From contig NC_003284.9 of NCBI RefSeq assembly GCF_000002985.6, positions 12,586,001 through 12,650,000 on the forward strand: a DNA stretch of 64,000 nucleotides, in the 5' to 3' direction. The position numbers and the translations under genes are program-made. Source of the stretch: Caenorhabditis elegans. Taxonomy: Eukaryota; Nematoda; Chromadorea; Rhabditida; Rhabditidae. This document shows positions 1 through 64,000 of this stretch, piece by piece. Below the pieces are notes generated by a model. The model was given only the letters and a program-made list of their open reading frames with translations. It did not search any database and had not been told where the DNA came from. Position 1 is the first letter of the stretch. Every line of letters begins with the position of its first letter.

Positions 1-439
1 GCTCCCTAATCTAAAAAACAAAAATGTGCTATGTGAGGCTTAAGACTGCACGACAAGTATGAATGTTTGCTTTTTTCTTCTACATTTTCTTGACTAACCC
101 GTCTGGTCCTTTCAGGAACTGATTCATTGCTTTTGAGGACGACTCTTCGGTTGATGAAGTTGTATCCACAAAAATATGATCACTTGGAACGTGATTACGG
201 GTTCTGAAGTTAATCCTCCAATGCACCAGCTCTGCGTATTCTGGAGAATGCTCCAGTTCGTTCTCTTTATCAGTTTCCACGGACTCCTCCACAAAATCGT
301 ATTCTGAGTCACTTTCCAATTCGACACCGATCTTCTCCAAGCCAAGCATTTGTTCCAGTGAAATTCCCTTGTCCTCTTCGTCTTTGAGCAAGTTTTTTTC
401 TTCGGTTGCTTCCAACTGAACTAGCGCACAAGATTCCAT
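1..439 (-). CDS. Acidic hypothetical protein, 5' part (runs off left edge)
   Basis: I do not recognise this protein. The ATG at 439 lies just behind a poly-T/AG acceptor (about 447-456 on the minus strand), the usual layout for a trans-spliced nematode first exon. The first ~113 codons are rich in Glu, Asp and Ser, with no signal peptide or membrane segment, suggesting an intracellular, partly disordered protein. Reading straight through, the frame stops at 80-82 after 119 codons. A better model is splicing at 98 (donor GTTAGT) to an acceptor TTTTTTAG at 11-12, an 88-bp intron that restores an open frame (Asp-Gly-Leu-Gly-Ser) into positions 10-1 and off the window. I prefer the spliced, partial model. 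The function is unknown. Confidence 0.55.
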
Positions 440-2694
440 TGCCGTTCTAAAAAAAAGGTGTTACATTTGGAATGAGCGTAATGTGAATGCGTGTCGTCAC
501 AAAGGGACAAAAAAGAACGCGACAAGTGTCGCTTGCACAATTGAGCCCATTGAGAGAGAAGAAAAAGCTAGGACCTTGTAGTCGCGGCCGCTAAGCAACA
601 GAGTATATGCAAAAATTATTGCTCTGAAAAAACCATGAACTAGAAATTTATGGGCATCGAGATTCTCGAGTTCTAGACACAAAACTGAAATGAAGGCGTT
701 TGCTATCGTAAAGTACAACATCTAAGAAAAAGGGCGGAGCGAGGAGCCATGTAACGGAAGAAGAGGCGGGCGCTGAAAGAAAGAGCTGGCAACCAAAAAG
801 GTCTTGGAATACTGTAGTAGGTCATCAAACTATAGCTCTCAACCCTTTTAACAAAATGAATTTCTTGGGTGTCGGCATTTTTGTTCGTCTTGGCGCCTAC
901 CACCGCGAGAAGTGGAATTGGAAATAGGATTTGTCAGAAAAAACAGAAAAAGAACGAAGAAGAAAAATGAGGATAGGAAAGAAGTCTCTAAGTACAAGAC
1001 GTTCGAGCGAAACGCATGAAAACCAGAAAAGCATGCGAAGAGCTCCACTCCTCATCTTGCATGTCTAAAAAGCTCACAAAAAGAACCCATTGAGCCCCCA
1101 TTACAAAGAGTCACTTGTTTAATATAGTTGACACGCAAGCCAAGATACCAATGGTCTGTCGAAGAGGAGAAATTCAAAATTAGGAAATTGCGGATACCGA
1201 ATGAAAATTAGAAATGAAAAATAAGAAATGAAAATGACAAGGGAATGAGTAAATGGAAATACTAATAATATGGGGAGAACCGAAGAAAAAGAGAGCTCGT
1301 TGAGTCAGAATGAACATAAGCTTCCGAGTGAATTGTTTACGGGCTTCTGGTGACAAAGGACGACGTCTACAAGACCCGATACACTACGATGTTGTTTTAA
1401 TAAATCATCAACGTACAAAACTGCTCCAACGAGCATGTGATTGACTACAGACGTAGTCTACAAAAAAAGTATCACGGGGTTATACTGCGGGAAAGTGCAA
1501 GAGCTAACAGCAGACTGGCGGCTCCCAGGAGAAGTCAAACTTCTTATACCAAAACCAATGCATTTGATAAATGTCAAGAAGAGAGCAATGATTATAGGCT
1601 GAGTAAAGGTTGTATGATGGAATAGTGAGGAAGTAATCGTTGAGCTTTAGATAAATATTTTGTAATGTGATCATTAAAATTAAATGCACTTTTTTAGTTT
1701 CCCATTATTATGAAATTCCGTTTTTTCCTATCAGCGCAGCTCCCCATTGCTCAAATTTGAAAAGTTATTCCTTGGTTGACTTGGAAGATATCAATAAATA
1801 GTTAACTGCGAAAGTTTAGAAAAATGTTGAAAATTATTTTTTCAAGTGTCTAATTTTTATCACAGCTAAAACCAACAGGAACATGAGCAGTTAAAGTTGA
1901 GCAAAGTGGTGATGCACTAATGGAAACAATACGGTAATTTTATCAACCTGGTCATTTTTATACTCTACTTAAAGACAATTTTGTGCATCGGTTGACATCA
2001 TATAATCTAATAATTAGAGTTTAAATAAATAAATAAAGTTAAGGGTTTATGAATTTTTTTTCGTGTCCAATAGTTTATGGAACGAAAAAATACCGAAATA
2101 GTTGAATGCAATCAGTTGCTAATGCAGTCTTTTTTACGAATTTCATAATTGGCCACATTGCTGGCAAGCTTGAATTTTTCTTAAAACCGTATGTTATTGG
2201 TATAGAGTAACGCATAGAATCACACACAGGAAAAGGCCATGAAAACGTTTTTTCACCTAAGTACACTTTTTTTTTTCAACAGTCTATTCCAATGACGTGT
2301 GCTGGATATCATATAACAATTGCACAAAAAAATAATCAAAAATTCCGATGTTGACTACCTAATCAGGCAATGATTCTCGGATTTCGCATTAACCGGACGT
2401 GAATACCTTATTCGATTGAATGCAGAGCATTGATCAGAACAGAAAATTTGTGTGTATTTACGTCACAAAATTTTGTATTTCATTGTAGTTTTCGCAAACC
2501 GAAACCATGATTCCGTTTGTTAGATTATGATTTGGCTCTTAAAATTGGTAGTTTTAAAATATCTCACTTAAGGGCCAGTAGGGACTTGGTCTAAATATTC
2601 TAGAAATTTCTAAAATCGGTTATGTTAGGTTACCATACAAATTGTTTCCACTTTTTTTCTAAATTTGGAGTGATTTTTAACAACTTGCTTACTG

Positions 2695-2890
2695 TCGCTT
2701 AGGCCTGTAGTGTGGGTAGCCTAAAATCTTTTGGGTCGGCCGGGTTGGGGTCGCGACCCCACCCAGTTTTCAAAAATTTTTCAAACTTGGAAAAAACACA
2801 TTGTTTTGAAAAACCGTTTTTTCACGTTTGATCTCATAACTATTTGTATCGAAAATAGTGATTTTTTCAAATTTTGCTCGCCCTAAAGAT
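2695..2890. repeat. Dispersed repeat fragment, related to 61,835-61,940
   Basis: A GC-richer patch with the palindrome GGGGTCGCGACCCC (about 2,747-2,760) precedes a stretch reading CACGTTTGATCTCATAACT then GTATCGAAAATAG. A similar order (GGGTCGACC, then AATCTCATAATTTTCGTATCGAAAA) occurs at 61,850-61,935. I infer two old copies of one dispersed repeat. No terminal repeat or target duplication is clear. Confidence 0.35.
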
Positions 2891-3708
2891 AAGAGGGAAA
2901 CCTAGTGGATACATGATTTAATTTGGCAAAAAAAAGAAATACTAAATTTAGACTTTTTAAATTCTAAAACAATTACGCCTCCGCAAATATCGTGGCCCAA
3001 ATTAGATTGAACTTTAACTCATCAAATTAATACTTTATTTATAAATAATATGTAGAATCTGTTTTGCTCGGCACGCCTCCTCAAAATTCTTGTTTCTTTC
3101 TTTTGATAGTACATATGTATTAATTTGTTACGAAGTTGATTTCTGAGATAGAAACGAGACATATCATTTGAATCTTACTTCCTTAAGTGCTCAAAGATTA
3201 CTTGGACACATTCATGCCGTAAGCGGATTGAGCAGATGTGATGTGAATCACACGTAACGAGCAACCGTGGGACCTTTATTAATCTGGAAAAAATTGTGAG
3301 AAAGATTTTTCTTTCTTGCTCAAAATTCATTTTGACAAGAGGTTGGAGGTTGCTGAATTTATGTTTTATGACAGGTGGATAAAATGTACGAAATAAAGTT
3401 TGAGTTATGGGTGGTTCCAACCAGCACACTAAAATGAATACGACTACGAGCATCTAGGGCACCCTCCCCCCACCACTTCTCAAATTTATGACATATTCTT
3501 TCTTCATCTTCAAACCGGGCAAAACATATTACGCGTTTCTTTTCTTCTACGTCTACTAGAAGTGGCGTGGCACATACTTTATTGTGGTCTCAGGGAATCG
3601 TGGGGGAGAAAAGCAAAGGAGGAGCTGCGCGGAAGATTGGAGGCTTTGTAGATTTCCATCTAGAAGGGGAAAGATTACTCAAAAAACCTTCTTGTTGGAT
3701 GGAAAGAT

Positions 3709-3721
3709 GGGGGGGGGGGGG
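3709..3721 (+). repeat. Mononucleotide G tract, 13 G
   Basis: Uninterrupted run of 13 G. Runs of this length can form G-quadruplexes and in C. elegans are kept stable by the DOG-1/FANCJ helicase (family knowledge). Length may vary between isolates or be mis-sequenced. Confidence 0.9.
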
Positions 3722-6700
3722 TGGAACTCGCGCCAGCCAAAAGATTGATGAAACAGGGGAAACGTGTGAGAGTTGTGATGGCGGCTGGCGTCTGGCGGTT
3801 GATGGCGGTGGTTCTTTTGAGAAGTGCATCAGATTGATGAAAAAAACTTAGATGTTTAGCGAGAAACTAGCCACTTGGGTTCTTGTTAAACTCAACTATT
3901 CTTGGGTTTTTCAAAAACGGGAAGGAGTGTTGGGTTTTTGAGAGAAAAAAAAGGAGCAACTTTTTTTGGTGAATACTTTCCAAAGCATGAAGCGAATTTT
4001 GTATCAATAATTAATGCAACAATTATTTCATTTGGTCATTTTCACTGGAATACTAATAGTCACGGAATTCGAATAAAAACTACATTTTAATGAGAGAAGA
4101 GGTAATCGTATTTAATATTCATTTCAGGAAGGCCTTATCAAAAATTTTTGATTCTCTGGGGTGCGCAGAAAACATTCTTTATTAGCACAATTGGCCACCT
4201 TTTTGTAATTATCTCAAAAATTGGGATATAAAAAAGATTTCTAACACTAAAAATTGAATAAAATTACGGCACTTTTTAATTTGGACACGATGAGTTCAAT
4301 TTTTATTTATTTGTCAAAATTTGTTCAATTCAATACCACGTGTCATGTTTCTATTTCGGTTAAAACATGGTTACTTCCTGAGCCTTAGAAAACATAATTT
4401 TATATTTTTCTTAATTAAAGAAAACAGAACTGACATTATTATTGTTGTAGAAAATCTATCAGAATGGTGTATTCAAAATAAAATAAAAAGCGATGAGGAG
4501 ACAAAATAGAAGTTTCGCGCATTAGATTGAAAAAAACTACCGCAATATTTCACAAAATAAACCATATTTTTAACTGCACTTGAAATTTCAAAAAAGAAAT
4601 AATTTTGTTACTGCTGATAAGATAATAAACTAGCTAAAATTCAGTTTGAAAAACTTTGCAAATCCACAAAAAATACATATTCAATAAAATAGTAAGAAAT
4701 AATATTTATGAACAATATCTTATCTCATTTTTCATCTGTTACAATACTGTCATCTTAAATATCCGGATATATTAGTGTAATCAACTGAAAAAACTAACGC
4801 CCGATGTTCGACCACCCACCCAGCTTCTCCGTCCCACACTTTAAACACCCACAAATTGGATAGCAATTGGCGGATTTTAAATTACCATTCTCATGGCAGT
4901 CTATTCTCGTTCTTGATCATTGATGATCAGAAAATATTTAGGAAAAAAAGATATTTCTTGGAAAAAGTTATCTGATAGGTTTCCATCTTTGGCAAACAAG
5001 TCAATTATTTTTGGTTAATGAGAAAGAAAGTAGGGACAAAAATGAGAAATATTTCTTGAATATTTTTTGCAACATCACTATTAGGTCACTTATGAATAAA
5101 CTCCTTGTGACTGATAATTTCTTAACTTGATTTTCAGATCTTAGTGAGCTTAAATTCGCTCTCTCTAGAACTATATTGTTCACAAAATCAAAACGTTAGC
5201 AGCAACAAAAATAACAAAATTCAACAGAAATTAAGTGTCCAAAAAAGCAGCTTTTAGTGAATTTTCGAATCCATCTACCTCGTTGCATTTTTCTATACCC
5301 GGAAATTAGTAGAGCAGCTGATTATTTATTCTGCAAATTTTGAAGTGTGCAAAATAGCAAGGAAGGGTCTCGTAACTTTCGATTTGCAAAATTTCACCAC
5401 TTCAGATTTTTTTGGGTTGAGTCATATTCCCACTTTTGCTTTTTTGAAAAGTGCAAATTTTCTTAAAAGGCTAAAATTTCTAACAAATCACACTAAAACA
5501 AAATGAGAAAATTTAAACCAAAATCTTATGAATCTAGACCAAATTTGCAAAAAAACGGAATCAGTGTTTTCTTAGGCAAAATTATAGGTTGAACATAGAA
5601 CATAGGTTCCATGACTACATAGAATTCATTGCGCCTAAAAATTGGGAACCGGTTTTCCTTTGAGAGTGCCACCTAGATTTTTCCTGAAAAATCAAACAGA
5701 TGAAACATTTAATTTTCTTGGCAGAAATCACACGAAAATTTGGAAAATGGAGAGCAAAAATAATATGCGTAGAAAATAGGAAAACTGAGTAATTACAAAG
5801 TGATCAGTCATGTTTTTGCAGTTACCACTATGAAGTTCATAGATTACTTGTTTGCAAATTTGCACTTTTGTCTTGATTTATTGCTCAGGAAACGATGATG
5901 TAGAGCTAACAAATGTCCAAAACTGCCGTCAATGCAAAAACGACCTTTTTTGACATTTCCTGTCAGATATGATGCGGAAACAAGACAGATGGGCAGAAAA
6001 TTGAGAATAATATTTGGAACACAACAATAAAAAAAGCGATTGAAAAGTCAGGCTCGTGTCGACCTGTGAGACAAGAACGATATCAAGGAATAGGGTAGAA
6101 CATTGTAGACAGAGAGGCCACAAAAAACCGATTAATGGACGGAGCTGCGCCCAGGGGCATTGTCCATCTGGCGACGCTTATGCCTGGATCTACAATTACT
6201 ACCTGTGTGGGTGCAAACATACTGAGAAACAGAGAAAAAATGAGGCAAAGAGACGACCTTGAGTCCCAAATTGAGGAGACCAGAGGCTACCATTAATCTT
6301 TCAGCAATGATCGTAAAATGCGGCACGCTGGTGGGTTCTGTGCAGAAACTAAACTGCACACAACCGTTTTTTTTTACTGTCGCCTGGTTTTCTTTCAGAT
6401 CAGGGAAGTCAGCAGTTTGATTTAGGTAAAAAAGAACCTACTTTGAAAGTTTTTATTTTTATTAGCTGATAAAATTCAAAAACCAAAAAATATAGTAACT
6501 ATCAGAAATAGTTGCCGCAAAATCAAGTTTTCTTGAAAAATAGAAACTAGTATTCGAAATGTTCAAGAAGGTTCAAATAGTAGTTAAGAATCATGTGTCT
6601 GCAGTAACATAGACTAATTCGAATGACCGAAAATAGTTTCAAAAGATGGGTGATTTGAAAATAATACGGTTGGAGAGAGGAAAAAAAACTTTGAAAGTAA

Positions 6701-9700
6701 TCGACATATAGGACTTGCTATGTGTAGCCGGAGGGATCTTTGTTTTTTTCAAGTTAGTGGGAATTCTGTGAAAAAATTTCATAATATAGGTCAACATGAC
6801 AAAAGCATTCCAAAAACATCGGTTTTTTTTTCAAAAATTTTGGTCAAAGTTTAGTTAAAGGAAAATAAAACAGATTTTTCAAAAAAATGTTGAGTAAATT
6901 TGAACGTAGTTTCATCATATTCACGTTCAACATTTAAAAATAAACCAAATTTAAATTGAAAAATGATGTTTAAAAAATTAGGCGGTTATCCAAAATATGA
7001 ATAATATTTTTCTGTAGCTGCCCCTTTTTTGTTAGAGATTTTAATAAATTATTTTTTTAAAGTGGAATAGGTTTACTACAGTATTTAGTCATTTTAGCAT
7101 AATAAAAGTTATTTTTAACAAATTTCTTACTAGCAGCGAAACCCAAATTTTGTACAAAAATATTTCATTTTGATGATTTAGTTTGACAGTTCACATCTCA
7201 CCTTGTTCAAAATGTTTAAAAAAAAACTGTTCCATTTTTAGTACAACTTAATACGGGTTCTATGAGTAAATAAATGCAACACAAGGCTAACAGATATAGG
7301 AAAAAAGTACATTTTTCCAGAAATGGAACTATTTGTCAAAACGGCCGCTTTTACTATAAAAGTGGCAGAAAAACACAACATAACATTTCTGAGAAAAAAC
7401 CAATATGTACTGTCAATCACTAATGCATTTTTTGATTGAATTAAAAGGTTTCGTTTTGTTTCTTCAAACTTTGGCATTCATGTTGTGGCATATGCACAAT
7501 TATCAAAAAAAATGAAATCGGGTTTACCTATAGTCTAGTTCTGAAACGAAGAAAATTTTAGTTTCATGTAATTGTATAGTATTCTTTAAGAAAAAAAACC
7601 TTAATTGATTGTTCGGTTTAGAATCTGATTAGCTTCAAAACAGCATAGTCAAGGCCAGATGCTAAGTTACAATATGCCAAACTCTAAACCCGGAACAATA
7701 TGCAATAGACTTGCGAAAAAATTTATCGACGTTCGCGTGCCCTCCCGCTGAGAAGTTGAAGTCAAGTCATGGTGGGCCATCTGGCATTTTGATGAGATTT
7801 TTCGAAATTCGATCGAACAAAAAAATTATTATGACAACATAAGAGAGGCTCTGAGGTTGTGGAGATGATCAAAGATCGCCATCCGGATAGGTAATTTTGC
7901 CTGTTACGTTGACGAGATGATGATGTTCGAGGCGACGGACAGCGAGCGCAGCCAATAATTATGAACTTGTTGTCAGATTTCGTTTTAGGCGTCTAGCGAC
8001 TGTTGACGGAAACAATGATGACTACTCAATTACCACAACGTCTTCGGTTTTTTCCACTATATAATCGTGTCCGATATAACATTCTCTAGTAGTTCATCCT
8101 CAAACCAATTCCCTTGTCCTCACCCTCTAAATGGTCATAATTGCTGTTTTCGTGCAATGGGCACAGGTGAAATGGATGTAGAAAACAAACAAAAAAATCA
8201 TGGGAAAAACTCAAGAGAAGTCGGAAATTGCTAATTGCTATGTTATTATATTTTCTGAATTCAGAAGAAAGTAATCAGAAAATATATTTTATCTAGAACC
8301 GGTTTTTCTAATAACTTATTTTTAGGAGTTATACAATAATTTTACAAATAGACAGTGACAATATAAAATATGCGAAATGTGTGTGGAACACCGCGGACTA
8401 CGTTCTAAATCTACGTTCGACGTGTACTTACTGTAAGATGGTCTAATTTTCTAGCACCCCTCTCACTTTAAGTAATTATGTTATCAATAATAAATTTTCA
8501 ATTTACGGCAGTTTCAAAAATGTTTGTCCACCTCAATCATTCTAGTTTGGAGCAACTTTTTTCTGGCTCAAATTCAAAAATAATCTGTATGCAGCAAAAA
8601 AGTTATGAAATTTGACCCGGAACATATTTTCGCCCTTAATTTAAAAAGTCGTAAATTTGTTTGGCAAAATATTTCTGAATGTCAAGTGTAAAGTTCAATA
8701 ACTAAGAAAATTTGGAAAAGATATAAAAAATTTGGCATTTGTTTCATTAAATGAAGAACTATAAGAACAACAGAACCAATTTTAGGTTAACTTTCATAAT
8801 CAAAGTCACAGTTAATTAAGTTAGATATGAAACGTTTCTGATTTTCTGAAGGTTGTTCAAATATCGGACCTTACATTTACTTTAAATTATTATTCTTAAA
8901 AATTCATTATTAAAATACTATTTTTCTCGATTTCGTTACTTCCTCTTGAGTTACAAACGATTTAAAAGTTTGAACTTTTCAAACATAATTTTAATGAATG
9001 ACTGAAACACTAAAACTGACTTGAAGCAAACATCTAGCGCAACTAGTAGCCCAATTTTTCCCCAAATATTGCCACAAACAAATATAATCTGCTCTTAATA
9101 TCTTTTGCATACGCATATATGTATCATGAATAAGAACTCTTTGCCTCACGTCTACACCAAACTGAGACAATAGCTTCACGATCAAAAATCTAATTTCCGA
9201 GAGGATTTAGCAGAGTTTTATGGTCAATTGTGGGCTCGTTTCTCATTATTGTCCCGATTCCTGCAAATTTCAGTTTCGCAATGCATCGCGTCACGCCGTG
9301 GTTGCAAAAAATGGCAAGATTCAAAAAAGTCCGATCAAAAAAGAATGAATTATAGAGCAAAATTGTATAGTACTTGGAAGTGGGTGCCGCAAAGTCTGAC
9401 AGAGCCATCATAAGACACAATTACAACGACAAAAGGCACTAATCATATTATGGTCGAGATATTCTAGAAATTTCGAAAAATAAATCAGGGTTATTAGAGA
9501 GTGACGAAGATTGAGGGAAGAAAAGTGTGAGCAAATTCTTTATAATTGGAGTTTGTAGAAAACATGGAAAAATATAAAGGAAGCACATAGATTAGGGAAC
9601 AATTAAAAACTCAAACTTACACCTTTAATTTTTCTCAATATTCCGTTAATAAAAGTATATCGAATAAGGCGCGTTTTTAAGCAAAAATAATAATTTGAAT

Positions 9701-11017
9701 TCAAATCACTGAAGACATTTCCACGCTAATTCAAGTTCAGCCGCTCCAAGCCACTTTTGGCAATTTCAAGCTGAGATCATTCACTTCTTAGAAGAACGAT
9801 TATAAAACCCAAATTTCCATTTTTAAAATAAAATTCAAACTTGTAGCGCATCAACACAAAACCAAGTAAAGTTAAAAAACGTATATTACTTCAGTTAAAA
9901 GATAAAAAACTATAAACTCTTAATAAATAGCAACATTTTTGACGTATACTTTCTCTACATTCTCAATTACAAACTCTACTTGTCAGTTAATCAAAAAAGC
10001 AACAAAAATTTTATAAAACTTACAAACCAGCCAATGCGCCATTTATGATCTTACGGACGTCAACAAACTCGAAAATTGCAGGGTATTCAAAGTGATAGAC
10101 CTTATATTTATAGTCTTATCAACTCTTAACGCGTTTAACAATAAGAGTACTTGCCGAACGTTATCGGAAAAAAGCTTTTCATCTAAAAGAGTGAAACTAT
10201 GCTCGGAGAATGATAAAGAAATAGCAAAACAGTTGAATGTGAGAGAATGATCAAAGATTAACTGTGAATCTCATCGATGTGAAAAATTTTAGTAGTCTGG
10301 GAAAGTATTTCCCGAAAATTAAATGTAGTGATAGACTATCAATAAATTTGTATCCTAAAAGTAGAAGTATATACTTTATCCTGAGTAAGTATTTAGAGTA
10401 TGAACAATTCGTAATGCGTAACCCGGAACTAATGATTACACTACATATTTTATTGAGCATTTAAATTATTGTTATGTGGTTCAAAAACCGTTTTTTTTGT
10501 TTTTGCCATGACTTCCTGTTTTATATTACCTAACTTATAAAAAACCAAAGTGCATATTTCAAATTTGTTTCTTTTGATTTCATTGCAGCGGCTGACAAAC
10601 AATGATGATTGAGATAAAATATGCTAAAATTTAAATCATTTTTAAAATTTCAATTAAAACAAAAATTACAAAAATTACGGTGTTATTATATTTTTCAGAC
10701 TCCATATCAGAGCATAATTAGTAAAAGTTTATCAATTAAATATCTTCAAACTGAAACATGAAACAAACATGAAACATAAAGTTCTATAAGACATCAGCCA
10801 AAAGAGTGAATCAATGGCGTTTTAATAGATTTTTCACCACAATCAAATAATTAAAATTAGAATTAGTGTGGCATGGCCAGAGATATCTCAAACAGCAAAA
10901 ACTTGAAAATATGCTGAACACAGTTTTTACAATTTCTGAAGTCAAAAAAAAGGGAAAAATACAATATTTAGAATGCAATGATGATCCAGCGAACTGAGAG
11001 CATTTTGGCGTCAAAAT

Positions 11018-11060
11018 ACCTATACCTATACCTAATACCTAATACCTAAACAACACCTAA
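11018..11060. repeat. Short tandem repeat, CCTATAC/CCTAATAC type
   Basis: Six or so imperfect copies of a 6-8 base unit (ACCTATACCTATACCTAATACC and variants). It is not the nematode telomere unit TTAGGC or its complement. Confidence 0.7.
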
Positions 11061-11167
11061 AAATAATTTTTTCTTTCTACTAAAAATTTTCTGAACCTGA
11101 AAACGAGCATCATCGTGTCGATTTTCTCCTAAAGTTGCAGCTATTGATAAAAGCGTTAAATTTCTAA

Positions 11168-11437
11168 ATGTTCGATAACAAACACCGCCGGATTACCGCC
11201 CATTTTCTTGTCGGAACAGGAAATTACGTGGCACCTGAAGTAATTGCCAAACCCGGGCCCAATCAGAGTTGTGATTGGTGGTTGACTGGAGTGGTTTTAT
11301 GTAAGATGGTATTTGGAAGAGTGCCATTTCATGATGATACACCCGGTGGAACACAATATCGCATTAAGAATTGGAGAAGCTTCCTTGATTTTGTATATTG
11401 TGGAAATCTATCCAAAGATTGCCTTACGATGATTTAA
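11168..11437 (+). pseudogene. LATS/warts-like protein kinase fragment (C-lobe only)
   Basis: The 89-codon frame reads as the activation segment and following helices of an AGC/NDR kinase. It has GTGNYVAPEVIAKPG (subdomain VIII, APE), then SCDWW..GVVL (subdomain IX), then a PFHDDTPGGTQ and NWRSFLDF stretch typical of LATS/warts kinases; to my recollection it closely resembles C. elegans WTS-1. The ATP-binding lobe, the catalytic HRD loop and the DFG motif are absent. The activation-loop serine expected in AHS.VGT is Phe here (TAHFLVGT). The frame stops within a conserved helix, and the remaining C-lobe is missing. There are no introns, so it may be a retro-copy fragment or a partial duplication. 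A functional kinase is excluded by the missing parts. Confidence 0.8.
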
Positions 11438-12119
11438 AAGAATGTGCAAAATATGTCAAAGATTCAGTAATGACAATTTCGCTTTTCTTTCATCCAAAAA
11501 TAAAACCACCATAGTTGGTACATTCACTAGTAGAACTCCTTCCTTTAGTAGGACTCTTATTCATAGTACAGGGTGGGCCAAAAGTATGGTAACACTGGCG
11601 CGCTTTTTTACATGAGCTTTTCGCCCGACTGCCACATCATAAATACATTTTTCTATCAAATACTGATAGCTGAATAAATTTCCTTCAATTGGACTTAAAA
11701 TTTATAATGTTTCCCAATAAGGTGCGCTCTTTATCACCTCGGCAATCTGACGAACCCTTTCGCCGAAACGGTGTTTTGGCACGCGGCACTTCCCACACAA
11801 ACAAACCTCCCACGCCCGCCAATAATTTATAAATGTATTATTTTTATGTTAAATTAGGAGTTAAAGAAGTGAAGAAGCGTTTTTGATTGTTTTTGTAGCA
11901 TATAAAATTTTTCTGTGTCGACACTGGCGCCTAGAAAGTACCTTTGAATATTTCATGAACTCAACTTTGCGAAAATTTTCTCAGTATTTTTTGGTTTCAC
12001 AAGGCGTAACGACCCACAAATCATCCGAGTTCAATTTTCTATAAAAATTCTGGAAAGTCGGGTCAAAACGCGCCAAAAAGTACTGAAATGAATTTTTCTG
12101 CATACTGCTGCCGCCTTGT
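11438..12119. other. Intergenic segment with possible transposon end
   Basis: No gene seen. At 11,570-11,592 the sequence TA-CAGGGTGGGCCAAAAGT resembles the ends of small DNA transposons. I did not find a matching inverted end downstream, so a full element is not called. Confidence 0.4.
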
Positions 12120-13297
12120 CAAATCCACGTGGGTCTGGATACAAAACATGCGGTGGAAGAGATTCCAAACACGAGTTATGCTCCAAATGGGAAGTGGCAA
12201 AACGTTGTGCATTGACACGATCATCTGTGCTTCTTTTCCAACAAACCATCAATGAGCTTTGTGCGTTCATATTCGACAAAGAAGAAGAACCCTTGAAGTG
12301 CCGAGTTTCCTCGGAACCCATTCTAAAAAAATAGTAATTGAAACATCAATCAATAAGAACACTGACTTGTGTTTCCGTTGATATCGTTTCCATTTTCCGA
12401 TCAACTTTTGAAAAATCAGAATCTTCAATACTTCTAGCTCCTGCATAAGAATTTGAATCGATATCATTACGCACGAGTCCAGCGTGAGATTGCACATTTG
12501 TTGAAAATGTAAGGACTGCGCTATTTCATGATGAGTTTCCAGATCCATTACTAAAACGTTCAGTGGTACTATTTGGATGAGATGAAATGTCTACATGCAG
12601 TGTGTTCAATGGAGCTGGTCTCGTCTTATTGAATCTGATATCAGATACACGATCATCTGAATATAATTCATTAAGTTATTTTACAACTTTACACACAAAA
12701 CGTACCATAAGATTTGAATCCATAATATTCAGCCTTGGTGTCGAGGATTCGGCTCACGTAGTTTGCCCTCTCTACATCGTTATGAATCATTTCAAAAAAA
12801 TCCAGAAGCTCAATCGCCAAAGCATCAGAAAAATAGTCACAGTCCGTCATCCTTTTGCGATAAGACATGAGGCTTCTTGGCTTCTTTCCAGCGTTGTATT
12901 CACCAAATTGAACAATACGCAAGATGGGGATACTGTAGTGGTCAGGAATATGATTCATCAATCTCCTGAGCTTGATCTTGTCATCTATTTCAACTACAAC
13001 TCTTCCATAAACCGGAACATATGGGCCAATTTCACACGGTGGATTTGTTTTCTTTCCAACACAACTACTCGCAAGTGCCGAGAAAGCTTCAGATTTCTTA
13101 GAAGCGACTGGTTCATATGTATTTTGACTGAAAAAAAGATAATTAGGACATGTGAAAATTTTAAAAACAATATATATATACCGGTTGGAACTGTTTTTTG
13201 TGTGGTTTTGGGGCAGAGCATCGATTAAAATCGCCCGATTCAGTTGATTCGAGGTCTTCAAGAAAAGTTGTTTTGAGCCAAGCTTGGGATTATTCAT
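12120..13297 (-). pseudogene. Gene A: truncated, frameshifted copy of gene B
   Basis: This is the inverted copy of the first five exons of the gene at 27,761. Exon 1 (13,297-13,182), exon 2 (13,127-12,706) and exon 3 (12,656-12,367) keep their splice sites and frame. Exon 4 (from 12,322) carries one extra base near 12,293, where CACTTCAAGGGTTC replaces CACTTCGAGGTTC. At about 12,195 a ~150-base deletion fuses exon 4 directly to the middle of exon 5, removing the intron between them. Similarity ends near 12,120-12,150 in exon 5, so the last eight exons are missing. A product would contain the shared N-terminal domain (about 180 residues) and little else. I call it a pseudogene, but a truncated protein of about 300 aa remains possible because the first three exons are intact. 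Confidence 0.85.
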
Positions 13298-14337
13298 TCA
13301 AATATCTGGAATATTTAAATTCAGTGAATTTAAACACGTTAATAGTAATGATATTCAAATAATACGGAAAACTTGAAGTTATTTTGAGGAGGAAGGTTAG
13401 AATTCAATTTATAAACAGTAAAGAACAAACTATATATTTAAACTTAAAAGTCTCATAAAAACTCATAAAACATAGCATTCTCCTCACAAACGTTACAACA
13501 ATTCTAGACATTCTAGCCAAATAAGAGCCTAATGATAATATTAAACGCAAAAATAAATTACTTGTCTGCCGGCAGTATTGTAGGCATCTACAGTGACAGC
13601 TACAATAGACCAGATAGCAGCTTAATTCACAAAAATTTACTTTAAAGAGAAAACAGATAATGTACTTAAGCTACGAAAATTGTTGGAAAAGCCATATAAA
13701 CACATCGAACAAAGAAAACGAGCGTGAAAAAGGTACAGGAGAAAATCAACAAAATCTAATTGACTCTGAAATTGGTCCGCATAAAAACTATCAACAGTCC
13801 ACACATTACTTATGGACGGAAAAGATTGAAAACGCAAAGAAACATATGTGTTTATGCCGGCGTTACAGCTCGCCGGAGCTTTCTAGGAAAAAGAACAATC
13901 AGAAATTAGCTGAAAAATATAAATTACAACACTAAAATCATCAAAGGTGAATATAAGAAAGACAAGAGAGTCAGAGAAAATCATCATAAAGAGAAATAGT
14001 GGAGAGATACATGAGAGGCAGACGACGTGATTTCCCAGGAGCAAAAAAAAACAGATTCGAGAAGAGGTCCGCACATCCCTCTCCTCTCTGTTTTTGGTCC
14101 GCGCACCCCTTGTCAACAGTTCGTCTAGGGAGGGAAATGACGCAATAACCTTTATTGTTTTTTTGTTTCTACTGTTTCTTGAATTACCGATTTTTTTTTT
14201 TGAATTCGTCCATCCTTCTTCGTCGTCGTCTCGTTCCAAATCCCTTCCGATTGTCCCAATCCATCCACCAATCCACCCATCCATCCCGGTCGTACTGATC
14301 CTTTCATCGATCGTCCACCATTTTGATCCATTACCGC
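13298..14337. promoter_or_regulatory. Duplicated 5' flank of gene A (matches 26,721-27,760)
   Basis: About 1 kb upstream of gene A, nearly identical in reverse complement to the flank of gene B. Copy A therefore inherited the putative promoter and the acceptor-like CCAG that precedes the ATG. The open frames here (for example 13,660-13,935) occur in both copies but have no recognisable domain and no support as genes. I infer, but cannot prove, promoter activity. Confidence 0.5.
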
Positions 14338-16860
14338 TTTCAGCATTTGTAGGAACTTGATTTAGTTGCAGCATCAAACAATCCCTTACAAACTGTAATA
14401 ACTGAATATTTTCACTGAGCGAATAATCCTAACAAACCTTTTTTTTTTAATTTAAGAAAACCTGAATGTTCAAAATTTTCGGTTACTTTTTCATGATTTT
14501 GATAACTTCGGCGTCTGTGACTTAGGCGACTGGTTGGTCAGAGCAATATCAGGCAACTGGAATTTACTAGTTGTCAGGTTTATATACTGCATTTAAGAAT
14601 ATATATTCCAAATAATTTGTTTTGTCTCATTCAGATGTAATTTTTTTCCTTTCCCATTGTGAGGATAAGATGAATTCGCGGCTTTAGAACAGTTTTGTTT
14701 GCATGTTTGTAGGTATGTTGTTAATCTTGTTGTTTGCCTTTTTTTCTAAAAATTTATAATCTAGATTACTCAAAAAGTTTCACTAATTTTTTATATGTGT
14801 TTTCCTATATTACCAAATGAATATACTTTATGAAACTTTTATAAGAAAATTAAAACAACAATTGTTTAGGCAGTCTATTCTTGATAACCTAAATTCAATG
14901 AGTGACAGGAGTCCTACGACTAAAACGTCATAGGGGTTGCAGATTGATTATGTATTATGCTGGTTGAAAGTTGGTACATATACAAACCTGGTACATGTTT
15001 AGTACAACACAATTTCTCTGTCGGTACGCGATCTGGAGATGAACTGGAGATGTCATCTGGCTTGCCCAAAACAACTTGCACAAAAGAGAGAGGTGAGCAT
15101 ATCGATGCTGAAAGGGATAATAGACGGTTATGTGGTCTGCGTAGGGGTGGCTATAGGTCGACCTAGGTCGACCTGCGACCTAGAGGGTTAGGTCGCATCG
15201 CGACCTAGGTCGCATTGCGACCTGCGACCTAGCGACCTGCAACCTAGCGACCTGCGACCTAGCGACTTAGGTCGCATTGCGACCTGAATTACCGACATTT
15301 TGTTCTCTTTCGGTTTTGATTCACTTGAGTTGTTAAAATCCGTATAACTCGAAAACTAAAGATTGCAGAATATGTATATTCCACTAACATTTTCTCTATT
15401 AAGATTTTATAAGTTTATGCGTTGTTTCTAAAATTTCATTTTCCACTTTTCGAATTCGAATTCGAAAAAAAAAGCACAGAACAAAGCATTGATTTTTACA
15501 AATTCTACAATTCTACAAAAAAAATTGAAATTTAGAAAGTTAAAATATTTCGGGGGGAACGAAACCCATAAGTACCATAGTTTTCAAGTTGAAACAATTT
15601 TAGTCAGCAGCAAATCCGGCAGATGTCGGCTGTTCTAACTTTTTTCGACAAGGTGTCTTATGGATAAGAAATCGAAAACAATGTAAAATAAATGATTTGT
15701 AGCAATTTGTTAGTATACATATTCTGCCATCTTATGTAGTTTTCGAGTTATACTGATTTTAACAACTCAAGTGAATCAAAACCGAAAGAGCACAAAATGT
15801 CAGTACTTCAGGTCGCAAAGCGACCCAGGTCGCTAGGTCGCAGGTCGCAATGCGACCTAAATGAATACAGCGACCTAGCGACCTAGGTCGCACTCTTGCC
15901 ACCCCTAGGTCTGCGTCACTACAGTCCCCCCTGTTTCTCGCAGAAGACGTAGGGAAAAGAGACCGTGCGTCTCTCCACACGTTCACCACCCTTGAGGAGA
16001 CTCTTTGTAAACGCCGACTGCAGGCCCTGCTCATCAATCCATCCAAGCACCAAAACAGTTTCTGCCATTCATTCTATCTTGCTACACTTTTTATCCTTAT
16101 CGCCATTAGTATTTTTCAATTCTTAGTTCTTAATTCTTAAATTTTTAATTTCTTGGTTTCTTGACACTTCATTAAGAAATATTGTTACTTGATTTCCCGA
16201 TTTTTTGGTCAAGACATCAAGAACTATTTTTCATTCAAATCATTCAGAGAGACATTCAGATCGAATAACTGTTCAATAATCGAAATTTTCAAACAATTTT
16301 GTTTGGTAATTGTATTATTTTCAAATTGTTTTTTTTTTCGAAAAGTAGACGAACATTCTGGCAGAGTATCGGAAAATTTTGGTTTCTAGGAAAAATTCTG
16401 AAATTTTCTTCAATCCGGAGTTTTTTTTAATTAAAAATTTTTCGAAAAAATTATACAGGTCTCCAAAGAAGTGCAAAAATGGCCTGAGATAGTTTTAGAT
16501 CGATATTTTTGAAGTAGAGCTTTGCCGCTCAAAACTTTGCAGTAACATATTCTATGGAACATTATTAAATGACACCTGTCTCTTGCTTTGAAGTCTGACG
16601 GTGAAATGAAAACCTTTCCTTGTTAATAAAAACATTTTCATCTCAACAAAATTGCATTTATTTTTGATTCTGACCTGAAATATTTACCGAAAAAAGCTAT
16701 TTCTTGAATTTTCTTGATTTCTTGCCTATTTCTGGACTCTGGAAAGATTTCCTCTCCCATCTCGTCTCCATAACAATTACCTGTCTTGAATCAACTGGTT
16801 TAAGTGAGTCAGCCAATATGCTTTCCTTATTTTTTTTCAAGACATATTATCTTTTTAGCT
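14338..16860. other. Left-arm-specific segment, mostly non-coding
   Basis: This DNA is absent from the right arm. It starts with one inverted unit of the GATG minisatellite family (ending near 14,400), holds a hAT-like element (15,142-15,907), and otherwise appears non-coding. The parts flanking that element (14,957-15,141 and 15,908-16,060) become contiguous once it is removed and are somewhat GC-richer. I could not recognise a protein in them. Confidence 0.5.
15142..15907. mobile_element. hAT-like non-autonomous element with long inverted repeats (766 bp)
   Basis: The ends are TAGGGGTGGC...GCCACCCCTA and are flanked by a perfect 8-bp duplication, GGTCTGCG (15,134-15,141 and 15,908-15,915). 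Eight-bp target duplications are the hallmark of the hAT superfamily. Each terminus carries clustered AGGTCGC/GCGACCT motifs (about 15,156-15,290 and 15,812-15,895), and the inverted similarity continues inward to about 15,390 and 15,690. There is no transposase frame, so it would depend on an enzyme supplied elsewhere. It lies in the part of the left palindrome arm that the right arm lacks. Confidence 0.85.
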
Positions 16861-19170
16861 TCAATGTATTTTTTACAGACCTCAATCAAACGACGATGCA
16901 AGAAGGATGGAAGGATGGAAAAAGGAAGGAAAACATCCAAATTTGTAAGGAATTTTTTTTTGATTTTTTAACTAAACTGCAAATTTTTACAGATGCTGAA
17001 GGCTGTGATGAGACAAGATGATGGGCAATGAATGGAAGGATCAGGACGATTGCGATTGATGGATGGGGACAAGGGACGACGACGACGAAGAATCGGATAG
17101 GTGGATGGGTCGACGACGATCGGGATGGAACGGTTGGAACAGGATTCGGCGGAAAAAAACATGTAAGAAACATTCTCCTTTTAGCTTCAAGTAAAATGTA
17201 ACTTTTTACAGATCTCAGGCTAACGACGATGATGGATGGTAGGAACGATGATGGTTGGTAGGAAGGATGGATGGGAAAAAGGAACGAAACAATCCTAATT
17301 TGTTAGGCATTTTTTAAATGCTTAAACTACAAGTTTTTAAAGATGCTGTAATGAAAGCTGTGATGAACCAAACCGCCGGCCAATGGATGGAAAGGTCAGG
17401 AAGATCGAGATAGATTCGGGATGGATCGGGACGAAATGACGACGACGACGACGGATGGACAAATGTTCCTTCTTGTGAGTGTTCTGAACCGGGTTCAAAA
17501 GTAACAGGCAAAAGCTGCATTTTCGGTTTCACTGCTATCACCTGAGTTGATTTGTCAAAAAACATAAATGCTTCCAGGAACAACATGGTGGACAATGGAT
17601 GGAAGGATCAGGACGATCGGGATGGATGGCTTCGGGATGAATCAGGGCGACGACGACGACGCCGACGATGGATCGGATGGGTGGATAGATCGAAGACAAT
17701 CGGGATGGATTGGTAAGTGATCCTCTCTCCTTTTAGCTTCAATTAACATGTAACTTTTTGAAGATCTCAAGCAATCGATAATGATTAAAGGATGGATGGT
17801 TGGAACAATGGAAATAGAAAATCCAAAGTGTAAGGAATTCGTTTGATGCTGCATCTAAACTGAAAACGTTTACAGATGCTGAAAGCTGTGATGGAACAAA
17901 TTCTGGGCAGTGGATGGGATGGGCAAGACGATCACGATGGGTGGATTCGGGATGGATCGGGACGATGGACGACGACGACAAAGGATCGGATGGATGGATG
18001 GATCGACGACGATCGGAATGGATAGTTCCGGGACAGGTCGAGATGGAGATGGACAGCTGACATGTAACCTTTTACAGATCTCTAGCAAACGAAGAAGGAT
18101 GGATGGTAGGTCATTTAAACTAAGAACTTTTACAGATGTTGAAAGCTGTGATTGAACAAATTCTGGACTGGACATGGACTGGAATGGGCAGGCCGATCAG
18201 GATGAATGGATCGGGACGAGACGACGACGACGACAAACAATAAGGATGGGTGGATGGATTTGGACGATCGAAAGGGATTTGGGACAAAACGACGACGACA
18301 AAGGATGAACAAATTCGGGGCGGATCGGGAGTAAGTGAATCCATCTTGCTCCTTCTTGTGAGTGTAGCGTCCCCATTACGTTTACCTGGCTTGAACTGAA
18401 CTGGTTTGCTTGAATCTGTCACTGTCCAATTTCTGAACCGGGTTCAAAGTAGCAGGCAAGGGCTGCATTTTCGGATTCACTGCTACCCCCCTGAGTTGAT
18501 TTGTTTGGAAACAAACAAATCTTGTACCGTACTCAGAGGCAGTGAAACTGATTAATCTCTTAATGGGAAATGCGAACTCCTGCGAAAAAAGAACAAGGAG
18601 ACTGGAAATAGCGTCAAACAGACGAGGCTTATCGGACGGTTCTTGTCACATAGGTAAACTGTAATGGGTGATGCTGCACAGTTCTAACGGTACAGAACAT
18701 CACTTGAAGTTGCATGAATGGATTCGATCGATGGATGGATGGACGAGGCAACAACGACGACGAACGATTAGGATGGATGGATGGAAGGATCGATCGAGAG
18801 AGATGATGGCTTCGGGATGGATCGGAACGATGGACGACGACGACGATGGGTCGGATGGGTGAATGGATCTACGACGATCGGGATGGACTGGTAAGTGATC
18901 TTTTCTTCATTTAGCTTCAACTAGAATGCAACTTTTTACAGATCAAGCAAACAATAAAGGATGGATGGTAGGAAGGAAGGATGGATGGAAATAAGACAGG
19001 ATATAATCCAAACTTGTAAGGAATTTGTTTGATGTTTTGATGACAAGTACTAAACTTCAAGTTTTTACAGATGCTGAAAACTGTTTTGCAACAATATGGT
19101 GGAGGGATCAGGACGTTCGGGATGGATGGCTTCGGGATGGATCGGGACGATGGACGACGACGACTTTCTA
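16860..19170 (+). repeat. GATGGATGG-rich minisatellite with splice-like signals
   Basis: About five imperfect modules of a few hundred bases. Each module combines GATGGATGG/GACGACGAC tracts with two conserved anchors: TTTTTACAGATGCTGAAAGC (about 16,985, 17,335, 17,872, 18,130, 19,064) and TTTTTACAGATCTCAAGCAA (about 16,870, 17,208, 17,754, 18,072, 18,935). GTAAGTGATC follows some GATGG tracts (about 17,713 and 18,890), and TGTAAGGAATT others. These imitate nematode intron acceptors and donors. The open frames here are interrupted and repetitive. Reverse-complement modules occur at 24,900-26,720 and before 14,400. I see no real gene, but spliced transcripts are conceivable. Confidence 0.75.
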
Positions 19171-19339
19171 ATTTTTTATTTTCTGTTTTGATCATTTTTT
19201 TTTTCGATTTAATAAAAGTGAACGAATTTAACGAATTTGCCGTTTGCCGAATTAGCCGGGTTGTGTTTCCGCGTTTTCGCCGGTTCAGTTTTTTTTTTCA
19301 GATTTTAAAAATTCCATAGTTTTAAAATTTTCAAGTTTT

Positions 19340-19545
19340 CAAATTTGAAAAAAATCCTAAAATTCCAAAATTCCGAAATTCCAAAATTCCAAAAATTCCA
19401 AAATTCCAAAAATCCGAAAAATCCGAATTACAGAAAATTCCAAAAATTCAAAAAAATTCCAAAATTCCAAAATTCCGAAAGTTTCAAAATTCCGAAATTC
19501 CAAAAAATCCGAAACCGAAAAAACCGAAAAAATCCGTTTTTGGAA
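19340..19545 (+). repeat. AATTCC(A)n low-complexity tandem repeat
   Basis: Imperfect repetition of AAAATTCCAAAATTCCG-like units. A matching shorter block lies at 22,020-22,115. Frames through it encode only K/N/F/Q/P-rich low-complexity peptide. Confidence 0.85.
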
Positions 19546-19589
19546 TTTTGGACAAAAAACTGAATCGTTTTTGGAAGTTTGGAAGGGTA

Positions 19590-20025
19590 AAAAAGGACGA
19601 GCATAATGTCTTATAAAGTGGCCGTCTTGGAAGCGAGGGTCGGATACGGTAAGACGATACTTTTCAGAACAACCGTGTTTCAGGTTTTAGTCTAGATTCT
19701 AGAGTTATAAACCTCGACTTCGAATCATACTTGTAGAGACGGGTCCGCACAAGCTTCATCAATATTTCAAATGTTGTCGGTAATGGGCTTTTTTTGTTGC
19801 GTTGTAGGGCCACGCGGACGTTATCGTGATAATTTTAGCAGTAATCTCTTGGCAACTTTTAGCCCCAAGGCTTTTCTCGTTCTACCCTGTACTACACGCA
19901 TAACCCATAAATCTGTAACTCTTATCTCTGTTTCTCGTTTTTCTCATGTCTCTCGAGCGAAGCTAGGAACTAGTGAAAACTTTTTCTCGGGGGAGCGCAG
20001 CGACCCGAGAATAGGGTGTTTTCCC
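19590..20025 (+). repeat. Direct repeat copy 1 flanking the central inverted repeat
   Basis: This segment matches 24,240-24,699 in the same orientation, diverged but colinear: GACGAGCATAA, then AAGACGAT/TAGACGAT, then TCGACTTCGAATCATACTT, then GGCAACTTTTAGCCCCAAGG, ending in TTTTTCTCGGGGGAGCGCAG and a GGGTGTTTTCCCGT terminus. Both copies carry a similar open frame, but it is rich in indels between copies and has no domain. Equal orientation around a unit suggests LTRs or a tandem duplication boundary. No primer-binding site or reverse transcriptase is visible, so I do not call an LTR element. Confidence 0.75.
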
Positions 20026-20135
20026 GTGACAGCGGAGCAACGATAGTCTGTCGATAGTTAGAAAAATCTATGGGTAAAAATCCTTCTAACTGAAAAGACA
20101 CTGTAAAACGATTGTTTCGTTCTGGAAAAGGCGAT

Positions 20136-20150
20136 GGGGGGGGGGGGGGG
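20136..20150 (+). repeat. Mononucleotide G tract, 15 G
   Basis: Fifteen consecutive G inside the centre of the palindrome, a second G-quadruplex-capable tract in the window. Confidence 0.9.
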
Positions 20151-20259
20151 TTAGAGTGGGGAATAACAAATAGAAAACTAAAAACTTGAAGCTGGATACC
20201 TCGAGAAATAGACGTATTTCTCTCCCTGATCTTCTCGCTCACTGTTTCCGTTTTGTAAG

Positions 20260-21750
20260 TAAAAACGAAAACTGTCCACCTTCTTACATGTTTCCCCGGA
20301 ACCCGCTACACTAATCGGCTATTATCTTGAAAACCAGTTATGGTATCATTGAGAAGAACGAACATTATCTCAAAAAACTCCGAACTCTCGTTTTCCTCAG
20401 CGGGAAAAACAGACGATAACTAGCTATCCTCTGTTCAAAACTCGAACAAAATTTCTCTCGACCCAAAACTGAGAAGGTCGTCCTTCCCACGACAGAAAAT
20501 TGTCGTACGTCTGGCTTTCCTAGGTAGAACTGTCGGGAAAAAGCACACGATACTCTACCCCGCGCTAAATATACACTTTCCTCTGCAGAAACTGCTACAA
20601 ATTCTATATTTTCTCGACGGAGGCCGTCGCACATCCCACTTTCTCGACAGAAGCAGTCGGACATCGCACTTTCTCGACAGAAGCTGTCGGATCTATTATC
20701 TTCCTCGGCAGAAGTTGTCGGGCCTACTACCTTTCTCGACAGAAGCTGTCGGACATCACACTTTCCTCGACAGAAGCTGTCGGACATCACACTTTCCTCG
20801 ACAGAACCTGTCGAACATCACACTTTCGTCGACAGAAGCTGTCGGACATCACCCTTTCCTCGACAGAAGCTGTCGGACATCACGCTTTCCTCGACAGAAG
20901 CTGTCGGGCCTCACACTTTCATCGACAGAAGCTGCCGGATCTATTACCTTCTCCGACCGATGCTGTCGGACCTCATTCTCACCTTGCCAGAAGCTGTCGA
21001 ATATACAAACCTTCTTCGACGGAGGCTGTCGAAAAACTCCACATAAAAACTGACCGGGGACCAAAATTAATTTTATAAAACCGCACCCCGCCTCGACGTT
21101 TCTTTTACCTTGATTTTGTCAAAAAGGGAAAACAATTTATTCTAAAATTAGGTAACGATATCGATATCTGACGAGGCGATGCGAAGTTTTAAAAACTAAA
21201 CTAAGCAGCTGGAGACTGAAATCACCTGTCCAGACCATGGACCGGTTATACACTTCTTACTCTTTTAATAACCCAAATATGCCGAGATTGATTATTTACG
21301 TAGAGAAATTTAAAAAATAAAAATAAAAAGCGAGATCAATAGCAAGCAATTTGACGAAAAACGAGCGGTTTACAAAGATATGTTATTTGAAAGAGCGACT
21401 AGAATCTAGACTTAAAATATTTTGAGAAGGGGAGGAAAAGGATAGCACATTGAGACGAAAGCAAGAGATAAAACAAGATCTACCAAAAACGGAAAACTAA
21501 TTTCCGACTATCCGCCGGACTTTTAGCCGAAAAGAATAATTTAAGTTTAATAACAGCGAACGATCGGAGAGAAAGGAGAAAATTCAAATACTCACACACA
21601 TAAGCGCTAACTATTGCCTAAATGACGAAAAATATTTACAAAAATCACTAAACAACCCCTAATTAATGAAAAAATGGCAAAAATTCGCTAAAAAATCGCT
21701 AAAAAACGCATAAAATCGATAAAAACACGACCTCTACGCTACTCACACGT
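20260..21750 (+). repeat. Central inverted repeat, left arm
   Basis: This pairs, with considerable divergence, with 22,115-23,810 in reverse complement. The innermost part is clearest: ACGACCTCTACGCTACTCACACGTA (split here as ACGACCTCTACG and CTACTCACACGTA, ending about 21,752) mirrors TACGTGTGAGTACCG and TAGAGGTCGTG (from about 22,117), and ACAACCCCTAATTAAT mirrors ATTAATTAGGGGTTTT. Outwards it includes the hairpin array and a stretch near 20,270-20,340. This inverted repeat is much older than the outer palindrome. Confidence 0.75.
20615..21032 (+). repeat. Tandem array of ~31-nt hairpin units (left, 14 units)
   Basis: Fourteen contiguous units of 30-32 nt. The consensus is CGACAGAAGCTGTCG followed by a linker such as GACATCACACTTTCCT. 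The first 15 bases form a perfect 6-bp stem with an AAG loop. In several diverged units a change in one stem strand is matched in the other, for example CGACGGAGGCCGTCG. There are no unique spacers between units. Frames stay open through parts of the array on both strands but encode only a repeated low-complexity peptide. A site bound by a dimeric protein, such as a transposase, is a plausible but unproven role. Confidence 0.9.
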
Positions 21751-21754
21751 AGAA

Positions 21755-21875
21755 TGAGGAGAAACAGGCGCCGCAGCGCCCGCGGGGCGCTTGTCGCGGC
21801 GAGACCCGTGCCGGAGGAAAATGCCTGCGCCTTTAGTTTGCTACTGTCTCTCTCTCACTCCGCTGTCACCTCAAA
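21755..21875 (+). other. GC-rich centre of the repeat block
   Basis: A strongly GC-rich island (GGCGCCGCAGCGCCCGCGGG, then TTGTCGCGGCGAGACCCGTG) in otherwise AT-rich DNA, at the symmetry centre of the central inverted repeat. It has no coding potential that I recognise. By position it is the loop or unique core of the inverted structure. Confidence 0.6.
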
Positions 21876-22005
21876 AATGGCATTGCGGCGGATTTCAGAA
21901 AAATGGCATTGCGGCGGATTTCAGAAAAATGGCATTGCGGCGGATTTTTGAAAAATGGCATTGCGGCTCATTTCAGAAAAATGGCATTGCGGCGGATTTA
22001 GCGTA
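21876..22005 (+). repeat. 26-nt tandem repeat, ATGGCATTGCGGCGG type
   Basis: Five copies of AAAAATGGCATTGCGGCGG plus ATTTCAG or a variant, unit about 26 nt. Three more copies lie at 24,697-24,768, abutting the end of the right palindrome arm, so this unit marks two junctions. Confidence 0.9.
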
Positions 22006-22114
22006 TAGAATTTTTGAAATATTTGAAATTTTTGGAATTTTTTTAATTCCAAAAATTCTAAAATTCCAAAACTCAAAAATTCCAAAATTTCGAAATTCCA
22101 AAAATTCCTAAAAT

Positions 22115-23810
22115 TATGTACGTGTGAGTACCGTAGAGGTCGTGATTTTATGGATTTTTTTGCGTTTTTTGCGATTTTTTTGCGAATTTTAACTGTTTTT
22201 CAATTAATTAGGGGTTTTATAGTGTGTTAGGTGTATATTTTTAGTCATTTAAGCAATTTTTAGCGTCATTGAGTGGAAAACAGGAAGCGGAGTGTGTGTG
22301 AAAGGAATTTTCGTAATAATTTCGCGTTTTAATTCATTTATTATTATAATTTTCTCCTTTCTCTCCGATCGTTCGCTGTTATTGGCTTAAAATGTTCATT
22401 GCGCCTAGAAGTCAGGCTTGTATTCGAAAATTTGTTTCTGTTTTTCCGTTTTTCGTTCGATTCTTGTTAATCTCTTATCATAGCCACAACCTGTTAAGAA
22501 TTTCCGTTCTTTCTCAAACACTCTTTAAGCCTAGATTTATTCGCGCCTTTAAAATATTATATCCCTTCGTAAACCGTTCTGTTTTGGCCGATTTTTTCGT
22601 GTTACCGATCTCGCATGTCGTCGTTATTTCACTTTTTACATAATAATCATCCGTTTTATCGTACTCGAGTTATGTAGAGCATAAGAAATGCAGAAAAGGT
22701 CCATGATGTGGACAGGTGATCTCAATCCTCAGGGATTTTCATTCAGTCATGTAAACTGCACCTCGCCTCGCGAAATTTAATTTTACTTAATTATAGAATT
22801 CGTTTGCGGTTTTCTGACAAACTAAGGTAATAAAGAGACACCGAGGCCGCTTTCGGTTTATTAGTCTGTTTTAGGAGGTCGACAAGGGCCAATAAATTAG
22901 AGAGTAAATTTAGCTTTTACAGGTTATCAGACGGGAAAGGTAAGATGCGCGCGATGTCTCATAAGTTTCAGTAGATAATAGTTTTTGAACCAGATAGGTT
23001 TTTGCGATAAAGAGTTTAGTCCGACAGTTTCTGTCGAGGAAAGTGCGATGATCGACGGCCTCATTCGATGAAAGTGTGAGTTTTCGACGGCTTCTACCGA
23101 GGAAAGTGTAAGTTCTGACAGCTTCTGTCGAAGAAAATGTAAGTTCCGACAGCTTCTGTCGAAGAAAGTGTGAGTTTTCCGATCACTTCGGTCGAGGAAA
23201 GTTTGACAGCTGCCGTCGACGAAAGTGTGCGTTTTTCGACAGCTTCTGTCGAAGAAAGTGTGAGTTTCCGACAGCTTCTGTCGAAGAAAGTGGGAGTTCC
23301 GACAGTTTCTGTCGAAGAAAGTGTGAGTTTCCGACAGCATCTGTCGAGGAAAGTTCGAGTTTTCCGACAGCTTCTGTCGAGGAAAGTGTGAGTGTTCCGA
23401 CAGCTTATGTCGAGGAAAGTTTGAGTTTTCGACAGCTTCTGCCGAGGAAAGTGTGAGTGTTCCGGCAGCTTATGTCGAGGAAAGTAACAGGTCCGACAGC
23501 TTGTGTCAAGAAAAGTGCGATGACCGGCAGCTCCGGTCGCGGAAAGGACAAGATCTTGCAGTTTCTCTGAGAATGTACGAGATTCACGGCAGCTCCTGCT
23601 GAAAGAAATTTTGGATTTCCGGCGCTTGGTGGAGCATAGAGCGGTTTTTTCTTTCCAGTCAAGGAAAGGGATAGTTCTGAATTTCGAGGTATCGTTTTCG
23701 TTTCTAATTTAGGCCATAACCGTTTCTAAGACACTAGCTGAGTAGAGATTTCCACGGTGGTAACAGATCCCGGAATGGAGAGCTGTAGAAACGTATAAGA
23801 AGTTGACACT
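22115..23810 (-). repeat. Central inverted repeat, right arm
   Basis: Reverse-complement partner of 20,260-21,750. It contains CTCCGATCGTTCGCTGTTAT near 22,362-22,382, mirroring AACAGCGAACGATCGGAGAG at about 21,553, and the second hairpin array. Outer similarity fades near 23,810. Open frames in it are not supported as genes. Confidence 0.7.
23023..23547 (-). repeat. Tandem array of ~31-nt hairpin units (right, ~17 units)
   Basis: About 17 units in reverse orientation to the left array, with consensus CCGACAGCTTCTGTCGAAGA then AAGTGTGAGTTT. Several units keep a complementary stem despite substitutions, such as CGGCAGCTCCGGTCG. Unit number differs from the left array, showing independent expansion. 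Confidence 0.9.
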
Positions 23811-24239
23811 TATAGTGTTTCTTTACGAAGCGAATACAGACTAGGAACAGTAAGGTTAACAGGGAATTTGTCTTTTTCGCGCGATATCCAGCTCCACCAA
23901 GTTTTTTGCATCGTTTTTCCCTCAGCGTGTCAAACGGGTCATATTGGCGTTTCAGTTCAAGGGTATCTTACCCGAGACAGAGTCAGTGTAAGGTTCCGTT
24001 CCTAGAATATGGCAATAATATGTTGCTTTTTTGATAATTTTCAGTTGCCGGAGTGTGCGGGGTTCAAGACACGTCTTCATGACATTATGTATACTTTGAG
24101 AGCGACGACGGCGAGAGTCGGAGGAACAGGGTTCGAAACTTCAGAACGAACAGTAGAATTCTCTCAAATAGGAGATTAAATGCTCCTCTTTTCCACGTTT
24201 TCATAAACTATTAGAATCATCGCTTTGGGCGAAGTGGAA

Positions 24240-24699
24240 AATCAGACGAGCATAACGTATTTATCAAAGTGACCATCGTGGAAGTGAGGGCCGTATACTG
24301 TTAGACGATATTTTTCGGAACAACAGAGAAGAGCGAAAGGTAGACCTAATTTCAGGTTATAGTCTTGCATCTAAAGCTATAAGCCTCGACTTCGAATCAT
24401 ACTTTTCGAGAATGGTCGGCACAAGCTTCATCAATACTTCAAAATTTTGTCGGTAATGGGCGTTTTTGCGTTATATGTGCACACAAACACTATCTTCATA
24501 CCTTTAGTAGTAATCATTTGGCAACTTTTAGCCCCAAGGCTTTTCTTGTTCTACCCTGTACTACACGCAAAGCCCATAAATCTGTAACTCAATCTACTCT
24601 TGTCTCGTTTTCTCATTTCTCTCGAGCGAAGCTGGAAACTAGGGAAAACTTTTTCTCGGGGGAGCGCAGCGACCCGAGAATTGGGTGTTTTCCCGTAAA
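24240..24699 (+). repeat. Direct repeat copy 2
   Basis: Same-strand partner of 19,590-20,025, ending in the shared GGGTGTTTTCCCGT at about 24,683-24,696. It is followed at once by three copies of the ATGGCATTGCGGCGG unit and then by the inner end of the right palindrome arm. Confidence 0.75.
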
Positions 24700-25395
24700 A
24701 TGGCATTGCGGCGGATTTCAGAAAAATGGCATTGCGGCTGATTTTTCAAAAATGGCATTGCGGCGGATTCATTAAGAGATTAATCAGTTTCACTGCCTCT
24801 GAGTACGGTACAAGATTTGTTTGTTTCCAAACAAATCAACTCAGGGGGGTAGCAGTGAATCCGAAAATGCAGCCCTTGCCTGCTACTTTGAACCCGGTTC
24901 AGAAATTGGACAGTGACAGATTCAAGCAAACCAGTTCAATTCAAGCCAGGTAAACGTAATGGGGACGCTACACTCACAAGAAGGAGCAAGATGGATTCAC
25001 TTACTCCCGATCCGCCCCGAATTTGTTCATCCTTTGTCGTCGTCGTTTTGTCCCAAATCCCTTTCGATCGTCCAAATCCATCCACCCATCCTTATTGTTT
25101 GTCGTCGTCGTCGTCTCGTCCCGATCCATTCATCCTGATCGGCCTGCCCATTCCAGTCCATGTCCAGTCCAGAATTTGTTCAATCACAGCTTTCAACATC
25201 TGTAAAAGTTCTTAGCTTAGATGACACATCAAACAAATTTCTTACACTTTGGAAGTTCCAACCATCCATCTTTTCCTACCATCCATCCTTCTTCGTTTGC
25301 TAGAGATCTGTAAAAGGTTACATGTCAGCTGTCCATCTCCATCTCGACCTGTCCCGGAACTATCCATTCCGATCGTCGTCGTCCATCGTCCCGAT

Positions 25396-26504
25396 CAGGG
25401 CTGGGACTTTTTCGTTTTCGCGTTTTCGTTTTTTCGTTATTTTCGGGGTTTTGACGAAAACGAATTTTTTCGTTTTCGTTTTCGAAAATGTTCGAAAAAC
25501 GAAAATAAAACGACTTTATTTAATTCTGGTATTTTTTCCACTTTCTTTCGAACTTTCGCCGAAATTTTGCTCTCCGGTGTGGATAGTATTGAAAAATCAA
25601 TTATTTTCTTCTAAGACTCAGTACTGAAGATCAACTTTAAAAACAAAAAAGGCAACAGTTTTCAGTTTTGGATAACAATTAAAATACTCTTTTGCGTAAC
25701 AATAGATTCATTCATTTTAAGACAGGACGTTTCTTTGTTCTGAGCTCCAATGTTGGGCTATCTTATTGAATGCACCGAATTTGGCTAAAAATTCATTCAA
25801 GCAACAAGTAAAACATATTTCCACAGTATCTAATAAAATTTTGATGATTTTTGAAAAATTAAAGCTTGTTGTTTCTTCAATTCAAAAGTTCAAAACACAA
25901 TTTCAGATGAAAAATAGAGTTACAGTAGAATCCTTATGTTCGAAAAGGGCTTTAAGTTCTATAGCCTATAAGCACCAATAGAGAATATACGGTAGTTTGT
26001 GAAAAGTTTTCGAATAAAAATTTTGAAAAATACGAGCTTTTGAGAAAATTTAAAGAAATGTCGCATATTTCGACCCCTACGAATTTAAACAAAATTAAAA
26101 CATAAAAAATGTCGAAAAAAAAATTTTTTTTGGTCGACTTCCAAAATTATGAGTGGCAAAAACTGAGTAATTGCCACTTTTTGACAGTAAATAAAAATCG
26201 TTCAAAAAATTTTTGAAAAGTTTTATCATGATATTTGGTCATTTTGGGACTAAAGGAGTGGGTTTTAACAATTTACCCACTGGCACTACTCCACCTTTAA
26301 TGAGCGAAGTAAGTCTATGAGAGAGAGGTAAATGAGTACTTGCCACCAAAAAAGCTTTTGAGGCAACATATGGCCTAAAAACTGTAAGTCCAGTTGTAGA
26401 TTTGAAACAGTGCCATTTTCGTTTTCGTTTTTGTTTTCGTGTTTTAAAACGAACATTTTCGTTTTCGGTTTCGAAAATGAGATTTCGAAAAAGTCCCAGC
26501 CCTG
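25396..26504. mobile_element. hAT-like non-autonomous element (1109 bp)
   Basis: Terminal inverted repeats CAGGGCTGGGACTTTTTCG (19 bp, perfect) are flanked by perfect 8-bp duplications GTCCCGAT (25,388-25,395 and 26,505-26,512). The allelic-like empty site survives in the left arm as GGATCGGGACGATGG (about 17,955-17,969), so insertion followed the palindrome duplication. Subterminal regions are rich in CGTTTTCG motifs. No transposase is encoded; the interior is AT-rich and non-coding. Confidence 0.93.
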
Positions 26505-26720
26505 GTCCCGATCCATCCCGAATCCACCCATCGTGATCGTCTTGCCCATCCCATCCACTGCCCAGAATTTGTTCCATCACAGCTTTCAGCATCTGTAAAC
26601 GTTTTCAGTTTAGATGCAGCATCAAACGAATTCCTTACAGTTTAGGATTTTATCCTTCCTTTTTTCCACCCATCCATCCTTTAATCATCATCGATTGCTT
26701 GAGATCTTCAAAAAGTTACA

Positions 26721-27760
26721 GCGGTAATGGATCAAAATGGTGGACGATCGATGAAAGGATCAGTACGACCGGGATGGATGGGTGGATTGGTGGATGGATT
26801 GGGACAATCGGAAGGGATTTGGAACGAGACGACGACGAAGAAGGATGGACGAATTCGAAAAAAAAATCGGTAATTCAAAAAACAGTAGAAACAAAAAAAC
26901 AATAAAGGTTATTGCGTCATTTCCCTCCCTAGACGAACTGTTGACAAGGGGTGCGCGGACCAAAAACAGAGAGGAGAGGGATGTGCGGACCTCTTCTCGA
27001 ATCTGTTTTTTTTTTGCTCCTGGGAAATCACGTCGTCTGCCTCTCATGTATCTCTCCACTATTTCTCTTTATGATGATTTTCTCTGACTCTCTTGTCTTT
27101 CTTATATTCACCTTTGATGATTTTAGTGTTGTAATTTATATTTTTCAGCTAATTTCTGATTGTTCTTTTTCCTAGAAAGCTCCGGCGAGCTGTAACGCCG
27201 GCATAAACACATATGTTTCTTTGCGTTTTCAATCTTTTCCGTCCATAAGTAATGTGTGGACTGTTGATAGTTTTTATGCGGACCAATTTCAGAGTCAATT
27301 AGATTTTGTTGATTTTCTCCTGTACCTTTTTCACGCTCGTTTTCTTTGTTCGATGTGTTTATATGGCTTTTCCAACAATTTTCGTAGCTTAAGTACATTA
27401 TCTGTTTTCTCTTTAAAGTAAATTTTTGTGAATTAAGCTGCTATCTGGTCTATTGTAGCTGTCACTGTAGATGCCTACAATACTGCCGGCAGACAAGTAA
27501 TTTATTTTTGCGTTTAATATTATCACTAGGCTGTTATTTGGCTAGAATGTCTAGAATTGTTGTAAGGTTTATGAGGAGAATGCTATGTTTTATGAGTTTA
27601 TATAAGATTTTTTAGTTTAAATATATAGTTCGTTCTTTACTGTTTATAAATTGAATTCTAACCTTCCTCCTCAAAATAACTTCAAGTTTGCCGTGTCATT
27701 TGAATATCATTACTATTAACGTGTTTAAATTCACTGAATTTAAATATTCCAGATATTTGA
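26721..27760. promoter_or_regulatory. 5' flank of gene B (matches left arm)
   Basis: Putative promoter region, inferred from position. TATTCCAG at 27,745-27,752, eight bases before the ATG, is a plausible trans-splice acceptor. It is nearly identical to the flank of gene A, with an expanded pyrimidine/poly-T tract near 27,007-27,016 as one of the few differences. Confidence 0.5.
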
Positions 27761-30700
27761 ATGAATAATCCCAAGCTTGGCTCAAAACAACTTTCCTTGA
27801 AGACCTCGAATAAACTGAATCGGGCGATTTTAATCGATGCTCTGCCCCAAAACCACACAAAAAACAGTTCCAACCGGTATATATATATTGTTTTTAAAAT
27901 TTTCACATGTCCTAATTATCTTTTTTTCAGTCAAAATACATATGAACCAGTCGCTTCTAAGAAATCTGAAGCTTTCTCGGCACTTGCGAGTAGTTGTGTT
28001 GGAAAGAAAACAAATCCACCGTGTGAAATTGGCCCATATGTTTCGGTTTATGGAAGAGTTGTAGTTGAAATAGATGACAAGATCAAGCTCAGGAGATTGA
28101 TGAATCATATTCCTGACCACTACAGTATCCCCATCTTGCGTATTGTTCAATTTGGTGAATACAACGCTGGAAAGAAGCCAAGAAGCCTCATGTCTTATCG
28201 CAAAAGGATGACGGACTGTGACTATTTTTCTGATGCTTTGGCGATTGAGCTTCTGGATTTTTTTGAAATGATTCATAACGATGTAGAGAGGGCAAACTAC
28301 GTGAGCCGAATCCTCGACACCAAGGCTGAATATTATGGATTCAAATCTTATGGTACGTTTTGTGTGTAAAGTTGTAAAATAACTTAATGAATTATATTCA
28401 GATGATCGTGTATCTGATATCAGATTCAATAAGACGAGACCAGCTCCATTGAACACACTGCATGTAGACATTTCATCTCATCCAAATAGTACCACTGAAC
28501 GTTTTAGTAATGGATCTAGAAACTCATCAAGAAATAGTGCAGTCCTTACATTTTCAACAAATGTGCAATCTCACGCTGGACTCGTGCGTAATGATATCGA
28601 TTCAAATTCTTATGCAGGAGCTAGAAGTATTGAAGATTCTGATTTTTCAAAAGTTGATCGGAAAATGGAAACGATATCAACGGAAACACAAGTCAGTGTT
28701 CTTATTGATTGATGTTTCAATTACTATTTTTTTAGAATGGGTTCCGAGGAAACTCGGCACTTCGAGGTTCTTCTTCTTTGTCGGATATGAACGTGCAAAG
28801 CTCATTGATGGTTGGTGGGAACAGAAGCACAGATGATCGTGTCAATGCACAACGTTTTGCCAGTACTGGTTTCGTAGAAAAGGAGTGCCGGCGCTGGGAT
28901 CAGTTAGTTGAAAAAAAGCAGGTTAATTTATTTAAGTGCGTTAATTCAATGAAAGCCTTTTGTTTTTAGAAGAAAGAAGTTAACAGTGATCACAAAAAAG
29001 CAAATCGAATCACTTCCCATTTGGAGCATAACTCTCGTTTGGAATCTCTCCCACCGCAAGTAGACACACGTGGCTTAGACAATTCTCATCTTGCGGAGAA
29101 AAAGTACATAGAGGGAATTTCAGAGGAAGTTTCAGTGAGTGTTCTCATCGTATCAGTTGATGAGTGTTTACAATTTCAGAATAAGCAACCAAACAACCTC
29201 GGTTCCGAGACTTCATCAGCAATTGAAAACGAAAGAAACTGGATGCCTACTGAACACAATATAGCCAGTCGAATTGCTTTTCCGGGACTTTGGTTGAACG
29301 TCAAATCGAATGATAAATATTTGCCACCTACAATTTCTCGTACGGAATGTTGGCCTTACATAACAGATCGCAAGGAAAAGAATAGACGACACATGGAGGA
29401 AATGATGAAGATAGCAGAAGTAACAGTTTTCTTTGTTAAAATCAAAGAATAATGTTATATTTCAGCAAAATGAGCAATTGTATCAGTTCCCTCGTCCCAA
29501 TCAAAGTTGTTATTCTTCAACCAGTTCGCACAGAAAGGATTCGATGACAACTGATTCGAAGGAAATCACGAGTTCTGACATGGAAGTATATAGCTTTGCC
29601 ATTAAAGAAGGGAAGTGCTTCCGTCTGAAGCGGTATATGGAATGGAAGGTTAGCGGCTCTGTAAAAAAAATCAATGAAGAACTTGTGTTTTCAGAAAGAT
29701 GAAAAAGATAGTGAACATGCCGTGGTCAGTCGTAGACCTTCTTTTAGAATCTATTGTGAGTTCGCGACGAATGTGATATATTTTTCATCGACTCAAAATG
29801 CATCTGAAGAGGATTTCGGAAACACAGTTTCAAGTGATGTTTCTCAATATTCAGCAAGGACTTCTAATAATGCTTCATCAAAGCGAAAACTATCAGAAAG
29901 CTCTTCTGATTCGGACACAGGTTTGCTGTCTTTTAAATAATTGTTTATGTCTAATTTGTTCATCAATGCATCAATCACTTTTCAGAAATGCACCCACAAA
30001 AGATAACTGTTCTAACATCAGCCACTCCACCAATGGCAACACGCAATTCATGTTTGTTTTTCAGGTATTCTACTCAAGAAGGCTAATGTATCAAGATTTG
30101 TCGAAGAAGGCGTGCCAGTCCCATGGTACCAGCCTCAGTCATCCTACGCTGTTGCATTTTATTCAAGTTCTTCTCACATGTTTTTCCATATTCTCAAATC
30201 TAAGCGTAAGTTTTATATACTTCTACATATTTTATATATATCTATAAATTTGGTCAAAAGTTTTCTTGTATTTAATAGTCAGAACTGTAATTTCAAAAAT
30301 AGTTTAACATTCATTTAGCCGCTATATATTCAGCATTTACAGCAGCACCGCCAATAAAACCGATGAAAAAGGAGGCCGGAGCGTTGCTTCCCCCTCGAGC
30401 GGTTGTCTATAAGCTCCCTGCAATCAAGGGCTCAATGAAAGATGCAATCTCAGCTCACAAACTGTTGAAAAAATCGTACGCGAAGCCAATTGTGGACATT
30501 AGCTCTACGTCAGGCGATAGCGATCCAGAATGGTGGAGTGATCGGGAGTTGACGGCTGATTTGAACTTCAAACGAGGTTAGTCACAGCTTCAGCGATTTC
30601 TTCAAATTATGGCTATTCTCATATTTTTTTTAAACATATCTTCTTCAAACACCGATTTGAAACAACAACTAGATCATTATCAAGACAAATAAAACTAATA

Positions 30701-31880
30701 ACTTTCAGAACTTCTGTCAAAAAAGCCACGCTTCTCACGGAAAACCTTCGATGAACGATCTTCATACATTGCTCGTTTCAAAGAATCACATCTGGGAAAC
30801 TATTTGAATTCGGATAGTGATACAGTCTCCAATGAAAAGCCAAAGACACTTGCTCAGTTAAAGAATTTTAGCAAATCCAACTTGGTGGAATATCATCCAA
30901 GTATGAACCGCGATGTTGGGGATGTCATAGTTTATTTGCTCTAGATATCATTATGATTTAGATTTAAACAGTTTTGAAGTAAACTATGAAATTTCAAATC
31001 AAGACAAATCTTCTATAATAGGAATATAAAAATGGATTTTTCAGAGCGTTCAAGAAAGAAGATTCGTGCCAAAAGAGTGTACCGAACCAAAAGTGCTGTC
31101 ACAACTGCGTGTACATCTACATCAAAACAAGCGGCTCGAAGTGATGAACCATTCTTTTCACAGCGCGATACACGACAACATTCTTACACCCAGAGAGTCC
31201 AAGTGCCGATTGGTGCCGCACTCCACTCTTCGTCGTCAATCGCTGCAAATGTGAATGATTATCGGTCAAAGGCTCCAACACGAATGATTCACTCATCAAA
31301 GGTTTCAACAGTGAATGCGGCTGCCTCAAAGTTTGCTGCACCTCGTTGTCAAGCACCAAACGTTTCACACATGAAAAATGGTCAATTCTCAGTCATTGAC
31401 AGACTGCTTCCAAGTGACTCTAACACTAAGCCATTGTTAGCACCTGCCTCGAACAACTCGTGGATTACTGCAAATTCTCGTGCAACCGGCATTCTCAAAG
31501 GACGATCAGGGCCAGTTGATCAAAGCCAGAATCAGAATACAAGAAGAGAAAATGCTTCCATGTCTGGAAGACAGCCGTTGGACACTTCCAGAAAACACAT
31601 GTTCTTATTTTGTAATAAGGTTTGTGTGATAACTGACGAAGAGATTCGACGAGACAAGGAACAGCATCGATTGGAAAGGTCACAAATTAGCGCGGAACGA
31701 AAACTGGAGCACAGAAAAGCTATGAGACGACAATCCAGGGTTACTATTTTTCAAATTTGATTGTCATACGTTATAAATTTGTAATTTCAGGCTAGACTTC
31801 TCAGCCGTCTGCAAACGGAGTATGACAACAACGACGCTACAACGCTGTTCAAATTCAGAAGCAGTTGCCTACATTCGTAG
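27761..31880 (+). CDS. Gene B: nematode-specific protein with unknown N-terminal domain and basic C-terminus
   Basis: Thirteen exons give a consistent 1067-aa frame: 27,761-27,876; 27,931-28,352; 28,402-28,691; 28,736-28,921; 28,970-29,134; 29,180-29,419; 29,466-29,648; 29,695-29,920; 30,065-30,205; 30,319-30,576; 30,709-30,900; 31,045-31,739; 31,791-31,880. Introns are GT-AG and mostly about 45-55 bp. I do not recognise the family. Residues about 70-180 form a compact domain (CEIGPY, then YSIPILRIVQFGEY, then a FSDALAIELLDFF helix) shared with gene C. Exons 4-8 are short, Ser- and charge-rich, and phase 0. Exon 12 holds RSRKKIRAKR, a likely nuclear localisation signal, and the C-terminus is a basic helical stretch (EEIRRDKEQHRLE, then RKAMRRQSR). 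I infer a nuclear, chromatin- or RNA-associated role, weakly. The first intron has no in-frame stop, so an unspliced form is possible. Confidence 0.8.
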
Positions 31881-33471
31881 TTGAACGTTTGAATCTGTTA
31901 TTGTTGCATCCGATTTTCTACCAACTTGACTCTCGTTTTCATTATTCAAAGATGTTTATATTGATTTTTGCATTTCCTATATTCCTATCCTAGTATTTTT
32001 GTTTAATCTAGGTAGATTTTGAGTGGCTTGACCCACGTTTTATATGTCTTAATTTATACTCAAGTTAAGTCTCCTGATATTTTTCCAAGACAGGTTTTGT
32101 ATCATTTATTATTATTAAGGAAATAACTTCATAATTGTATATTCTGAAATGTTTGATATTTTCTATTGTTATCCAGTTTTTTATTGATCTCATTATTGTC
32201 ATCCTCTCACCCCTCCTCATATTGCTTCTCCGGTTATTCTTTCGAGGTATTTTTCAACGGTTTTCATGCTCCTGCACCCGATCTCATGCAAGCAACTCTT
32301 GTGAATGAATAGTTTTTTGACATATTTTTTTAAAAAATATTCAACTTTGTTTGCTAAATCTCTGTAAAAATGCAGTTTTCATACCCTTGCACGCACGCCG
32401 AACAGTTTTTAGAAACGTTTACTTTGAATCGTTGTAAACTATTCCAAACTGTTTGGAACTCAGAAAAGCCAGAAAAAAAGACACTTGTTTTTCAAGATCA
32501 GCCGATCGGCATATTCGGCTAAATCAGCTATTATCACACCCCTGCTGCAAACGCGCTCCGCCGCCATTCGAAGGTCCCACCTTCGAATGGCAGCGGAGCG
32601 CGAACAGGAACAGATCTAGGGCGGCATTGTCTCTCCTTTCTCTGCGCTCTCTCACCTCCTTATATGAACTGTCGGCGCAGGGTGTTCGGGGACCGAGATA
32701 AAACATTCCAGAATTTCCCGCCCGGGACTCTCGCCGACTGCCCTCTCGTGCAGTCTCCATGTATTTTTTATGGCCGTGATTCATTTCTTTTCATTTGCCA
32801 TCACCTTTCGGCCATTTTTTCTCATCTCTAGCCCGGTTGGTGATGCGCATCTTATTAGCATAGTCCTTTCATCTGCACTATCATTATTCGCATGCGGTAA
32901 AAAATTAATTGTCCTGTAATATGAACAATTTGGGTTTTTTTCCAAACTACAGATTCTGCTCCTCGTTTTCGAAGATTCAGTCGCTTGCTAATTTATTTCT
33001 TCCATGTGATTAACTTTTTAAAATTTTTTAAAATTCGTTTTTTGATCGTTTCTCTTTTGTTACGAACTTCGCAGTTGTGTGCCGCATCATAAACTCGTCC
33101 GCTAGTGTATTGGTTTCTTTTCTGAAATAAGCTTCAAACTGATAAATAAACGAACTAAGTTAGGCTAGTTTTAGAACTCGTAACACAAGTTTTGGTGTCC
33201 ACTTGGAGTTCATTTTATCTTGTTTTTTTCTGTATCTGCATATTTCTTCTACGTTTACAATCATCCTTGAATTTAGCTTGAATTTTTTTGAAGCGCGGAT
33301 TTTTGAAACGAAACAATTCAAAAGTTGCTCAGATCGTGTTCTATTTTTTAAAAAGACGTTTAGCTTTTGTTTCCAAGCAATACCATCAAATTAACTGTTT
33401 GTTGTGAACTTTCAATCTTTTCACTTTATTCCAATTTATGAAATCATTTTAAAACATATTTCAGATTTTCA
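31881..33471. other. Intergenic region between genes B and C
   Basis: The first part is probably the 3' UTR of gene B. A GC-rich hairpin sits at 32,552-32,602. The end, TATTTCAG at about 33,457-33,464, is a likely trans-splice acceptor seven bases before the gene C start codon. Initiator or TATA signals near 32,655 (CTTATATGAAC) are possible but weak. Confidence 0.5.
32552..32602. repeat. 24-bp-arm hairpin, GC-rich
   Basis: Left arm 32,552-32,575 (begins CGCGCTCCGCCGCC, ends TTCGAAGGT), loop CCC, right arm 32,579-32,602. The arms pair along all 24 positions with one C/T difference. It lies in a pyrimidine-rich, GC-rich patch between two related genes. It could be a fold-back MITE, an RNA hairpin or an insulator-type site; the sequence does not decide. 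Confidence 0.9.
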
Positions 33472-36400
33472 ATGGAGGATCCCAAACTGGGCTCAAGGCG
33501 CATGACCTTGCGATCTGCAAGTCGACTGAATATTGAAAGAAATGGGTCAGATAGTTCTTCTGATACTCATTCAAAAATGCGCTCCAATGGGTACAGTTCA
33601 ATGAAATTATGTGACAATGAATCAACGTTTTATTTCAAATTAAAATCAAAAGATTCAATTGTTTCCAATGTACCAGATGTCTGCTCAAAACCTGTGGCTG
33701 GTAATGGAAAAGAGAAGACAACGTCTCCGTGTGAAATTGGACGATATTCGTCATTTTATGCGAGATTTGAAATTGATATGGATGATAAAGCTGAACTCAA
33801 AAAATTGATGAACTCGATTCCGGAAAACTACAGTATCCCGATCCTGCGCATTGTTCAGTTCGGTGAATACAACGATGGAAAAGAGCCCAGAAGTCTTTTG
33901 TCTTATCGCGAAAAGATGGCGGACGTTGACAAGTTTTCTGATGATTTGGTGATCGAGCTTCTGGATTTTTTTGTAATGATTCGGAGCGATGTGGAAATGG
34001 CCAATAATAAAACTGAGAAATTGGAAACCAACGCAGAATATTATGGATTCAAATCTTATGGTAAATTTTGTACGTTTGATTGCACAATCTCTAACGAAAT
34101 TGCATTTAGATGATAGCTTGTATGATATTCAACCAAACACCAAAAGACCTGCTCCATTGTACAGACCAGAAGAAGTTATTGCGTTTGATCCAAATTGGGG
34201 CACTCCAAACTACCCACATGTGATTGAAGAAGATAAAACTAAAAAGCTAGCGAGTGCTTTACAAGATTATCGAACTCTGAGAGATGCTACCCCCGATAAG
34301 ACTTTCTATTTTGGTGAGATTCCTACATCTCCAATAAATGTGGGAACTCATGATGACCAGTTGTGCAACGGTATGAATTCAATTTCTGGAAACACATTGA
34401 ACACCAGTTATGAGGAAACAAGACAGCTGAAAAATTCCGATCATGTGAAACAAATTGATCCGCAAATGAAAGGAAATTCAGTGGATGCACATGTTAGTGA
34501 TTTTATTGAATTAACTGTAAAATTAATATGAATATGTTTTCAGAAAGGGCTCCAATTCTCTATGACTGTTCAAAACTCTTCTTGTTTGTCGAGTGATGGG
34601 AACACAAGCACAGATGATCGTGTCAATGCACAATGTTTTGCTAGTTCTGGTTTTGTGAAAAGCGAGCGCCGTCGTTTGGAACAGTTGATGGAGCAGAAAC
34701 TGGTTAGTTGCTTAAATGTGAAGTAGCGCTAGTGGGAAAAATGTTTAAAACTATTGATGGTGGTAAAAAATTTATTCATATAAAATATTTTGTTTGCAGA
34801 AGGAGAAAAACCAATGTGATTACGCAAAGAAAACTCGGAACTCTTCGGCGTTGGACCACGAGTCGTCCTTTGGATCTTGTCCACTATCTGATATTCATCC
34901 AGAGCAAAGTCACTTTGACATTTCTCTTCTGGCAGAAAACAAGAAAGTAGAAGAAGTTTCACAGGAAACTGCAGTAAGTTTTCATTGCGTTAGTTTAATG
35001 AGTGATTATGTTTTCCAGGAAAAACAAGAAGACAAACAGATCTCTGTGACTTCATTGGCAAGAATGATTGAGAGAAGTTCGATGCCAGCTAATCCGTACA
35101 GTAGTGCAGATACTCAAATGGAAGTACATGGTTTCGACAGTTCTGTTTTTGTAGAGAGCGAAAAGCAAAATTCGGAGCAGCGTTGTGAGCAGATAAAGGT
35201 ACGCAGTCTTAGTGAAAAATTCAACTATTTGAAGTTAAATTTTATAATTCTTTAATCAGATTGGTGAAAAAGACCGTGAAGACTCTAATCGCATAGTTTC
35301 TTTTGAAATCTCACTGGACGTAGCCTCGGATGAAAAAATCAGTTCATCGACTACAACACCAAATACATTGGCAGAAAAATGCCAAGCAACTCTCCGGAGA
35401 GCCGCGTTTCTATATCCAGTTTATCCGAAGACCAATTCTTCTGCTTGTATGAATAGTCATTCTTCTGTTGATGTTGGTTACAATGAACAGGAGCGTCGTC
35501 AGTTTGAACAGGCTCTTGATGAGAAAAAGGCTAGTTGATTTAATGAAGTACTCACTTAATGATCATCTGATTTCAACAGGATGCAAAGAACCATGAGCTA
35601 GCGTTGGATCCCCAAATCGACTTGTTTGAGTCTACAGACGTCGAAACTAACGATGATAGATCCATTCAATTTTCTCGTGTAGACACCGGCTTGTTGAAGG
35701 ATTCTAACAATTCAACAATGAATGGAAGAGAAATAGAAGCCCTTGGAATCAAGGCTCAAGTAGGTTTTAATATTTTAAATAGGCTCTTGTTTTGGCATTT
35801 TACATTAAGTGTGCTGATGTTGGTGAAAAAGTGCGTGAAACATGCATTAGGAATAATCAAAAAAAGCACCAATACACCGCGACCAATCAAATCTTTGGTA
35901 TTAAATATACTCACGAAACGGACCAACGGTTATTTTTCTAAACTAAACTTACTTTCAGAATAATCAAAAAGAGCACCAATGCACCCCAACCGAGTACAAA
36001 TCTCTGCTGGATAAATATACCTACGAAACGGGCCCATTGATACCTGATCTAGAAATGTTGTTTGGAAAACGGTCAACATCGACTGAAGCAACGGTTAGCA
36101 CGAGTTCTCGTCCATTGGTACCTGATCTAGGCATGTTGCTCGGAAAACGTTTCAAATCTATTGAATCGACGGGGAGCACAAGTTCTTGCACGGACGTGCA
36201 AAATATTGATGTCATTGCCTTCGAAGAAACAAAAGCCCAACTTCGAGAAAGCCATGGACAGATGAAGGTTAGTGATTTGAGCCGAAGAAAAGTATCGTGA
36301 ACAGTTTGTTATTGGTTTTTTTTTTTGAAGCTTTTTCATTAATTAATAAACACATGAGTTTTTTTTTTAGGAAAAAGAGCGATTGCGTAGTTTGGATGAT

Positions 36401-37304
36401 CATGGTTCTAAAGAATCACTGAGCAAGCGTATGGAGCAGGAGCGTATGAAGCAGTTTTGGCAAAAAGAGGTTAGTTGTTTTAGAAAAATACAAAATCAAT
36501 ATATTGAGTTTTTAGAAACATGAGAGCAGCCGTGACGATGCGAATGAAAACGCGTCATTTGTACATTCATTGGACGTCGAGTCGAATGTGGATTCTTGTT
36601 CTTCGACTGGTACTCAAGAAACATCAGAGAAAAAACGTCAAGAAAACGTTTTAGCTGTTGTTCCTTACAATCCAAAAAATATTTCAACACTTGTTGAAGA
36701 TCAATCTTCCAATACTTTGAAGCGAATGCTTGTGGATACTTCTTCTGATTTGGGCAAAGGTGTGTTACATTGTGAATCCTCATTTATGCAATATCGAATT
36801 TTTATGCCAATATTGTTAAAAGTATTTCACTATTATTATTAATATTTATTAGTATTTTCATATTTTACCAAAATATTGAATAAGAAACAGGTTCAACACT
36901 TTGGCAGATCTCCTGAAAAAATGTAAAACAAGTTAAAATTGATAAAAGATGGATACAACACATACCAATCTTGCGAAAAAGTAAATAAGTATTTACTTGT
37001 TATTAAAATTCTTTTTTCTATACAAATCGGTGTCAGAATCAGAAAGAACAAAATCAGAAAAACTCATTGGAAAATCAGTATTGAATCCTTTGTTATTTTT
37101 TTAAATTTAAAATGAAATTAGTATATATGTATATAAATAACGTATTTTAATGGTTTTTCAGACCAACCGCCAAAAAAGAAACGAGTTCCATCATCAATCT
37201 CATTTTCGAACGCCGAAAAGACTAGAATGGTTTTGACAACTACTTCAAACATTGGATCAGGATCGTCGTCTGGAGAAGAGATTCTGGAAAAGGAACTGAT
37301 TTAG
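33472..37304 (+). CDS. Gene C: diverged paralogue of gene B, nuclear-type protein
   Basis: Eleven exons give a 909-aa frame: 33,472-34,060; 34,110-34,492; 34,544-34,702; 34,800-34,973; 35,019-35,198; 35,260-35,529; 35,580-35,759; 35,959-36,267; 36,371-36,469; 36,516-36,759; 37,162-37,304. Residues about 87-195 match gene B closely (CEIGRY, YSIPILRIVQFGEYNDGKEP, then LVIELLDFF). Exons 3-9 all start and end in phase 0, are rich in Ser, Glu and Gln, and end in similar short coiled-coil-like stretches (RRLEQLMEQK, RRQFEQALDEKK), suggesting serial exon duplication. Exon 8 has an internal duplication around PLIPDLEMLFGKR and PLVPDLGMLLGKR. The C-terminal exon carries PPKKKRV, an SV40-type nuclear localisation signal. 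Intron 6 has a GC rather than GT donor (GCTAGT at 35,530). Function unknown. Confidence 0.8.
35849..35930 (+). repeat. Relic duplicate of the start of exon 8 of gene C, inside intron 7
   Basis: GAATAATCAAAAAAAGCACC and the following 60 bases match the acceptor-proximal part of exon 8 (35,957-36,035), including AAATATAC.CACGAAACGG. It has a possible acceptor (GCATTAG) but breaks the frame. It looks like a tandem duplication that has decayed. Confidence 0.8.
36030..36185 (+). repeat. In-frame ~78-bp tandem duplication within gene C exon 8
   Basis: Two adjacent copies encode GPLIPDLEMLFGKRSTS and RPLVPDLGMLLGKRFKS, each followed by a Ser/Thr-rich tail ending STSS. It preserves the reading frame. 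Confidence 0.8.
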
Positions 37305-39240
37305 ATCACCTAATATCAGGAAAAATTAGTAATTCATGCTAAATTTCACTGTCTTATTTTATATCAATTAATTATAATGCTCAAGTCTCCTCTCTCCCAT
37401 TATATCTTAACGTTTTTTATTTAAATATGTAATTGTATTAGGTTTATAATTGTATTAGGTATATAATTGTATTAGGTTTATAATTTTATTAGGTTTGTAT
37501 TAGGTTTTGTTTATAATTGTATTAGGTAACTAATCGTTTAATTTATTTCCATAATTATTGAGATTTCCATAGATTGACCACACTAATTTTATACTTATTT
37601 ATTTACCAGCCGTTCGCACGCGTGTGCTCCGACTGGTGTACAGCGCCATGCAGATTTGTATTTCAATAAATAGATATCACTGTGGCTCCTTGATTTTTGC
37701 CAACTTTCTTTGAAATTCGTAATTCAACCTCCGTTATTGTTTTTTCGAACAAGCGGTTTCGCTCCCGGAAGTATTTTTACCGTTTGCCCATTTACTTCTT
37801 TTATCTGAATCACTGGCTCGTCGCTTCTCCCATTGTCGCTCGCGATGAAATCTTGTTTTTATTTGCGAGCAGTGTTAGGGGTTTTTTATTTGACAAGACA
37901 ATTTAAACACTTGTTGCTTTGAAATAACAAAGCGATAACGTTTCATCATCGACTAGAAATTGTGATTAAATGTCTAGAAATCCACTTCGGCAATGAACAG
38001 CAACTTCTCAACTTCTCACCTTTTGTGATTGGCATTGCTTTGGTTGGTTGAAAAGTTGCGGCTATTCGCCGAGCAAAATTTCCAGATTTAAAGGTTTTAT
38101 GACAAATTGCTAGGGCAGTAAGTGAAATAAATGTGTACTTTTTCAGTACTACTGTTTTACTAGATCATAATTGAAACACTTCAGAAACTAATTTGTTATA
38201 AATACTGAAATTCTGATGTTGATTTGAGTACTGATAATCATCTGTCTTTTACATACTCAGTTCAGTGTTCAACCTGGGTCTCGTTTATTGTGGGCCATTT
38301 TTTATTATTTAGAATGGTTTTCATAATTCCGTTAATTAAAGCTAAGTGTTACTGCAAAAGCGGTCCGTTGTTTGTTTATAAATTTATTTTAGCTTTTCTC
38401 TGTACAAAAAAAATCAAACGCAAATAATTCAAAATCATTTACGTAATTTCCGAAAATTGCTCCCAAAGTAGATTTTGGAATTTTTAAAATAATTTTGAGG
38501 GTGTTTTGGAAATGTACAAATTTTGAAATAATACGGCAAACTCAATTTAAAAAACTTTAAACGAATTTCACCCAACTCGATCAAAAACTGATTTTTCCAG
38601 GTTCACAAAACAAGCTAAAATTGATTACTTTTTCAAACAAAAATGTGCAAAAATCCAATGAAAAAAAGTTTATTTTTCGTTTTTGGGCCTCTTCTCACGT
38701 TTGACAAAACGGGCTAGAAAAACAGAAACAATTGCGTAGGAATCGAATCAGTGAAGAAAAAGGATGGGGGTGATGGGATCATCTACAATACCAGTAATCT
38801 ACGTGAATCTTTGTATTGCCAAACCATAAGTATTTTAAACTTGGAGAAGAAACAGTAGGAAGAAAAAGAGAAATGTATGAGAGACGAAGGATATCAAAAT
38901 TTACAATCAGAAATGAACAAAGTGAAACAAAAACAAACCAATATGGATGAAAGGAACTGTGAAAATTTGAAAACGATTTCCAGAATTTTTGAAAGTGTGT
39001 AGTTCCAGGGAAGAAATGCCCAGGTAACTTTTAAATCACAAAAAGAAAATAATATATGTTTTTACAACGAAAAGTGTACCAATTGATATTTTCAGACGAG
39101 AAATGTCAATTATCTAGAGATGAATAAAAAATTAGAAAAAGGGCAGATACCAGACAAAAAGGAAAATACCAAGAAAAGCAAGCAAGTGAACATGTAAAGG
39201 AAGAAGTGTACAAATAAGAAATCTCCAACAATTTCAAGTT
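37305..39240. other. Intergenic region, genes C and ivns-1-like converge
   Basis: It holds the 3' ends of two convergent genes. A tandem repeat lies at 37,428-37,530, and AATAAA at about 37,666 is a possible poly(A) signal. No other gene is supportable; the frames at 37,697-37,906 and 38,224-38,427 look like chance open frames. Confidence 0.5.
37428..37530 (+). repeat. ~19-nt tandem repeat, AATTGTATTAGGTTTAT type
   Basis: Five or six imperfect copies of TAATTGTATTAGGTTTA in the presumed 3' flank of gene C. Confidence 0.85.
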
Positions 39241-42200
39241 TTAAGGAGAAGAGGGTGCGGTGGAAGTAGCTTCATCGTCCATGAGGCTTGAGTCTTCTTC
39301 CTCGTGCTCTTCGAGAATCTGCTGTGGACAGTGCTGCCAGTTACGCCAGCCGATTTGTTCTGAAATGTTAAATATTACTTTTCAAAAAATCAGACGAAGT
39401 AACTAACCATTCTCCAAAAGCTCGATTGTGTCAAGGAACTTGACGCCGTTGAAACCTCCAATGCAGAAGATCACGTTTCCGGCGGTGACAACGGCATGGG
39501 TGTTGGCTCTGAAAATTTGGAAATGTTTTAATATTTTATGAAATTGGTGAGACTCTACTATCTAATTTTATAAAGCTATGCGCAAAATTATATACTAGCA
39601 TATTTTTTAAAAAGCAACACCAAAGCAACACCAAAGCAAAACCAAAGACTTGTTCAAAAATATATTCTCACCTTGGAGTAGTCAAAGTTGGACCAACACG
39701 CCATTGAGACGAAGGACTGTCTAGAATCTCCACAGTATCCAATGACTGAGTTCCATCGTGCCCTCCAATCACGTATAAAGTGTCACGAACCACAGCCACA
39801 GCACCTCCGCGTCTTGCCTGACGAAGCTTCGGAAGTTGACGCCATGCATTGGTTTTTGGATCGAATGCTTCAACAGAGTCCATGCATGTCCAGCGATCGC
39901 AACCACCGGCAGCCACAACAAGCCCTTTCCAAGTGCAGACTCCGGCTTGATATCTTGGATGTTCCATTGACGCCATCGGCTCCCATTCAGCTTCTTCAGT
40001 ACCCAGCTTTGTAGTGTCTAGGCGCTCACAATCTTTCAGAACTTTCTGATCAAATGATCCTCCAATGCAGTAGACGTAGTTGTCAATAGTGGCACATCCA
40101 TTATGACATCTAGCAGTTGCCAGGTTTGGAAGTGGAGCCCATACATCAGCCTTTGGATCGTAAATCTCACAACTCTTGAGGTCATTGTTTCCATTACTAC
40201 CCGCAACAGCGAAGACTTTTCCGCCATGAATGGTACAGTCAAATCGACCTCTTTCTGCCTTCATTTTGGCAACATTTCTCCACTTGCCATTGACAACGTC
40301 ATATTCTTCAACGCTTCTCAAGCATTCTCCACGATCATAGCCTCCGCACACGAAAATCTTTCCATTCAAAAATGAGGCTCCAATGGAGCAACGTGGAGCA
40401 CTCATGCACTCCAGTGGTTTTTGCTGCTTTCCGGTGCACGAAATCAAGCGAGAAAGAAGAGCAGCTTTTTGAGAATCAACCGGACATGGCTCGCGTTTGG
40501 TGCGCAAAAGTTCCTCGTTGTCCGTAAGCTGAAGGCTAAGCACGCAGAGGCGACGATACAGAACGACAAGAGCAACCCAGTATTGTGCTGAAAAATAGGA
40601 AGAGTAAACGAAAACATTTTGTATTTTTAAATATATTATTATGGTTACAATTGTTGTAGGCCAAGTGATTTTGAGATAGTAAATTGCTTTTATCCACTTA
40701 CGGGCTGTCTGATGAGTGGAAATTAGTCGTGCCTCGATTGTATCTTGCGGGTCCGAGTCATCAGTTCCAGCTGATTCGAGACTTTCGTTCGACGCGTTCA
40801 TGTTTGGAAGACGAGACGCATTGAGTCGTACTGGAACAGCTCCATTCACTCTGTGCTGAACAACTGAGTTGATGATAGGCTCCTGAGCAGTCATAGCTTT
40901 CGCCACGTCTTTTCTATCTTTTCCAGATTTTTTGTAGTCTTGAATGATATCGCAACTGCCGACTGACGAACGCTCATCCATTTCAATGCAATCTGCCAAG
41001 TGGTTCTCCTCCATGTACAAGATGTGCGTCTAAAAATGGTTTAATTGATCACAGATGATACATACAAGGTTATCACAGATATCGGGAGAATTTTAGTTTG
41101 ATACGAAACAAACCTTGCATGTGAGAAGGTCGATCGAGTGCTCCGCACGGTCATGTGGCATGTTTTGGAAGTAAAACAAAGCCATCTCTGCCAATCCTCC
41201 ATTGTTATTAGCGTTGTTCGTCACTTTTCCATCTTCAGCAGGCACAATAATTCTGACCTAAAATGAAAGAAATTTTTTTTTCTTCCAATATCGGGACAGG
41301 AAAACCAGAATCATCTACAACGAAACTAGTCAATTTTTCGTTGACAAGTCGAACTCTCACTTGATCTCTAATGTGATCTATCAGATCATCATTTTCTAAT
41401 TATATCCATTGATAATATCTACCAAAACTTATCATTCAAAAAAAAACTCACCTGAATGACGGGAAGCTGTGTGAATTCCTTGCTGTCATTTACAATCGAA
41501 TCAAAGTTGTCGACTATGAACTGATCTACTTTGCCCATGAGGAATGTGTCGTTGTGGAAGTTCGCCTGTCGACGAATTCCTGAGAATAGAAGTTATAAAA
41601 CCGTAAAGCACCCGCATGAATGTACCAATGCAATTGGAAAGCTGCAGATTTTCGGCAAGGTATGCCGCACACGCACGAATAACTGGAATCATTTGGAGAG
41701 CGTAGGCGGTTTTGTACAGCTCCGCCACTTTACGCGAACTGATTTCCAAACTGAAAAGTTGGGGATTAGATAAATGTAAACATCACGCTCCTTTGGTACA
41801 GATATTTTGTTCTTATTAATTGATTTCAAATGTTTTAAATCTAAATTGTTTATTTTCCGTCGTCTAAAATTAGGCATTTTTGATAGGTCGTTTCTCAACA
41901 ATGATTTTGATTTTTCTCATTATTTCATTTGATAACACTCATGTATTTAACTGCCGGCCAGTCTTATCAAATTTGTCTCTCTCTCTCTCGCTTATTATGT
42001 CGTCAGAAAGCATGTTCATGTGAAGATTGCGTGTCGCATGAAAATTGGGCGAAGATTAATTAACTGATATGACTTACTTAGCGGTGTAGGCAAAGTTGAC
42101 AAGCGCCTCGAAACATTCAAAGTCGGTTTGCGAGAATTCGTAAAAAGTTGTCGATGATTTTTGTGGTTTTTGGGCCGACACAGGTGCTCCATTCTCGTGA

Positions 42201-43043
42201 GCAACTTCTCCATTTCCATTGGTAATTCCGTTGGTGTGGCCGTTGGTAGGGCTGGAGGAAGTTGGCGATTTTTCTGCAATTAAAACTAATAAAAAATGTT
42301 AACTATTAAAACAAAAATATACCGTCTTGACTGCTTTCATTCTCCTCGTTGAACATGTCCAATAGCGCCGGTGAGACCGCAGCGAGTACAACCTTGTGAA
42401 CGAAAATCTCGCGTTCCTTGACAAAAAGCACGGCATCACAGAGCTCGCGGTTTCTTCTGAACGTATTGAGTCTATCCAACAGGTCGTTCTAAAAAAAAAA
42501 TTTTCTGTGCAATTGAAAAGATGTTTGAAATTTGAAACTATACAGATACACATTCTGCAGCGACACGTATGTGCAAAACCCCAACTGTTCGGGACATCAA
42601 GAGGACACTTGTACTTTTTGATGAGTAAAAAAAGAAGAAAAAATCTCTTACCTTGATGCTCGGATCGCGGAGCATAAGAGTGTAGGCTTCCTTCTCATCG
42701 AGAGCCTCTTGTCCCCAATTGTCCGTCTCGTCGGCACGCATCGAAACAGCCGAACGATTACGTTTCGGGATGAGCGTGAGCACGTTGGTCTGCGAAAAAT
42801 AGAATGCTTGAGTTTGTTACAAGAAGTTTTGTGAGATGTGAAGGTAAAATAACATTATGCCCGTGAGTCGGCGTGACTCCAATGTATAACTTCATTTCCT
42901 TTGGATTTATTGACCCGTGTAGAAAAAGCCAATAACCATAGTAGCCTCACCTTATTCAAAACCGGCTTATCCATGGCGAAAGCCACGATTTCCGGAACTT
43001 TCGGACGCTCCTCGGTAAGGTCGATGTTCAGTTCGAGGGGCAT
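39241..43043 (-). CDS. ivns-1: BTB-BACK-Kelch protein, IVNS1ABP (NS1-BP) orthologue-like
   Basis: Eleven exons give 817 aa: 43,043-42,951; 42,789-42,652; 42,488-42,323; 42,273-42,078; 41,750-41,626; 41,579-41,452; 41,257-41,114; 41,029-40,702; 40,587-39,672; 39,508-39,408; 39,359-39,241. Phases agree at every junction. BTB begins near residue 78 (NDLLDRLNTFRRNRELCDAV) and is split by an Asn/Gly/Ser-rich insert (about 134-170) before FECFEALVNFAYTA. BACK follows at about 210-300. Six kelch repeats span about 500-785, with GGYDRGECLRSVE, AGSNGNNDLKSCE, GGSFD, GGCDRWTCMDSVE, GGHDGTQSLDTVE and GGFNGVKFLDTIE. This order closely follows vertebrate IVNS1ABP, a family linked to actin, mRNA processing and Cullin-3 adaptors. 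A cluster of acidic residues ends the protein. The symbol is given by family likeness, not a search. Confidence 0.88.
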
Positions 43044-43097
43044 TGTTGATTAATAGATGAGTGAGTTGGTTGATGGCAGTTGGTTTTAAGCGACCAA

Positions 43098-43115
43098 AGA
43101 AGAGCCGAGGCTGAA
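43098..43115 (-). promoter_or_regulatory. Probable trans-splice acceptor of the ivns-1-like gene
   Basis: On the minus strand, AACTTTTTTCAG|CCTCGG lies about 65 bases upstream of the ATG at 43,043. No 5' exon that would add coding sequence is evident, so a spliced-leader site or a 5'-UTR intron is likely. Confidence 0.5.
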
Positions 43116-46100
43116 AAAAGTTAATATAATTATAGCGTTGTAATTGAATAAAAAGCTTGTTGAGAGATCAAGGAGAAGGATGTAGTTACTTTTTAAACTG
43201 GCGATATCTATGAATTCTTTTCAGTTACATCAAATATTTTAACTATAAAAAACAAAAGAACAACAATAGCAAAACAAGAGAGTGTAGAAGGATGACTACA
43301 GAGAAGTGAACAAAAAAAATTTAGCGCTTTTCTCCTTCTTCTTCTTCTTCCTTCAATTGCTTTACTCACTCACTACAAACTCACGTGGCGCCTTTGGTCA
43401 GAGACGTCTAGTACTCCACAAATTTTGCTCTCACTGTGTGTGTGGCCCCCGGCTCTACGCGCACGCGCGCACGTTAGCCACTATCCCTTCGAGGGTCCAC
43501 TGAAATGGGAAGAAGGGACACGAGTCCACAGCCTCTAGTGTTGCGCAGTGCCTCTTTTTTCGCTGGGTGCTATGGCGGAACAAGGGTGGCTTGAAACACA
43601 CTCACACACAAACACACCCTCACTTGTGTTTTTCGTTTTCTCTGGTTTCGTTTCCACCACTTTTCATCTGTCAACCATTTGTTTTATTTATGCTGGAGCA
43701 TTGATTGCGAGGCAGACAAAAATTGGAGGGTTCCTCCCACACATTCAAAAAAACAAAACAAAAGGATTCGGATTTTGATTGACTGCAGCTATTTTTATAG
43801 CTGAATGGATAAAGTGCAATAGTGCAGGGTACTCGAACATGTTTGCAATTCGCAAAAGAGATGTAAAAACACTAACATGCTCAAGTTAGAACATAATACA
43901 AACTCTGAAATGAAGCTAATTCTTAATATTTATTTGTTAGTGAGTCATATATGTACATGTTTCTTGACTACGAGAATAAGTTGTATTTTGTTTTAACTAG
44001 AAATTGGAACGACTGTAATGAAATGAACAAAAACGCAAGTTACCGCATGATTATTGAAAGGAAACCTAAGGAAACGAAAACTCTTGAAAAAATAAAACAA
44101 AATATATGGGAGAACTTTTTGGCTCCCATCCAAGACACCAAACATTTGCCGAACGAGGAGGAGCATTCGAGAATATGAGACCGAACATGTGACGGTTTTT
44201 TCGAAAAATGTTTGCGAAATGAGCCGAGTGTCGCCATCATCCAACTAAATGTTGACCAGTTGGATAGGAGAGCAAGAATGAACGAGAGGAAATAGAGAAG
44301 AAGCGGACGAAAATATATGTGAACGGCGATGTGTTGTCATTCGAGCACAACTGAAGAGGGGGACATGGTGAGGGAACGGATAAGGTGTTTTGGTTTATTC
44401 TTTTTTATTATTTAAATTTGTTTTGTTTTGTTTTGGTATAAGAGGTACATTCTTGGCAAATCCAAAGTCGAGAATTAAATTTAGATTTTAAACAAATTAA
44501 AATTTCGCAAATTGCAATGTTTATTATTTTCAAAATTAAGCTAGTGATAAGTAAAACTGATATTTTTAACAGAAAAGAGGCTTTGTAAGGAAGAAGGAAA
44601 AAGTTACGTATTTGTACAGACAAAAACTGGAGCGAAGGGCACAGTAATGGGCGGAGCGTATTGGACTTTTGGTTGCAAAGCGTCCCCCTCCGGCTGACAT
44701 ACACGCACGCAATCAGACATACACACACAGACAAAAAAAGAGTGCTTGCGAGACAGAAAGGCATGTTGCGAAGGGCGGAGTGGAAGAAGGGCTGATAAGA
44801 AGGCGAAAACCTTCGGGGGTTACCCTTTTCATCTTCAGACTCGTGTCGTCTTTCCCAAATCAATGTTGAACAAGGAACGTTGAAAGCGAAAATTTAAAGA
44901 TCATCTTCGGAATGAAGAAAAATAGGGGCCTCTACATTGATAACGACCCTTTGATGAATGAATTTCAAAAAGGTACAAAAATAGAGAAATGTACAAAAGT
45001 GGAACGATATTTTTTTATGATTATATTTTCTCATAGTGTTTTCATTCGGTTTGCAGCAAATTAAGAGAACAAACACAATGTGGAGACTTGGGAATATTTT
45101 CAGCGTTTCTAGGACATTTGCTGTTTGAACGTTTATGTGTATGAATTGTTGTTGAATCAAGAAAAAAAAACACAGGAGTTTGAGGAGAAGCTGGATGAAC
45201 AAAAATAATATCAAAAAAGAGAAAAAAACATGAATTTTGATTCTCAACAAGTTTGTTTAAGATGAGTACTAGATTGCTGTGCCGAAACCATACAGTTCAA
45301 CATATTAATTCGTAAAACGTTTAAAATCGAATTATAACTCCTGAATTCTCACAGACAAAAACTATTGCAACCATCCGGAAGTAGACCGATGTTCTCTGAA
45401 ACGCCATTTGTCAAAAAAAATATCCATCATGTTGCAATGGACTCGATCTCGCCACATGGCGTCTCCTCTCAATGATAAGCTTTCTATATCTGACTTTCAG
45501 CTCGACGGAACAAAGAACAAAAGGAGACCATAGACCCACAATACGACGACTGAGTTAATGTCACAACAAAAAGATTAGTGTACTGGTTGAGAGATTATTA
45601 AATTGCAAAATGAAGATGCAGTGTTCCACGTCCGATTGCAAATTAAATTTGGTTGGGTTAGAAAAACGAAGAAAAAGAAATAAAAAGAAAGGGAGAGAAT
45701 TCAATTCAATTTTTTTCGTTCAACAAGAAAAAAAACAGCAAAACAAAATTATTGGCTACTCAAGAGAAATATATAATTTCACCACATCTACATTCAACTC
45801 ATCGAGTGATGAGGGGTTCAAATAACCGATGCTTCTTTCTTCTTTATTTCCTTTCATTTTTTCTCCATTTCAACTCTCATAGCAATTGTCACGTTTGCTC
45901 CCCGGTGGTTGAAGGGGGACCAAGGTGCAAAGCGTCAGAGAGTATGAAATTGGGTCCTGGATAGACAATATCTGTGTGATGAAACAGGGGGAGGAGGAGT
46001 CAGAAACTACGGATTTCAAAAACCGAACCGCGCACGTGTGCAAATAAATAGTTCAAAGTGTTGCGTGGCAAATGGTTTGGTCAGTGCAAATATGAACAGC

Positions 46101-49100
46101 TCAATCTTAGATCCTATAGAGGACACAATTGCAAAACTTTAAACCAAAGGTGATGCAAAAATAAAATGGGAAGATATCTGATTTAGGAATAGCAATTTCT
46201 GAATGAATTTGGTTGAACGACGCGGGAACTGTTGCGTGTTGAATATACAATAAATGTATTTTCAATGGTTCTATTTTTAAAAAAAATCGAGGGAGCTTAA
46301 ACATTTAACCTTACACTTTTTTTACTAGTTAGCAACACAGTCAAGTAAGTTTAGTAAAATGGAAAGGTAACACATAGCAGTCTAATTTGTAAAAGCTATT
46401 CTGACCACCACAAATCATTGATTCAGAACAGTTAACATCATTATTTAGCAATCCCTCCTTTATCTTCTTTTTATAGCCAACAAGTTGGTTGTTTGAATTG
46501 AAGGAACATGCGAATGATAATTGATAATCACAAAGATCAGACTAGATGAGACCAGGAATCAGGCAAAAAAAAACACTTAATTCGACATGACAGGAAGAAG
46601 ACAATTCTCTACTCTGGTAATGTAATCAGGTAGTCATTGTTGTAGTTGGTTCGAAGTTTTATAAAAGAAATGAACAAAACTGCTGATGGTCAGGTATGTA
46701 TAAACTGGAGGGTTTTAGTGTAATGTCTATGCAACATTGCAAACTGAATGTAAAGCGAAAAAAAGGGGATGTCTAAAAAAGCGAAATAGATTGCAAAAGT
46801 GAAAGGGGCGGGTCGTGTGGAAATGAGATTTCCGGTGCTGCATCGGTGCAACAACATGCATAAAATGCACATTGAAGCACAAAAAGGAAGGCTTTAATAA
46901 AAGATAGAAGACTTGGTGGTTTTTTGATTTTCTTTGAGAAATAAGAGGAAGCCCAGGGAAACTTGAACCAACTAGCGTGCTTTTCTGAATAGTTAAGAAG
47001 GAAGCTTTTGGAATGCGAGAGTGGAGGAAAAAAACGATTTCTGATTTTGCTCTTTGTCGAGACTAGGGAAAACCTCTGAACTACACTAATAATCTATTCT
47101 GAAAAATACATTTCCGGGTTGGGAAAACTGATAGAATTCAGCAAAAATAGAATGCTGACACTAGGAGTTTTGCAGGTGAAATTGCAAGCAACTATACTCT
47201 CATTAAAATTTTGCATTCCACAGTTGGAAATCTGATGAAATATTTTAACATAAAAATTGGAATCCGGGATTTTTTCTTTGTGATATTTTGGTTTTAAAAA
47301 ATAGCAAGTATTTCAAAAAGATTTTTTCAGAAAAATTCAATTATTGGATTTTTAATCTACTTATTCCGGAATAATTGCAATTGTTTACAAATCATACATC
47401 ACAAATTTTTATGTTCACATTAAGCAAATCATACTCTTTCTTTTTAATCCATGTTTGCGAGTTGGCTGTGATTAGAGATTTAGGAATTATTTCTGAACAA
47501 TATTTACTACAAGGATTGCAAATATTTATCTACCCAACATTCAAATTTTGGAAAAAAAAACATTATACGCTTTTTTTTTGAAATAACTTTTGTTCAATGT
47601 ATCGTTTTAAAGGAATTAAAATTTGCTCTAAGAAAATAAATCCAAGAAGAGTTTCATACAAGCTTGAGAACAAAGTTTGCGTGCGAATTCCTAATGGACG
47701 TGCTCATAAGATCAAAGCGACCGAATTCTTTCAATTCTATCCTTGAACAGCTTATAATAAGTACTTATCGTTCTTAAAGTATTTTTTGATCTCCGGCTCA
47801 GGTCGCCCCCGTGAATGAGATACATCGCATGCTACCATTGATAAATGTTACAAGCTGTGAGAAGATAGAAATGTGTGAGGGTCAAGCGGTCACTCGCTGG
47901 TTGTATAGTTGCGTTGGTGAAAAAGTCATCAAAAATCGTAATTTGAAGCTAAAAATAAATACAATCAAACTTCAAAGTGCTGAACTCCCAGCACAATTGA
48001 CATTTTCTAAATATACGATGACTGATCATTCAGATAGAAAGCAAAGTCCTTATTGATAACGAAAAAGTACGGTTCACGTGAGCGGCGATTAGATGATAGC
48101 ATTTTTTCCGAGAAAAGTTACAGAAAAACTGGGAAAAGGAAGAGCAGCAAATCGCTTTTTTTGTTTCGAATTGCAAAAAAAAATGTAGACAGACTGTTTC
48201 TTCGATTAGACACATATGCTAACAGTAAGAATTTTTGTTTGGTGGGTGACAAACCTCGTCAAAAATGTAGATCGAAAATCAGTGGGTGTCACCGTGTCAC
48301 TGTGTCCAAACCTCAAACTTGTTGTAGATCGTCACTTCCGTTGAATGACGTTTTCTGAAACAAAAGAGAACGCGTTTCTAGGAAATTGTCATGTTTTGAA
48401 AAAAAAAGTGCATTGAAAGGCGTGTAGTCAAGGTGATAATGGGAAAATGTATCCACAAAACAAAAAATTTACATCCAAGAAACCTTGGGACATATGTAGC
48501 ACATTTCTAAATGAGTGATGTTATATTGAGAGCGACAAAAAGATACAAAAACTGAATACATTGAAATTTCTGCATTCAGAGTGATGATATAAACTCCTAA
48601 AAAATCAGGCGGCGTTTATTTATTATTATTGGCATGAGGTAAACAGCACATGCCAATTGGATTTTTAAGTTTAACAAAAACAGTTCTGAAATTGTCACAA
48701 GGTTGAACAAACAGTTTAATTTTCAGAAATCGGAATTTTTGTTTTCTGAAATTAGATTTGAACAAGCACAATGTTATGAAAAAGAGAGTTCACGGCAAAA
48801 TTCTAGTCAGCAAAACCACGTGGAACAAAAAATTTCCACGTACCGTTAACCGATTCATGCCAACTCTTAATTACTTTTATAAGTCAATGTTATTGTGAGA
48901 ATTGTTCCCAAAAACACGTGAAATTGAGACAAAAATCAGCGAAAATAAGGCATGTCCTACAGAAACAAATAATATTTGCTCAAGGGCTCTGATCCTTGAC
49001 TACCTCTCACTGTTTCTCAAAGAGCATGCTTCAAAACACATAACAAAAAAGCACTGACAAAAAAAGGAAGGAAAATAGCAACCAAATAAGAACAACTATC

Positions 49101-49733
49101 TGCGGAAGAACAGACGAACGTTTTTTGAATCAAGCGCAATATTGCATTAGAGCAGACTTGCATCTATCTACACTCTCTGTCTAAACGCGTCAACAACTCT
49201 GTGTCGGTGCGCATAGGGTACAGATAACATGTATTCGAGAGACGCATGGAGAGAGACAAAAAAATACAAGCGAACTGAACATACACAACTGTTATAGATT
49301 GGGTAAAGGGGAAATGGACCTAGAATGGTGAAGGATGTGTTGTTTTCAAAAAAAAAAATGCCACTTAATAATTTTCCAATCAGGTGTGCAGGGTATGACT
49401 CATATGAAAGGCGGGTTACAATCAAAAATTTTTACTCATAATTTGCATGGTTAGAAAAAAAAATTATTTTAATATATTTATGTTTTTCCGTAACTTAATT
49501 TTTGGTTTTGTTCCACAACTCATAATGGTTTGTTTCAATGGAAAATCAATTCCGAAACTATATAGACTACCGTTTACCGACAACGCTAGCTGAAATTTAA
49601 GACAACCTATATACTAACTTCCTGACTTGGCATTGAAATGTAAGACCAATAGAAGAAACAAGGCAGTTTGGATCATCTGCTGTCAATCTGAATTTATTCA
49701 TAAAGTTATACAGTGCACTGACAATATGTGCAC

Positions 49734-49994
49734 CAGAGGTGTGCGGTAAATCTCAAAATTAGTAGAGAATTCTGAATAAAAATTTGGTGTGTGAATAAGT
49801 TCAGTGTAGAGTGTCTGCTCAAGCATAAAAATAACTCAATTTTGTGCCATTTTACTAAATTTCTGGGGACAAAATCAATAGTTTTGGTCAAAATTGTAGT
49901 GTCAAATTTTTGATGTGTGCGGCAAATTTCGAAATTTGTCGAGCTCGGCAAATTCGGCAAACGGCAAATTAGGCAAACTTGCTGCACACCCCTG
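49734..49994. mobile_element. hAT-like MITE (261 bp)
   Basis: The termini are CAGAGGTGTGC...GCACACCCCTG, inverted with one mismatch, flanked by a perfect 8-bp duplication ATGTGCAC (49,726-49,733 and 49,995-50,002). The right half is rich in GGCAAATT/AATTTGCC-type motifs. It has no coding capacity and sits about 150 bp beyond the 3' end of the collagen gene. Confidence 0.85.
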
Positions 49995-50104
49995 ATGTGC
50001 ACCATATGCTCTGGCGAGTTTATTTTCTGTTTTTTTTTAAATTTTTTCCGTACTGGAAACTCTGGTAAATTTTGGGACAATCATTTTACACAGGAATGAA
50101 TGTA

Positions 50105-50118
50105 TATGTATATTTATT
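50105..50118 (-). terminator. Poly(A) signal of the collagen gene
   Basis: AATAAA on the minus strand (TTTATT at about 50,112-50,117), about 35 bases beyond the collagen stop codon at 50,153. Confidence 0.7.
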
Positions 50119-50152
50119 GAAGATAATATAATCTGTATAAAACTCTGAACAT

Positions 50153-51056
50153 TTAATGCTTTCTCTGCTTTCTGGTTGGACACTTGCAGTATCCGGCATC
50201 CTCTCCTGGCTGTCCTGCCTCTCCATAGTTTCCGAATCCACCATCGTAACCTGGAGCTCCATCCTTTCCAGCTGGTCCTTGCTCTCCTTCTGGCCCTGGC
50301 TCTCCTGGGCTTCCTGGTGGCCCACTGTTTCCAGAGAATCCCTTTGGTCCAACGAGTCCTGGAAGTCCTGGTGGTCCAGATGGTCCCTTCTCTCCACGAA
50401 CTCCCTCTCTTCCTGGAGCTCCCTTCTCGCCTTCCTTTCCTGCCTCTCCCATCATTCCCATATCTCCTGGAGCTCCCTGGGCTCCTGGTGATCCTTCGCG
50501 TCCGATCTCTCCTTGATCTCCCTGGTTTCCTGGAAGTCCTTGTGGTCCTGGCTGTCCTGGATATCCCTGGATATAGTTGTTCCCGGTGGTCCTGGTGGGC
50601 AGACGCGGCATCCGTCCTTTGACTTTTCAGCTTCTGGGGCGATTCCGGCTAATCCCTGTTCTCCCTGCTCTCCTGGTGTTCCTGGAAGCCCGTCAAGTCC
50701 ATCGGATCCTGGTCGTCCCTTTGGTCCAGTTGGGCACAAATTTTGTTGGTCGCAGTTGCATTGCTCATTTCCAGCCTGTCTCTTTACTTGGTGTCTCTTA
50801 AGTCCTGGAATCTCTCCGCGAAGGTGAACCATGTCTCCCCAGACTTCAGCCTGAGAATTCATTCATGATAAAAACAAAAAAAACTTGAGAGAAATTATAC
50901 CTGGAGAGTATTGAACTCTTCCATGCTGAATGCAAGGCTGGTTCTGATATTCTCAATTCTCGAAAAGAAAACTGGAAGATAAAACAAAGTGGCGGTAATA
51001 CTAATGGTACAGATGGTGATTGCACCATAAGCTGCAATACGAGCCGAGTCACTCAT
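50153..51056 (-). CDS. Cuticle collagen, with an apparent 1-nt frameshift
   Basis: Exon 1 (51,056-50,901) encodes a 52-residue N-terminus with a membrane/signal-anchor segment (AAYGAITICTISITATLFYL), and exon 2 starts at 50,850. The nematode cuticle-collagen layout is clear: an N-terminal domain, a subtilisin-like cleavage site (KRHQVKR), Cys-rich CNCDQQNLC, a first Gly-X-Y block, CRVCPPGPPG, a long second Gly-X-Y block, and a C-terminal CKCP. In the sequence as given, the frame changes at about 50,580. Upstream codons run through GCRVCPPGPPG, whereas the second Gly-X-Y block lies in another frame, from there to the TAA at 50,153-50,155. One missing A in the GGGAACAAC run would explain this. 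It is either a recent pseudogene or a base-call or assembly error. An intact protein would have about 280 residues, normal for the family. I cannot tell which col gene it is. Confidence 0.85.
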
Positions 51057-51097
51057 TGTTAAAGCAGTGAATGTTAGAATCTCAAGTGGTTGGCGGC

Positions 51098-51108
51098 GCT
51101 TTTATACG
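51098..51108 (-). promoter_or_regulatory. TATA box of the collagen gene
   Basis: CCGTATAAAAGCGCC on the minus strand places TATAAAA (51,100-51,106) about 45 bases upstream of the ATG, as is usual for strongly expressed nematode collagen genes. The short 5' flank has no nearby acceptor, so a short untranslated leader is likely. Confidence 0.75.
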
Positions 51109-52687
51109 GTTTGATAGAGGAAACAGCAAAAAACTTGGCCCGTTAGGTGTCGCTTACACTTCGTGGGCGGGTTCAACCGACCGCATCTGGCGTCTCGCCA
51201 AAGTTGTTCGGCGCTTGAAAGATGTGATTAAAAGTTGAATTGTCATAATATCCCGGTGAAAGCGAAATAGAAAGTTTTGCAATTCTGTTAAAAGAATGTT
51301 TTTTGACCACTAACAATTTAAAAATAATTTATTTTTAGAAACAATCACAGTGATCAAGGTTTTCATGCATATCGATGTTATAACGAAGAAAACTTTCGAA
51401 AAGCTAGACATATTTGTGATAGATCTGGTGTTGTCCATAAATATCAAGTTACAAAGTTTCCAGACAGCGGAACAAAACCATGTCTCTTACTCATTTCACA
51501 TTCACATACATTACCAATTCTTGCCCTCATTCTCGAATTCCATCTTTTTTGTTTAAATTTTTAATACTGATTTTGTTCTTGGGATCTTGCCAATTTACAT
51601 GTCAAAGACGCGTTTGGCTAAAAAGCCGCCGAACAGCATCTTGTGTATGCACTTTTTCATAACGCTATGATTTTTGCGCAACTACATGATTGCGCATCTT
51701 TACCGTCTCACCTGTCCGACCGTTTGACACACGGGAGACACTGTACGACGAACGAAGCTGCCCGATCAACCCAATAGATGAGGATGATGGCATTTTAAAT
51801 GTGTTGGCTGTATATGTGATTCTAATTGAGAAAGTTTGATAGAAAGTGATTTGAGTATATAAGAAGGGCTACTGAAGTGGGAAAGTTTTGAAGAGAAACT
51901 ATGAATAAATGTATTATTGAGTAGGGCTTCGCTCCACACTGTGGTTTTTGAACCACTTTTTTTGAAGAAACTTGCTTGAAATGTTGAAACTTTTTTTCTA
52001 TACTGAAATTTTATTAACTTTTTCCTAATTGGAAGTTAATACCATTTCCTCTGAAATTACAGAAAATCTGAAATGTATGGGTCTATCTTTGCAAAAATTT
52101 AGTGTTTGATGGTTAGAAACTTAGAATATGTGACTTCAATCTTTGGACCCTTTGAGTTCTGCTCCCTAATGACACGTCGCAGACATACAAATGTCTTGAA
52201 GTGTTCTGGTTATGTAATTTTTTTTTGTTCCGCAGAAGCTGGCAGAGTTTACAAGCGTGCGACGTGGTTCAACTTTCATTCAAAGCTTTATAAATGGGAC
52301 ATAGGTAAGCAATTCGAATGCTTAATGCAAAAAAAATCATCAAAAAAGCTCACAGCCCCGTCCTTCTCTGCCGAAAAACGCAGGTTAAGGATCGATTGCC
52401 AAATTTTAGCAGTACTACAAATTTAACGGTGTGCAGAACACTGGTGTCTAAATGCTTTTTCAAATATTTACACTTTTATTAAAAATAAAAATCTTCTTGC
52501 ATCACGTGGTTGTTCACAAAAAAGTATGCAAATTTACATACTTACAATTGAAGGAAAACAAAATTATTACATGAGAAATATTGTACTCAATAATTTCAAG
52601 GGGGATCCAATGATTGTGGAGATTCAAAAACGACCCGCATGTTAGATTTCGGTACGCTTCTGTTCACGTAATGCGTCTGATAACTGA
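51107..52687. other. Intergenic region upstream of collagen
   Basis: Upstream flank of the collagen gene and 3' flank of the membrane-protein gene. No gene is supportable; frames such as 52,106-52,426 (+) have no domain and no clear splice context. Confidence 0.5.
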
Positions 52688-54487
52688 TTAATTAACGGGT
52701 TTTTTTCCATACATAGCTTGCTCAATTGGCTGTTCGAGGACAATGACTGTGTGCATTGGTTGTGTTGGACGGTAGTCTGCGGGGTTCATTCTGTTACGGC
52801 GGGTTCCTCTTGAATAGATCTGTAATAAAAATAGTGATCAATAATCATGATAATTAGATGCACTAATCATTCTAAAAAGGTTTTTTTGGAGCATCGTATT
52901 TTTTTGTGGTAATTTTGAAAATATTGCTTAAAAAGACAAATTGTAACCGTGTGCATCCAAAGTATAAAACGTTTAATAAATTTGAAATCAAAGAAATGAC
53001 AGAATGTATAAAACATTAGGACCTTTAAAATTTGAAATTTCTTTAAAATTTCTAAAATAAATTTCTTTAAAATTTTTTTAAAATTTCTTAGCAATTTTGT
53101 ATACCTTGCAGTATTTTTTTTTGAAAATTATTTTTCTAAATAAAAAAAGTTACCTGATAGCACCGGTAACCTATAGCAGCCAAAATTAGGTGAAAGAAGA
53201 AAATGAAAATCAGATGCAGATCCAGTTTTACCATTTGCTTTACTGTCTTGTGTTCATTGTCATAGTGAAGAGCGGGGAGCACAATATTTGGCCTGAACAT
53301 ACTTAATTATAACTACACCGGGAATGAAGTTCAGATTTACCTTTCATCTTCATGTCCCTGTACTTGAAACATTTTGATGATGTACAGGAAAATGACGCCA
53401 ACCAAGCAGACACATCTCACAACTTCTGCGATCACAAATGGAAGGAAGAGAAGTGGTCGTTCATTGAAAAGCGCGTTGATGAGCACCAGGAAGCAAATCA
53501 TTTCGAATAAGAAGAGGATCGCATGGCCTGAAATTTCTAACGATCAAACACCAGTTATTTTGAAATGGAAAATTCAAAGTTACATATATACCGTATTTTT
53601 TCTCATTTGCATGTCATAGATTAACAATTTTTGAAACTTTTTGAAAACGAAAAAGGAAACTGATAGACAAAACGTAGTCAAATAATAATTTAAAAAATCT
53701 TCAGGGCAATACAAAACTGGCAGAAATATTGATTGATAAAAAGTTTGCATATTTTCTCTTTTAACTATACATTTGTCAAAAATTGCTATACATTTTTTAT
53801 GGTAGTTCAAAACGTTCGGGAAAAAAAATGCATATTGACATTTTTTGAATTATCATTTTTGACTGCATTTTTTTGTCGTTTATCTCACATTATTTAGTTA
53901 ACATATAAAGCCGATGGGTAACCAAAATTGACAAAAATTGGTCACCTATCAGTTTTGAATGCACGTTAATCAACAAAGTAATATGAATTAAAATACCCAA
54001 GATATGCAACAAAAGATGATAAGCAGAAAAAAAAATAACTTCCCATTGCTCTGACATGGAAAATTGTCCCAAATTGGAGATTTTAGCTAAATTAAGTTTT
54101 TTTTTGTTGACTTTTTCAAAAAAGTTCTACCACGAAATTTGAGCACATGGCCTTTACGTTCAACATCCCCAACCTTTATTCCTTCTTTATCATATACATA
54201 CATATTCAATCTTTTTTTCCAGCTACAGGCATAACGGAATCTATGATCGTATTGCAAAATTTACTCACCAACTGATGGAACAACTAATTTGAAATGATCG
54301 ATGAAGAAAAACTGAGCAATTCCTGCTGCGAACAGTAAAAGAAACATTACTGAGCATAATATTGACTTCTGAAATACATAATTTGTTTATTTTTAAAAAC
54401 TCCTAGAATTTTCATTACCTTCATGCTCACATTACATGTTTTCCCGGATGAAGTTAACCATTCGTCAATACCAAAAAAGTATATCAT
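52688..54487 (-). CDS. Small four-pass membrane protein
   Basis: Five exons give 208 aa with consistent phase: 54,487-54,419; 54,368-54,269; 53,527-53,341; 53,292-53,154; 52,819-52,688. Intron 2 is large (741 bp) and holds only AT-rich DNA. Four hydrophobic helices are visible: [59 protein letters not shown] with its extension, and [20 protein letters not shown]. Both termini should be on the same side. The C-terminal tail (about 40 aa) has RGTRRNR and a PADYRP stretch. Size, topology and tail resemble LAPTM4/MARVEL-like tetraspan families of nematodes, but no diagnostic motif lets me name it. A possible acceptor (CTCCTCCAG) lies about 20 bases before the chosen ATG. Confidence 0.78.
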
Positions 54488-57400
54488 TTTTTGACCGTTC
54501 GAAGACTGGAGGAGAATCAAGATTCACGCGATTTCGAAAAAATATAAGGTGTTTTTTCTGCAATAAAAAGAAAATTTAAACGACAACCTTTGTTGAATAG
54601 TTAGATACAAGTGTCTGAAGAAATAAAATAAAAATGCAGATGGTTTGAAAACAAGAAATTGAGTAGAAATTTTTTATGCTCAATTATTATATCAAACGTC
54701 ACTATGATTAATCGAGTCGAAGGTGTTTTTGTTAGAATATTTTCGAGAATGGGACTCTGAAAAATAAAGTCAGGTGAAGTGTGCAAACTAGTCTAGTAAT
54801 TGTATATTTATGAGATGGGAGCTAATTTAAATAGGCATTGCAAAAATACTCAAAAAATTTAAAATAAACACACAGGATCGTCACCGATTTCGATACATTA
54901 TGTGCTAAGGAAGATTCCGAATTGGAAAGAAATTGCAGTGAACATTTTGTTGAGACGTTTTTAAATTTTTTGAGAATTCAACAAAAATGCTTAAATTTTC
55001 AAAATTGGCTGATTGATTTATAAAACTACATCAAACTTCTTCCCAAACTCAATCCCTATTTTCCAATAGTAATTTTCCAAATTCTCGACTGGCCGCCTCG
55101 CCATTAATGGTCAATTAAATGCCTCTCAACACGCTTGAAGACGAGGTTGTTGCCTCTTCAGGTCATCAAAAAGAGGAGAATGATCGTCATAAAAAGTAAA
55201 GAAGACGTCGAGAAAGCAGAAATTTGGTGAGTGAAGACGGAGAAAACAAAAGTGAGTGTGATGGGTGTGGAGGAACAGTGTGAAAGAACTCAAACAGAAC
55301 AATATGTTTTTTTTGTACCGAAAATTAGTTAGTATTGGTGCTCAGTACAGTTTTTTTTAATATTCAGAAGAAGTAATTGTAATTAAAACATGAAAAGTAA
55401 AATAAAACTTCAAACTCAAACCTAAGATGGTCAAAATGAATTAGACAGTAGGAAGAAAGTACCTCTTCAAGTTATCCAAACTACTAGACAACTCTTACGT
55501 TTCCCCCATTTTTTACTGCATGACGTCAAAATGCAATTCTACGTTTTATTTTGTTACAGAGGGATGACCATTGACATCAGGAAGGACGTGAAGCATAAAA
55601 ATATTCCCTTCTGGATGTTCACCAAACAGAAATAGCAAAGAATGACAAAGTTCGAGAAAGCTCTCAGCTAACGAGAAAATAGAAATTGTATTGAGATGAG
55701 TTGTATGTATTGAATGGGATTTGAAAAAATTGAATAAAAAACGGTTGTATTAAAATACTAATTTTAAACTTCAAACAATATAAAAACTGTCATAATCTAG
55801 ATTAAATCAGTTAGAGGCAGAAATGTTTGTCAACTACAACAGACATATGAGAAAAACTTTGTTTATAGTTAGAATTTTAATACTGACAAAAGCAAAGGCG
55901 CAGTGCCTCGGGAAATTGTCGCCTTTTTGTGAAAATCTATTCTACCGGAACAAATTGATATGATTGACGGACGCCAAAGCCAGAAGAGGTTGAACAAAGG
56001 AAGCGGCGAGAAAGTAAAGGACAGCGTGTTTATGTTTGATTTGAAATGGGTGAAAAGGGAGGAATAACATGAAAAGGAGTAAGAAGCTGGCGGCAAAATA
56101 TTCGAATTTAGAAAATAAGGAAAACCAGGCGTAAAACTCTCACTTCCGATGTGCATCATCATCGGAAGCAAAGGGTAAAGGTGAATCATAAATGATAGGT
56201 CAGCTTGTGAATGGAAAACGTTACATCAAATGTAAAAATGGAAGGCGTTGGCTGTAAAAAATACTGTTTGCTCATGTGGACACACTTCCGCTTCCTTTAG
56301 GTATTCATTTTCTGTTTGGTGCAACAAGCGGTTGTCCCAAGAGTATTTTTTTACGCTCAAGGTTTCAAAAGGTTCATTCTAGTTAGTAAAGCAGATTTGA
56401 ATGTAATTTCAGTATAGTAAATTAGTATTAATTCATACTAATTACGATGAGAAAGAAAAGAAAACCTTGTTACCAAAGTTTTTCAAAAACCTTTTTTTAA
56501 GTAATTTTGGCAATTGTCTTTATTTTTTCAAAAAAAATGAAATTTTTAAACTATCAAAAAATGTTTGGAACGTTTTTTTTTTTAAATATATTTAGTTATT
56601 TTCGAATATTACAAATATTCTCCGAAAAATTGCAGTTTGTAACAGAAAAAAACTTAAAATGTGCTGATGGAAAAGACATTGTTGAATCTAATGCATCAAA
56701 CAGTTGAAAAACGAAACAAATTTCTAATTCAAATTGCATTTCGAATTAAAAAAAACTGTTGCTCTTTTCTGTTTTCAATAAAGCCACATAAAATATTCCA
56801 GAAAAGAATGGAAAAACAATAATGCAAATGTCAGAAAAAGGGATAATATATTGTTTGGCAAGAGAATCTATCCTTAATTAACGAGAATGGAACGAAAGAT
56901 GACCGTAGAAAAATGGAAAACAACAAAAAAAAAAACGGCTTTTCTTGTTTTTAAATGAATTCGTTTTCAAGAGTGAACAAATTCTTTAAATAAATCAATA
57001 ACAAAAACTGAAAAAAAAACAAAACACTGTGATGATCGAAAAGAAGGTAAAATAGTTAGAACAGAACCGGCTGGTCGACCCTCAAAGTTTACCATTGAGC
57101 GGACATAAGACGGGAAATAGTGTGATGGGACTGAAGACTCAGAAGTTGAGGGATTGGGAGAGGAAAAACTTGAAAAGAGGAAATGACACGTGAGTTTTTT
57201 TACAGTTCGCTTGCGCACATAGTTGTTTACAAAAGGTGTGCAATATACGGTACTTGTGTATTATTTCTCCTCATTTTCAAAAATAAATTTTTAAATAAAA
57301 ACGTTTGGATTTTTTGTATTTTTATATTTTTCGGCTTAGAAAATAATCATTTCAAAGCCTAAAAAGAAAAACTGGGCATCAGGTTTATTAAAATGTATGG

Positions 57401-59651
57401 AAGTATATGGAAGTTTGATTAATTTTAAAAATGAGGGGAAATAATACACAAGTGCCCAATATACAATGGGCGGAGAAACAATAAGATAACGGATTGGGGT
57501 ATAGGTCGATGCACCATAATTGAGTTCAGAGCTGGCTGTACCATTTGTTGATGATATGAAAACAGTAGAGTCATCAGATAGAAGATGGGTTATATTCAAC
57601 ATATAAAGGGCGGAGAGAGAATAAGGTAAGTAAGAATGTCGAGGAATTGGAACGCAATCATAATTAGTGAAAAAACAGTATTAATAAACTGAGGATAACG
57701 AGTGAGTGACGAGGCAAAAAGTACGATCGCGTATATTGGAAACAAAAAAGTTAGTTACGAAATTTTTTTCAGAAATCAGCAATTTTATTCCCACTTTTTT
57801 TGCAATAATTGGAAAAAACGTCAGAACTTTGAAATCCTAGAATCGAAACTTTGGGTGCACAACTATAATAAGAAGAAATTTTTGAACACAACAGAACTTA
57901 ACTATTTAATTCCTCGGAGCATCACGGACTACAAAGAATGTCACGTTAATTTTAAGCTGCGAAAAACTTGTAACACGTGTTTGCAACAAGTTCAAGTGTA
58001 ACTCTTTGAGAAAAAGTTAATCTTGAACAAGTTTCGTGTGGAACGAAACATTTCAGTGGTTTCTGCAGTTCTCAGGGTAATTAGAAAGCTTCATACTTTT
58101 GTTTTAATTGACAATCACAACAATCAAACAAAATCGAAAAATTTACAACAAAGGAATACAACCGAATCGACGGGAAGTCGCCCGTTAGAAGGACCACCCA
58201 CCGAGATATTTGCGTGAAGATTTCATTGTCGACTAAAAAGGCAGTTGGAAGACATTAAGAAAATTTACGATCACTGAAAGATTCTCGATTTCGACATCAT
58301 CAGCGTACGCCACTTTTGTTTTTTCGGCTAGTGACTCATAGAGAGAGTGGATTCAATAAGAAAAATAGTTGGCCGCCAAGAGTTTTATTTGTGTTCTTCT
58401 TTGAAGAGCTTACACCAAGTTCAAAAAATTTGACTGTTTACCGATAAGATTAGATTTTGCGAAATGAATATGACATGAGTCGACAGTAATTTTTTCGAAT
58501 GCAAAGGCTCTCATAATGTAGTGCAGGAGCCCACATTTTTTTCTTACCACCGTTCGAATGAATCTACTTTATCAATACGGGGTTGCGCGGCAATTAAGAA
58601 CTTTGACAAATGCTAATTTCTAAAGTTTCTGACCAGCGGCAATTTGGAAAGTTGTCGGAATTATCAACATGTGTAGTATCAATATTTCAAAATCAAAATC
58701 TTTTTCACAGATATGTTTGGGAATATTGAGTTATCAATAACTGAAACAATTTTTGAAATAAAATCCCGTGGTAACTCATTCGTAAACTCGAGTTGAGAAA
58801 AAAATCATTGGGTAAGCGCATCTTTGGTCAACAAAATTTGGGACATGGATAAAGCGATAAACAGGGGCGAAATGCTGGTTTTGAAACACAAACTGAGGGA
58901 ATGAGGGTAAAGAGAAACAAAAAAGAAAAAAGAAGAAAGGAGAAGAGTGAGAGAGCTAACAAACTGATGGCTGGGCACGATTAGAAACCGACATGATGTT
59001 GACGCGAAAGAATTTGGTGGTTGGAATACGAGGATGGGGTATTTTAAGTTAAAACTTCTCTTTTTCTCATGTATTGAATATCAGAACGTTAAACTTTGAA
59101 CGAGTAAAGTTAGAATGTTCGCTGGATGGGAAGGGTTGAACATTGAAGCTTTGATGTGTTTCAAACAAAAATTGTGAAAGCTAACTTGTACAGAAATGTT
59201 GCGAAATACTCTAGGGATAAGAGAGCACAAAAGTCAATAAACTTACAATTTGAAAATGTGCCTTTTTTCAAGAAAAAGTTTCATCAAAATAGTTAAATTC
59301 TTACAGTTTGTTTTCGATCTACCGGTAGAGCTAAGTTCCTTTCAATGAGCGGGGGCTGCCCAGGTCACTTTAAAAACATTATAGATTTTTTATTCTTGAA
59401 AAATCTCAAAGGAGGAATAAAAAAGGCATGGAAATAACCCCTAAGAGTACGAGATGGTTATATTGAAGGACGAAAAAGTCAATATAGGCAATCTTCGATA
59501 TTTTAAATGTTCATGCTCGGTTTTGTTAGATGTGGTTCAAAAAAGTTCAAATTGAAGAAATGGTTTTGGCAGAAAAAATCTGAACAATAGACTCATTATG
59601 TTGTTTTTCAAACCAATTTTACAGTACTTCAGAGAATTGTTCTTAGTTTTT

Positions 59652-59694
<43 letters not shown>

Positions 59695-61251
59695 ATTGAA
59701 ATTGAAAAAAATACAATAAAAATCCGGCAAGTGGTACGTCGTCCATTACGTTAGCTAGAACATTCACACAGAAAAGCTAAACAGTAATTTTTATTTTCAT
59801 GAACACTTACTCTTCAATGTCATAATATTTTTTAAATTGCCAATCGGAAATCATTCCCATCTAGATTTATGAAAATTTATGAAAACTCGCGTCCTTGGAC
59901 CCGAACACTCACAACACATTTGTTGGAAGAAGGAGTGACGAGCGTGGAGGGACGGAAATGAGGACATTGAGAGACGCACAGTTAGAACACCGATGCGTGA
60001 AAGGGAATGAAAGGCCGCTTGAGAGGATGACAGATCTGATGGAAACTCCAACTTTTGAGATTCGGCTAATGGGAGGAAAGGAACACAGCACTTGAATCTT
60101 GCATGCGGATTGGGTTACACTTTGAGATTGAAATGTGGGATAAGTGCTTAGGAAGGTCTAATAAATATGAATCATCAAATCTTTGAACAAAATATGAAAT
60201 TATTTTTTTTTGTATGGCGTGTGTGGTGATGAATTTAAGTTTTAAAATCTTATAAATAAATCACAGATTTAAATAATTATTGTTCAACTCTTTCAAAAAC
60301 CTCTCTCAATTAAAAAACTCAACATTCTGACGTTTTTAATTGAGCTGGAAAAAATATTTATTCACAAGAGAATACAATCACATTTCAGGAAAACCAGAAG
60401 AACTAAAACAAGCAAAATTAGAGATGTAGCACCAAGTAAAAAAACTTTTGATGAAACGTTGTGAATAATACAATTTTCATATGTTTGTTACAAAGCTCCA
60501 TTTCATCCAGAAAACGTTAGTGCTTGTTCACAATTAAAGCCTTAAGTATAAGAAAAACAATATCATTTTTAGACACAGCTATGTACTACACAATTACCAA
60601 AGTGTTATTTCAAGTGTATTACTGAATATTATGCATTTACATAAAGGTGGAGTGAGGCTAGTGGGGAAATCATTGAAACTCCTTTTTATGGTTTTAAAAC
60701 ATCCGAATAACATGGTAAATTTTTCAAACAAACTTGGAAAGTCTTTATTTTGAGGCAAGAAAATTGTGAGAGCTGAGTTTTCCAATTGGGCGTACTTCGT
60801 CTTGTAATCATTCATACATACTACAAAAATACCTCAGGGCAATTTAATTAACTATCATTTCAATACTGCCTAAAGAAACATCCGTGAAACCCACCACTTG
60901 TTCAACACAACTCAGGCTTCACATCTTACGTCTTCCACTCTTGTTTAGTACTTTATCTGATTACTCGCAAAGAATAATCTTGTTTTGATCCTTCAAAACA
61001 TCTGGAATCTCAGAACCCTCAAAGCAGATGTCGTGAGTTGTCAAGGAGGCGGCTCGCTGAGTAAAACAATGGCTCATAAAAGGGTGACTGAACGTCAACC
61101 GCACCGCCTCAACAATACAAGCGTTTTGCCTTCCATGACGAATTGCGCCCAGCCTCTAACCCGCTAATTACCATAGACCGTTGACCTTCCATTGCTACTT
61201 CTTACGTACTAACTTACTACTCTTGGTCCAAGTTCTCATCGTAATCCGATT
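54488..61251. other. Long gene-poor stretch
   Basis: No supportable gene in about 6.8 kb. A (TA)n run lies at 59,655-59,691. The open frame at 57,702-58,001 (+, 99 codons) is the longest here, but it lacks recognisable domains and any paired splice signals. The last ~300 bases are the upstream flank of the metalloproteinase gene. Confidence 0.45.
59655..59691. repeat. (TA)n microsatellite
   Basis: About 18 TA dinucleotides in a row; it translates to a meaningless Ile-Tyr run in the overlapping frame. Confidence 0.95.
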
Positions 61252-64000
61252 ATGACCGTTTGGCGGCGGTGGTGGTACCTCTACATCTTATCTGGATTCA
61301 TCATCAATGTAAGTTATTGAGTTAATATTTGCCGTTCTAGGTGTGGTGGCAGAGGTGTTATTAATGAATCAAAATAAGGTCATTGCAGAACGTAATGTTA
61401 GAATCGAAATCGCGTGTGAAGCGGTATTCAATTGAAGGTGAGAGGAAAGTGTCAAATTCCATATGAGACTTTTGAAAATCACATGATTTGTTCAACTAAC
61501 AGGAGATGTATATAAATAGATTCTCCAATTATTAATTAGTTTCAAATGCCTGAAATTATTAAATATCATAACATAACTTTTCAAGTCAAAAATCGGTCAA
61601 AACTCAACTTTTTTGGTAGTCCAGTTTTATTTTTTTAATTATGCTCAAAATATTTATATTTCAACGTTAAGGGTTCGACCATCCGACAGTTTTTTAGATT
61701 TTTACAAAATGGTTCGAACTCAGTTGTCACCACTCTTTGGTTCAAAGTATACATTTTCCAAAGTTTTATTTTTAAGTTTTATTACGATGTTTTGCCATTT
61801 TAGCGTCATAGCATTAGGTTTTTATAATTTCTAGGTCTGTTCAATGGCTCGAGATGGGTCGACCTAAAACTTCCAAATTTAAAAAAAAATTGTGGAAAAA
61901 CGTGCTTAAACGGTAAATCTCATAATTTTCGTATCGAAAAAAAATTGTAAAGAATATGAAAAAGTTTTTAATTTTCGGTTTTACACTCCACATTTAATGC
62001 ACTTTAGAGTTTTGGTAATAATAAAGAAAATAGGAAAATCAAGCTGAATAATATGCATAATCAACAATATAAAATCGGAAGAATATAATAAATGTTATGA
62101 GTAAAAACTAAAATATCCTTGAGAAAGGTAAAGCGTAAACTTATATTTTGATGGCTTACAAATTGTTGACAATTAACAAATACAGCCAATTATAATATAT
62201 AACTTTTTCTGAAGCTAAAACAAACTTATTGACCAAATTTAGAATAATGAAATAAATTATGTAAAAAAAACTAGCTTCATCAATTTTAGGATCATACTGG
62301 GGAAAGAGCGTTATAACGTACCGATTAAAGCAACCCAGTCAACGGATGAGTTTGAGCCAACAAAAAGCAGTATTTGCAAGAGCATTCGCGGTACGCCACT
62401 TTTATGTTTGCAAGCACAAAGCGCGGCGTATTACAATCATCTCGTCATCCTCTCACCTTGTTTCGGGTAAATCAAATATGAATACGTGTTGTGGTGAGAA
62501 AAAAGTTCCGCGTTTGGAGTTGGCTTTATTGAATGCTAATGATAACAATTGAGCAACAACAAGAAATCATGACAGTTTCACAGAAAAACTGCCAAACATC
62601 CAAGATACTTCGCACTCAAAAATAAGACTTTTAAAAGTTATAATTTTGTTTGATTTTCGCTTATGTGAATTGTGAATGTTACATTCAAATATAAGAGAAA
62701 AACGTTAGTATTTTTTCAAGAAGGCCGGGTAGCCAAAACTCGCCCTCAGTGTAAGAAATTACAAACTGTCTCCAAGCAAAAAAACCAGAACTTTAAAAAT
62801 CATTGCTAAAAACTCAGAACGCCTTTTTGTGTAGGCGGGAAGAAAGTTAGAAAATCTACTTAAAAGCACAAAGTGCAAGAGCTTAATTAGTCGTAAAAGT
62901 GACTCGAAGCCTGTCAAAGCATAGGATTTTGTGAAGAGGCAATGCTCTCAAAAAAATGCAAAAGTACATACTAATTGAATTTTTGTGTCATTTTGTATAC
63001 ATGGGAAGAACACACTCGTCTCTGGTTTGTCGCCGTGGATGATGAAGATGAGCAGAAAGCCAACATTGATATCGTTTTCGCCGCCGGCGATCATGAAGAC
63101 GGAGAGCCGTTCGATGGGAAAGGTTTTTCTTTTTTTGATATTGCTATCTTATTTTTTACATTTGTATTTATGTTGCAGGAAACATTCTAGCTCATGCATT
63201 TTTTCCCAGATACGGAGGAGATGTGCATTTTGATGAAGACGAACTATGGAGCGCCAACAAAACAAGTATAGTTTTTCTTTTTAGTATTAATCATAAAAAT
63301 GATAGTTTCTTTCTCTATACAAACAAAGTCGAAAATTCGAAAATGTTTTTAAAAGTTCAAGGTTGATATTTGATAATGTTTAGCATTATTCAAATTATTT
63401 TGAACTAACTCCAGTTTTTTGTTTTGTGGACATTAGATTATAGACATGATAGACATTAGAAATTATTTATAGACATGCATTTAATCTGTATTAAAATTTG
63501 AAACACTGAACTTGTTGTGTTTTTCGTATTCTCACAAACAGGCTTTTGAACTAATCATATCTCGTTTAATTAAACTGGGCAAATTTTCACCAACGAAGGA
63601 AATCTTATTTTATTTTTTTAATTTGTGGCAATTTGAGAATGTATTTGAGAATTTTACGCCCGTTGGAGTGATATTAACAAAAACTTGAGTGAATGAGTTC
63701 TGGAATTAAGAGAATTGAGAAATATAATATTAAATTCATCTAGGATGAAGAACAATGTTGAGAGTTCTAAATAAAGTTTATGTATTTCCAATAACTTTTA
63801 ATTGGACAACGTTTTCTCTATTCCACTTAAGATTTATTCAGAAGGTGTTGACTTATATGCAGTGGCAGTTCATGAAATAGGCCATTCCCTGGGCTTGAAG
63901 CACTCTTCAAACCACTTATCCATTATGGCTCCGTTCTACAAACAGTACACGGGAGCAGTTATGCATCTCCATCAAGGTACATTTTTGTAGCAAATTAAAA
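61252..64000 (+). CDS. Matrix metalloproteinase (matrixin), 5' part; runs off right edge
   Basis: Exons: 61,252-61,308 (signal peptide, [18 protein letters not shown]); 61,389-61,437 (ends with the furin-type site RVKR); 62,290-62,390 (start of catalytic domain, [11 protein letters not shown]); about 63,002-63,122; 63,179-63,265; 63,842-63,976, continuing beyond the window. The catalytic domain is well preserved. It has structural zinc and calcium ligands in [26 protein letters not shown] and VHFDEDE, the zinc site [11 protein letters not shown], and the Met-turn SIMAP. This is the zmp family of secreted or membrane proteases that cleave extracellular matrix. Two oddities stand out: there is no room for a normal prodomain with the PRCGVPD cysteine switch, and the acceptor before exon 4 is CA, with no AG anywhere in the open part of that frame (62,975-63,001). 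It could be a decaying gene or a sequence error. Confidence 0.8.

Follow-up and report, generated by a model that had tools for sequence, protein, structure and literature searches.

The question raised by this locus is why two arrays of hairpin-forming units lie face to face, and in particular whether they form the paired subterminal arrays of a fold-back element, as sites for a dimeric protein, or a structured RNA with a selected stem. Both arrays lie in the window, meaning the whole 64,000-nucleotide stretch of Caenorhabditis elegans DNA that was analyzed, inside the M2 portions of two element copies, b and c, which are described below:

20613..21031 (units 20615-21031), plus strand: left array, 14 units of ~31 bp, inside M2 of copy b (tandem-repeat detection)
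23022..23546, minus strand: right array, 17 units, mostly with 31-33 bp spacing, inside M2 of copy c

The units are ~31-33 bp long and opposite in orientation between left and right, and one extra diverged unit starting at 23601 brings the right side to 17-18 units in all. These counts bear out the first-pass annotation of this DNA, which described two inverted hairpin-unit arrays of 14 and about 17 units. The GC-rich core that it placed between them is not seen: the 2 kb between the arrays has a GC content of 36.7%, the same as the window (36.6%), the arrays themselves are richer (53% and 49%), and only ~130 bp between them is GC-rich (21741-21869, 62%). In the 100.3-Mb C. elegans genome, the exact 15-mer CGACAGAAGCTGTCG has 33 occurrences, in six clusters, and its reversed control has 0, which excludes chance.

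The annotation also proposed that the dyad symmetry of the units is selected or is copied as a palindrome. The unit statistics allow up to 4 mismatches to the 15-mer, which gives 32 units in the window and 108 in seven arrays; a partial array in L065 is left out of the counts. Among the 32 window units, 3 stem cells are changed on both sides and still form Watson-Crick pairs, against 1.08 from shuffles (P = 0.079); 1 two-sided change is broken, and 26 changes are one-sided, 10 of these to G.T. When only the 22 distinct window units are counted, the paired double changes number 3 against 1.54 expected (P = 0.19). With G.T scored as paired, 175 of the 192 cells in the 32 units pair, against 171.9 expected (P = 0.035; P = 0.11 for distinct units). 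A pair counter applied to 28 of the 32 window units (21 distinct rows, after removal of the outlier at 23601 and of three identical copies of the commonest unit) finds no clear excess of both-side changes (2 against 1.4 expected, 191 of 500 shuffles as high) or of the covariation score (0.163 against 0.140, 64 of 500 shuffles as high). Across the seven arrays, paired double changes reach 7 against 3.45 in 39 distinct units (P = 0.03) and 12 against 4.28 in all 108 units (P = 0.0006), both uncorrected for descent. The comparison of paired with one-sided changes, put forward by the annotation as a check, thus lends compensation at best weak support. Its two quoted examples of stem halves changing together divide when read from the sequence: in CGACGGAGGCCGTCG an A-T pair has truly become G-C through changes on both sides, whereas CGGCAGCTCCGGTCG carries one G.T and one A.G apposition and is uncompensated. 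Conservation in the window units is 90% and 93% in the stem arms, 79% in the left flank, and 62% in the right flank; the loop reaches 89% and single flank columns 93-96%, so conservation of the unit is not tied to pairing. Together with the window counts and the weak signal of the seven arrays, this does not uphold selection on dyad symmetry.

Five other loci also carry exact units (C1:1.08M, C3:6.56M, C3:7.24M, C4:12.30M, and C4:15.78M), in each case all on a single strand, which makes the inverted layout local to the window. The two arms of the window, ~68% alike over the longest alignment, come from different subfamilies (left B, right A) of one dispersed element, the left matching its copies on chromosome III (C3) and the right those on chromosomes I and IV (C1 and C4); the earlier proposal that the arrays sit in a mobile element therefore holds. 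The copies and their junctions are arranged as follows:

19583..20011, minus strand: copy a, subfamily A fragment with S2 and the start of M2, 96.5% identical to C4:12.30M
19984..20011, minus strand: terminal hairpin at the S end of copy a
20012..20038, minus strand: R1-repeat tail of 27 bp, abutting S2 of copy a (internal R|S junction), 100% identical to two C4 copies
20047..21869, plus strand: copy b, subfamily B fragment with M2 (from position 663 of the S2-M2-R2 unit) and its array, ending in R2
21741..21869, plus strand: R repeat of copy b, truncated ~14 bp short of the end in other copies, minisatellite next
21873..21999, plus strand: 26-bp minisatellite AAAAATGGCATTGCGGCGGATTTCAG at the b/c junction (tandem-repeat detection)
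22045..22115, no strand assigned: AATTCCAA simple repeat within the b/c junction
22119..24680, minus strand: copy c, subfamily A fragment with S2 and M2 with its array, R2 lost save ~10 bp
24653..24680, minus strand: terminal hairpin at the S end of copy c, TTCTCGGG..CCCGAGAA, opposite strand also folded
24697..24769, plus strand: the 26-bp minisatellite AAAAATGGCATTGCGGCGGATTTCAG again, in the place of most of R1 before S2 of copy c

Copy b is without S repeats, M1, and R1, and its pieces are 90-97% identical to C3:7.24M and 91-93% identical to C3:6.56M. The main part of copy c shows 91-96% identity to the C1 and C4 copies, and its S-side pieces show 77-86% identity to the two C4 copies. The AAAAATGGCATTGCGGCGGATTTCAG minisatellite forms long arrays elsewhere in the genome as well.

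A fold-back element or structured RNA would account for the inverted arrays in the window, for the stem conservation above that of the flanks, and for the double changes summed over seven arrays, yet the loop is conserved about as well as the stem, covariation in the window units shows no clear excess, and the arms are of differing subfamilies; it is very improbable. A dimeric protein that binds the units, or a structured RNA, is conceivable, although no result of the analysis shows either. The likeness to fold-back elements, inverted arms, is confined to the window locus, and 0 of the 5 other array loci have exact units on both strands. The genome-wide search for exact units finds no other locus with inverted arrays, which is what the annotation had itself named as speaking against its fold-back layout. 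The fold-back layout is rejected on the one-strand arrays at the other loci and the two subfamilies of the arms. The opposite orientation probably reflects an accident of nested insertion or rearrangement of two broken copies.

The intact element follows the plan S1-M1-R1|S2-M2-R2, with split direct repeats and the array within M2; on the opposite strand, with A the reverse complement of R and B that of S, this reads A1-M2-B1|A2-M1-B2. All four repeats are present at four loci, of which C4:15.78M has the first part of its R1 replaced, the S repeats of C3:6.56M are degenerate or partly lost, and M1 material lies upstream of R1-M2-R2 at all five array loci outside the window. An LTR element is rejected because the repeats are split and partly internal rather than terminal alone. 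The repeats evolve in concert within loci: summed over locus pairs, 178 sites of S1/S2 and R1/R2 group by locus and 0 by position (S, 68 to 0 in six comparisons of four loci; R, 110 to 0 in ten comparisons of five loci), the C4:12.30M/C4:15.78M pair being uninformative at 0 to 0 for both S and R. The S end is found at 16 genomic places. Among the seven insertions that have both ends, no target-site duplication recurs consistently; five of them have flank matches of 3-6 nt, at shifting offsets. Read on the flipped strand, the hairpin end is followed by a T in 5/7 insertions, and the other end starts with T in 7/7. The element contains 40 frames of at least 90 aa, of which 37 were scanned, three crossing a locus edge being left out. 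No Pfam family exceeds the cut-off in these 37 frames, among them reverse transcriptase (RT), methyltransferase, and gag; the weak sub-cut-off matches fall mostly in repetitive array frames. The Dam-type methyltransferase PF05869 has 0 matches genome-wide, and tblastn finds no residual tyrosine recombinase (YR) in M1 or M2 units (lowest E, 0.98).

The genome contains one match to the tyrosine recombinase family PF00589, on C2 (2.9e-15 on the protein). An R-like (A) repeat, a strong match, lies before this gene, and S-like (B) sequence with a terminal hairpin, a modest match, lies after it. Upstream, on the coding strand, a 138-column alignment to R continues into the start of M1 with a score of 80, against a maximum of 39 in 300 shuffles and 706 background chunks. 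Under stricter scoring, the A match of the C3 unit reaches 40 and that of the C1 unit 39, where 60 shuffles yield no more than 30; the C4:12.30M unit scores 34, just over its shuffle maximum of 33, and the three M2-side units do not exceed their shuffles. On the downstream side, B repeats of 130 bp reach 48 (C1 unit) and 49 (C4:12.30M unit); the corresponding shuffle maxima are 38 and 41, and the background maxima over 376 chunks are 41 and 44. A true copy fragment, L056 (score 114), was set aside from the S background control, in which the next highest score is 46. The C3 unit scores 40 against a shuffle maximum of 41, and longer 200-bp queries give 55 against a shuffle maximum of 58 and 53 against a background maximum of 53. 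The downstream side also has a shared 17-mer and a hairpin at the equivalent place, with different stem letters. On C5, the compact A-B copy L068 matches the A and B parts of the YR element at 97% identity and is bounded by both, and at C4:6.09M, 61 bp of the YR element (93%) is fused to the S end of the array-element family.

The reading preferred here, with a probability of roughly 0.7, is that each array is a minisatellite inside a broken copy, one of subfamily B and the other of subfamily A, of a single low-copy, apparently non-coding, non-autonomous PAT-like YR element. As part of the same reading, the split-direct-repeat plan is that of PAT/Ngaro/VIPER-type YR elements, with M1 probably at the YR position of nematode Pat1 and the M2 array where gag and RT would sit. 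A YR supplied in trans would integrate a circle, the B|A junction of the circle would be the recombination site, and an RNA-templated cycle with reverse transcription would re-make both copies of each repeat. Gene conversion or dimerized DNA circles could also give rise to concerted repeats. Since RT, methyltransferase, and gag are not found in the frames scanned, the element is described as working like a non-autonomous PAT element and not as PAT proper.

Two other classes of mobile element bear on this assignment. Helitrons have a CTRR end and insert at A^T, neither of which is seen at the element ends examined; a Helitron, first suspected from the tandem units and the hairpin, was dropped because the Rep-type matches share no place with S ends. 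Helentrons insert by the T^T rule. A Helentron-like rolling-circle family, with a terminal hairpin, no target-site duplication, T/T insertion, head-to-tail dimers, and internal tandem repeats, fits the hairpin directly at one end, the T at either end of most insertions, and the tandem units, and PMC7492417 describes tandem repeats in oyster Helentron elements. The Rep-type family PF14214, however, has 13 genome matches (C2, C6:16.95M), all away from the 16 S-end places, so that no Rep/helicase partner with the element termini is found; concerted S and R within loci would be unexpected for two independent units. This family is an unlikely source. Helentron-associated elements with tandem repeats resemble the array element in their hairpin end, lack of target-site duplication, and satellite-like internal array, traits in part drawn from general background; here, the direct repeats are split and concerted, and the related A repeat adjoins a tyrosine recombinase and not a Rep/helicase. 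A Crypton-like DNA element, with YR and no RT, would make A-YR-B the whole autonomous element and A-M2-B|A-M1-B dimers formed by circle integration. This agrees with the finding of no RT or methyltransferase in the sequences searched and with the five stand-alone A-x-B units (V15.11, IV16.75, X15.92, the C2 YR element, and L068). The order of M1 before M2 at the five array loci outside the window and the concerted repeats are, by contrast, what is expected if the double unit replicates, and the survey passages of PMC4157794 report a single Crypton among the surveyed species (in a cnidarian) besides one likely contaminant, further ones appearing only when the parameters are lenient; a Crypton-like origin is improbable.

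The stand-alone units are all the YR-side half or compact, and no stand-alone A-M2-B unit with both ends occurs among the loci examined. A tentative extension of the PAT-like reading is that C. elegans carries a family of non-autonomous YR elements mobilized in trans, of which the YR-side half (A-M1-B, A-YR-B, or A-B) might have moved by itself, as a circle that resolves at the internal B|A junction; a retrotransposon would in this way shed a DNA-transposon half. No description of the array-element family was recognized in titles and abstract openings of the literature searched, and a Repbase or Dfam catalogue name may exist. The PAT-like reading explains away an apparent fold-back array and ties a repeat family for which no name was found to the only detected tyrosine-recombinase gene of a model genome. 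If this is true, C. elegans becomes a place to date and compare non-autonomous YR elements, split repeats, and solo halves among wild isolates. YR elements are described in PMC4157794 as relatively rare and poorly understood, and one match, partial, is tabulated there for C. elegans.

Among known systems, VIPER/SIRE of trypanosomatids offers a non-autonomous derivative of a YR element: the portion of PMC6681497 on SIRE presents it as a short VIPER derivative, a region with A2 and B2, which resembles the compact L068. The host is a different one, the likeness is one of description, and the intact array-bearing copies keep all four repeats. PAT and Pat1-like YR retrotransposons of the DIRS group differ in that the array element has no detected gag, RT, or methyltransferase and carries a minisatellite in M2, and in that the YR gene is missing from the array copies and resides in a separate, single-copy relative. 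PAT elements and the array element share the repeat order A1-..-B1|A2-..-B2 and the lack of a consistent target-site duplication, in keeping with the statement in PMC4157794 that YR elements move without one. The same source, in its account of nematode-form Pat1, places the internal repeats between the methyltransferase and the YR, a repeat junction well within the element, as in the array element.

Two oppositely oriented arrays of a ~31-bp hairpin unit are present in the window, as the first-pass annotation had described, with units mostly 31 to 33 bp apart in each. The GC-rich core it placed between them is not borne out, the interval having 36.7% GC compared to 36.6% for the whole window. 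A run of 15 consecutive G residues lies at 20136-20150.

Features of the array locus (window positions)
C6:12,586,001-12,650,000, forward strand, window stretch, in a genome of 100,286,401 bases and seven contigs, C6 presumably being the X chromosome
17997-18565 and 24770-25387, inverted pair of the GATGGATGG/CGACGACGA repeat family, 91% identical, bracketing the whole cluster
19583-20038, minus strand, third fragment (copy a)
20613-21031, plus strand, left array (in copy b)
21873-21999 and 24697-24769, 26-bp minisatellite AAAAATGGCATTGCGGCGGATTTCAG, near both ends of copy c
23022-23546, minus strand, right array (in copy c)
25396-26504, 1,109-bp insertion inside another repeat, inverted ends CAGGGCTGGGAC..
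50272-50541, 18-bp and 45-bp tandem repeats

The core of the unit is conserved, without a pattern that singles out base pairing. Mean column identity among the window units is 90% and 93% for the stem arms and 79% (individual columns up to 96%) and 62% for the left and right flanks; the loop, at 89%, is conserved nearly as well as the arms, so that conservation does not follow pairing. Compensating stem changes, which the first-pass annotation had also described, are at best weakly supported. Among the 32 window units (at most 4 mismatches; expectations from shuffles), both-sided changes that remain Watson-Crick occupy 3 stem cells, compared to 1.08 expected (P=0.079), one cell carries a both-sided change with a broken pair, and 26 cells are changed on a single side, in 10 cases giving G.T. 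When G.T is counted as paired along with Watson-Crick, 175 of 192 cells pair, compared to 171.9 expected (P=0.035). The corresponding values for the 22 distinct window units are 3 paired double changes against 1.54 (P=0.19) and 115 cells against 112.7 (P=0.11). Over seven arrays, paired double changes number 7 against 3.45 in 39 distinct units (P=0.03) and 12 against 4.28 in all 108 units (P=0.0006). The shuffle statistics exaggerate compensation because many units are inherited copies, and a pair counter covering 28 of the 32 window units finds no clear excess of paired changes.

The exact 15-mer of the unit core occurs 33 times at six places in the genome: 10 copies lie in the window, 6 on one strand and 4 on the other, and the rest are at C1:1.08M (contig and megabase position; 9), C3:6.56M (3), C3:7.24M (3), C4:12.30M (5), and C4:15.78M (3), each of these five places having exact units on one strand only. 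The genome-wide search thus yields no further layout of the fold-back kind that had been proposed, and paired inverted arrays are seen only at the window locus. At C4:3.88M, a partial array within an M2 fragment of subfamily B abuts an S end of subfamily A in inverted orientation; the B-type match begins at unit position 663 both there and in the window, a common break point. The two arms belong to different subfamilies. Pieces of the left arm are 90 to 97% identical to C3:7.24M and 91 to 93% to C3:6.56M, and the main part of the right arm is 91 to 96% identical to the C1 and C4 copies, its S-side pieces falling to 77 to 86% with the C4 copies. Between the arms, identity is 67.6% over 1378 columns and up to 74 to 79% in the arrays alone.

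Comparison between loci reveals two repeats, S and R. The S end is a 28-bp hairpin, TTCTCGGGTCGCTGCGCTCCCCCGAGAA, found at 16 places genome-wide (at most 3 mismatches), and R has 17 matches. The order S1-M1-R1|S2-M2(array)-R2 is found in four elements.

Full-length elements
C1:1.08M, 4701 bp
C3:7.24M, 3574 bp
C4:12.30M, 3912 bp
C4:15.78M, 3926 bp

At C3:6.56M, M1, R1, M2, and R2 are likewise ordered, with S repeats degenerate or partly lost; a palindromic stretch of ~425 bp interrupts the array there. S-M1-R alone is found at V15.11, IV16.75, and X15.92 (1335 to 1347 bp), and only fragments at C4:4.66M, C4:3.88M, and C4:6.09M. In flipped orientation, the seven insertions that retain both ends start with T and finish with GAGAA, and no target-site duplication is consistent among them; flank matches of 3 to 6 nt with shifting offsets, partly A/T runs, accompany five of the seven. 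No Pfam family exceeds the curated cutoff in the 37 of 40 frames scanned (at least 90 aa, four intact elements); the best match below it has an E value of 0.0004, and weak matches lie mostly in repetitive array frames.

In S, 68 sites unite both repeats of one locus against another locus, as do 110 sites in R; these are sums over between-locus comparisons and hence not mutually independent, and the comparison of the two C4 loci is uninformative for both repeats. No R site groups R1 with R1. A dimer of two independent units predicts S1 resembling S1 of other loci, for which 0 sites are found, a zero that carries weight even though the summed sites are interdependent. Because the repeats group by locus, either gene conversion or the copying of both repeats from a single template is required.

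Copies a, b, and c are each truncated, and their junctions contain minisatellite and simple repeats. Nested insertion and rearrangement within this repeat-rich pocket may have brought the arrays to face each other, a history that would account for the layout with selection unnecessary. The minisatellite also forms long arrays at C1:4.540-4.545M, C4:12.730-12.733M, and C6:11.4428-11.4438M, and the bracketing repeat family has more copies on C6, C1, and C2. The 1,109-bp insertion, which we take to be a hAT-like nonautonomous element by type, has an 8-bp target duplication, GTCCCGAT, at 25388-25395 and 26505-26512. The tandem repeats at 50272-50541 are presumably collagen-like on the minus strand.

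A genome search with PF00589 (tyrosine recombinase [YR]) gives a sole match, C2:13211441-13211917 (protein E value of 2.9e-15), with two overlapping open frames read separately. It sits between frames on the opposite strand that presumably belong to an SNF2-type helicase gene. On the coding strand, the sequence upstream of the YR aligns collinearly with reverse-complement R, and this alignment extends some 16 bases into the start of M1, a stretch that the alignment to the M2-side unit of C3:7.24M does not reach. The alignment running into M1 scores 80, compared to maxima of 39 in both 300 shuffles and 706 background chunks. Under stricter scoring, the C3 unit reaches 40 and the C1 unit 39, compared to 30 in 60 shuffles, the C4:12.30M unit reaches only 34 against 33, and none of three M2-side units tried exceeds the shuffles. 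Downstream lies B-like sequence; the C3 unit gives no significant match to it, scoring 40 where shuffles reach 41. The 130-bp B repeats score 48 for the C1 unit (maxima of 38 in shuffles and 41 in 376 background chunks) and 49 for the C4:12.30M unit (41 and 44, likewise); 200-bp B queries do not exceed the controls. A 17-mer near the end of the B-like stretch is common to the YR element and the array family, and the terminal hairpin of the former, TTCTCCC..GGGAGAA, has the same position as in the latter with different letters. A compact copy on C5 holds the A and B parts only, which match the YR element with 97% identity along 161 and 177 bp, and the matches of both end at like points, within a few bases. 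A 61-bp piece of the YR element (93% identity) at C4:6.09M lies ~60 bp ahead of S-side sequence of the array family.

On the YR-coding strand, where A and B denote reverse-complement R and S, the family reads A1-M2-B1|A2-M1-B2 and shares the split-direct-repeat plan A1-B1-A2-B2 described for PAT elements in PMC4157794. The same paper places the internal repeats of nematode-form Pat1 between methyltransferase and YR, states that YR domain action leaves no target-site duplication, and lists one YR element match, scored partial, for C. elegans. Since reverse transcriptase, methyltransferase, and gag are not found in the array family, it is not filed as PAT proper. The family may be mobilized in trans, and its repeats may be renewed via an RNA template. 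SIRE, the nonautonomous version of VIPER, is equivalent to the A2 and B2 region of VIPER according to PMC6681497. On these comparisons, the array family appears to work like a nonautonomous PAT-type element.
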